Below are positions 1 through 34,977 of a stretch of 34,977 nt of DNA, in pieces. The stretch is from Verrucomicrobiota bacterium. Lineage in GTDB: Bacteria; Verrucomicrobiota; Verrucomicrobiia; Limisphaerales; J093. Made by a program: the position numbers and the translations under genes. The stretch lies in contig JAKLFY010000067.1 in assembly GCA_022710935.1 (NCBI GenBank), forward strand, positions 1-34,977, read 5' to 3'. Each line of letters opens with the position of its first letter. Position 1 is the stretch's first letter. The notes below the pieces were generated by a model. It was not told the origin of the DNA and did no database searches. It saw nothing but the letters and a program-made list of their open reading frames with translations.

Positions 1-2145
1 GCGACGGCCACATGTCCCGCCGCGGGCGCCCAATCGCGCGCGCTCTGCCAGGTCGACGACGGACGCGCAGCCACAAACGGGTTGCAGAACGTGCGCTTGA
101 TCGCCCTGCGCGAGGAGGTCGACGTGCTGCATGATCCGCTCAACGTGATGAGCAATGAGCATGTGCCGGCCACTCTGATCAGCAACGAAGGCGAGGTGTA
201 CTACGACGTCGGCTTGCGGCTGAAAGGCAGCGAGCACAGCCGCACCGTCACCCCGCGGTTGGGCTTCAACGTCCGATTCAGCGCCGAGCAGCTCTTCCGT
301 GGCATTCACCGGACGGTGGCCATCGACCGCTCGGAAAGCACCGGCTACGGTCAGCGCGAGATGCTGCTTCACCAGGCGCTGAACCGCTGCGGCGATCTGC
401 CGACCAAATACCATGACCTCATCCACCTCATCTCTCCGCGGTCGGCCTACACGGGTGCGGCGGAGTTGCAGTTGGCGCGCTACAGCGACGTGTTCCTCGA
501 TGATCAATACGAGAACGGCGGCGGGGGAACCGTGTTCGAGTACGAACTCGTCTACCAACTGATGTCCACCCACAACGGGTCCCCGGAAGGCATCAAGGTC
601 CCAGCCCCCGATTCGGTCATGGGCGCGCCGATTCGAGCGCTGGGCAAAGAGAAGGAGGCTTACCGGTGGCATTTCCTGATCAAGAACAACGAGGAGCGCG
701 ACGATTACCGCCGGATCATCGCGCTTTGCCAGGCGATGAGCCTCAGCGGCGCCGCTTTCCAGGCCGCGCTTCCCAACGTGATCGATGTCGATCAGTGGCT
801 CCGCGGTAGCGCCTTCAACGCACTCACGGGTGTGGGGGACAGCTACGGCGGCGATGGCTCGCAGCACAACGTCCAGTTCTATGCCCGGCCGGACGATGGT
901 CGGATCCTGTACTTCCCGCACGACCTGGATGCCTTCTTCGACGCGTACCGACCGATCGTGCCCAACGAGGACCTGGGGCGCATGCTCGCGATTCCTGCCT
1001 GGGCCCGGGCGTACTACGGTCACCTGCTCGAGATCATCGAGCGCAGCTACAACGAAGAGTACCTCGGACATTGGGCGGACCAATTCGGACGACTGTTGCC
1101 CGCCCAGAATTTCGCGGGCCACCTCGCCTTCGTGGGGCAACGCGCGCGCTTTGTCTCGGACCAGGTGAAGGCGCAGGTGCCCGCGGTGCCCTTCGCCATC
1201 GCCACGAACGGGGGAAACGGCTTCGCCGTGAACACTAACTCACTGACGCTGACCGGCACGGCCCCGCTCGGCGTAACGGCCATCACGGTCAATGGCGTCG
1301 CCCGCCCTTTGACGTGGATCAGTACGACAGGCTGGACGCTGGCGATGCCCTTGCAGGCGGGGCCGAACTCTCTGGTCATGCAGGGCCTGGACCGCCACGG
1401 CATCCCCGTCGCGGGTGCCCTCGACACCCTTGCCGTGACCAACACCGCCTCCGGCGCGCCGCGGCCGGTCGTGATCAACGAATGGCTCGCCCGCAATACC
1501 GGGCCCGGCGGCGTCCCGGATCCAATCGACGGCCTCTACCAGGACTGGTTCGAGCTCTTCAACCCGAATACAAACGGCGTGCGATTGGACGACTATTACC
1601 TGACGGACGACTTGAGCCAGCCAATGAAATGGCGGATCCCGGAGAACACGCTGCTTGGCCCGCGCGCGTTCTTGCTCGTCTGGGCCGATGGACAAACCGA
1701 CCAGAACGGCCTGAGCCCGACGGGAGATCTGCACGCGCCATTCCAACTGGATGCCTCGGGCGAGGAGATCGGGCTCTTTGCGCCGGACGGCACACCGCAA
1801 TCCGAAGTCCGTTTCGGCCTGCAGTTCGAGAACCTGAGCCAGGGCTGCTATCCCGATGGCGACAGCAGCCTCGTCGTTTTCATGCCTGCGCTGACGCCGG
1901 GCGCTCCCAATTCCCTCGCGGAACCGCTGCGGCTGATCAGCCTGGCGGTCAACAGCACGGAAGTCACAGTGACGTGGAGCACGGTCCCGGGGCGCACTTA
2001 CCGTCTCGAAAGTTGCCTCGAGTTGGAATCGCGCGACTGGAGCCCCGTCGGCCCCGATCTCACGGCCAATGGACCCTGGCTCGAAGCCAGGGAACCCGTC
2101 GGCCCGGCGCCCCAACGCTTCTATCGCGTCGCGCGCGTGGACTGA
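1..2145 (+). CDS. CotH-like / lamin-tail-domain surface protein, 5' truncated by window edge
   Basis: The reading frame is open from base 1 with no start codon I trust; the first possible start inside is a TTG at 82, which lies within conserved sequence, so the gene begins upstream of the window. The visible part is 714 residues. Codons ~30-370 resemble the CotH kinase-like fold of spore-coat CotH and many PVC surface proteins, including a glycine-rich GDSYGGDGSQHN stretch and the acidic PHDLDAFF segment at ~290-315. Codons ~489-630 match a lamin tail domain (VINEW, DWFELFN, LDDYYLTDD). The last ~75 residues form a beta-sandwich typical of verrucomicrobial secreted proteins (VTWSTVPGRTYRLE, ending RFYRVARVD). 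It is probably exported and cell-surface or extracellular; the signal peptide would be outside the window. Whether it phosphorylates anything cannot be told from here. It ends with TGA. Confidence 0.8.
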   Translation, partial: ATATCPAAGAQSRALCQVDDGRAATNGLQNVRLIALREEVDVLHDPLNVMSNEHVPATLISNEGEVYYDVGLRLKGSEHSRTVTPRLGFNVRFSAEQLFRGIHRTVAIDRSESTGYGQREMLLHQALNRCGDLPTKYHDLIHLISPRSAYTGAAELQLARYSDVFLDDQYENGGGGTVFEYELVYQLMSTHNGSPEGIKVPAPDSVMGAPIRALGKEKEAYRWHFLIKNNEERDDYRRIIALCQAMSLSGAAFQAALPNVIDVDQWLRGSAFNALTGVGDSYGGDGSQHNVQFYARPDDGRILYFPHDLDAFFDAYRPIVPNEDLGRMLAIPAWARAYYGHLLEIIERSYNEEYLGHWADQFGRLLPAQNFAGHLAFVGQRARFVSDQVKAQVPAVPFAIATNGGNGFAVNTNSLTLTGTAPLGVTAITVNGVARPLTWISTTGWTLAMPLQAGPNSLVMQGLDRHGIPVAGALDTLAVTNTASGAPRPVVINEWLARNTGPGGVPDPIDGLYQDWFELFNPNTNGVRLDDYYLTDDLSQPMKWRIPENTLLGPRAFLLVWADGQTDQNGLSPTGDLHAPFQLDASGEEIGLFAPDGTPQSEVRFGLQFENLSQGCYPDGDSSLVVFMPALTPGAPNSLAEPLRLISLAVNSTEVTVTWSTVPGRTYRLESCLELESRDWSPVGPDLTANGPWLEAREPVGPAPQRFYRVARVD

Positions 2146-2428
2146 AAGCACGGGGGGACGATCGGACCTGAACTCTGAATTCGGCGGTTCATCCTCGAAC
2201 CACGGGGCTTGGTTGCGCCAGTGGTCCCCCAACTGAGCAGTGCGTCGGGAAACGCCTCGTCATGAACCCTCGCGTCGAGGGTGGTCAGCCCATGACCTTC
2301 GAAAAGCGGTGAGGTCCGGCGCAACGGTCACGTCCATGGCGATTGCCTTTCGAGCGCCGGCTGAGTTTCGCGCGGGCGCATCGTTCGAGGATTGCTGTTC
2401 AGAGTGAGTCGGCAGAGCGTATCCGTTG
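2146..2428. other. intergenic region without recognised gene
   Basis: This stretch follows the CotH/LTD gene and holds no open frame with convincing protein-like sequence. I see no transposase remnant or strong terminator. Its right end leads into a candidate promoter for the PEP-CTERM gene. Confidence 0.5.
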
Positions 2429-2456
2429 TTGACAAGTCGCGCCAGCTCTCCATAGT
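2429..2456 (+). promoter_or_regulatory. candidate sigma70-type promoter for the PEP-CTERM gene
   Basis: A perfect -35 TTGACA at 2429-2434 is followed after 16 bases by CATAGT (2451-2456), which matches 4 of 6 bases of the TATAAT consensus. It lies 30 bases before the ATG at 2487. No Shine-Dalgarno sequence is visible before that ATG, which is common in this group. This is inferred from sequence only. Confidence 0.35.
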
Positions 2457-2486
2457 GCCGGTATCAAACAAACAGCGCGTCTGGTT

Positions 2487-3587
2487 ATGAATCGCACCCT
2501 TTGTGCCTCGATGGTTTCGTTCGCCGGCTTGGTCACCCTTCAGTCCGCCCTGGCGCAGTATCAACTCCAACCGCTGTGGAGTATCGCTCCCGGCGTCCGG
2601 CCCTACCTGACGACAGGCAACACGGAGCGCGGGATGGCCTACAACCCGGCGACAGGGCACGTCCTGCTCGTGAGCCGGGCCGGCAACCCCAATCCCCCGA
2701 CCATCAACATTCTTGACGGCACGACCGGCGCCGACCTCGGCACGCTGCCATACGACGCGGGTCTGATCACGGGGGGCACCTTCCCAATCAACCTGATCGG
2801 TGTGGCCGACGACGGCGCCATCTACGGTGGGAACCTGACAATCAACCAGACGACTGCGAACTTCAAACTCTACCGCTGGGCCAACGAAACGGCGAATCCG
2901 ACGCTCGTCTTCGATGGCGCCCCGGCTCCTGGCGGGACCGATGGCGCCAACAACGCGTTGCGATTCGGCGACACGATGGACGTGCGGGGTGCGGGTTCCT
3001 CGACGCAGATCCTTCTCGGGGCCCGCGGCAACGGCACAGCCTCCATCCTGACGACGTCCGATGGTGCGGCGTTCACCGCCACGCTGGTCACGAGCGACGC
3101 CGTGGGCGCGTCCGCCAACAACGGGCCCTTTGGGCTGGGTATCGCATTCGGTGAAGGGAACACATTCTGGGGGAAGTCGTCCGGCGGCACTCCGCTGCGC
3201 GAGCTGAGTTTTGACCTCGCGACGAGCAGCGCCGTGACGATCAAGAGCGCGGGCGATCCGGATGTGTCGAATTTCATCTTCAACATCGGCTACGACCCTG
3301 CAACCGGACTCCTGGCCGGGATCATCAACAACGGAACCACCAGCCAGGAGATCTCCCTGTTCGATGTTTCCGGCCCCACGCCCATTCTGCTCGATACGGA
3401 AGCCTTCCCCACCGCCAACGCGAATGTGAATGGCACGGGCGCGATTGATTTCGGCGGCGGCAAGGTCTTTGCGCTCGACAGCAACAACGGCATTGTCGCG
3501 TACGACATCATCCCCGAACCGACCGAGTTCGTCTTGCTGAGCCTCGGCCTCGGTGCGCTCTGGTTCTGCCGGCGTCGAAACGGTTAA
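2487..3587 (+). CDS. PEP-CTERM sorting-domain protein
   Basis: This is a 366-residue exported protein of unknown function. Residues 1-23 form a signal peptide (MNRTLCASMVSFAGLVTLQSALA). The C-terminus is a textbook PEP-CTERM tripartite signal: PEP at 343-345, a hydrophobic helix (FVLLSLGLGALWF) and a basic tail CRRRNG. The family is known to be processed by an exosortase, which is not in this window, and is linked to exopolysaccharide or surface display. The body is rich in G, N, T and S with repeated short beta-strand motifs (ILDGTTGADLGTL, DDGAIYGGN), suggesting a beta-propeller-like or all-beta fold, but I recognise no catalytic motif. It is transcribed alone; the neighbouring carbonic anhydrase gene converges on it. 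Confidence 0.85.
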   Translation: MNRTLCASMVSFAGLVTLQSALAQYQLQPLWSIAPGVRPYLTTGNTERGMAYNPATGHVLLVSRAGNPNPPTINILDGTTGADLGTLPYDAGLITGGTFPINLIGVADDGAIYGGNLTINQTTANFKLYRWANETANPTLVFDGAPAPGGTDGANNALRFGDTMDVRGAGSSTQILLGARGNGTASILTTSDGAAFTATLVTSDAVGASANNGPFGLGIAFGEGNTFWGKSSGGTPLRELSFDLATSSAVTIKSAGDPDVSNFIFNIGYDPATGLLAGIINNGTTSQEISLFDVSGPTPILLDTEAFPTANANVNGTGAIDFGGGKVFALDSNNGIVAYDIIPEPTEFVLLSLGLGALWFCRRRNG

Positions 3588-3660
3588 GGGAATAGAAAGC
3601 CGCTGTCCGGAAGTGGGCGGAATGCGCCCGGCCAGTCGAACGTATTCGAGTGGCAAATTC

Positions 3661-3706
3661 CGCATGGCAGTCCTCTTGCGAGGTCTGACCGCCCTGTGCA
3701 CCGTCG
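3661..3706. repeat. 46-bp dispersed repeat, copy 1 (second copy at 21438-21483)
   Basis: By eye, 40 of 46 bases match the segment at 21438-21483 in the same orientation, including the shared core GACCGCCCTGTGCACCG. Both copies are intergenic. It lies between the convergent PEP-CTERM and carbonic anhydrase genes. Confidence 0.6.
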
Positions 3707-3723
3707 AAGAAACATGCGGGCTA
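3705..3723 (-). repeat. TAGCCCGCAT-type dispersed motif supplying the stop codon of the carbonic anhydrase gene
   Basis: Read on the minus strand the motif begins TAGCCCGCATGTTTC, and its first three bases are the TAG stop of the carbonic anhydrase gene. Related copies lie at 21718-21733, 25978-25995 and 29076-29093. Confidence 0.5.
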
Positions 3724-4341
3724 TGGCTGCCCGTCACGTTCCCGATCCGACGACACGGAGACATCGAGGTCCTGAAGAAGCCCGTCTGAGATTCGATAGA
3801 TCCAGCCGTGGACTGTGAGGGAAGCCCCCGAGTTCCATGCGTCGCGCACGATGGTTGTGTTGACGACGTTCTGCACTTGTTCGATTACGTTGAGCTCACA
3901 GAGCCTGTCCACCCGACGGTCTGCATCGCTAATCTCGGACAATTCGCGATGCCTCTTGCGCACAACATCCCGCACATGGCCAAGCCAGTTGTCCACCAGC
4001 CCGTGGGGGCATTCCTCGATCGCAGCACGCACACCGCCGCAGCCATAGTGCCCGCATACCATGATGTGCCTGATCTTCAGGACCTGCACCGCGTATTGAA
4101 TCACGGACAGGCAGTTGATGTCCGAGTGAACCACCAGGTTCGCGACATTGCGATGCACGAAGAGTTCGCCCGGGAGCAGCCCGACGATTTCGTTCGCAGG
4201 CACACGGCTGTCCGAACAGCCGATCCACAGGAACTCAGGCGCCTGCTGTCGTGAGAGTTTCTTGAAGAAATCCGGGTCTGCGGCACAGACCTGGTTCGCC
4301 CACTTTCTGTTGTTCTCAAATAATCTCGGAAGCGTCTTCAT
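3721..4341 (-). CDS. beta-class carbonic anhydrase
   Basis: This 206-residue protein is the normal length for a bacterial beta-carbonic anhydrase, which interconverts CO2 and bicarbonate in the cytoplasm. All key residues are present: zinc ligands C42 (in CSDSR, 42-46, with the D44/R46 dyad), H98 and C101 (in CGHYGCGG). The family motifs GELFVHRNVAN (58-68) and the VHGW(IY) strand near residue 178 are also there. The frame stays open far upstream, but homology starts at MKTLPRLFENNRKW, so I place the start at 4341. The gene diverges from the aldo-keto reductase gene 132 bases away, and its TAG stop lies in a dispersed repeat motif. The longer minus-strand frame upstream is only the antisense of the reductase. 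Confidence 0.95.
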   Translation of the reverse strand: MKTLPRLFENNRKWANQVCAADPDFFKKLSRQQAPEFLWIGCSDSRVPANEIVGLLPGELFVHRNVANLVVHSDINCLSVIQYAVQVLKIRHIMVCGHYGCGGVRAAIEECPHGLVDNWLGHVRDVVRKRHRELSEISDADRRVDRLCELNVIEQVQNVVNTTIVRDAWNSGASLTVHGWIYRISDGLLQDLDVSVSSDRERDGQP

Positions 4342-4473
4342 AGCGAGGCTTCGCAGTCGGCCCCCAATCAGCACCAGCCGAATCAAAACTTCAAGCTCGC
4401 TCGTCGGTTCGAGGCAAGTTCGGGAATTCGGATTTGGCTTTCCTCGGGCGGCGCTCCGTGTCAAAGAGAGCCC

Positions 4474-5478
4474 GTGAATAGCCACCAAACTCGTCGTCAG
4501 TTCCTTGGAACCGCCTTGGGCGGCGCCATGGCGGTCAGTACTGTCAATCTGTTGCCGTTGCGCGCCTCGGCCGCCGATCCTGGCTTCGTGATGCCGATGC
4601 GTCGTTTCGGCAAGACGGGCGTCGAGGTCTCGCAACTCGGACTGGGCGGATGGCACATCGGCATCCAGAAAGAGCGGGCCGAGAGCATTCGCCTCATCCA
4701 TCTGGCCATGGATCACGGAGTCAATTTCCTCGACAACTCCATCGACTACAACGACGGCCAAAGCGAATTGCGCATGGGCGATGCCCTGAAAGGTCGGCGC
4801 GACAAGGCCTTTGTCATGACGAAGCACAACTTCCGCGACAGGAAGAGCGCCCTGCGCGACCTCGAGATCAGTCTCAAGCGCCTCCAGACCGATTACCTCG
4901 ATCTTTGGCAATTCCATTCGATCGAGCGAGTCGAGGATCCGGACTGGATCTTCGAGAAACACGGCGCTATCGAGGCGGCCGAATTGGCCAAGAAACAGGG
5001 GAAAGCGCGGTTCATCGGGTTCACTGGCCACAAGAACCCGGAGTATCACTTGGCAATGCTCGCCAAGCCCTACGCCTGGGACGCCCTGCAAATGCCGCTC
5101 AATGCGCTGGATCCGCACTTCCGCAGCTTCGAGCGTCTGGTCCTGCCCCAAGCCGTGAAACGCAACCTCGGCATCGTGGGGATGAAACCGATGGCATTCC
5201 AGAATGCGCCCAAGACCGGTGTCGTCACATCGGTCGAATGCCTCCACTACGCCATGAGCCTGCCGGTGTCGGTCACCATCACCGGATGCGAGACCGAGGA
5301 GCGGCTGCGAACCGCGCTGGAAGCCGTCCGCACGTTCAAGCAGTTGAACAGTGCCGAAATGCAGGCGCTCCGCGACCGTCTGCTGCCTTTCGTGAAGGGG
5401 GGCGAGAGCGAGCCCTACAAGACCACGACCAACTTCGACAACAAACCGGCCGCCTTCGCCCCACCCTACGAGGCGTGA
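4474..5478 (+). CDS. Tat-exported aldo-keto reductase
   Basis: This 334-residue NAD(P)H-dependent oxidoreductase starts at GTG, with a purine-rich AAAGAGAG a few bases upstream. The N-terminus is a twin-arginine signal (TRRQFLGTALGG, RR at 7-8) ending near ASAADP, so the enzyme should act in the periplasm. The AKR (beta/alpha)8 fold is clear: RFGKTGVEVSQLGLGGWHIG at 44-63, D87 and Y92 in FLDNSIDYNDGQSE, K117 (VMTKHN) and H148 (WQFHS), which together are the catalytic tetrad Asp-Tyr-Lys-His. The C-terminal region SVTITGCETEERLRTAL is the usual cofactor-binding end. It lies upstream of the GH106 gene, which suggests work on a released sugar or derivative, but the substrate is unknown. It is transcribed divergently from the carbonic anhydrase gene. 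Confidence 0.9.
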   Translation: MNSHQTRRQFLGTALGGAMAVSTVNLLPLRASAADPGFVMPMRRFGKTGVEVSQLGLGGWHIGIQKERAESIRLIHLAMDHGVNFLDNSIDYNDGQSELRMGDALKGRRDKAFVMTKHNFRDRKSALRDLEISLKRLQTDYLDLWQFHSIERVEDPDWIFEKHGAIEAAELAKKQGKARFIGFTGHKNPEYHLAMLAKPYAWDALQMPLNALDPHFRSFERLVLPQAVKRNLGIVGMKPMAFQNAPKTGVVTSVECLHYAMSLPVSVTITGCETEERLRTALEAVRTFKQLNSAEMQALRDRLLPFVKGGESEPYKTTTNFDNKPAAFAPPYEA

Positions 5479-5665
5479 TGATCCAGCGGCTGCGGGATCG
5501 GCCCTCCGGCAAGCCGTCGTCCGCATTCCAGCCTCTTCGCCCCGCGACCTGCCGCTGACGCGATGAATGGACGCGGTGAACAGCGTTGACTTGGCCCCTG
5601 GACGGCTTACGACTTACGGAAACAACTCGAGCGCCCGCAGGCGCGCCGCAACTCGATGACCGCAC

Positions 5666-8600
5666 ATGAGTATGAAATCATCCGCCCCTTACGTCCTGGC
5701 TGCCCTGTGTCTGCTCTCGTCGTTCAGCGCATGGGGCCAGGGCGAACTCGAGTCCGGATTCCGCAACCCGCCTCCGTCGGCCCGGCCGTGGGTCTATTGG
5801 TTCCCCCTTGATGGCAACTTGAGCCGCGAGGGGATCACGCTCGATCTCGAGGCGATGCAGCGGGTCGGGATCGGGGGAGTGCTCTACATGGAAACCGATC
5901 AGGGCGCGCCCACGGGTCCGGCGGCCTTCGCGGGGCCGTTGTGGCGCGATCTGTTCAAGCACATCAACACGGAGGCCGCCCGGCTCGGCTTGCAGGTCAA
6001 CGTCAACAACGACGCCGGCTGGTGCGGCAGCGGCGGGCCCTGGATCACCCCCGAGCTTTCAATGCAGGTGCTGGTCTGGACGCACACCAATGTCGTGGGC
6101 CCGCAGCGACTCGAGACGGAGTTGGCCCAGCCGCGGACCGTGAGGGACTTCTACCAGGACATCGCAGTGTTTGCGTTCCCGACGCCGCCCAAGCCCTACA
6201 CGATTCCGAATCTGGCCGGCAAATCCACCGCAACCATCCAGGAGATCCCGCCACGCTCGGAATTCCCGACCCTCGGCCCCGAGGCAATCGTGCCGCGCGA
6301 CCGGATCGTGGCCCTGGGCGAGCCGCACTGCAAAGCGGGCCGGGTGAGCTGGGACGTCCCGCCCGGCGCGTGGACCATTCTGCGCCTGGGCCACACCACC
6401 ACAGGCAAGGACAATCACCCCGCGCCGCTGTCGGGACGCGGACTCGAGTGTGACAAGCTCAGCAAGGAAGCCGCCGAGGCGGCCTTTGCGGGCCTGATGT
6501 CCAAGATCATCGCGGATTCCCCCGGCCTGATCGGCCAGGACAAGACCGTGGTCTCGACCCACATCGACAGTTGGGAGGTGGGTTCGCAGAACTGGACGCC
6601 GAAGTTCCGCGAGGAGTTCCAGCGCCTTCGCGGTTACGATCCGTTCTCTCTTCTGCCGGTGCTGGCCGGTCATGTCGTGGACAGTCTCGAAGTTTCGGAA
6701 CGGTTTCTTTGGGATGTGCGGATGACTGTGAGCGATCTGTTGGTCGAGAACTATGCCGGGCATTTTCAGGAGTTGGCCCGCCGCAACGGGATCCGGCTCT
6801 CGATCGAGGCGTATGGCGAGCCGGCCGACAACCTGACCTACGCAGGGCGCGCCGACGAACCGATGGGCGAGTTCTGGGCATGGGCCAAATTCGGAGCGGC
6901 GTCCACGTGCACCGAGATGTCCTCGGCGGCGCACGTCTACGGTAAGCGCATTCTCGGGGCCGAGGCGTTCACGGCGACCGACGCCGAGCGGTGGCAATGG
7001 CATCCGGGCCTGCTCAAAGATCTCGGGGATTGGGCCTTCTGCGAGGGCATCAACCGGTTCGTCTTCCATCGCTACGCCATGCAACCCTGGACCGATGTGC
7101 GTCCGGGCATGTCGATGGGTCCCTGGGGCCTGCACTACGAGCGGACCCAGACCTGGTGGGAGCAGTCCAGGGCGTGGCACGAATACCTCGCCCGCTGCCA
7201 GTTCCTGCTTCAGCAAGGCCTGTTCGTGGCCGATCTCTGCTTCCTCGCCCCCGAGATGGCCCCTCAGTCCTTCAAATCGCCCGTCAAATCCGGCTACGAC
7301 CGCCCCGGCTACAATTTCGACGGCTGCCCTCCGGAAGTCGTCTTCACGCGCATCAAGGTCAAGGACGGGCGGTTGGTCCTGCCTGATGGAATGAGTTACC
7401 GGATGCTCGTGCTGCCCCAGACGGAGACCATGACGCCCGGGCTCCTGCGCAAGATCAAGGAACTCGTTGCTGACGGCGCTACGGTGGTCGGCGCGCCACC
7501 CCGCAAGTCTCCCAGCCTCAGTGGCTATCCGGCGTGCGATGACGAGGTCCGGACGCTCGCCCTCGAGTTGTGGGGGCAGGGTGATGCCCCGCGCGACCTC
7601 GAGCCCCGCAGCCACGGTCGAGGCCGCATCTTCTGGGGCGGCGAGTTCACACCGAAGACGCCAGTGCATCCTGAATCCGAGAGCCTGCTCGCTCGCGCGA
7701 AGTGGATTTGGTTCAAAGAAGGCAACCCCGCCGCCAGCGCGCCGCCCGGACGGCGGTTCTTCCGTCGCACGTTCGACGTCGAGGCCGCGCCGCTGGTGTC
7801 GGCCCTCCTGGTGATGACCGCCGACAACGCATTCGAGTGCGAGGTCAATGGGCACGCGGCTGGCTCGGGCGACAACTGGGCGCGCACCTATGAACTCGAC
7901 ATCAAACCCTGGCTCGAACCGGGCCGCAATCTCCTGTCGGTGTCGGTGCTCAACGCCACGGCCTCGGCCAGCCCGGCCGGCTTGATTGCCGCGCTCAGGC
8001 TCGAATACGATGATCATCGCACGGTTGACGTGCTCACCGATGGCCAATGGCTGGCCTCCGAGAGACAGCCGCAGACTCCTGAAACGGACACCGCATGGTC
8101 CGCTGCTCTCGAGTTGGGTTCGTTGGGCATGAGCCCATGGGGCGACGTCCAGGCCGGCCCCGGCGCGGTCGATCCCATCCCCGATATCGAGATCCTCCGC
8201 CGGCTGCTCGAAAGACTGGGCGTGCCCCCCGATTTCCAGGCCCTGACAACTCGTGGCGACCAGAGCCTGCGATTCATCCACCGCCGCATTGGCGATACCG
8301 AAGTCTACTTCGTCGCGAACAAGAACCCCTATCCCGAGGACGCCCTCTGCTCGTTCCGCGTCAGCGGACGGCGTCCCGAGTTCTGGTGGCCCGACACGGG
8401 GCGTATCGAAGCCGCCGTCGCTTACGACGAGTCGGACGGCCTTACGCGCGTTCCCATCCGGTTCGACCCCCACGGATCGGTGTTTGTGATGTTCCGTGCG
8501 GGGGCCGATTTCGAACCTGACCGAGTGACGGAGGCCAGCCGCAATGGCGCGCCGATTCTCACCACGGCCTCGAGCGTCCCGGACCGGACCAGGACGAGCC

Positions 8601-9325
8601 TGTCGGCGCCGGCGGGTGTTCCGCCCGTCGCGCTGGCGCGAACCTCCGGAGGAGGCATCGCGGCGCTAATCTCCGAGCCGGGCGCCTACAGGTTCGAGCG
8701 GGCGCGCGGGTCTGCCTGGCGAGTCGAGGTCGGTTCGTTGCCCGAGCCGGTGGCGATTCTCGGGCCCTGGGAGGTGCGGTTCGCGCCGAATTGGGGCGCG
8801 CCCGACCGGGTGGTGTTCGACGGGCTGGTTTCATGGAGCGATCATCCCGAGCCGGGCGTGAACTATTTCTCGGGGGCTGCCACCTACTCGACCACCTTCG
8901 CCGTGCCGTCCGAACTCATCGCGTCGGACCATCGTCTCTGGCTCGATCTGGGCCGGGTTGCGGTGATTGCTGAGGTCAAACTCAACGGAAAGGATCTCGG
9001 CATTCTGTGGAAACCGCCCTTTACCGTCGAGGCGACCGACACCGTCCAGCCGGGCGACAACGTGCTCGAAGTCAAGGTCGTGAACCTCTGGATCAACCGG
9101 CAGATCGGCGACGAGTTCCTCCCGGAGGACAGCGAGCGCAACCCGGACGGCACACTCAAAGCCTGGCCACAGTGGCTCGAGGAGGGACGGCGCAGTCCGA
9201 CCGGCCGACACACCTTCACGAGCTGGCGGCTGTGGAGGAAGACCGAGCCCCTGGCCGAGTCCGGACTGCTGGGCCCGGTCAGACTGCGAGCCCTCAAGAG
9301 CGTCAGCCCTGACCCGCATCGCTGA
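5666..9325 (+). CDS. secreted GH106-family glycoside hydrolase (alpha-L-rhamnosidase type)
   Basis: This is a 1219-residue exported hydrolase. A signal peptide covers ~1-25 (YVLAALCLLSSFSAWGQG); an alternative ATG lies 6 bases downstream and neither has a clear Shine-Dalgarno. The pattern matches GH106: FRNPPPSARPWVYWF, EGITLDLEAMQRVGIGGVLY, NVNNDAGWCGSGGPWITPE, THIDSWEVGSQNWT, RLRGYDPF, IEAYGEP and GINRFVFHRYAMQPW. The central part is a TIM barrel, and two beta-sandwich modules follow (around 680-780 and 1030-1190; NLWINRQIGDEF near the end). Known GH106 enzymes remove alpha-L-rhamnose from pectic and other glycans; substrate specificity cannot be read from sequence. It follows the Tat aldo-keto reductase on the same strand after 187 bases, so co-regulation is possible but a single transcript is unproven. 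Confidence 0.85.
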   Translation: MSMKSSAPYVLAALCLLSSFSAWGQGELESGFRNPPPSARPWVYWFPLDGNLSREGITLDLEAMQRVGIGGVLYMETDQGAPTGPAAFAGPLWRDLFKHINTEAARLGLQVNVNNDAGWCGSGGPWITPELSMQVLVWTHTNVVGPQRLETELAQPRTVRDFYQDIAVFAFPTPPKPYTIPNLAGKSTATIQEIPPRSEFPTLGPEAIVPRDRIVALGEPHCKAGRVSWDVPPGAWTILRLGHTTTGKDNHPAPLSGRGLECDKLSKEAAEAAFAGLMSKIIADSPGLIGQDKTVVSTHIDSWEVGSQNWTPKFREEFQRLRGYDPFSLLPVLAGHVVDSLEVSERFLWDVRMTVSDLLVENYAGHFQELARRNGIRLSIEAYGEPADNLTYAGRADEPMGEFWAWAKFGAASTCTEMSSAAHVYGKRILGAEAFTATDAERWQWHPGLLKDLGDWAFCEGINRFVFHRYAMQPWTDVRPGMSMGPWGLHYERTQTWWEQSRAWHEYLARCQFLLQQGLFVADLCFLAPEMAPQSFKSPVKSGYDRPGYNFDGCPPEVVFTRIKVKDGRLVLPDGMSYRMLVLPQTETMTPGLLRKIKELVADGATVVGAPPRKSPSLSGYPACDDEVRTLALELWGQGDAPRDLEPRSHGRGRIFWGGEFTPKTPVHPESESLLARAKWIWFKEGNPAASAPPGRRFFRRTFDVEAAPLVSALLVMTADNAFECEVNGHAAGSGDNWARTYELDIKPWLEPGRNLLSVSVLNATASASPAGLIAALRLEYDDHRTVDVLTDGQWLASERQPQTPETDTAWSAALELGSLGMSPWGDVQAGPGAVDPIPDIEILRRLLERLGVPPDFQALTTRGDQSLRFIHRRIGDTEVYFVANKNPYPEDALCSFRVSGRRPEFWWPDTGRIEAAVAYDESDGLTRVPIRFDPHGSVFVMFRAGADFEPDRVTEASRNGAPILTTASSVPDRTRTSLSAPAGVPPVALARTSGGGIAALISEPGAYRFERARGSAWRVEVGSLPEPVAILGPWEVRFAPNWGAPDRVVFDGLVSWSDHPEPGVNYFSGAATYSTTFAVPSELIASDHRLWLDLGRVAVIAEVKLNGKDLGILWKPPFTVEATDTVQPGDNVLEVKVVNLWINRQIGDEFLPEDSERNPDGTLKAWPQWLEEGRRSPTGRHTFTSWRLWRKTEPLAESGLLGPVRLRALKSVSPDPHR

Positions 9326-9369
9326 CATTGGAGTCGCATCGATACAGGGATGGACTCGGTTCAGGGGCG

Positions 9370-9732
9370 TCACTCAAGCGAGACGCATCTGAACACTTGG
9401 CTCGTGGTGCCATCGTCAAAGGGGACGGGGGCTTCCATAATCGCCCGAATCCGATCGCGGGACACTGCGCCCGGGTCGAACGTGAACACGGCGGTGCGTT
9501 CACTGGCATACGCCTGGATGGAGAAGATGCCGGGCGTGTTCTCGTAGAGCGAAGTGAAGAACTGGGCCGTGCCCCAGCACCGGATCCCGTCTACGACAAA
9601 GGTCGCGGTTTCGCCGGGCTTGTCGGCGAACACCTTCGTGAGGGTCGGCTGCGTAAAGGCGATTCGCAGGCTGTACCCGCCCAGGAGCGCCGAGGCTACC
9701 AGCAGGGGAACGATGAGGCGCGGTAGTCGCAT
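9370..9732 (-). CDS. small membrane-anchored protein with HMA-like fold, partner of the polyferredoxin protein
   Basis: This is a 120-residue protein. Residues 1-23 form one hydrophobic anchor or signal (RLIVPLLVASALLGGYSL). The rest follows a beta-alpha-beta-beta-alpha-beta pattern resembling heavy-metal-associated domains: TATFVVDGIRCWGTAQFF, then YENTPGIFSIQAYASERTAVFTFDPGAVSRDRIRAIMEA. Only one cysteine sits at the usual metal site (GIRCW), instead of CxxC, so metal binding is uncertain. The start is the ATG at 9732; a longer TTG-started frame would overlap the upstream gene. It begins 8 bases after the stop of the 4Fe-4S protein gene, so the two are almost certainly co-transcribed and functionally linked, perhaps in electron transfer to the periplasm or metal handling. 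Confidence 0.7.
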   Translation of the reverse strand: MRLPRLIVPLLVASALLGGYSLRIAFTQPTLTKVFADKPGETATFVVDGIRCWGTAQFFTSLYENTPGIFSIQAYASERTAVFTFDPGAVSRDRIRAIMEAPVPFDDGTTSQVFRCVSLE

Positions 9733-9740
9733 GGCTTCCT

Positions 9741-10514
9741 CTACCGTCCAGCCCGCAGTTGGAGCGCGTCCGTTTCCGGGCAGGCATCCATACACTCCAG
9801 GCAATTGGTGCAGTCCCGGTGATGCACGACCTTCAATTCACGCACGGGGATGCGCTGCAGGCAGGCCCGATCACAGCGACCGCACGCGGTGCATTTCGAT
9901 CCGTCGCGATGGACCCGGATCAATCCCAGCCGGCTGAATGGGTCGAACACGGCCCCCATCGGACAGAGATACCGGCAGAAGAGCATGGGCACCATGAACG
10001 CCCCGAGCGCGGTCACCCCGAGCACCGCGGCCGAAAGCACGCCGGCACTGCCGTGGCCCAGACCGGAGAAGATCAAGTAGAAAGGATCGTAACCGCGCAA
10101 CACCAGTTCGCTGGTTCGGTACGTGAACCACAGCGCCACCGTCAGCGCAGCGTAGCGCAGCAGCTTAAGCCGCGCATCCGCCTTCGCCGGCACGGACGGG
10201 CGCCGCCTCCAAACCCGGGCACCCAGGCGCGCCGCCAGCTCACCGAGGAAACCGATCGGGCAGGCCCATCCACAGAAGGCCTTCTTGGCCAGCAGGGCTA
10301 ACGCCAGTACGGCGATCATCAGGGACACATTCAGAGGACCGAGGGCGCAAGTGAACTCGCCGGCCGTCAAGAGCCCCCACAGACTCTCAACGCCGCCAAA
10401 CGGACAATAGGCCTCAAAGGATCGGGAGCCGCGGCCAAGCGCCAGATAGACCACCGACGCCAGGACTCCGGACAGCATCACGTATCGAACGGACCTGTAT
10501 TTCAGTCCCTTCAT
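9741..10514 (-). CDS. NapH/CcoG-like 4Fe-4S binding membrane protein
   Basis: This 257-residue integral membrane ferredoxin has about four to five hydrophobic segments (MLSGVLASVVYLAL, VSLMIAVLALALLA, LLRYAALTVALWF and others). It carries the membrane-embedded cysteine motifs typical of NapH/NosR/CcoG relatives: CPFGGVE, CGWACPIGF and CRYLCPMG. Two C-terminal [4Fe-4S] ferredoxin motifs follow: CTACGRCDRAC and CTNCLECMDAC. The family moves electrons between the quinone pool or cytoplasm and periplasmic acceptors, or assists cofactor assembly. I start at the ATG at 10514 (MKGLKYRSVRY); an upstream in-frame ATG at 10547 adds a non-homologous leader, and the sequence further upstream looks non-coding. 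It is the first gene of a two-gene unit with the HMA-like protein. Confidence 0.85.
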   Translation of the reverse strand: MKGLKYRSVRYVMLSGVLASVVYLALGRGSRSFEAYCPFGGVESLWGLLTAGEFTCALGPLNVSLMIAVLALALLAKKAFCGWACPIGFLGELAARLGARVWRRRPSVPAKADARLKLLRYAALTVALWFTYRTSELVLRGYDPFYLIFSGLGHGSAGVLSAAVLGVTALGAFMVPMLFCRYLCPMGAVFDPFSRLGLIRVHRDGSKCTACGRCDRACLQRIPVRELKVVHHRDCTNCLECMDACPETDALQLRAGR

Positions 10515-10875
10515 GTCCCGTGTGCCACTGTGCCTGTCGGCGCGCATGGCGGCAAGCAATCGTTGCTGCCGTGTCGTTGCTGCAGAGCGGGGCTGCCATC
10601 GGAGCCGCAACGGCGGCAGAGTATTGATTGGGCGAGGCTTCGCCTGACCGATGGAGCATGTCACCCATTGGCTTGCGCCGGGTTTTGGCCATGGCAACCG
10701 GCAGTCGACGCCTCTCTTGCGTGCTGAACGTCGGCGGACGCCGGACGAGGCCCCGCCTTGCCTTGATTCCTTGATTCTACAGTGCTCGATTCATCTTGAC
10801 TTTCAGACTCCTTGCTGATCCAGAGTCTTTCATCCTGTGGCTCCAGCGCCGTCAACTGTCACGGCCGCCGGACCC
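10515..10875. other. divergent intergenic region between the Fe-S unit and the PKD-protein gene
   Basis: It separates two divergent genes and should hold both promoters. A TTGACT element at 10796-10801 could be a -35 box toward the PKD gene, but no good -10 follows at normal spacing. I see no gene or repeat here. Confidence 0.4.
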
Positions 10876-10884
10876 GGAAGGAGG
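10876..10884 (+). promoter_or_regulatory. strong Shine-Dalgarno fixing the start of the PKD protein
   Basis: GGAAGGAGG ends four bases before the ATG at 10889. It selects this start over the in-frame ATG at 10796, and a signal-peptide-like sequence begins directly at 10889. Confidence 0.75.
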
Positions 10885-10888
10885 CTCT

Positions 10889-13800
10889 ATGAGAGCGTTC
10901 ATGCGGGCGTTGATGACGGTGTCGGTGATGGCAACAGTCGCCGGTGGCGATATACCATGTGGGGGGGAATACCAGTGGGCGGCGGAGAACCTGTTCCACC
11001 CGCCAGCCCAGGCGGTGGACATCACCACGCGAGAAGCGATCGAGGGGGGCGAATCCGTGTCGATGACCGGTGCGCGGCGGCTCCCTGCCTTGGGCGACAA
11101 ATGGTGGCTGCTCTGCCTCTATACGTGCTGGGATGAGGGGAACCCATGGATGAGTCAGGAGGTCGGAGCTCGCTTTCATATCGACCAGGATCCCGCCAAT
11201 CCGGACGGCACGCGCGTGTTCGAGGTCGCCGCGCTCGTCCGCTACGCCAACCCCGGCGGCACGCTCGTCGCCAAGATCCGCCGAGCCCCCATCGACACCA
11301 CGGGTTATATCCAGCTCGATATGCCGGAATTGCCCGGCCCGGGCGCGTTCTTCGTCTTCGACGATCAGCCCACAGGAGAGGATTTTGTCTGGGTGAGGAA
11401 GCAGATCGACCTGGGCGAAGGGAACGAGTTGACCACGGGCGATTATTTCTTCTGCATCGCGACGCAAGAGCCGGTCCCGCAGTCTTCGTGCTGGTACTTC
11501 GAATACGCTGTCGAACTTGATCGGCCTCGCGGCGGCCTGAGGACCCCTGCCACCTTCATGATCGGCGACTCCTCGTATTCCACCGCCAACGCCGATCCGC
11601 TCATCGTCATCCGCCCCTGTGATCCGACCCCGGCGAACCACCCGCCGGTGGTGGAGCCCATCGCAGGCCCGCAAGCGGTACAGACCCTCGCCGCCGCGCA
11701 ATTCGACGGCTCCGCTACAGATGCCGACGGCGACGATTTGACCTATACGTGGAATTTTGGAGATGGCTCCTCCTTTACGGGACAACATCCACCGGAGCAC
11801 AAGTTCCAGAAGGCCGGGACGTATGAGGTGACACTCACCGTCAGTGACCGCTGGTACAACATCACAGTGCCTTTGACCGTCAAGGTCGCAGACCCGCCCC
11901 CGCCCCAAATTACGGAGATTTGGGTCGAGCGGCGGACCGACTTCGACGAGGGCAAGAAGATCACCGCGATCCATGTCGGCGACAACCAGACCGTTCTCCG
12001 GTTCAGGGCAAAGGTCAAGGCCAGCGACGGCGGCGACTGTGAGCAGTGCACCTACGAATGGACCGTCAATGACAAGCTGATCTCAACGAACTGCTTGCCG
12101 CAAGGGACAACCGCCGACTTTGCCATTCCCGTGGACAAACCCGCGACGTTGTCCGTCAGCCTCGCTGTGACCGACAACGAACCTGCCATGCCAAGTTGGG
12201 CCAGGCTGTCCGGCTCCTTCAACGTCAGCCCCCGCCCAATCCTCAGGCTCGCCCTCGGTGTCGGCGCCTGGGGAGGTCGGGACGTGGACGACTTCGAGTA
12301 CCACGTGGAGGTTCAGCCGACGATCTGGACGCAGTTGATTGGCCTGACGAATGCCGGGCGCCTGGAGCTGACCACGACCAATGGACAGCCGCTCTCCCAG
12401 GCGAAGGACTGGCAAGTCCACCTCGATTCCCTTCCGGAGTACGGCTCCGGATTGCCCGCAGGCGGGCACCACACCATCCCCGGCCTGGTACGCCGCGGGC
12501 ACTACGAATGGGACACCGACGCCTGCCGATCGCCGATTTCCAGCCTTCATCCCTATGTGCGGGAGAATTTCAACGTCCAGGCCGTCGGCCTGATCGACGA
12601 CAACGGGTTCCGTCTGACGAACATTCTCTCGATCACCCCCGTCGTCGATCTGCGCATCGACATCGGAACCGAAAAACGGGACCACTACGACGAGGCTTAC
12701 GGCTGTTGGCTTGCGTTCCTGGCCGCTCAAGTGGAAGCCTTCCGTCTCGGGGTCGCTGCGGCCGTTGCAGCAGCCACAGGCGCGGGCGCCGTTGTCGCCG
12801 GCATTCTGAGCGTCGGCGCCATCGCGGAGCAGGCCGTTGCGGCGGCCGCCTTGATCGAGCACGGCACCGAATGCGCGTTCGCCCATGATCCGATCGTGGC
12901 CGATCCGGCATACCAGCTTCCGGTCACACTCGCCCCGCCCGAGTTGGTGGTCCGTCTCCCGTGCGTGTCGGACGCCGGCGTCAGCAATCTGGTCTGGTTG
13001 GGTGAAGCCCTTGACTTGGCCCGTCGCGCGCAGAATGCCTATGGCGCATCACTCAACAAACTCGCGGGTGTGTATGACGCCCTCCCGCCCGTCGATCCGG
13101 CCTGGCGCGGTTTTGCCGTGCTCCAGGGTACGGAGGTCATCCGCTGCGCTGCCATCCTCTCAAATGCCCTCGACCAAGCCGGCCGCGCCTGGACCCAAGC
13201 GGCCCAGTCGACTCCCCTGACCAACGAGTCTTTTCAAGCTGTGCAACGACAGGTGGCCGAGCGCGGGCTTTCCCCCCTGCTGGTGCGACAGCTTGAAGCC
13301 ATGGAAACCGACGTCTCCAGCGTGACCAGTCTGTTCCTCTCGGCTGATCCTGCGCTCGTCGTCCCCGAATGGAATGGAGGTCCGCCCGTTGCTTACCGCG
13401 AGCGCGGCGAGAGGGTGCTCAGTCAATCGCTGTTGGCCGCGCCCTCGGGCGTGGTGCTCGTCGGCATCACGCAGCCGCTCCCGGGAGCCAGCGTCAAAGG
13501 GACCATCACCATCGACGCGCGTGTCGTGCACAAGAAGGAGTTCTATGGGCACTGCGCCTGCGGCGACACGGTCGTCACCGAAGTCCGGGTGGACGGCAAC
13601 CCCGTCGCCCAGGTGCCATTGCCGGCGCCGGACTGTCCGGTGCCGGTCCCGTCCCCTTCGGCCGTGCCCTTGCTCTTCGATGCGGATGCCGCCAACCTTC
13701 CGGAGGGTCCGCACACAATCACAGTGACCGCCCAGGACGGTTGTCCTCCCGTCGCGCCGAATGAAGTGCTCCACATGAACCGCGACACGATTACCATCCT

Positions 13801-14449
13801 GGTAGACCGCACGGCGCCCGTGATCACTGTGACCTCCCTGGACGCCAATCCTGTCCAGCCCGGGCTCCAAGTGACGGGGGGCGATGACATCACCTGGCAG
13901 GCTGCCGACCCGGGCGGAGTTCTGGCTGGGCCCCCGGAAGGAATGATGGCGACGGTGCCCGGTCACTACCGCCAGTCCATCTGTGTCGCCGACCAGGCTG
14001 GAAATACGGCAACCGTCGAAGTCGAAGTCATTCCCGGCCCCAATGCCGACCTGAGCGGGAACGGCATACCGGACGCCTGGGATGCGGCAAATCTCGGCGG
14101 CGTGGACCTCGCCGGCGACGCGGACCCGGACAGCGACGGGTCGTCGAACCGCGCCGAGTATGTCGCGGGCACCGATCCGAAAGACCCGGAGAGCGTCTTT
14201 CGAATCGTTTGGGGGATGGTTGACGGGCGTCCGATGATCAGCTTCTACTCCCGCAAGATCAGCGGTGAGGGCTACACGGGCCTGCAGCGCTTTTACAGCG
14301 TCGAGTACGCAAGCAGTTTGACCGCCCCTCAGTGGCAGGAACTCATCGAGTACAATCGCATCCCCGGCGTCGATCGAATGATCCCGATTGGAACGTTCAT
14401 GGGGAGCGGCGACACCTTCCTGCGGGTCAAGACACACCTCGAACCGTGA
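10889..14449 (+). CDS. large secreted PKD-domain protein with TSP3-like calcium-binding C-terminus
   Basis: This is a 1186-residue exported protein. A short signal peptide ([20 protein letters not shown]) leads into a cysteine-containing N-terminal beta domain of unknown family. A PKD domain lies at ~250-332 ([41 protein letters not shown]), and a second Ig-like stretch follows. Residues ~607-665 form an unusual alanine-rich hydrophobic helical segment. The C-terminal ~1050-1105 holds a dockerin/TSP3-like acidic repeat ([32 protein letters not shown]) followed by the phylum-typical terminal beta domain ending [13 protein letters not shown] and TSP3-like modules usually mediate adhesion or polysaccharide binding. 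No catalytic motif is recognised, so a structural or binding role is likely but unproven. It stands alone between divergent and convergent neighbours. Confidence 0.8.
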
Positions 14450-14973
14450 AGTCTGCCTTGCTGGGCGATTACCCTGATCCTGTATCGCTGGGCGCACTGG
14501 CCTGCTCCACGTGCCCAAAGACTGAGCAATGCAGTCAAGTTTTCCGCGAAGCGGGACCGAGGATTCCAAGGATCGAGCGCGCAGCCGAGAAGACAATGGG
14601 GTCGCATCTGAATAGTTGACAAATGGGTGTTTGCCGAGGTGTCGGGGGCTATGGCGAGGCCGTTGCGGATGAAGGGGGCCGTTCGCCGCGAAAGGGTGCG
14701 TCGGCCGGGGGGGCTGTGGTCCGTGGGCCTGATGTGGCAGGCGGCGGGCAGGCGATCCGGATTTGACGGTTCGATCACTGGAAAGGGGCTGCCCCGGTCA
14801 ATCTCTACCGAGAATACACTTTGCCAGCAGACTCGATTCGAAGTCTGGGCCCCCATGCCCCCCCGACGGCGCCGCTGTCCTGAGTATGCGTGAACATCAA
14901 GAACTGACCACTATGCGGGGAGCCCGGAACCGCAGGGTCTGTGCGACCTCCTTGGCGGGCCAATCGCAGGCGT
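14450..14973. other. intergenic region holding inverted-repeat copy 1
   Basis: About 520 bases lie between the convergent PKD and pseudopilin genes. Apart from the repeat at 14594-14621 I see no gene; the short open frames here have low-complexity translations. No clear rho-independent terminator is visible for either neighbour. Confidence 0.5.
14594..14621 (+). repeat. 28-bp inverted repeat, left copy (pairs with 15908-15935)
   Basis: It begins CAATGGGGTCGCATCT and ends AATAGTTGACA. The reverse complement of 15908-15935 matches it at 27 of 28 bases, the only difference being G versus A at position 17. The pair encloses the pseudopilin gene and spans 1342 bases. The copy ends in TTGACA, which resembles a -35 box, but no -10 partner follows. 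Confidence 0.85.
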
Positions 14974-15792
14974 CTACTTCGTGGCGAGGATCGCTTGGAG
15001 CTTCCGCAGGTCGGGGTTGTTGGGCGTTGAGACGGTGTTGATGACCTTGAGTTGGAGCGTGCGTCCGTCCCGCCATTTCAGGGCGTCCGCGTGGCCGTCG
15101 GCGAAGGAGAAATTGCAGGCGTTGTTGTGCCACATCGCCGGGAGGTTCATCCACTTGTCGCCTTCGGGGTTGAAGCCGAAATGGCCGTCATCAATGCTGT
15201 TTTGGTGCTCATCCAGAAAGACAAACGCGCTCGATGGTCCGGGCTTGGTGATGTCCGCCGTTTTGCGGTTCACGGTGTAACCTCTGTACCCGCCGTAGTT
15301 GAGGCCCACATCTTCGCCGTTCATGTAGCAATTCATCGCAAAGGAACGCACCCGCAGGTACTTCTTACCCCCAATCGTCGAGCGCCCCAGGTCGGCGGGG
15401 CAGCGGTAGATGCCGACCGAATCATTGTAGCGGTAGAGCGTGCCCTGCTTGAGGAGCGTCGCATTGGTCGAATCGAGCGAGTTGTCCTGCATGTACCCCA
15501 GAATCCACGACTTCGAGCCGGGGCCCACGTTTGGATCGTTGGGGACGAGATTGTCCTGATGGTCATTGGCGTACATCATCCAACAGAGCTGGAGTTGTTT
15601 CAGGTTGCCGAGACAGAGCGTCTGCTGCCCCTTGCTCTTGGCCTTGGACAACGCCGGCAAGAGCATGCCCGCCAGGATCGCGATGATCGCGATGACCACC
15701 AGCAATTCGATGAGCGTGAAGGCGGATGGAGGGAGGGAGTATCGGCCGTGGGCCTGCGGCCGACTCGGACGGGCTGAGCAACGTGGCTTCAT
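14974..15792 (-). CDS. type II secretion-type pseudopilin with H-X9-DG motif
   Basis: This 272-residue protein has a class III prepilin signal after a short basic leader: SAFTLIELLVVIAIIAILAGMLLPAL at ~28-53, with the invariant E at +5 of the mature protein (cleavage by a prepilin peptidase before F). The remainder matches the large PVC family of pseudopilin-like proteins: CLGNLKQLQLCWMMYANDHQ near the helix end, CPAD in the middle, and a C-terminal H-X9-DG signature in WHNNACNFSFADGH. These proteins are inner-membrane anchored and likely form pilus- or secretion-related filaments; PVC genomes carry many copies and their roles are largely unknown. I start at the ATG at 15792; the open frame upstream to 15870 looks non-coding. 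The gene is bracketed by a 28-bp inverted repeat and lies downstream of the GH36-like gene on the same strand. Confidence 0.9.
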   Translation of the reverse strand: MKPRCSARPSRPQAHGRYSLPPSAFTLIELLVVIAIIAILAGMLLPALSKAKSKGQQTLCLGNLKQLQLCWMMYANDHQDNLVPNDPNVGPGSKSWILGYMQDNSLDSTNATLLKQGTLYRYNDSVGIYRCPADLGRSTIGGKKYLRVRSFAMNCYMNGEDVGLNYGGYRGYTVNRKTADITKPGPSSAFVFLDEHQNSIDDGHFGFNPEGDKWMNLPAMWHNNACNFSFADGHADALKWRDGRTLQLKVINTVSTPNNPDLRKLQAILATK

Positions 15793-15907
15793 AGGTTCGC
15801 GTCTGCCATTCTGGCAGGTGTGGTTGGTGATCGGTTCACTCCTTTCTAGACCCGCGACGGGTCGGGGCACAAGCCCGAGTTCTGTTCAGTCAACTCCCCT
15901 ATCAAAA

Positions 15908-15935
15908 TGTCAACTATTTAGATGCGACCCCATTG
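15908..15935 (-). repeat. 28-bp inverted repeat, right copy; contains the stop codon of the GH36-like gene
   Basis: It is the reverse complement of 14594-14621 with one mismatch. The TAG stop of the minus-strand hydrolase (15914-15916) and its last codons (Ala-Ser-Lys) lie within the repeat, so the repeat forms the end of that coding sequence. Confidence 0.85.
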
Positions 15936-18091
15936 CTTGTCTTTTCGATGACGAACCAGGTGACGCCCCGGGCCGGCACTTGGACCGGCAGGGCGATGGC
16001 GTATGGACGGTCCAAGGCAAACGTCCGGGCAGGGTTGTCCTGCTCGCGCACGGCGGCCCGGTCCGTGAGGCCGGTGTAGTAAAGCGGGATGGTGAGCGTC
16101 TTGGCCACGACCCGGTCCAGGGGGTTGTACACCATCAAGAGCCCCTTTTCCTTCAAAGCCGGATTGACATGGAGGATGTAATCAAGATCCCGTCCATCGG
16201 CCCGGCGGAGGTGGATGATATCCGAGTTCAGGATCGGGCGATGCCGTTTGTAGAAATCGACCCACCGTTTCACCACCGCCTTGGTGTCGTCGGTGTCATA
16301 GAGCCGCGGCCCGCGGTAGCAGGCGATGACGCCGGCGCCGAAGAGGTTGGCCAGGCGCTGCTCGTAATGTTCAAGGTGATCCTTGAGCGGCTCGATTGTG
16401 GCCGCGGCGCCACCGCCGTGATACTCGGTCAGCGGCACGAACATCCAGCCCATGCTCGGGGTCTTGTCCCAGGTGCCGTCGAAGATGTTCTGTCGCTCGA
16501 TGATTTCCTGGTAGGCACGCGGCAGCGACCAGTTGACTTCGCGGTAGCCCATGCCGGTCTTCGATCCGCCATTGAGGAAGTACCAATCCGGGATGTTCAG
16601 GTAGACGCCCTGCGAACGGCACCATTGGTAAAGGCCGGTGATCGCTTTCCACTGCACCCATTGGGAATCGGCCAGCCCGCGATGGAAAGGATGATTCGTG
16701 CTGGCGCACTGGTCGCCCGGATAGGAACCGTCATGTTCGAGGACACCCAGACCGGCGAACCGCATGAGGTGCTGCAACTGCGCCAGGTAGTTGCTCCCCC
16801 AGGTCGCGCCCAGGCAGGGCATCACGCCGAATCGCGCCGGGACGCCCTGCGTGTTGTCGGCGTCCGTCCCCGCGCCCCGGCTGGCCAGCAGCGAGTAGCC
16901 GCCCAGCGCAACGCCCCTGGCCCGCCCGTAATCGACGAGTTCCTTGATCCGCACCTGGTAATCCGGGTCGCGGCTCTCGAAGTTGAAACCGCTTCCGAAT
17001 GTGAGCACCGCCAACTCGAACCCGACGTCGGCGCACTGGTCGATGGCCAGCTTGACGGCGTCGGGTTGCGCGCTGCGGATGTGCATGAGGACCGGGTTCT
17101 CGGTCACCCACGGCGCGACAGTGCGGTACATGCGGCGCACCGCGAGTGTCTTGCGCTCGCGTTCGGTGGTGTCCTGCGCCAGCTCGAACGCGCGGAAGCT
17201 CTCGAGGCTCGACCCCGGCGCGATCACCTGGTCCGGCCCCAGCGGGGGACGGCATTCGAGAAGACAGGGCGTCAGCCGATTGTAATTCACCTGCGAACCG
17301 TAAAGCGGGTCCGGCACCCAGAACACACCGGCGCTGTGGTTCGGCCCGGACATGCCCCCAAACGTGTAGTCCGTTTCGACCATCAGATGGGGCAACTGCC
17401 AGGTCGGCGAATCGTCCACAATCGACTCGGGCTCGACCGCCGCGAGGATTTCGCTGATGAACCGGTTCAGGCGGACGGGTTTGTCCGAGGCATTCCGGAC
17501 GACGATCCATTTGCTCAGGAGCGGGAGGCCGTCGAACAGCTCGTAATGCACATCGATCGCCACGGCGGAGTTGGTCGGAGCAGCGAATTCGAGCGTCAGA
17601 GAAACGCCCGGTGCAGGCCAGGGCAGATCCTGAGGCATCCATTCGAGCCGTTTCTTCCATGGAAAGCGTTGTTTGGTCTGCCCGGTCGTGAATCGGGTGA
17701 AGCGGAACGCGCCCGGTGGCGCTTCGAGTTTGTCGACCCAGGCGGCATCCAGGTAGTTGTGCACCGGCTGGCCGGTGAGCCCGCCGACGTCGTAAGCCGT
17801 TCCGTCGATCTCGACCTGCGCCTCGGGGCGCACCGACCGGATCATGCTCTCGCCTGTGACCAGATTGTCGTAGGCAATGGTGGCCGCATTGGGCTCGATC
17901 CGAATGATGCGCCGCACCAGGCCGTTCTCGAGTGCGACATCGCGTCCGTCCGCGCTGACCGTGACCCGCGCCTTGAACGGAGCCGGGTCGATTAGCCAGT
18001 CCGGCGTCGCCGCGCCGAGGCTCGAACCGGCAAGAAGGAACAGAAGTTGAAGGTGGAGTCCGATGACGTGAGGCTGGGATCGATGGTTCAT
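15914..18091 (-). CDS. secreted GH36-like glycoside hydrolase (alpha-galactosidase-type fold)
   Basis: This 725-residue exported protein has a signal peptide at ~1-28 (HLQLLFLLAGSSLGAA). Residues ~35-330 look like an N-terminal beta-sandwich (ENGLVRRIIRIEP, YDNLVTGESMIRSVRPEAQVEIDG). A TIM-barrel region follows at ~330-620: FELAVLTFGSGFNFESRDPDY, GVALGGYSLLASRG, then GVLEHDGSYPGDQC around residue 450 with an acidic residue placed as in clan GH-D nucleophile regions, and GVYLNIPDWYFLNGG. A short C-terminal beta domain closes the protein. The family assignment is from overall pattern and is not certain; a GH27/GH36/GH31-related alpha-glycosidase is the most likely reading. The start is the ATG at 18091, since the signal peptide begins there. 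It probably degrades galactose-containing glycans outside the cytoplasm. Confidence 0.65.
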   Translation of the reverse strand: MNHRSQPHVIGLHLQLLFLLAGSSLGAATPDWLIDPAPFKARVTVSADGRDVALENGLVRRIIRIEPNAATIAYDNLVTGESMIRSVRPEAQVEIDGTAYDVGGLTGQPVHNYLDAAWVDKLEAPPGAFRFTRFTTGQTKQRFPWKKRLEWMPQDLPWPAPGVSLTLEFAAPTNSAVAIDVHYELFDGLPLLSKWIVVRNASDKPVRLNRFISEILAAVEPESIVDDSPTWQLPHLMVETDYTFGGMSGPNHSAGVFWVPDPLYGSQVNYNRLTPCLLECRPPLGPDQVIAPGSSLESFRAFELAQDTTERERKTLAVRRMYRTVAPWVTENPVLMHIRSAQPDAVKLAIDQCADVGFELAVLTFGSGFNFESRDPDYQVRIKELVDYGRARGVALGGYSLLASRGAGTDADNTQGVPARFGVMPCLGATWGSNYLAQLQHLMRFAGLGVLEHDGSYPGDQCASTNHPFHRGLADSQWVQWKAITGLYQWCRSQGVYLNIPDWYFLNGGSKTGMGYREVNWSLPRAYQEIIERQNIFDGTWDKTPSMGWMFVPLTEYHGGGAAATIEPLKDHLEHYEQRLANLFGAGVIACYRGPRLYDTDDTKAVVKRWVDFYKRHRPILNSDIIHLRRADGRDLDYILHVNPALKEKGLLMVYNPLDRVVAKTLTIPLYYTGLTDRAAVREQDNPARTFALDRPYAIALPVQVPARGVTWFVIEKTSNGVASK

Positions 18092-18825
18092 TGCGTTGTG
18101 TCTTCGAGGGTTGCGGCTTCGTTGCACGGCGCCGCCATCTTCCCACAGCCAGTGGACTCTGGCTAGAGTTGAACATTGGGCGTTGGGCGTTCAGACCGCA
18201 GTAAAGGGAGCATTCTCACGAGGACAACACCACCGCCCCATAGCGCTCCCCAAACCGATCCTCCCGCGCCCACACGCTCTCCGCCTCGGGCCCACGCTCC
18301 CGGCCTGCGCCCGTTTTCATGCTTGTTCCTCCTCGGCTCCCGACCCAATTTCCGACCGTCAACCAAGTACCACATGAAAGCGCGGATGCCCACCCACGGT
18401 GCGCCGCCTCGGCCGACGCGCGGCTACCAAAGCATGGGAGCAAGGGTTGAGAGATGGCGTGAGGGCATACGACCCGAGTTACAGGATGACGCCGGAAGAC
18501 GAGAGATTGCTGCGCAGAGTGGCGGAAGAGATGAACAAGAACTACGAAAGTCCGAAGAAATGAGGTCCGACAGCTGTGCCCCAAATGAGCGCGCTAAGCC
18601 GCCCGCGTCCCTCAGCGATCTGGTTGGACCGCGTTTAGGCTACGAACACGATATGCATCACCCCAACCTCGAACAGCGGAAGAGTGAAGGCTGGAGTCTC
18701 TACGAGCACGCCAGTACAGCCGGAGAGAGAGCGCGTGGCGTGTTGATGATTATTGAAACTCACTTCTGCAGAAACAGAACAGCACCGGGTTTTGGCATTT
18801 ATGCCTCAACCAGACGCGCCAGCCC
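18092..18825. other. accessory intergenic region, mostly without recognisable genes
   Basis: Long plus- and minus-strand frames here have low-complexity P/R/S translations and do not look like proteins. A GTTGAACATTGGGCGTT run near 18168 resembles the GTTCAACAT-type sequence at ~21959. One short frame (18459-18563) has more natural composition and is listed separately. Confidence 0.5.
18459..18563 (+). CDS. possible small hypothetical protein or gene remnant
   Basis: A 34-residue frame from a GTG start encodes YDPSYRMTPEDERLLRRVAEE, then MNKNYESPKK and a TGA stop. Its composition is far more protein-like than the surrounding low-complexity frames: a charged amphipathic helix with a lysine-rich tail. 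There is no strong Shine-Dalgarno, and the frame is open for some 27 codons upstream without an ATG, so it may be the 3' remnant of a larger lost gene. Function unknown. Confidence 0.3.
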   Translation: MRAYDPSYRMTPEDERLLRRVAEEMNKNYESPKK

Positions 18826-18893
18826 ACGCCGGGAGAGCGCCTCGGTTCCAATCGAACATCAGTGGCCCGGGGTGGCTGCGCTTCTCGTTCGGC
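18826..18893 (+). repeat. 68-bp direct repeat, left copy (right copy 19797-19864)
   Basis: It begins ACGCCGGGAGAGCG. By-eye alignment with 19797-19864 gives about 55 of 68 identical bases without gaps. The two copies flank the toxin-antitoxin pair and the truncated Ntn hydrolase. Confidence 0.6.
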
Positions 18894-18938
18894 TCAACGC
18901 GTTCTTGCATGCGGGCGGGCAGGTAGTACGGTGAAGCC

Positions 18939-19124
18939 ATGAGCACAGCGGTTGCGCAGATTCTTCGCGAGGTCGAGCAGTTGTCGGATCGTGAGCGGGT
19001 GGAACTGCGAAGGGCCTTGGTGCAGCAGATCCCGCTGTCGGAGGATCTGACCGAGGAGGATTTCGCCGCGTTGGCGGCGGCGTCTTTCCGGGCACTGGAT
19101 GAGGAGGAGGCCCGCGGTGCCTGA
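18939..19124 (+). CDS. antitoxin of PemK/MazF-type toxin-antitoxin pair
   Basis: This 61-residue acidic protein is dominated by helices (ILREVEQLSDRERVELRRAL, LTEEDFAALAAASFRALDEEE). It resembles small unstable addiction-module antitoxins, which sit upstream of a toxin and neutralise it while repressing their own promoter. No classic AbrB or ribbon-helix-helix motif is obvious, so the DNA-binding mode is unknown. Its 3' end overlaps the toxin start by 8 bases, the translational coupling typical of such modules. Confidence 0.75.
   Translation: MSTAVAQILREVEQLSDRERVELRRALVQQIPLSEDLTEEDFAALAAASFRALDEEEARGA
19101..19110 (+). promoter_or_regulatory. Shine-Dalgarno for the toxin gene
   Basis: GAGGAGGAGG lies six bases before the GTG at 19117. 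It supports that start rather than the in-frame ATG at 19099, which would sit inside the ribosome-binding sequence. Confidence 0.65.
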
Positions 19125-19431
19125 GCGGGGCGAAGTCTGGCAGGTCGACTTCGGGATCACACAGAAGGTGCGGCCGGCGTTGGTGATCGGCATCCCGTAT
19201 GGCGAAGCAGATCGAGCCCTGATCGGCGTCATTCCGCACACCACAGCCACCCGCGGTTCGCAATTTGAGGTGGTTCTGGCGGTTCCCTTTCTGTCTGAGG
19301 GCGCCTTTCTCGTTCAGGGGATTCAGGCACTTCCACCGAAGTACTTCCTGCGCCGTCTTGGCGTCCTGAGCGCGGAGCAATTGAGCCGGGTGGAGCAGGG
19401 CCTGATGAACTGGCTTGGGCTCCGCGGATGA
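19117..19431 (+). CDS. PemK/MazF-family endoribonuclease toxin
   Basis: This 104-residue protein starts at GTG, just inside the antitoxin's 3' end. The N-terminal RGEVWQVDFG and KVRPALVIG are hallmark MazF/PemK motifs (beta-barrel fold with the conserved RP pair), and the C-terminal half (GAFLVQGIQALPP, LGVLSAEQLSRVEQGL) matches the family layout. Family members cleave mRNA at short sequences and arrest growth unless bound by the antitoxin. The pair is flanked by diverged direct repeats and by gene debris, consistent with an acquired module. Confidence 0.85.
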   Translation: MPERGEVWQVDFGITQKVRPALVIGIPYGEADRALIGVIPHTTATRGSQFEVVLAVPFLSEGAFLVQGIQALPPKYFLRRLGVLSAEQLSRVEQGLMNWLGLRG

Positions 19432-19563
19432 GGGTAGGGAGCCGAACACGCTGGAGCCGAACTGCCGTCCCGCCTCTCCGCTCGATGCCGAGCGCGATTT
19501 CGGTCGTGCCGTGTGCGCTCGATCTTGTGCTTTCGCGCGGCGGTCGCTGACCTTGGTCGTGCC

Positions 19564-19737
19564 ATGTCAAGAGAACACGAGATTATGAGTCCGCAGACCC
19601 GTTGGATTACTGGGTTGATGATGGGTTTTGCTCTGTGCTTTTCCATGTCCCCGACAACACATGCCTGCACGTCATTTGCCATGGAACACGGGGGCGGTCT
19701 CGTATTCGGGAGCAACTTCGACAACGACTTCTCGTAG
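19564..19737 (+). pseudogene. 5' remnant of an Ntn-hydrolase (choloylglycine hydrolase / linear amide C-N hydrolase)
   Basis: A 57-codon frame has a signal peptide (RWITGLMMGFALCFSMSPTTHA) directly followed by CTSFAMEHGGGLVFGSNFD. The Cys right after the signal peptide and the downstream G-x-N-x-D are the N-terminal catalytic hallmarks of the penicillin-acylase/bile-salt-hydrolase family, normally over 300 residues. A TAG stop ends the frame at NDFS, and no continuation of the family sequence is found in any frame before the 68-bp repeat at 19797. I conclude it is a truncated relic, possibly cut by recombination at the repeat. An internal ATG at 19585 is the likely original start. Confidence 0.6.
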
Positions 19738-20258
19738 TCGGCGAATTGAAGCGTATTCAATGCGACTCAAGACCTAACCCCAAGTCGCCCCAGTCAACGC
19801 CGGGAGAGCGTCTTGGTTTCAATCGAGCGTCAGCGGCCCGGCGTGCCTAAGCTTTCCGTTCGCCCGAAGCAGCCATCACACCGCCGATGAGCAGAGCGAG
19901 TTCAGCCCGGACCGCCGGAGCAACAACCACGAGCAGTTGCCCGTTCTCCCCTTATCCGTGTGTCAGCGCTCCGATGAACCGCCTCTCTCGGACGGCCGAT
20001 CCCGCGGCTGCGGGGGAGGCCCTGATTGATGACGATGATTGTCTCAGGACAGGGCGCTCAGCGGCCGATTTCTGGCACCGACAACCGCACAACCGCGGCC
20101 GTGCAAAATGGGAATTGATTCCTGCACAGGCCCTAAGCGAGACTGTTCGAGTTCTGGTTGATCTGTTCGAGCCGCGTCATCGGGTGCATGCGGCATCCAT
20201 GCCGGTTCGGGGGCCGGACGGGCGTCCGGTTCATGCGGTTGAATCGAGAGGATGCATT
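19738..20258. other. intergenic region with right copy of the 68-bp repeat; upstream of the isomerase-like gene
   Basis: It contains the direct repeat at 19797-19864. The remainder has no recognisable gene. Short palindromes such as GCGGCATCCATGCCG near 20190 and GGACGGGCGTCC near 20217 precede the isomerase-like gene, but I cannot assign a regulator. Confidence 0.4.
19797..19864 (+). repeat. 68-bp direct repeat, right copy (left copy 18826-18893)
   Basis: It is the same element as 18826-18893 at about 81% identity by eye. It begins 60 bases after the stop of the truncated Ntn hydrolase. Confidence 0.6.
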
Positions 20259-21224
20259 ATGAAACGACGCGATTTCCTGACGGCTTCGGCGCTCGCCGGA
20301 GCGGCGACGGTGTGCGGCGCGCAACGCGCGGCGGCACAGGGACAAACGGTTCGAGACAGTTGGATGCCCAGGCTGACCCCGCCGGAGAAGCCGGCCGAGT
20401 TGAATCTCTGCCTCCAATGGTGGGCCATTCCCGGGAACGAGATGAATGAGAAGCTCGATTTCCTCGAAGCGAACGGATTTGCCGCCATCGAGATCCCGTC
20501 CGGCGATTGGCCGATCAAGAACGGCGACGCGATGATCGAGGCGCTCAAAGGGCGCAAGCTGTTCCTGTCGACGGCGTGCGGCCCGAGCGATTTCTCCTAC
20601 GCGGAGCCGGAGAAGAGGGAGGCCGAGGTGCAGAAGTTCCTGCCGGTGATCGAGGCGCTGGGCAAGATGAAGTCGGTCGGCCTGATCATCTGTCCCGCGC
20701 GCGACAAGCTCAGCGAGCCGGGGCGTTTGAGCGCCAAGGAACTGCGGAAGGATTTCGTCGAGAATACCGGTAAGCGGTTGGCCCAACACGCAGCCAAGCA
20801 CGGCACCTCGATCATCCTCGAACCGCTCCGTCGCCACGAAACGCCCTTTCTGCGCCAGGTGGCGGACGGCGCGCGGATCGCGGCCGACATCGGCCCCGGC
20901 GCGACCGTGATGGGCGACTTCTGGCACATGGCTCTCGAGGAAACGAGTTTCATGGGAGCGTTCATCTGCGGCGGCAGTCTGCTGACGCATGTCCATATAG
21001 CCGGCCTTGAGGAGCGCATCATCCCCGGCGTGCACCCCGAGGCGGATCAGTACGTGGACGGGTTCAAGGGGCTCAAGCTCCTTGGCTACCGCGGCGCCGT
21101 CAGCTTCGAGGGCGGGTGGCCCAAGAATCCGGCGGATCCCAAGAAGGAGATTCCGCAGGAGGAGAAGATCAGGCTGATTCGCAACATGGTGAAGCTCCTG
21201 CGCGAGCAGTGGGCAATGGCCTGA
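20259..21224 (+). CDS. Tat-exported sugar phosphate isomerase/epimerase (hydroxypyruvate isomerase-like TIM barrel)
   Basis: This 321-residue protein has a twin-arginine signal (MKRRDFLTASALAGAATV; RR at 3-4), so it should act outside the cytoplasm. The xylose-isomerase-like TIM barrel carries candidate metal ligands in the family positions: E188 (IILEPL), D220 and H223 (GDFWHM), H246 (HVHIAG) and E284 (SFEGGW). The closest general match is the hydroxypyruvate isomerase / AP-endonuclease-2 superfamily. Such exported proteins are abundant in PVC bacteria and are thought to act on sugars or keto-sugars; the substrate is unknown. The start ATG follows GAGAGG. A perfect palindrome in a larger inverted repeat lies just downstream and may end the transcript. 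Confidence 0.85.
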   Translation: MKRRDFLTASALAGAATVCGAQRAAAQGQTVRDSWMPRLTPPEKPAELNLCLQWWAIPGNEMNEKLDFLEANGFAAIEIPSGDWPIKNGDAMIEALKGRKLFLSTACGPSDFSYAEPEKREAEVQKFLPVIEALGKMKSVGLIICPARDKLSEPGRLSAKELRKDFVENTGKRLAQHAAKHGTSIILEPLRRHETPFLRQVADGARIAADIGPGATVMGDFWHMALEETSFMGAFICGGSLLTHVHIAGLEERIIPGVHPEADQYVDGFKGLKLLGYRGAVSFEGGWPKNPADPKKEIPQEEKIRLIRNMVKLLREQWAMA

Positions 21225-21240
21225 AGAAGCGAGTGCAACC

Positions 21241-21310
21241 AGCCCGGCTATTTCACACGCTTCGCGAGTCATGCCGCGCGCGGCATAACGCGAAGAACCG
21301 GAACCGGGCT
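21241..21310. repeat. nested inverted repeat downstream of the isomerase-like gene, possible terminator
   Basis: Three nested arms pair: AGCCCGG (21241-21247) with CCGGGCT (21304-21310), CTTCGCG (21260-21266) with CGCGAAG (21289-21295), and the perfect 16-bp palindrome ATGCCGCGCGCGGCAT (21271-21286). It starts 16 bases after the stop codon. There is no U-tract, so termination is only a possibility; it may be a dispersed structured repeat. Confidence 0.6.
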
Positions 21311-21437
21311 CGTTGGCAAAACCGCGCCCAGAACGGCAACCATGAGCATTGTGTCGGTCGTAAGAGCGTTCGTGCAAAGCAACAGTGTGCCGCGTTTCTC
21401 TGTCTCTCAAGCCTGGCGCGGTTTTGTTTTCCTAACC

Positions 21438-21483
21438 CGCATAGCAGCCTTCTTGCGAAGTCAGACCGCCCTGTGCACCGACG
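21438..21483. repeat. 46-bp dispersed repeat, copy 2 (first copy at 3661-3706)
   Basis: It matches 3661-3706 at 40 of 46 bases by eye and in the same orientation. Confidence 0.6.
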
Positions 21484-21612
21484 GGGTGCACCACTCTCCG
21501 TCAACTTCTTTTCTTTTTGAAAGAAGTGTCATGCCGCAAAGGCTGTGAGCACCGCCAATTCATGAAGGCGGTAAAGGCTGGAGGGGGGACGGCTCGTGCC
21601 CCGACGACGCGA

Positions 21613-21655
21613 GTGAAGACGGTGTCTGTCGGCGACGAGGCCGTCGCCGCTCCAC
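21613..21655. repeat. GGCGACGAGG-type hairpin repeat, copy 1 (related to 29160-29200)
   Basis: A GGCGACG...CGTCGCC stem is flanked by GACGGTGT on the left and CTCC on the right. The same arrangement recurs at 29160-29200 (GACAGTGT, GGGCGACG...CGTCGCCC, CTCC). Confidence 0.45.
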
Positions 21656-21717
21656 ATCAGGAATTGGTCCTGGGCCGTCCGTGGTTGCACATTTTGGTTG
21701 CGGCTTTGCCGCGCTAA

Positions 21718-21733
21718 GAAATATGCGGGCTGG
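21718..21733 (-). repeat. CCCGCAT-type dispersed motif, degenerate copy
   Basis: Read on the minus strand it is CCAGCCCGCATATTTC, similar to TAGCCCGCATTTCTC at 25981-25995. Here it ends no gene. Confidence 0.4.
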
Positions 21734-21815
21734 AGAATAGAAGTGCGGAAATCTTGCCAGAAATGCAAGACTGTCACCGATTGCAGTACAGATGGCTCGG
21801 AAAGACAGGAGAAGC

Positions 21816-21840
21816 CACGGATGGACACGCATGGACACGG
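21816..21840. repeat. short repeat of GGATGGACACG / GCATGGACACG type
   Basis: Two imperfect 11-12-base units, CACGGATGGACACG then CATGGACACGGA, follow each other. From general knowledge, such runs occur dispersed in genomes of this group; only one cluster is in the window. Confidence 0.4.
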
Positions 21841-22015
21841 ATTGAGGGGAAAACCGGGGATCCAACGATTCGTTGACCGCGCGGCTCGCCTGGCGGCAAA
21901 GGCATGTTCTTTTTTGAGAACGGATGGGGCTCGTGAACCGAAAACGCTCAACACGCAACGTTCAACATCCGAACTTCAACGCTGAGCGGGGCGGGTATCC
22001 GGGCCTGTTTGTGTC

Positions 22016-23128
22016 ATGAGATTCCTTCACACCGCAGATTGGCAGATGGGCATGCGTGCCGAGTCGGTGGGCAAGGTGGCGGACCGTGTGCGGGAGGCGC
22101 GGTTGGCCGCGGCCCGGCGGGTGGTTGAAGCTGCGCGCGACCACAAGGCCGAGATGCTGTTGCTGACCGGCGATGTCTTCGAGGACAACGGGGTGGACAG
22201 GGTGTTGGTGCGCAAGGTCGGCGAGATCCTGCGCTGTTTCGCGGGGCCGGTCTACATCATCCCCGGGAACCACGATCCCCTCAGCCCCGGCTCGGTGTGG
22301 GAGCATCCGGTTTGGAAAGAAGCGGACAACATCAGAGTCTGCACGAGGCGCGAACCGATCGACTTGGACAGTTGCGTCCTGTTTCCGTGTCCCCTGCGCG
22401 AGAAATACTCGAGCAAGGACCCGACCTCCTGGATCAAGGCGCACGACGCGTCCAAGCCGGCCATCGGGCTTGCCCATGGGAATGTCGAGGGGATTCCGAG
22501 CGGCGAGCCCGATTACCCGATTCCCCGCGATGCGGCGGCGCGATCCGGTCTGGACTATCTCGCCCTGGGGCACTGGCATTCATTTGCCCGCTACGAGAAT
22601 TCGCAGGGCGAGTGCCGGATGGCGTATTCAGGCACCCACGAGACGACGAAGTTCGGCGAGCGGGACAGCGGCAACGCGCTCGTGGTCGAGATTTCCAGGC
22701 GAGGGGCGCCGCCCTCGCTTGCTCCCATCCGGACCGGCAGCCTCGAGTGGCGCAGCACCGAGCATTCGGTGAGCCAGCCATTGTCCTTGGAATCCCTCGT
22801 CCAGCAATTGTCCGGGATCGCCGAGCCGGGATCGACGTTGGTTCGGATGCGCCTGGATGGACTGCTCTTTCCCGAGGACCGGGACGCGTTGAAACAGCTC
22901 GATGAGATCCTGACATCGCGCTTTCTCTTTGGGGTTCTGGATGCCACGGGGTTGACTCCGGCGCCCGACGGGGAGGGGTGGATCGAGTCGCTGCCGGCGG
23001 GGCCGTTCCGGGATGCCGCGCAGAAACTGCGCGCGCTGGCATCGAACGCTTCCGATCCGGGCCAGCGGGCTGTGGCATCGCAAGCGCTCCTGCAACTGTT
23101 CGATCTCTGCGAAAGGAGCCGCTCGTGA
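22016..23128 (+). CDS. SbcD/Mre11-like DNA repair metallophosphoesterase
   Basis: This 370-residue cytoplasmic nuclease has a calcineurin-like phosphoesterase domain at 1-230: HTADWQMG (D8, Q10), TGDVFED (D53), GNHD (85-87), H154 in LAHGN, and GHWH (185-188). The usual D-x-H of motif I reads D8-W-Q10, a variant I believe occurs in a clade of repair exonucleases but which replaces one metal-binding His. The C-terminal part (~250-370) is the capping and partner-binding region. In the family the nuclease cuts DNA ends and hairpins together with an SMC-like ATPase. The downstream gene encodes such an ATPase and overlaps by four bases, so the two form one complex from one transcript. I start at ATG 22016; no Shine-Dalgarno is seen. 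Confidence 0.9.
   Translation: MRFLHTADWQMGMRAESVGKVADRVREARLAAARRVVEAARDHKAEMLLLTGDVFEDNGVDRVLVRKVGEILRCFAGPVYIIPGNHDPLSPGSVWEHPVWKEADNIRVCTRREPIDLDSCVLFPCPLREKYSSKDPTSWIKAHDASKPAIGLAHGNVEGIPSGEPDYPIPRDAAARSGLDYLALGHWHSFARYENSQGECRMAYSGTHETTKFGERDSGNALVVEISRRGAPPSLAPIRTGSLEWRSTEHSVSQPLSLESLVQQLSGIAEPGSTLVRMRLDGLLFPEDRDALKQLDEILTSRFLFGVLDATGLTPAPDGEGWIESLPAGPFRDAAQKLRALASNASDPGQRAVASQALLQLFDLCERSRS
23111..23118 (+). promoter_or_regulatory. Shine-Dalgarno for the SbcC-like gene
   Basis: GAAAGGAG lies six bases before the GTG at 23125 and fixes that start, which overlaps the upstream TGA stop as GTGA. Confidence 0.7.
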
Positions 23129-25824
23129 TCCTCCACAGCCTGCGTGCCGCGCATTGGCGGAGCATCCTCGAACCGGTCGAGATCGGCCCCTTCGCCGAGG
23201 GTCTCAATGTCATCCATGCCCCGAATGGAACCGGCAAATCGTCTCTGTTTGAGGCGATGCGATGCGCCCTGTTCGACGCGCACATCGTCACGGGCAAGGA
23301 CATCGAGGCCGTCCGCCCATGGGGCCGTTCCCTCGCGCCCCAGGCCACGGTCGAGTTCTCGAAGACGGGCGTGCGGTACCGGATCGAAAAGACCTTCCTG
23401 GACGGCGCCTCGGCGCGGCTGCTCCGATTGGAGGGGGGCCGGTTTGTGCCGATTGCCGACGGACGGAACGCGGACTCGATGTTGCGCGAGATCCTCGATG
23501 CCACCGATGCGCCGGGTCGCGGCCTGTCGAAGCAGGAGCACTGGGGCCTGGCCCAGGTGCTTTGGGCTCCGCAAGGCACCTTGAAACTCGACTCCCTGTC
23601 GTCGAGCGTCTCCGAGAGTCTCCGCGCGGCTCTGGGTGTCCAGTTGACCGGTGAAAAGGGCACGCGGCTCGAGGTGCTGCTTGAAGACGAGTACCTGTCC
23701 TTTTTCACCAAGGGCGGCAAGCTGCGCACGGGCAAGGACGCCGCGCCGATTCTGGCCGTGGAACTCGAGTGCGCCGAAGTGAATCGAGAGCGGCAGCGGC
23801 TTCTTGAGCAGAAGCGGAGTTTCGAGGAAGCGGCGCGCGCGGTCGAGGACGCCCGTCAGAGGCGTGCCCAGGCCAGGAGGGACGCCGAGGGTCTTGAGGA
23901 ACCGTTGGCCCAGACACGCCGTCTGGCGGAGTCCTTTCAGCGCCTGCAGAGCGACCTGCAAATCAAGCGCCAGGCTGAACAAGCGGCCAAGGAACGGTGC
24001 GACTCCATCGGCCGGACGATCGAGTTGATCGCCAACGCGCGGCAGGAGATCGCCCGGATCAAGGCGCAAATCGAGCGGGACGAAGCCGTGCTCAGGGATG
24101 TGGCGGTCGAGTTGAAGACGGCCGTCGAGCGGGCCGAAGAGTGCCGCTGGAGGCGCGACGAAGCGCGCGCCGGGCGCGACTCGCTCAAGCAGCGCACCGC
24201 CGAGATCGAAGACGCCCGAGAGTTTTTGTCCGACACCAAGGCCAGGCAGATCCTGGGGACCAGGCTGGACAAGCTGCGACAGCTTGAATCGGCGGTCGCG
24301 ACGTTGAGGCAGTCGCGCGCCCGGTTGGTGGCGCCGGACGACACGACAATCCGCGAGGTCAGAAAACACCTTGCCGCCCGGGAAAAGGCTGAGACCAAGA
24401 TCGAGGCGTCGCTCATTCGCCTGACGATTCGCCCGCAGTACGACGCCATCGTGACCAGGAAATCGCCCAAGGAGACAAAGACGGTTCGCGCGGGCGAGGA
24501 CGCGACGTTTGCCGGTTCGCCCGAGGTCAGTCTCGAGGTCGACGGCTTCGGCCGGATCGTCGCGTCCGGGCCCGAGATGGACGTCGAGGCCCTGCGCGAG
24601 GAAATGGCTGGTGCCGAGAACAAGGTGGCGAAGCTGACGCAACCGTACGGCACCCAGGACGCCGACCGTCTCCAGCTTCTCCGAGATCAGGCCAAGGATC
24701 TCGACCAGAAGATCGCCACCCTCGATGGTCAAATCGAGGAACTCGTCGGGGACGAGACCCCCGAAGATCTGCAGCGTCAGTTGGCCGAACTCGATGCCCG
24801 CATCCTGGAACGAACGGGGCGGTTTCCCGTCTGGAAGAACCAGCCGCCCGCGCTGAGCGGATTGCAGTCCGCATTCGATGCGCGGAGCAAGGAGATCGAG
24901 ACCGCCGCGGTGCAGGCTGAAGACGCCTTCGAAGGCGCTCGATCCGGGGCTCAGGCGGTCGAGAAACGCCATGCCGAAACCGAGGTCGGACTCAACAACG
25001 CGCGCCTCAACCTCGAAGCCGCCAACAGACGGCTCGATGATCTGACCAGGGACGCCCTGTCCGACACGGCCCGCCGGGAGGTCCGGAAGGAGGCGCTGAT
25101 GGCTTGGGAGGTTGCCCGGACGCAAGCCGGCGAGTGCGAAGCGAAGCTGGCGGAGATCGGCGACGACCCCGGCAAATCGCTCGAGAAACTGGAACGTCAG
25201 TTTGAGACGCACCAGGGTGCCGAGGCCGCCGCTCGAGACGACGAGAACAAGGCCGAAGGGCGTCTGCAGACTCTGGCCGCCGAGGGCGCGTATTCCAAAC
25301 TGGCGGCTTGCGACGAGAAACGGGCCGATCTCGAAGCCGGGATCCGGCGGGAGAAGCTTCGCATGGACGCTCTGCGACTCCTGCACGACACGGTGGCGTC
25401 GTGCAAGGCCGCTGCCGTCGCCGCCGTGGCGGCCCCCGTCGAGCGCGCGGCCAGCCGGATGCTCGCCCGTGTGGCCGGGCCGCGCCTGGGCACGCTGCGT
25501 CTGACCGGCCAGTTTGTCCCGGCCGGCGTTCAACCTGAATCCCTGGCCGAGGCGGTTGGGCTCGAGAACCTCTCGGGCGGCGAGGAGGAGCAGCTCTTTC
25601 TCGTCACTCGACTCGCGCTGGGAGACGTCCTTGCCAGGGACGAGCGCCAGTTGGTCGTTCTGGACGACGTGTTGAACGCCACGGACACCGGGCGTCTTGC
25701 GCGTATGCTGGTTTTGCTCGAAGAGGCCTCGAGCCGGCTCCAGATCGTGATTCTGACCTGTCACCCGGAGCGTTACAGGGCCCTGGAACAGGCCACGTTC
25801 TTTGACCTCGTTCGACCGGCGTGA
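23125..25824 (+). CDS. SbcC/Rad50-like ATPase with an atypical hinge
   Basis: This 899-residue SMC-like ATPase partners the upstream nuclease. The N-terminal half-domain has Walker A APNGTGKSS (32-40). Long charged coiled-coil arms cover ~215-430 and ~485-760. The C-terminal half has the ABC signature LSGGEEEQ (816-823) and Walker B LVVLDDV (843-849), followed by a switch histidine in LTCHPERY. Rad50/SbcC arms normally meet at a zinc hook with CxxC; no CxxC occurs anywhere in this protein. At the arm apex (~433-483) there is instead a short beta-rich segment (IRPQYDAIVTRKSPK, AGEDATFAGSPEVSLEVDGFGRI). Dimerisation must therefore differ from the classic hook. The GTG start overlaps the sbcD-like stop and has its own Shine-Dalgarno. 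It converges on the DUF4434 gene. Confidence 0.9.
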   Translation: MILHSLRAAHWRSILEPVEIGPFAEGLNVIHAPNGTGKSSLFEAMRCALFDAHIVTGKDIEAVRPWGRSLAPQATVEFSKTGVRYRIEKTFLDGASARLLRLEGGRFVPIADGRNADSMLREILDATDAPGRGLSKQEHWGLAQVLWAPQGTLKLDSLSSSVSESLRAALGVQLTGEKGTRLEVLLEDEYLSFFTKGGKLRTGKDAAPILAVELECAEVNRERQRLLEQKRSFEEAARAVEDARQRRAQARRDAEGLEEPLAQTRRLAESFQRLQSDLQIKRQAEQAAKERCDSIGRTIELIANARQEIARIKAQIERDEAVLRDVAVELKTAVERAEECRWRRDEARAGRDSLKQRTAEIEDAREFLSDTKARQILGTRLDKLRQLESAVATLRQSRARLVAPDDTTIREVRKHLAAREKAETKIEASLIRLTIRPQYDAIVTRKSPKETKTVRAGEDATFAGSPEVSLEVDGFGRIVASGPEMDVEALREEMAGAENKVAKLTQPYGTQDADRLQLLRDQAKDLDQKIATLDGQIEELVGDETPEDLQRQLAELDARILERTGRFPVWKNQPPALSGLQSAFDARSKEIETAAVQAEDAFEGARSGAQAVEKRHAETEVGLNNARLNLEAANRRLDDLTRDALSDTARREVRKEALMAWEVARTQAGECEAKLAEIGDDPGKSLEKLERQFETHQGAEAAARDDENKAEGRLQTLAAEGAYSKLAACDEKRADLEAGIRREKLRMDALRLLHDTVASCKAAAVAAVAAPVERAASRMLARVAGPRLGTLRLTGQFVPAGVQPESLAEAVGLENLSGGEEEQLFLVTRLALGDVLARDERQLVVLDDVLNATDTGRLARMLVLLEEASSRLQIVILTCHPERYRALEQATFFDLVRPA

Positions 25825-25977
25825 CCCTTCGTGATGTCCGTACTGTGAATCGAGTCCGCGTCCTTTTTTTCCATGGGAGTACCGTCGAGCGGATTCCCCG
25901 CCTCGCGCGCGACGCGACCGCTCCACCGGTTCCCCTCGCCCTGAGCGACGGTGACCGGTCAGATGACATCAAAGGTT

Positions 25978-25995
25978 GGTGAGAAATGCGGGCTA
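25978..25995 (-). repeat. TAGCCCGCATTTCTCACC motif supplying the stop codon of the DUF4434 gene
   Basis: Read on the minus strand, its first three bases are the TAG stop of the gene ending at 25993. It matches 29076-29093 at 17 of 18 bases and the start of the motif at 3705-3723. Confidence 0.6.
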
Positions 25996-27564
25996 ATGTG
26001 TACGCAGGTACGCCTGGTAATCCTGGTAGAGCCGCACGCTTGCGGGGCCGCCGGGCTGGCGGGTCATTTCGGGCGCGCTCATCATGCCGGGGAATTGGTA
26101 ATGAAGGATCTTCTCGAAGTTGGGGAAGCGGTCAAAGTCGCTGATCAATCCGTCGATCGGACGCGGATGCAACTCGATACCGTTCTTGAAGACGAAGGTC
26201 TCGAGGTCCAGCCACAGATGGCACCCGGCCTCGTCGCACAATGACTGGAGCAACGCCGCCGCCCGCTCACCCGTGAGGTCGCCCTCGGGCATTCGGTGGA
26301 ATCCAAAGGGGCCCAGGATGTCGAGATGGGGCAGCAGTTGGCGATAGGCCGCCTCCGCGCCGCGCAAGCCGTGCGGGTTGGTTGCCAGCAGCACCGGCTT
26401 GTCCGGGGCGTGGCGCCGGACGTGCGCGGTGAAGGCTCGGAAGAACTCGATCATCTCGCGGCGTTGGACCTCAGGATCGCCGCGGTCCGGCGTGTAGAGG
26501 CCGCCGCATTGCTCTCCGCTGACGTACCAGCCGTAGAACGAGGGATGGTGCCCGTAACGCTCCCATAACTCGTCCGCCACCCGGCGATGCCAGGCCAGCG
26601 AGTCGGGCGTGTAATCGAAGAATGCATACATGCCGACACCGGGCATGACGTGCAGACCCAGCCTGTCCGCCTCGTCGAGGATGGTCTCGAGCGGGTCCCT
26701 GGACGCGATGGGCATTCGGGTCGGATAGAGCTTCGACGGGTAGTAGGCCCGCCCCGGATACGTGTCGGGACCGAAGCTGTGCTCGGCGCGATGGACGAAA
26801 TTCTGGAACATCATCGTGATCACCAGGAGACGCTGGTCGGTGGCGTGCATCGCCCGCACCAGCTCGCGCCAGTTCCCATCCGTCATCCGCCCCAATTCCG
26901 CGTTGAACGGTTTTCCCTCGCGCTCGCAATGGTGGTAAAGATCGACCCAGGCGCCGCCCAACCGGCGTCCGGACCGCGCGTCGGAGTCGAGAACCTCGAG
27001 CGGCCGTTCGCACCGCACCGTCACAGAGGAATCCGTGGGATGTGCGACACCGTCTCCCTCACCCGTCCCGCAGAGCGGGACACCCTCTCCCATCGGATGG
27101 GCGAGGGCCGGGGGGAGGGGGCTTTGTCGCGTATGCTGCGTACCGCTCAGCATGTCCTTGGCCCGCGCTGTCAGGATCAGGCGGTGCGGACCGGCCAGCC
27201 CCTGCATGGGCCGCCGAAACCGGATTCCTGCCGCTGACTTTGGGGCCACTTGAAGCGTTGCCTGATGCACACAGCGATCCGGCACTTCCGCGTCCCAATA
27301 GACGGCAACATCGAATGTCTTGGCGGTGTCGGCTTCGTTCCGGACGGCGCCGCGGATGTCGAGGCTGATGAGGTCCGTCACCGGCGACGGGGGTATGAGC
27401 GTCAGGCTGACCGCGCCCTGGGCCCTCGCACCGTTGGACTCGTCCGCTCCGGTCGGAATCGGTCCGATCCCGGCCAGGAGGACCAGGGCAACGGACGCAG
27501 CGCGGCTCAGCCGCAACCAAAGCGGCGGGACCCTCGCACACGTATGGCATACTCTTGGGGTCAC
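25993..27564 (-). CDS. secreted DUF4434-type putative glycoside hydrolase with in-frame repeat insertion
   Basis: This 523-residue exported protein starts at GTG (27564); an upstream ATG is out of frame. A signal-like hydrophobic stretch lies at ~20-40. Residues ~50-135 look like a beta-sandwich (SLTLIPPSPVTDLISLDIRGAV). Residues ~203-515 form a TIM barrel of DUF4434 type: GAWVDLYHHCEREG, WRELVRAMHATDQRLLVITMMFQNF, GLHVMPGVGMYAFFDY and FYGWYVSGEQCGG, where an acidic residue (E of SGEQ) is placed like a glycosidase catalytic acid. Residues ~141-178 (HTRQSPLPPALAHPMGEG, GTGEGDGVAHP) are foreign-looking and are encoded by a palindromic repeat inserted in frame. It is likely co-transcribed with the oxidoreductase gene 65 bases upstream. 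Activity is inferred, not established. Confidence 0.75.
   Translation of the reverse strand: MTPRVCHTCARVPPLWLRLSRAASVALVLLAGIGPIPTGADESNGARAQGAVSLTLIPPSPVTDLISLDIRGAVRNEADTAKTFDVAVYWDAEVPDRCVHQATLQVAPKSAAGIRFRRPMQGLAGPHRLILTARAKDMLSGTQHTRQSPLPPALAHPMGEGVPLCGTGEGDGVAHPTDSSVTVRCERPLEVLDSDARSGRRLGGAWVDLYHHCEREGKPFNAELGRMTDGNWRELVRAMHATDQRLLVITMMFQNFVHRAEHSFGPDTYPGRAYYPSKLYPTRMPIASRDPLETILDEADRLGLHVMPGVGMYAFFDYTPDSLAWHRRVADELWERYGHHPSFYGWYVSGEQCGGLYTPDRGDPEVQRREMIEFFRAFTAHVRRHAPDKPVLLATNPHGLRGAEAAYRQLLPHLDILGPFGFHRMPEGDLTGERAAALLQSLCDEAGCHLWLDLETFVFKNGIELHPRPIDGLISDFDRFPNFEKILHYQFPGMMSAPEMTRQPGGPASVRLYQDYQAYLRTH
27050..27121. repeat. palindromic dispersed-type repeat inside the DUF4434 coding sequence
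   Basis: It contains two adjacent hairpins: GTCCCGC (27065-27071) pairs perfectly with GCGGGAC (27075-27081), and CCCTCTCCCATC (27083-27094) pairs with GATGGGCGAGGG (27096-27107) with one mismatch. CCCTC at the left edge can pair with GAGGG at the right edge. The sequence type (CCCTCTCCCATCGGATGGG) resembles known intergenic palindromic repeats. It is read in frame without a stop. Confidence 0.7.
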
Positions 27565-27629
27565 ATCTTCATATTTGACATTCTATCGGGAATCCTGCGC
27601 GCCCGCGGCTCGTCCGATGAGACCCGCAT

Positions 27630-28958
27630 TCACATCCGCCAGCGCTCGAACTCGGCCTTGCCCTGCATGGCGGTCGGGTACTGTCCGTCGGGAGCTGGTT
27701 TGACCGGCGGTTCGACGTCCCAGGCGTAGCGCGGGAGGGAGAAGGAGCGCTGCGATTTGAGGGCGTCGGCCCAGGGGATCATCTCGCCGCTGTAGCAGGC
27801 CATTTGGGCGACGATGGCCAGGGCGCTGCTGAGGGTCATGTAATGGCCGTTGTTGATCGGGCGCGCGGTGCGGATCGAGTCGAACAGCTCCTGGTGCTCG
27901 ACGTCGTACATGTTCGGGCGGGGGCCTTCGTAGCGCCATGGGTTTTCGCCTTCGATGCGGCAATCGATGACGCTGCATCGGCCTTTGGTGCCGAGGATGA
28001 GATCCGAGGTGTTGTTGAAGCAGTCGGTCTGGTCGCGGGTGAATCCGAAGACCCGGACGCCGTTCTCGTACTCGAAGACGACCGCCTGGTGATCGAACTG
28101 ATCGCCAAAGGACGGGTCGATGCAGGTCTGGCGTCCGCCCAGGCCCCAGGCCTTGAGCGGCGCCTGGTCGCCCAGGGCCCACGACGCCTTGTCGAGGCTG
28201 TGGATGAGCTGCTGCGCCGTCTGGTCGCCGGAGAGCCAGTTGAAGTGGTACCAATTCCACATCTGGTATTCGAGTTCGGCCTGGCCGGGCCGGCGCGGTC
28301 GGACGATGTAGGGCGCGCCGAGGTAGTTTTCCTGGATCGCGATGATGTCTCCGATGGCGCCGTCGTGGACGCGTTTCATCGTCTCGCGCAGACCGGGGGC
28401 GTAGCGCCAGCAGAGGCCGGAGACGACGCTGAGTCCCTTCTGGCGGGCGGTCTCGCACGCGGCGCGGACGGCGTGGAATCCGGGCATATCGATGCCGTGG
28501 GGTTTTTCGCAGAAGACATGTTTGCCGGCGTCGATGGCGGCCTTGAGCATTTGGGGGATGAAATGCGAAGCGGGTGTGATCAGCACGACATCGACACCGC
28601 TCGAGATGAGGTTCTGGTAGGCGTCGAAACCGACAAAGCGGCGGTCGGGGGCGACGGTCACCTGGTTGGGGCGGGCGGCGCGCAGGGAGGTGAGGCAGTT
28701 GTCGAGCCGTTCCTGGAAGATGTCCGCCAGCGCGACCAGGTGGATATCCGGGCCGGCATTCAACGCGTTGAGCGCCGCCTCGGTGCCGCGTCCGCCGCAA
28801 CCGATGAGGCCAATGCGCAGGCGGGTGTCGCCGGCCGCATGGACACCGCGGCTCAGGGGCAAGTGGCCGATGAGGCCGCCTCCCGTGAGCAGGGCGGAGG
28901 TGCGGAGAAAAGCGCGACGCGAAGAGTCAGGAACCAGAGGAGACTGTGATTGAGTCAT
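27630..28958 (-). CDS. Tat-exported Gfo/Idh/MocA-family oxidoreductase
   Basis: This 442-residue NAD(P)-dependent sugar or cyclitol dehydrogenase-like protein has a twin-arginine signal (SSRRAFLRTSALLTGGG; RR at 14-15), so it is exported in folded form with cofactor. The Rossmann nucleotide site reads RIGLIGCGGRGTEA (48-61), and the family's EKP motif, with the catalytic-site lysine, is at 151-153 (VFCEKPHG). A CWRY stretch, a WNWYHFNWLSGD segment and the C-terminal alpha/beta domain complete the fold. Related PVC proteins are numerous and may act on sugars outside the cytoplasm; the substrate is unknown. It is first in a likely two-gene unit with the DUF4434 protein. The start is the ATG at 28958. 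Confidence 0.9.
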   Translation of the reverse strand: MTQSQSPLVPDSSRRAFLRTSALLTGGGLIGHLPLSRGVHAAGDTRLRIGLIGCGGRGTEAALNALNAGPDIHLVALADIFQERLDNCLTSLRAARPNQVTVAPDRRFVGFDAYQNLISSGVDVVLITPASHFIPQMLKAAIDAGKHVFCEKPHGIDMPGFHAVRAACETARQKGLSVVSGLCWRYAPGLRETMKRVHDGAIGDIIAIQENYLGAPYIVRPRRPGQAELEYQMWNWYHFNWLSGDQTAQQLIHSLDKASWALGDQAPLKAWGLGGRQTCIDPSFGDQFDHQAVVFEYENGVRVFGFTRDQTDCFNNTSDLILGTKGRCSVIDCRIEGENPWRYEGPRPNMYDVEHQELFDSIRTARPINNGHYMTLSSALAIVAQMACYSGEMIPWADALKSQRSFSLPRYAWDVEPPVKPAPDGQYPTAMQGKAEFERWRM

Positions 28959-29075
28959 CGCCGTGAACTCTTAAGCCATGCCGCGATGTCGGCGCAATGC
29001 GTAAGTTGGTCTGTGCGGCAATTCCGACATAGCGCAGCCGCTTTCGTTGCCATCGGCTTCGCATTGAGCAAGACC

Positions 29076-29093
29076 GGTGAGAAATGCAGGCTA
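29076..29093 (-). repeat. TAGCCTGCATTTCTCACC dispersed motif
   Basis: It differs from 25978-25995 at one of 18 bases and has the same orientation. Here it is intergenic, not at a stop codon of a present gene. Confidence 0.6.
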
Positions 29094-29159
29094 GGGCGCG
29101 CGCGTTGCCGACAATGCGAAGCACTCGGAGCGGGGACGTGCCGTCTCTGACGGCGGCAG

Positions 29160-29200
29160 TCGCGGACAGTGTTCGCCGGGCGACGAGGACGTCGCCCCTC
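29160..29200. repeat. GGGCGACGAGGA-type hairpin repeat, copy 2 (related to 21613-21655)
   Basis: A perfect 8-bp stem GGGCGACG / CGTCGCCC with loop AGGA is preceded by GACAGTGT and followed by CTCC, matching the arrangement at 21613-21655. Confidence 0.45.
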
Positions 29201-29304
29201 CTGTGCTGTGCTCGTCATGGTGACCGTGGGCACTGAACCTTTGAATCTCAACTCAGCGCGCGGGTGGTCGGACGCGTTAGGATTGGCAGCGTTGGGATCG
29301 GCTG

Positions 29305-32300
29305 TTGACGGACCGGTATAGGGCGCAGCAGAGTTTGAAGGCCAGGCTGCGGCCTGTGCAGCTCGATGTGAAGGCGGATTCTCAACCGGACTCGCAAGGC
29401 CAGGCCCGCCCGCCGCGGGCACCGAGCCGTTCGCCGGCGCCGCAGGCGCACGAGCGTCTCGGCGCGGCGGCGGGGGCTCTGGCGCGGCTCGACACCGGGC
29501 TGGCGCCGATCCCGCTGGTGGTGCGGAGCCACTACTCGTTCTTGAACTCGACGCTATCTCCCGGGGCAATCGTCGAACTGGCGCGAGCTGGCGGATTTCC
29601 CGCAGTGGCGCTTTGTGACCAGGGCAATCTGCACGGCGCCGTCGAGTTCGCCCTGGCGGCGAAGGCGGCGGGGGTCAAGGCGATCATCGGGGTGGAAATC
29701 CGATGCGATGCGGATCCGCTGTGGCTCTACGTCGAGAACGCGACGGGGTACGGGAACCTGTGTCGGTTGATTTCCGACAAGACGCGGAGTGAGGCGTCCG
29801 CGCGCAAGGGGAGGGTGGAGTCGGCAGCGCGTGGGCCGGGACTGGATTTCGCGGTGCGCGAGCTGGCGGCGGCGCCGAGGGACGGTCTTCTGGCCGTCTC
29901 GACCGATGCCGGGCTTGCCCGGTTGTTTCCGGGTCGTTTCTACCGTGCGATTCGGACACGCGGGGAGCTGCGCCGACACAGCTTCGAGCCCGGCGGATTG
30001 CCGGTTGTGCCGGTCTTTCCGGTTCACTATGCCAGGGCAGACTCCCGATGGCAGTTCGATGTGGTCCAGAGCATCCGGACGCTGACGTTGCTGCGTCAGC
30101 CGCATCCGGCGAAGGTTCTCGAAAGCAAATGGTCTTTTCGCACCGCGGAGGAGCTGGCCGTTCTGTTCGGGCGGTATCCGGAACTAGCCGCGACGACGCG
30201 GAAACTGGCCGATCGCTGCGACTTTGCCTTTCGATTCGGCCAGCCGCAGTTTCCCGACTTTCGCCCGCCCGACGGTTCGAGCCCGCGCCAGTTTCTGCGG
30301 CAATTGGTGCTGCGGGGATTGGAGGCGCGGTATGGGGTGGTGGAGGCGGGGCGGTTGATGCCGCAGGTCGAGCAGGAGTTGGCGATGATCGGCGCGGTGG
30401 GCTATGAGGAGTACTTTCTGGTTGTGTGGGATTTGCTGGGGTCGTGTCGGGAGCAGGGGATCGACTGGATCACACGGGGCAGCGCGGCCGATTCCCTGGT
30501 CTGTTACTGCCTGGGCATCAGCGGGGTCTGTCCGATCCGGTTCGATCTTTATTTTCGACGTTTCCTGAACGCCGAGCGCATGGCGATGCGCAAGCTTCCC
30601 GACATCGATATCGATTTCCCCCATGACCGCAAGGACGACGTCGTCGATTTGCTCTTTGCCAAGTACGGCCGGGACCATTGTGCGGTGGTGGGAGGGTTTT
30701 CGACATTTCGGGCTCGCAGCGCGTTTGCGGAGGTGGCGAAGGTGTTCGGTGTTGCGGAGCGCGAGGTGCGTCGTTTCACGCAGCATTTCCCCTGGAGCAT
30801 GGGCGGGGGATGGCCTGAGAGTGGGAATTCGGACGTGGGGCGTCCGGCGGGGGCTGGCGGACGTCTCGAGGCGTTGTTGCGGGCCAGCCCGGAGTGCCGC
30901 GATCTGCCCCTGGACGAAGAGCCCTTTGCCAGCGCGCTGGCGATGGCGGAGTTCCTCGATGGGGTGCCGCGGCACCCGAAGATGCATCCGTGCGGCATGG
31001 TGCTGTCGCGTCAGCCGATGAGCGAACTCACGGCCACATTCGTTTCCCAGAAAGGCTATCCGACGACGCAGTACGACATGGATGCCGTCGAGGCGATCGG
31101 CCTGGTGAAGATGGACATTCTGGCCCAGGGCGGTCTGGCGGTGATGCGGGATGTGAAGGCGATGTTGCGCGAACGGGGTGTTGTTGCGGATTGCGAACGG
31201 TTCACGGTCACCCATCTGTCGGGGGAGGGGTGTCCGAATACGCGGGCTTTGGACGCCCATGAAGCGCCCACTCGGAGGGCCAGGCTGCGCGCGGCCCTGA
31301 TTGGCGACGACACGTGTCTCGGGTCAAGGACTCGCGGAGCTCGCCCCTTTGAGCAAGCCAACACGGGCCAGATGGCGTGCCGCGAGCACCTCTGCGGTGC
31401 AGATGTCCCCCTGCTTTTCGAGCATCGAGAGGGCGCGAGCGGCTTCGATGATCCCGAGGTGTGGGGGTTGATTGCGGGAGGTCATGCCCGCGGTGTGCAT
31501 CACATCGAGTCTCCGGCCATGACGTCGTTGTGCCAGATGTGCAACGTGCATGACATCGACACGCTGATTGCAATCGTGAGCGTGATCCGTCCGGGCGCGG
31601 CCAACGAGGATAAGAAGCGCGAGTTCACGCGGCGCTACCAGGGGTTGAGCGCGGTGGCGTGTCCGCATCCGGCAATTGCGGACTGTTTGCGCAGCACGTT
31701 CGGCCTGGTGGTTTACGAAGAGCACATATTGCAGATTTGCGAGGCCTTTGCCGGGTTGCCCGGGGGGCGGGCGGACGTGCTGCGGCGCGGACTGGTGAAG
31801 GACGATCCGAGGGTGGTTGCCGAGATGGCGCCTGAGTTTGCAGCGGCGGCGCGCCGGTTGGGGCGGACGGAGGACGAGATCAGGCGTGTGTGGGAGTTGG
31901 TGATTGGTTTTCACGGGTACGCGTTTTGCAGGGCGCACAGCACGGCCTACGGAGTCGAGGCGTATCAGAGCGCATGGCTGAAGCGCTATTTTCCGGCGGA
32001 GTACATGGCGGGCGTGTTGAGCAACGGGAAGGGGTTCTATCGCCCGCTGGTGTACGTGCTCGAGTGTCATCGGCTCGGCATTCCGTTGGTCGGTCCCTGT
32101 GTGAACGATCCTGGGCCGGGCTTCCGTGTGATTGACAGGCCCGGGCCGTTGCCGGGGGCCGGCGAGCGCGCGTCAATGCCCGGGAGCGGGTCGGGACGCG
32201 CCATCCGTGTGCCGGTCGGCTCGATCGAGTCGCTCAGCGCCCGGACCCGGGAGGCCATTGTCGCCGAGCGCGCCCGGGGCGCGTATGCGTCACTGTCCGA

Positions 32301-33024
32301 TTTCTATTTGCGGGTCCATCCCGGGCTTGACGAGATGGAGGCGCTGTCGAAGGCGGGGGCTCTTGACGGTTTCGGACGGAGCCGTTGCGAGCAGTTTTGG
32401 GAGATCCAGCGCGCGCACCAGCGCTGGGGCGGGGAAGGGACGGCCGGGCAGCCGTGGCTGCTGCCGCCCGTCGCGCGGGATATGCCGACGACCGCCGCTG
32501 CGGCTCGAGGCGGCGGGCCCGGGGAGTCGGGGGCGGGGGGATCGGCCTTAGACCTGACCGAGCCGAGCCGACTGCAACGGTTGCGGTGGGAGGTCGGGTT
32601 GCTGGGGTTTCCGGCCAGTGGGCATCCGCTCGAATTATACCCCGACGTCGCATGGGAGACCTATTGTCCGGTGGCGCGGCTGGGGCGGTTTGTCGGAGAG
32701 GAGATCACGCTGTGCGGCCTGGTGATCGAGGATCGGGTGCACCATCAGGCCACGGGTGAGCCGATGAAGTTTCTGACGCTGGCGGACTGGACGGGGATGA
32801 TCGAGACGGAGCTCTTCGCGCGCACCTACAAGACATACGGCCTGGCCACGGTGCGGTATCCGGTGTTGGAAGTGACGGCGCGGGTCGAACCGTTCGAGAA
32901 CGGTCAGGGCCATTCGCTGCGGGTCGTGCGGGCCGGGCGGCCGCGCCTGGTCAATCGACGATCTCGAGCTGATAGAAGCGCGAACGCCGGCTGTCCGGAT
33001 GGCGGCGTCCGAACCCGGCCTTGA
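29305..33024 (+). CDS. dnaE2: DnaE2/ImuC-type DNA polymerase III alpha subunit with an internal insertion
   Basis: This is a C-family replicative-type polymerase of up to 1239 residues. The N-terminal PHP domain (~70-300; LVVRSHYSFLNS, GFPAVALCDQGNLHG) has lost one His of the HxH motif (RSHYS, H76). The polymerase core carries the catalytic PDIDIDF (432-438) and KMDILAQGG, then ARGVHHIESPAM and HGYAFCRAHSTAYG. Helix-hairpin-helix (~970-1030) and OB-fold (~1133-1180, ITLCGLVIED) regions follow. In the family, DnaE2 performs error-prone lesion bypass with ImuA/ImuB, which are not visible here. Residues ~633-712 are an extra segment with no place in the family. The frame opens only at a TTG (29305) with an Ala/Pro-rich ~68-residue leader; a GTG at 29518 or 29521 could be the true start. 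Its 3' end overlaps the convergent lipoprotein gene by 74 bases. Confidence 0.85.
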   Translation: MTDRYRAQQSLKARLRPVQLDVKADSQPDSQGQARPPRAPSRSPAPQAHERLGAAAGALARLDTGLAPIPLVVRSHYSFLNSTLSPGAIVELARAGGFPAVALCDQGNLHGAVEFALAAKAAGVKAIIGVEIRCDADPLWLYVENATGYGNLCRLISDKTRSEASARKGRVESAARGPGLDFAVRELAAAPRDGLLAVSTDAGLARLFPGRFYRAIRTRGELRRHSFEPGGLPVVPVFPVHYARADSRWQFDVVQSIRTLTLLRQPHPAKVLESKWSFRTAEELAVLFGRYPELAATTRKLADRCDFAFRFGQPQFPDFRPPDGSSPRQFLRQLVLRGLEARYGVVEAGRLMPQVEQELAMIGAVGYEEYFLVVWDLLGSCREQGIDWITRGSAADSLVCYCLGISGVCPIRFDLYFRRFLNAERMAMRKLPDIDIDFPHDRKDDVVDLLFAKYGRDHCAVVGGFSTFRARSAFAEVAKVFGVAEREVRRFTQHFPWSMGGGWPESGNSDVGRPAGAGGRLEALLRASPECRDLPLDEEPFASALAMAEFLDGVPRHPKMHPCGMVLSRQPMSELTATFVSQKGYPTTQYDMDAVEAIGLVKMDILAQGGLAVMRDVKAMLRERGVVADCERFTVTHLSGEGCPNTRALDAHEAPTRRARLRAALIGDDTCLGSRTRGARPFEQANTGQMACREHLCGADVPLLFEHREGASGFDDPEVWGLIAGGHARGVHHIESPAMTSLCQMCNVHDIDTLIAIVSVIRPGAANEDKKREFTRRYQGLSAVACPHPAIADCLRSTFGLVVYEEHILQICEAFAGLPGGRADVLRRGLVKDDPRVVAEMAPEFAAAARRLGRTEDEIRRVWELVIGFHGYAFCRAHSTAYGVEAYQSAWLKRYFPAEYMAGVLSNGKGFYRPLVYVLECHRLGIPLVGPCVNDPGPGFRVIDRPGPLPGAGERASMPGSGSGRAIRVPVGSIESLSARTREAIVAERARGAYASLSDFYLRVHPGLDEMEALSKAGALDGFGRSRCEQFWEIQRAHQRWGGEGTAGQPWLLPPVARDMPTTAAAARGGGPGESGAGGSALDLTEPSRLQRLRWEVGLLGFPASGHPLELYPDVAWETYCPVARLGRFVGEEITLCGLVIEDRVHHQATGEPMKFLTLADWTGMIETELFARTYKTYGLATVRYPVLEVTARVEPFENGQGHSLRVVRAGRPRLVNRRSRADRSANAGCPDGGVRTRP
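31201..31440 (+). repeat. probable in-frame insertion within dnaE2
   Basis: Between DVKAMLRERGV and DDPEVWGLIAGG, which are close together in relatives, about 80 extra residues occur (THLSGEGCPNTRALDAHEAP, then RRARLRAALIGDDTCLGSRT). The composition is Arg/Ala-rich and protein-atypical. The DNA has local palindromy (AGGGCC...GGCCCT near 31275-31299) like a dispersed repeat. Boundaries are approximate. Confidence 0.45.
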
Positions 33025-33334
33025 GATAGTCGAATTTGAATCGGTAGTTGAGGAAGCGTTGCCCCGGCGGCACGGGCACGGTGGCCCTCCAGCAGCGGTC
33101 ATTGAGAGTCGAGCGCTGCATGGGGTGGAATTGGGTGTCGACAACGACAAAGGGCGTCATGGTGTCGTCGCGCACGGCGCGCTGGTTGGTATCCCAGCGC
33201 GCTTCCAGCGTGTAGAGGCCGTCCGGGGTCCGTCGCATCATCCGGGGCGACATGTTGGTGATTTGGTTTCCGGCGCAGCCGACCAGGAGCAGGACCAGGG
33301 CAGGCAGCCACAGGCATCGCGCGTTGCTCAGCAT
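32951..33334 (-). CDS. small hypothetical lipoprotein
   Basis: This 127-residue protein has a lipoprotein signal: MLSNARCLWLPALVLLLVGC, lipobox LVGC with C20 as the lipidated residue. The mature part (PDGLYTLEARWDTNQRAV, FVVVDTQFHPMQR, VPVPPGQRFLNYRFKFDY, ending FYQLEIVD) looks like one beta-sandwich, resembling starch-binding or Ig-like folds in which a PPG turn precedes a YRFK strand. I recognise no named family. It should sit in the outer membrane or periplasm. It converges on dnaE2 and overlaps its end by 74 bases, so one of the two 3' ends could be slightly different in reality. It diverges from the LamG-like gene with 88 bases between the starts. Confidence 0.75.
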   Translation of the reverse strand: MLSNARCLWLPALVLLLVGCAGNQITNMSPRMMRRTPDGLYTLEARWDTNQRAVRDDTMTPFVVVDTQFHPMQRSTLNDRCWRATVPVPPGQRFLNYRFKFDYLKAGFGRRHPDSRRSRFYQLEIVD

Positions 33335-33422
33335 GTCCGAACCGTTACTGGAGGGGCGGGCGGAAGTAAAGGCGGAACGTGTGCGCTTGAGCCGCGTCGG
33401 GCGTCTGCTATTTTCAGCGCGC

Positions 33423-34487
33423 ATGAACAACGGGATCGCACTGGTGGGACTGTGCTGGCTGCTCGCGCAGGCCGAAATGGGGTTGGCTGCGGAGAAAGTC
33501 TTCGACCTGACGACTGCGAGACCGAATGAGGCGCCGCCGGGATTCCGGAGCGCCCTCTCGGGAACGGGGCAGCCGGGCGAGTGGAAGGTCATCCTCGATG
33601 ACGTCCCGCTCACGTTTGCGCCGATGACGCCCGAGGCGCCCCAGACCCGCAAGATCCCTGTCATCGCCCAGCTTTCGCAGGACCGGACCGACGAGCGATT
33701 TCCGCTTTTGGTTTATGACGAGGAGGTTTTTGGCGATTTCAAGCTGACGGTGCGGTTCAAGACTGTCGGGGGGGCTGTCGAACAGATGGCCGGGGTCGCC
33801 TTTCGGCTTCAGGACGAACGCAACTACTATGTTGTCCGCGCCAGCACGCTGGGGCGCACCTTTCGTTTCTACCGGGTTCACCAGGGCGTCCGAGACAATC
33901 CGATCGGCCCTGAGATTGCCATCCCGAGCGGCGTTTGGCACGAGCTGTCGGTCGAGTGCCAGGGCAACCGGATTCGACTGCGCCTTGACGGGGAGCAACC
34001 GATTCCGGAGATCACGGATCCGACGTTTGCGAACGGCAAGATCGCTTTGTGGACGAAGTCGGACTCGGTGAGTTACTTCACCGATCTGCGGATCGAGTAC
34101 ACGCCGCGCGAGCCGCTGGCCAAGGCGCTCGTGCGGGACGCTCTGGAGAAGTATCCGCGCCTGTTGGGTTTGCGGATTGTGTCGACCACGAGCCGGCGGC
34201 CCGAGCTGCATGTGGTGGCCAGCAGCGATGCGGGCGAGGAAGGCCAGCCCGGGAACGCCTATGAGAAGCAATGCATCGAACAGAACATCATTCTGTTCGG
34301 CAAAAGCGATCGGAAAGCCATCGTGACGATGCCCCTCCACGATCGCAACGGCGACCCCATCGCTGCCGTGCGGTGCGAACTCGAGAGCTTTTTCGGGCAG
34401 ACCGAGCAGAACGCCGTCGCGCGGGCCGTTCCGATCCGGAAGCGGATGGAGCCGCGCGTGACGTCTCTCAAGGAGTTGACCGAATGA
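33423..34487 (+). CDS. secreted protein with LamG/3-keto-disaccharide-hydrolase-like domain
   Basis: This 354-residue exported protein has a signal peptide at ~1-22 (ALVGLCWLLAQAEMGLAAEK). Residues ~60-240 form a concanavalin-like beta-jelly roll (FGDFKLTVRFKTVGGAVEQMAGVAFRLQDERNYYVVRAS, IPSGVWHELSVECQGNRIRLRLDGE, GKIALWTKSDSVSYFTDLRI), close to the DUF1080 / 3-keto-disaccharide hydrolase fold. Residues ~245-350 are a second alpha/beta part (LAKALVRDALEKYPRLLGLRIVS, IVTMPLHDRNGDPIAAVRCEL) resembling a GAF- or Cache-like sensor module. This pairing suggests glycan binding or modification, but no activity can be assigned. There is no Shine-Dalgarno before the ATG. Confidence 0.75.
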   Translation: MNNGIALVGLCWLLAQAEMGLAAEKVFDLTTARPNEAPPGFRSALSGTGQPGEWKVILDDVPLTFAPMTPEAPQTRKIPVIAQLSQDRTDERFPLLVYDEEVFGDFKLTVRFKTVGGAVEQMAGVAFRLQDERNYYVVRASTLGRTFRFYRVHQGVRDNPIGPEIAIPSGVWHELSVECQGNRIRLRLDGEQPIPEITDPTFANGKIALWTKSDSVSYFTDLRIEYTPREPLAKALVRDALEKYPRLLGLRIVSTTSRRPELHVVASSDAGEEGQPGNAYEKQCIEQNIILFGKSDRKAIVTMPLHDRNGDPIAAVRCELESFFGQTEQNAVARAVPIRKRMEPRVTSLKELTE

Positions 34488-34887
34488 CGCGGCCACAGTC
34501 CGAGTATCGTGCAGCCGGCGAGGAATCTCGGAGGGCCGATTCGGCGGCTGCGCATGCGCGTCTACCTAAGGAAAGCTCCTGAGTGGTTCCTGGGAGCAGC
34601 AATGTCGAGGTCGTCCAAGTCCTTGGGCCGGTGTTCGTTGTGGCAGTCGCTTCTGCTCAGCTCGGCGCCGAGGTCGCGAAGTCCCGCGGCCGCGGGAGAG
34701 TGCGGCGGTTTACCGCCGCTTTCCGAGGACGATGGTCGGTCACGTCCCACGCAAAGCGGTGCTGAAGCACCGCAGTCCAGACGCTTCGCGCTGTCGAAAG
34801 CGTTCGTGCCCAGGCAGTTTTCGTGCAAGATCCGCATCTCAGCCGGCCTTAGTACGCTAGTTCATAAGTCCGCACACGTATTTTTTC
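34488..34887. other. intergenic region with hairpin cluster next to an insertion-sequence end
   Basis: No gene is recognised; long frames through it translate to low-complexity sequence. A cluster of perfect hairpins lies at 34682-34773. The stretch 34850-34887 (GTACGCTAGTTCATAAGTCC) lies just beyond the transposase stop and is where an insertion-sequence terminus would be expected. Confidence 0.55.
34682..34773. repeat. cluster of three short perfect palindromes
   Basis: TCCCGCGGCCGCGGGA (34682-34697) is a perfect 16-bp palindrome. GCGGCGGT (34702-34709) pairs with ACCGCCGC (34712-34719). GCGGTGCT (34756-34763) pairs with AGCACCGC (34766-34773). The pattern is typical of REP-like intergenic elements. 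Confidence 0.7.
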
Positions 34888-34977
34888 TCAAGCCGCCACC
34901 GCCAACTCCGTGGTTCTTGGTGTGGCGAACTTGGACAGCAGTTCATTCAAGTCGCTGCGGGTGAACTTCCACTGGAA
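34888..34977 (-). CDS. 3' end of a probable IS630-family transposase, truncated by window edge
   Basis: The minus strand encodes FQWKFTRSDLNELLSKF, then ATPRTTELAVAA and a TGA stop at 34888-34890. A terminal F-x-W-x-FT-x-x-D-L segment is characteristic of the C-terminus of IS630-type DDE transposases, the cut-and-paste enzymes that target TA. Only 29 residues are visible, so the family call is tentative. The gene would run in from the right of the window. Confidence 0.5.
   Translation of the reverse strand, partial: FQWKFTRSDLNELLSKFATPRTTELAVAA

What the first reader, a model, noticed from the sequence alone, without database searches (positions are those of the whole stretch)
27050..27121. 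Palindromic intergenic-type repeat read in frame inside a glycosidase-like gene
Two adjacent hairpins occur within the DUF4434 coding sequence and add about 38 residues of foreign-looking sequence between the N-terminal beta domain and the catalytic barrel, without a stop or frameshift. This resembles protein-invading palindromic elements known in Rickettsia, and suggests the element can be tolerated as a linker.
Basis: partly seen in the sequence, partly recalled or inferred. Interest (0 to 1): 0.55.

Follow-up and report, generated by a model that had tools for sequence, protein, structure and literature searches.

The report
Mobile palindrome translated inside genes
A 127-base mobile DNA palindrome has landed inside a sugar-enzyme-like gene of an uncultured Verrucomicrobiota bacterium without breaking its reading frame, and relatives of the same palindrome sit, also in frame, inside many other conserved genes of this bacterial order, including genes for vitamin synthesis and DNA repair.

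Summary
The 72 bases are the core of a 127-bp element (27024-27150) flanked by CA dinucleotides. It adds 129 bp, exactly 43 codons, to a DUF4434 gene (minus strand); two orthologues lack just those 43 residues. The element belongs to a TA-flanked MITE family: 19 further related sites in this genome. Its ~30-bp terminal inverted repeats match those of IS630-family insertion sequences in related genomes. Its core is of the BoxC/PIT intrastrand-triplex type known from E. coli. In-frame insertion recurs: RibD is filled here and empty in the genus-mate; a phosphomannomutase-like gene shows the reverse. By my count 11 of 25 core sites in this genome lie in frame inside genes (two provisional, three more unresolved); sites in other genera lie in RecQ, RsmB and a histidine kinase, and one rhodanese protein carries a four-unit tandem array. 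In a sample of one site per genome the rate is 3 of 30. The Rickettsia comparison is supported as 'works like', not as membership. Expression and protein function were not testable. New variant of a known kind.

The parts
25993..27564 (-). Host gene: 523-aa DUF4434 protein with an N-terminal beta domain
   Evidence: ORF; translation; Pfam PF14488 E 2e-27; model; Foldseek best barrel match 4h41, TM-score 0.70 by target length
27024..27150 (+). 127-bp MITE-like palindromic element (R1 orientation, antisense to the gene)
   Evidence: Alignment of copies; covariance model R1 129.1 bits, whole model matched; fold z -3.63
27022..27023 (.). Left copy of the flanking dinucleotide (CA; TA in many copies), presumed target duplication
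   Evidence: 129-bp net insertion from the 43-residue gap in orthologues
27151..27152 (.). Right copy of the flanking dinucleotide (CA)
27022..27051 (+). Left terminal inverted repeat, IS630-type, 8.8 bits against the TIR matrix
27123..27152 (-). Right terminal inverted repeat, IS630-type, 15.5 bits
27065..27081 (+). Small hairpin of the core
27083..27107 (+). Large hairpin CCCTCTCCC...GGGCGAGGG of the BoxC/PIT type
   Evidence: compared with Table 1 of PMC4666352 (passage)
27108..27119 (+). G-rich tract that pairs with CTCCCTCACCC (27054-27064); third strand of the BoxC/PIT motif in the family consensus, degenerate in this copy

Best explanation
The segment is a non-autonomous IS630-derived transposable element (MITE): about 30-bp terminal inverted repeats around a BoxC/PIT palindromic core. 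It was moved by an IS630-family (Tc1/mariner-like) transposase into a two-base target (TA in many copies, CA here). Element plus duplicated dinucleotide is 129 bp, a multiple of three, and one frame of this strand has no stop. So the DUF4434 gene was lengthened by 43 codons in the turn of a beta hairpin of its N-terminal domain and read on as a flexible loop. The same happens to other genes: copies that land in frame in surface loops survive, frame-breaking ones are removed by selection. Shown: the insertion, its exact size, other copies, the empty sites, the IS630-like ends, in-frame copies in other conserved genes. Inferred: transposition by that enzyme, translation of the insert, retained protein function.
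For: Clean 43-residue gap in both close orthologues. 19 further sites in the genome; R1 matches in 87 of 146 genomes searched, at most 24 candidates scored per genome. TA at both ends in 20 of 54 copies (my count of the listing); several near-identical 123-bp copies at different TA sites in G004. 1108-bp IS630-family element in G004 (DDE_3 E 1.2e-37) and six more IS with ends of the same type. 46 of 74 element ends score >= 8 bits on the IS-end matrix, against 0.23% of 9,806 TA-starting 30-mers. Reciprocal filled and empty sites: RibD 129 bp in G000, absent in G001; phosphomannomutase-like gene 153 bp in G001, absent in G000. A further in-frame case with empty paralogous domains. Insert pLDDT < 50 between strands 125-136 and 182-191. 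All four in-frame single-element MITE cases against a mean tolerated-phase share of 0.30 in 32 copies, about 0.008 by chance.
Against: No intact IS630 transposase of this group was found in the window's genome; only fragments at 72-73% identity. The dinucleotide is CA here, not TA, and the RibD site has two different dinucleotides, so the duplication is not exact in every copy. The DUF4434 empty site is known only at the protein level, from orthologues 61 and 52% identical overall. Open frames are expected in G+C-rich DNA, so an open frame is no evidence of selection on the element. Disrupted genes are harder to recognise than in-frame ones, which biases the 4-of-4 count. The RibD model was poor (mean pLDDT 54.6) and says nothing about its insert. 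Everything rests on draft genome assemblies.
Confidence: 0.86

Rival explanations
1. The gene is a pseudogene or is on the way to one; the element landed in frame by luck and the protein is no longer used.
For: One in three lengths keeps the frame and G+C-rich DNA has few stops; the mean tolerated-phase share is 0.30. No G001 orthologue of the DUF4434 gene appears, so it may be dispensable.
Against: No stop or frameshift anywhere in the 523-aa ORF; barrel residues invariant among 11 homologues are kept; this copy of the element has several differences from its relatives, none giving a stop. For RibD and the phosphomannomutase-like gene the filled branch shows no excess of amino-acid changes (RibD 12 nonsynonymous/13 synonymous against 19/18 on the empty branch with outgroup L164; phosphomannomutase 22/25 against 17/16 with L177).
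Confidence: 0.12
2. The hairpin acts on the mRNA rather than in the protein: it causes cleavage, pausing or ribosome bypassing, so the 43 residues are not made or are made rarely.
For: Very stable fold, -70.3 kcal/mol, z -3.63. MITE RNA of Neisseria is reported to be processed by RNase III (PMC2229807, passages).
Against: If the insert were bypassed, neither its length nor stops inside it would matter; yet the recognised intragenic copies are in phase and open.
Confidence: 0.05
3. The stretch is an ordinary lineage-specific linker of DUF4434 proteins that only resembles the repeat.
For: Linkers vary in length among homologues (general knowledge; no call).
Against: The DNA is 88-92% identical to the best other copies over 74-86 bases, matches the covariance model over its whole length, and the gap in orthologues equals element plus dinucleotide.
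Confidence: 0.01
4. The element is a REP/RAYT-type palindrome moved by a REP-associated tyrosine transposase.
For: REP-type repeats are reported from a Verrucomicrobia genome (PMC3733652, passages).
Against: Long terminal repeats that match IS630 ends and TA target sites fit a MITE; a RAYT search was not made.
Confidence: 0.04

Closest known systems
Rickettsia palindromic elements (RPE)
   Same: Palindromic, 105-146 bp, with an open frame; found between genes and in frame inside unrelated conserved genes (as described in PMC2229807 and PMC10969869, passages read)
   Different: Different phylum; IS630-type ends and TA target identified here; BoxC/PIT core; sequence relation to RPE not tested
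TA-flanked bacterial MITEs with in-frame fusions (ERIC, Correia 107-bp, RUP, Coxiella QMITE)
   Same: 100-200 bp, TIRs, TA at the ends, stem-loop RNA; RUP is thought to be moved by an IS630 transposase; ERIC, Correia and QMITE fuse in frame (PMC2229807, PMC5896051, passages)
   Different: Core is a BoxC/PIT palindrome; in-frame copies lie in RibD and phosphomannomutase-like genes; one array is amplified in tandem inside a protein
BoxC / PIT / TM intrastrand-triplex motif of E. coli and over 260 other genomes
   Same: CCCTCTCCC-loop-GGGAGAGGG-CCGGGGTGAGGG, matching type B in Table 1 of PMC4666352 (passages)
   Different: That paper reports no transposase or integrase near its E. coli sites and studies them as intergenic; here the motif is the core of a MITE with IS630-like ends and is often translated in the reading proposed. 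Triplex formation by this copy not tested; its third strand is degenerate
IS630-family insertion sequences
   Same: About 30-bp TIRs of one type and TA target
   Different: No transposase gene in the element; net lengths of 113-172 bp among the better copies instead of about 1.1 kb

Membership tests
IS630-derived MITE | Terminal inverted repeats shared with an autonomous IS630 element | tested here: met
   Window ends 8.8 and 15.5 bits; 46 of 74 ends >= 8 bits against 0.23% background; IS in G004 and six others
IS630-derived MITE | TA target duplication | tested here: inconclusive
   Family: TA at both ends in 20 of 54 copies. This copy: CA on both sides, and no DNA-level empty site for it
IS630-derived MITE | Too short for a transposase; dispersed in the genome | tested here: met
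   127 bp; 19 other sites
IS630-derived MITE | Intact transposase of the same type in the host (desirable, not strictly defining) | tested here: not met
   Only fragments in G000, C258 and C12; the draft assembly may miss IS copies; intact ones in G004 and other relatives
Rickettsia palindromic element | In-frame insertion in unrelated conserved genes plus intergenic copies | tested here: met
Rickettsia palindromic element | Rickettsia host | tested here: not met
   Host is Verrucomicrobiota. Not filed as an RPE
Rickettsia palindromic element | Sequence homology to an RPE family | not tested
   No RPE sequence was compared
BoxC/PIT triplex motif | Hairpin plus third G-rich strand of the published consensus | tested here: met
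   Met by the family consensus; the window copy has changes in arm and third strand
BoxC/PIT triplex motif | Triplex formation | not testable with these tools
   Needs CD/NMR or footprinting
REP/RAYT repeat | Neighbouring or genomic RAYT transposase | not tested
   No search made

The most novel reading that the evidence does not exclude
In this verrucomicrobial order the BoxC/PIT triplex palindrome is a mobile, protein-invading unit. It travels as the core of IS630-type MITEs and of other short carriers, and in some genomes close to half of its copies are translated as disordered loops inside working enzymes. Some copies are then amplified in frame into new repeat segments, as in the rhodanese protein of G001, so that a DNA-structure repeat becomes a source of protein parts. 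This would also give the widespread BoxC/PIT motif a means of spread, which the 2015 study did not find.
Probability: 0.35. Interest if true: 0.75.

Novelty: new variant of a known kind. Interest (0 to 1): 0.62.

Why it matters
Protein-coding palindromes are best known from obligate intracellular Rickettsia, where weak selection is often given as the reason (recalled, not looked up). Here the same pattern appears in large-genomed verrucomicrobia, with a nameable carrier and sister species that serve as before-and-after pairs. This makes the old question of how a gene survives such an insertion testable: the same enzymes exist with and without the insert. It also links the widespread BoxC/PIT motif to a possible transposition route.

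Tried and rejected
Rfam search of 26800-27400: only chance-level hits (Antizyme_FSE 18.7 bits against gathering 40; serC 17 against 35). Considered and set aside: ordinary linker (contradicted); gene-disrupting insertions - candidates with both flanks on one strand (L094, L102, L142, L113, L120, L143, L122, L100, L110; L081, L085, L087, L089, L090; L317) were translated and read by eye as gaps between genes or gene ends. L086 looked in frame but NCBIfam gives two stretches of one methyltransferase family with the element between them, which I read as two neighbouring genes, so it was dropped. L121, L117, L275 and L276 have long open frames over the element but no Pfam match and were not counted; L127 and L273 have a domain only downstream of the element, and L103 (AMP-binding) has its best stretch after it; none was counted. 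Kinase L107 against PDB: no match at E <= 1e-20. RibD structure model poor. The G001 DDE_3 hit L191 has unrelated ends; L241 gave ends out of register and was left out of the matrix. Foldseek full-length GH2 hits for the window model have rmsd of about 14 and TM-scores below 0.4 and were not used.

Counting rules. 25 core sites in G000 = the distinct sites at E <= 1.6e-4 (20, window included) plus five new ones; the weaker match at C188 was not examined. 11 counted in frame: C224, C218, C22, C79 at 74020, C146, C79 at 18931, C232 at 5852, C232 at 1675, C124, and provisionally C239 and C258 (their domain matches stop near the element). Unresolved: C108, C187, C240. Of loci L065-L090 (best R1 hits of other genomes) 25 of 26 were scanned (L068, at a contig end, was not): 8 in-frame candidates, 7 after dropping L086.

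Full report
WHAT IS THERE. The window lies in G000, a 7.52-Mb draft genome of 259 contigs. Its genus-mate G001 corresponds to Verrucomicrobia bacterium ADurb.Bin006: the lengths of contigs such as MWFF01000164 equal those of G001 (lineage). The minus-strand ORF 25993-27564 encodes 523 residues with a DUF4434 barrel, PF14488 at 204-500, E 2e-27. Lining up other copies from the same genome shows that the repeat goes on for some 27 bases on each side, as imperfect terminal inverted repeats. The element is 27024-27150, 127 bp, flanked by CA on both sides. The whole folds at -70.3 kcal/mol with z -3.63, and none of 200 shuffles did as well.

IT IS AN INSERTION. The two closest orthologues, G138 contig 57 and G013 contig 59 (61 and 52% identical overall), align along the protein except for a gap of exactly 43 residues at the element. 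That is 129 bp: the 127-bp element plus one dinucleotide. The insert begins on a codon boundary. In an AlphaFold2 model (mean pLDDT 71.2, 11 sequences) residues 140-178 have pLDDT below 50 and lie between strands 125-136 and 182-191, the last hairpin of the N-terminal beta domain. The best barrel-sized PDB match is 4h41, a putative alpha-L-fucosidase (TM-score 0.70 by target length).

COPIES. In G000 the 86-bp query finds 20 distinct sites at E <= 1.6e-4, the window included. A covariance model R1 from nine full copies matches 87 of 146 genomes, 24 candidates scored per genome at most. Re-searched over 60 sources it gave 100 matches, both strands of many sites included; 54 long matches were examined further. 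By my count of the listing, 20 of 54 have TA at both ends, and most others TA, CA or TG at one or both. In G004 several 123-bp copies at different places are nearly identical and flanked by TA, which suggests recent movement.

WHAT MOVES IT. A DDE_3 search of four genomes gave an IS630-family transposase in G004 (343 aa; DDE_3 E 1.2e-37) inside a 1108-bp element with ends TACTGACAGGTCAGCAGGATAGTCTACATT and TACTGATCAGTCAGCGGCATAGGCTACACT. Six more IS with ends of this type are in G010, G013, G025, G049, G021 and G046. The family name IS630 is mine, from the DDE_3 match, the size and the TA ends. A matrix of these 14 ends, first two bases not scored, gives at least 8 bits to 46 of 74 ends of the 37 best copies, against 0.23% of 9,806 TA-starting 30-mers; the window's ends score 8.8 and 15.5. 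G000 itself has only fragments of this transposase, 72-73% identical. So the carrier is known by its ends; an active enzyme in this genome is not shown.

THE CORE. The family consensus CCCTCTCCC-ATCGGAT-GGGAGAGGG-CCGGGGTGAGGG is type B of the TM/BoxC/PIT motif in Table 1 of Holder et al. 2015 (PMC4666352: abstract and passages read). They found it in more than 260 genomes, saw triplex formation in vitro, and report no transposase or integrase remnants near the E. coli sites. The hairpin pattern occurs in 104 of 146 genomes here, up to 258 per genome, with controls of 0 or 1. In other genera the core has other surroundings, for example arms reading CATGAACC (L074, L076, L083), so the IS630-type MITE is one carrier among several.

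OTHER IN-FRAME COPIES OF THE MITE. (1) RibD, G000 contig 218: RibD_C E 2.9e-41 spans the insert. G001 has the gene at 89 and 85% identity without it, a 129-bp gap. Twelve relatives in alignment A5 lack it and the conserved deaminase columns are intact. It is the only full-length G000 match listed. (2) A phosphomannomutase-like gene in G001 contig 98, insert between domains I and II; G000 has it at 92 and 90% identity without the 153 bp. (3) G000 contig 22, in the opposite orientation; similar N-terminal domains elsewhere in G000 and G001 lack it. (4) G001 contig 195: a DUF1573-rhodanese protein with one copy before the rhodanese domain and a 90-bp tandem array of 3.8 units after it, all in one 628-aa frame; the G000 relative lacks the array. 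For (1) and (2) changes were sorted onto branches with outgroups, synonymous/nonsynonymous. RibD filled branch 13/12, empty 18/19 (outgroup L164; other outgroups: L162 14/16 and 21/22, L163 17/8 and 17/30, L169 17/13 and 13/17; a fifth, L167, gave no usable frame). Phosphomannomutase filled 25/22, empty 16/17 (L177), or 22/17 and 16/22 (L178). No relaxation is seen, though changes before the insertion are included.

CORE-ONLY COPIES IN FRAME. Coding scores on both flanks plus an open frame point to further cases. In G000: an RHS protein, a Ser/Thr kinase, DNA methyltransferases on contigs 79, 124 and 232, and a BPTD_3080-family restriction enzyme (791.1 bits, cut-off 800). In other genera: a Thioredox_DsbH protein (L065), RecQ (L072), RsmB (L073), a histidine kinase (L075), a DUF7133 protein (L077), an RHS protein (L079) and an FG-GAP protein (L084). 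Against the RecQ chain 1oyw the insert is residues 406-443, in the zinc-binding region; against the RsmB-type chain 1sqf the extra segment lies between residues 199 and 280. Counts: 11 of 25 sites in G000 (two provisional, three unresolved), 7 of 25 best R1 hits of other genomes, and 3 of 30 in a sample of one pattern site per genome. The last sample is the least selected, so the G000 share should not be taken as general. The coding scores use a codon table trained on these loci, not gene calls.

WHY IN FRAME. Of 32 longer G000 and G001 copies, 22 have a net length divisible by three; averaged over six phases, 0.30 of placements would keep a gene open. The four single-element MITE cases (window, RibD, phosphomannomutase-like, contig 22) being all in frame has a chance of about 0.008 on that basis, but disrupted genes are harder to see. 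Open frames are expected at this G+C content, so I do not claim that the element is selected for coding. The simplest reading is filtering: insertions in loops that keep the frame persist.

COMPARISON AND NOVELTY. In-frame MITE and palindrome insertions are known: RPE, ERIC, Correia (PMC2229807, passages), RPE numbers (PMC10969869, passages), QMITE (PMC5896051, passages), a claim in Pseudomonas aeruginosa (PMC4496055, passages). Ogata 2002 was not held. My nine library searches listed no paper that describes in-frame BoxC/PIT insertions, an IS630-BoxC MITE, or protein-coding palindromes in Verrucomicrobiota; only listings and the passages named were read, and the library lacks most subscription journals. 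I file it as a new variant of a known kind: known behaviour, new host group, identified carrier type, and a core not reported before in that role as far as these searches go.

Noticed in passing
L130:3896-4236 (G001 contig 195): Tandem array of 3.8 copies of a 90-bp core unit, in frame inside a DUF1573-rhodanese protein, so the palindrome has become a 30-residue protein repeat.
   Followed up: yes
L302:1675-1699 and L108 near 4061-4092 (G000 contig 232): Two restriction-modification genes about 4 kb apart, a BPTD_3080-family restriction enzyme and a DNA methyltransferase, both carry in-frame core copies.
   Followed up: partly
L135, L136, L137, L138, L139 (G004): Several nearly identical 123-bp copies at different sites, mostly TA-flanked, a sign of recent movement in that genome.
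   Followed up: partly
L074, L076, L083: In other genera the BoxC-type core is framed by CATGAACC / GGTTCATG arms, perhaps a second carrier family.
   Followed up: no
G083 contig 1: More than ten near-identical IS630-family transposase genes in a one-contig genome, about 31% identical to the G004 enzyme; no BoxC-type pattern in that genome.
   Followed up: no
L102 (G000 contig 226): An element begins at the very end of a toxin-antitoxin-like (ParE-type, by eye) gene, changing its C-terminus.
   Followed up: no
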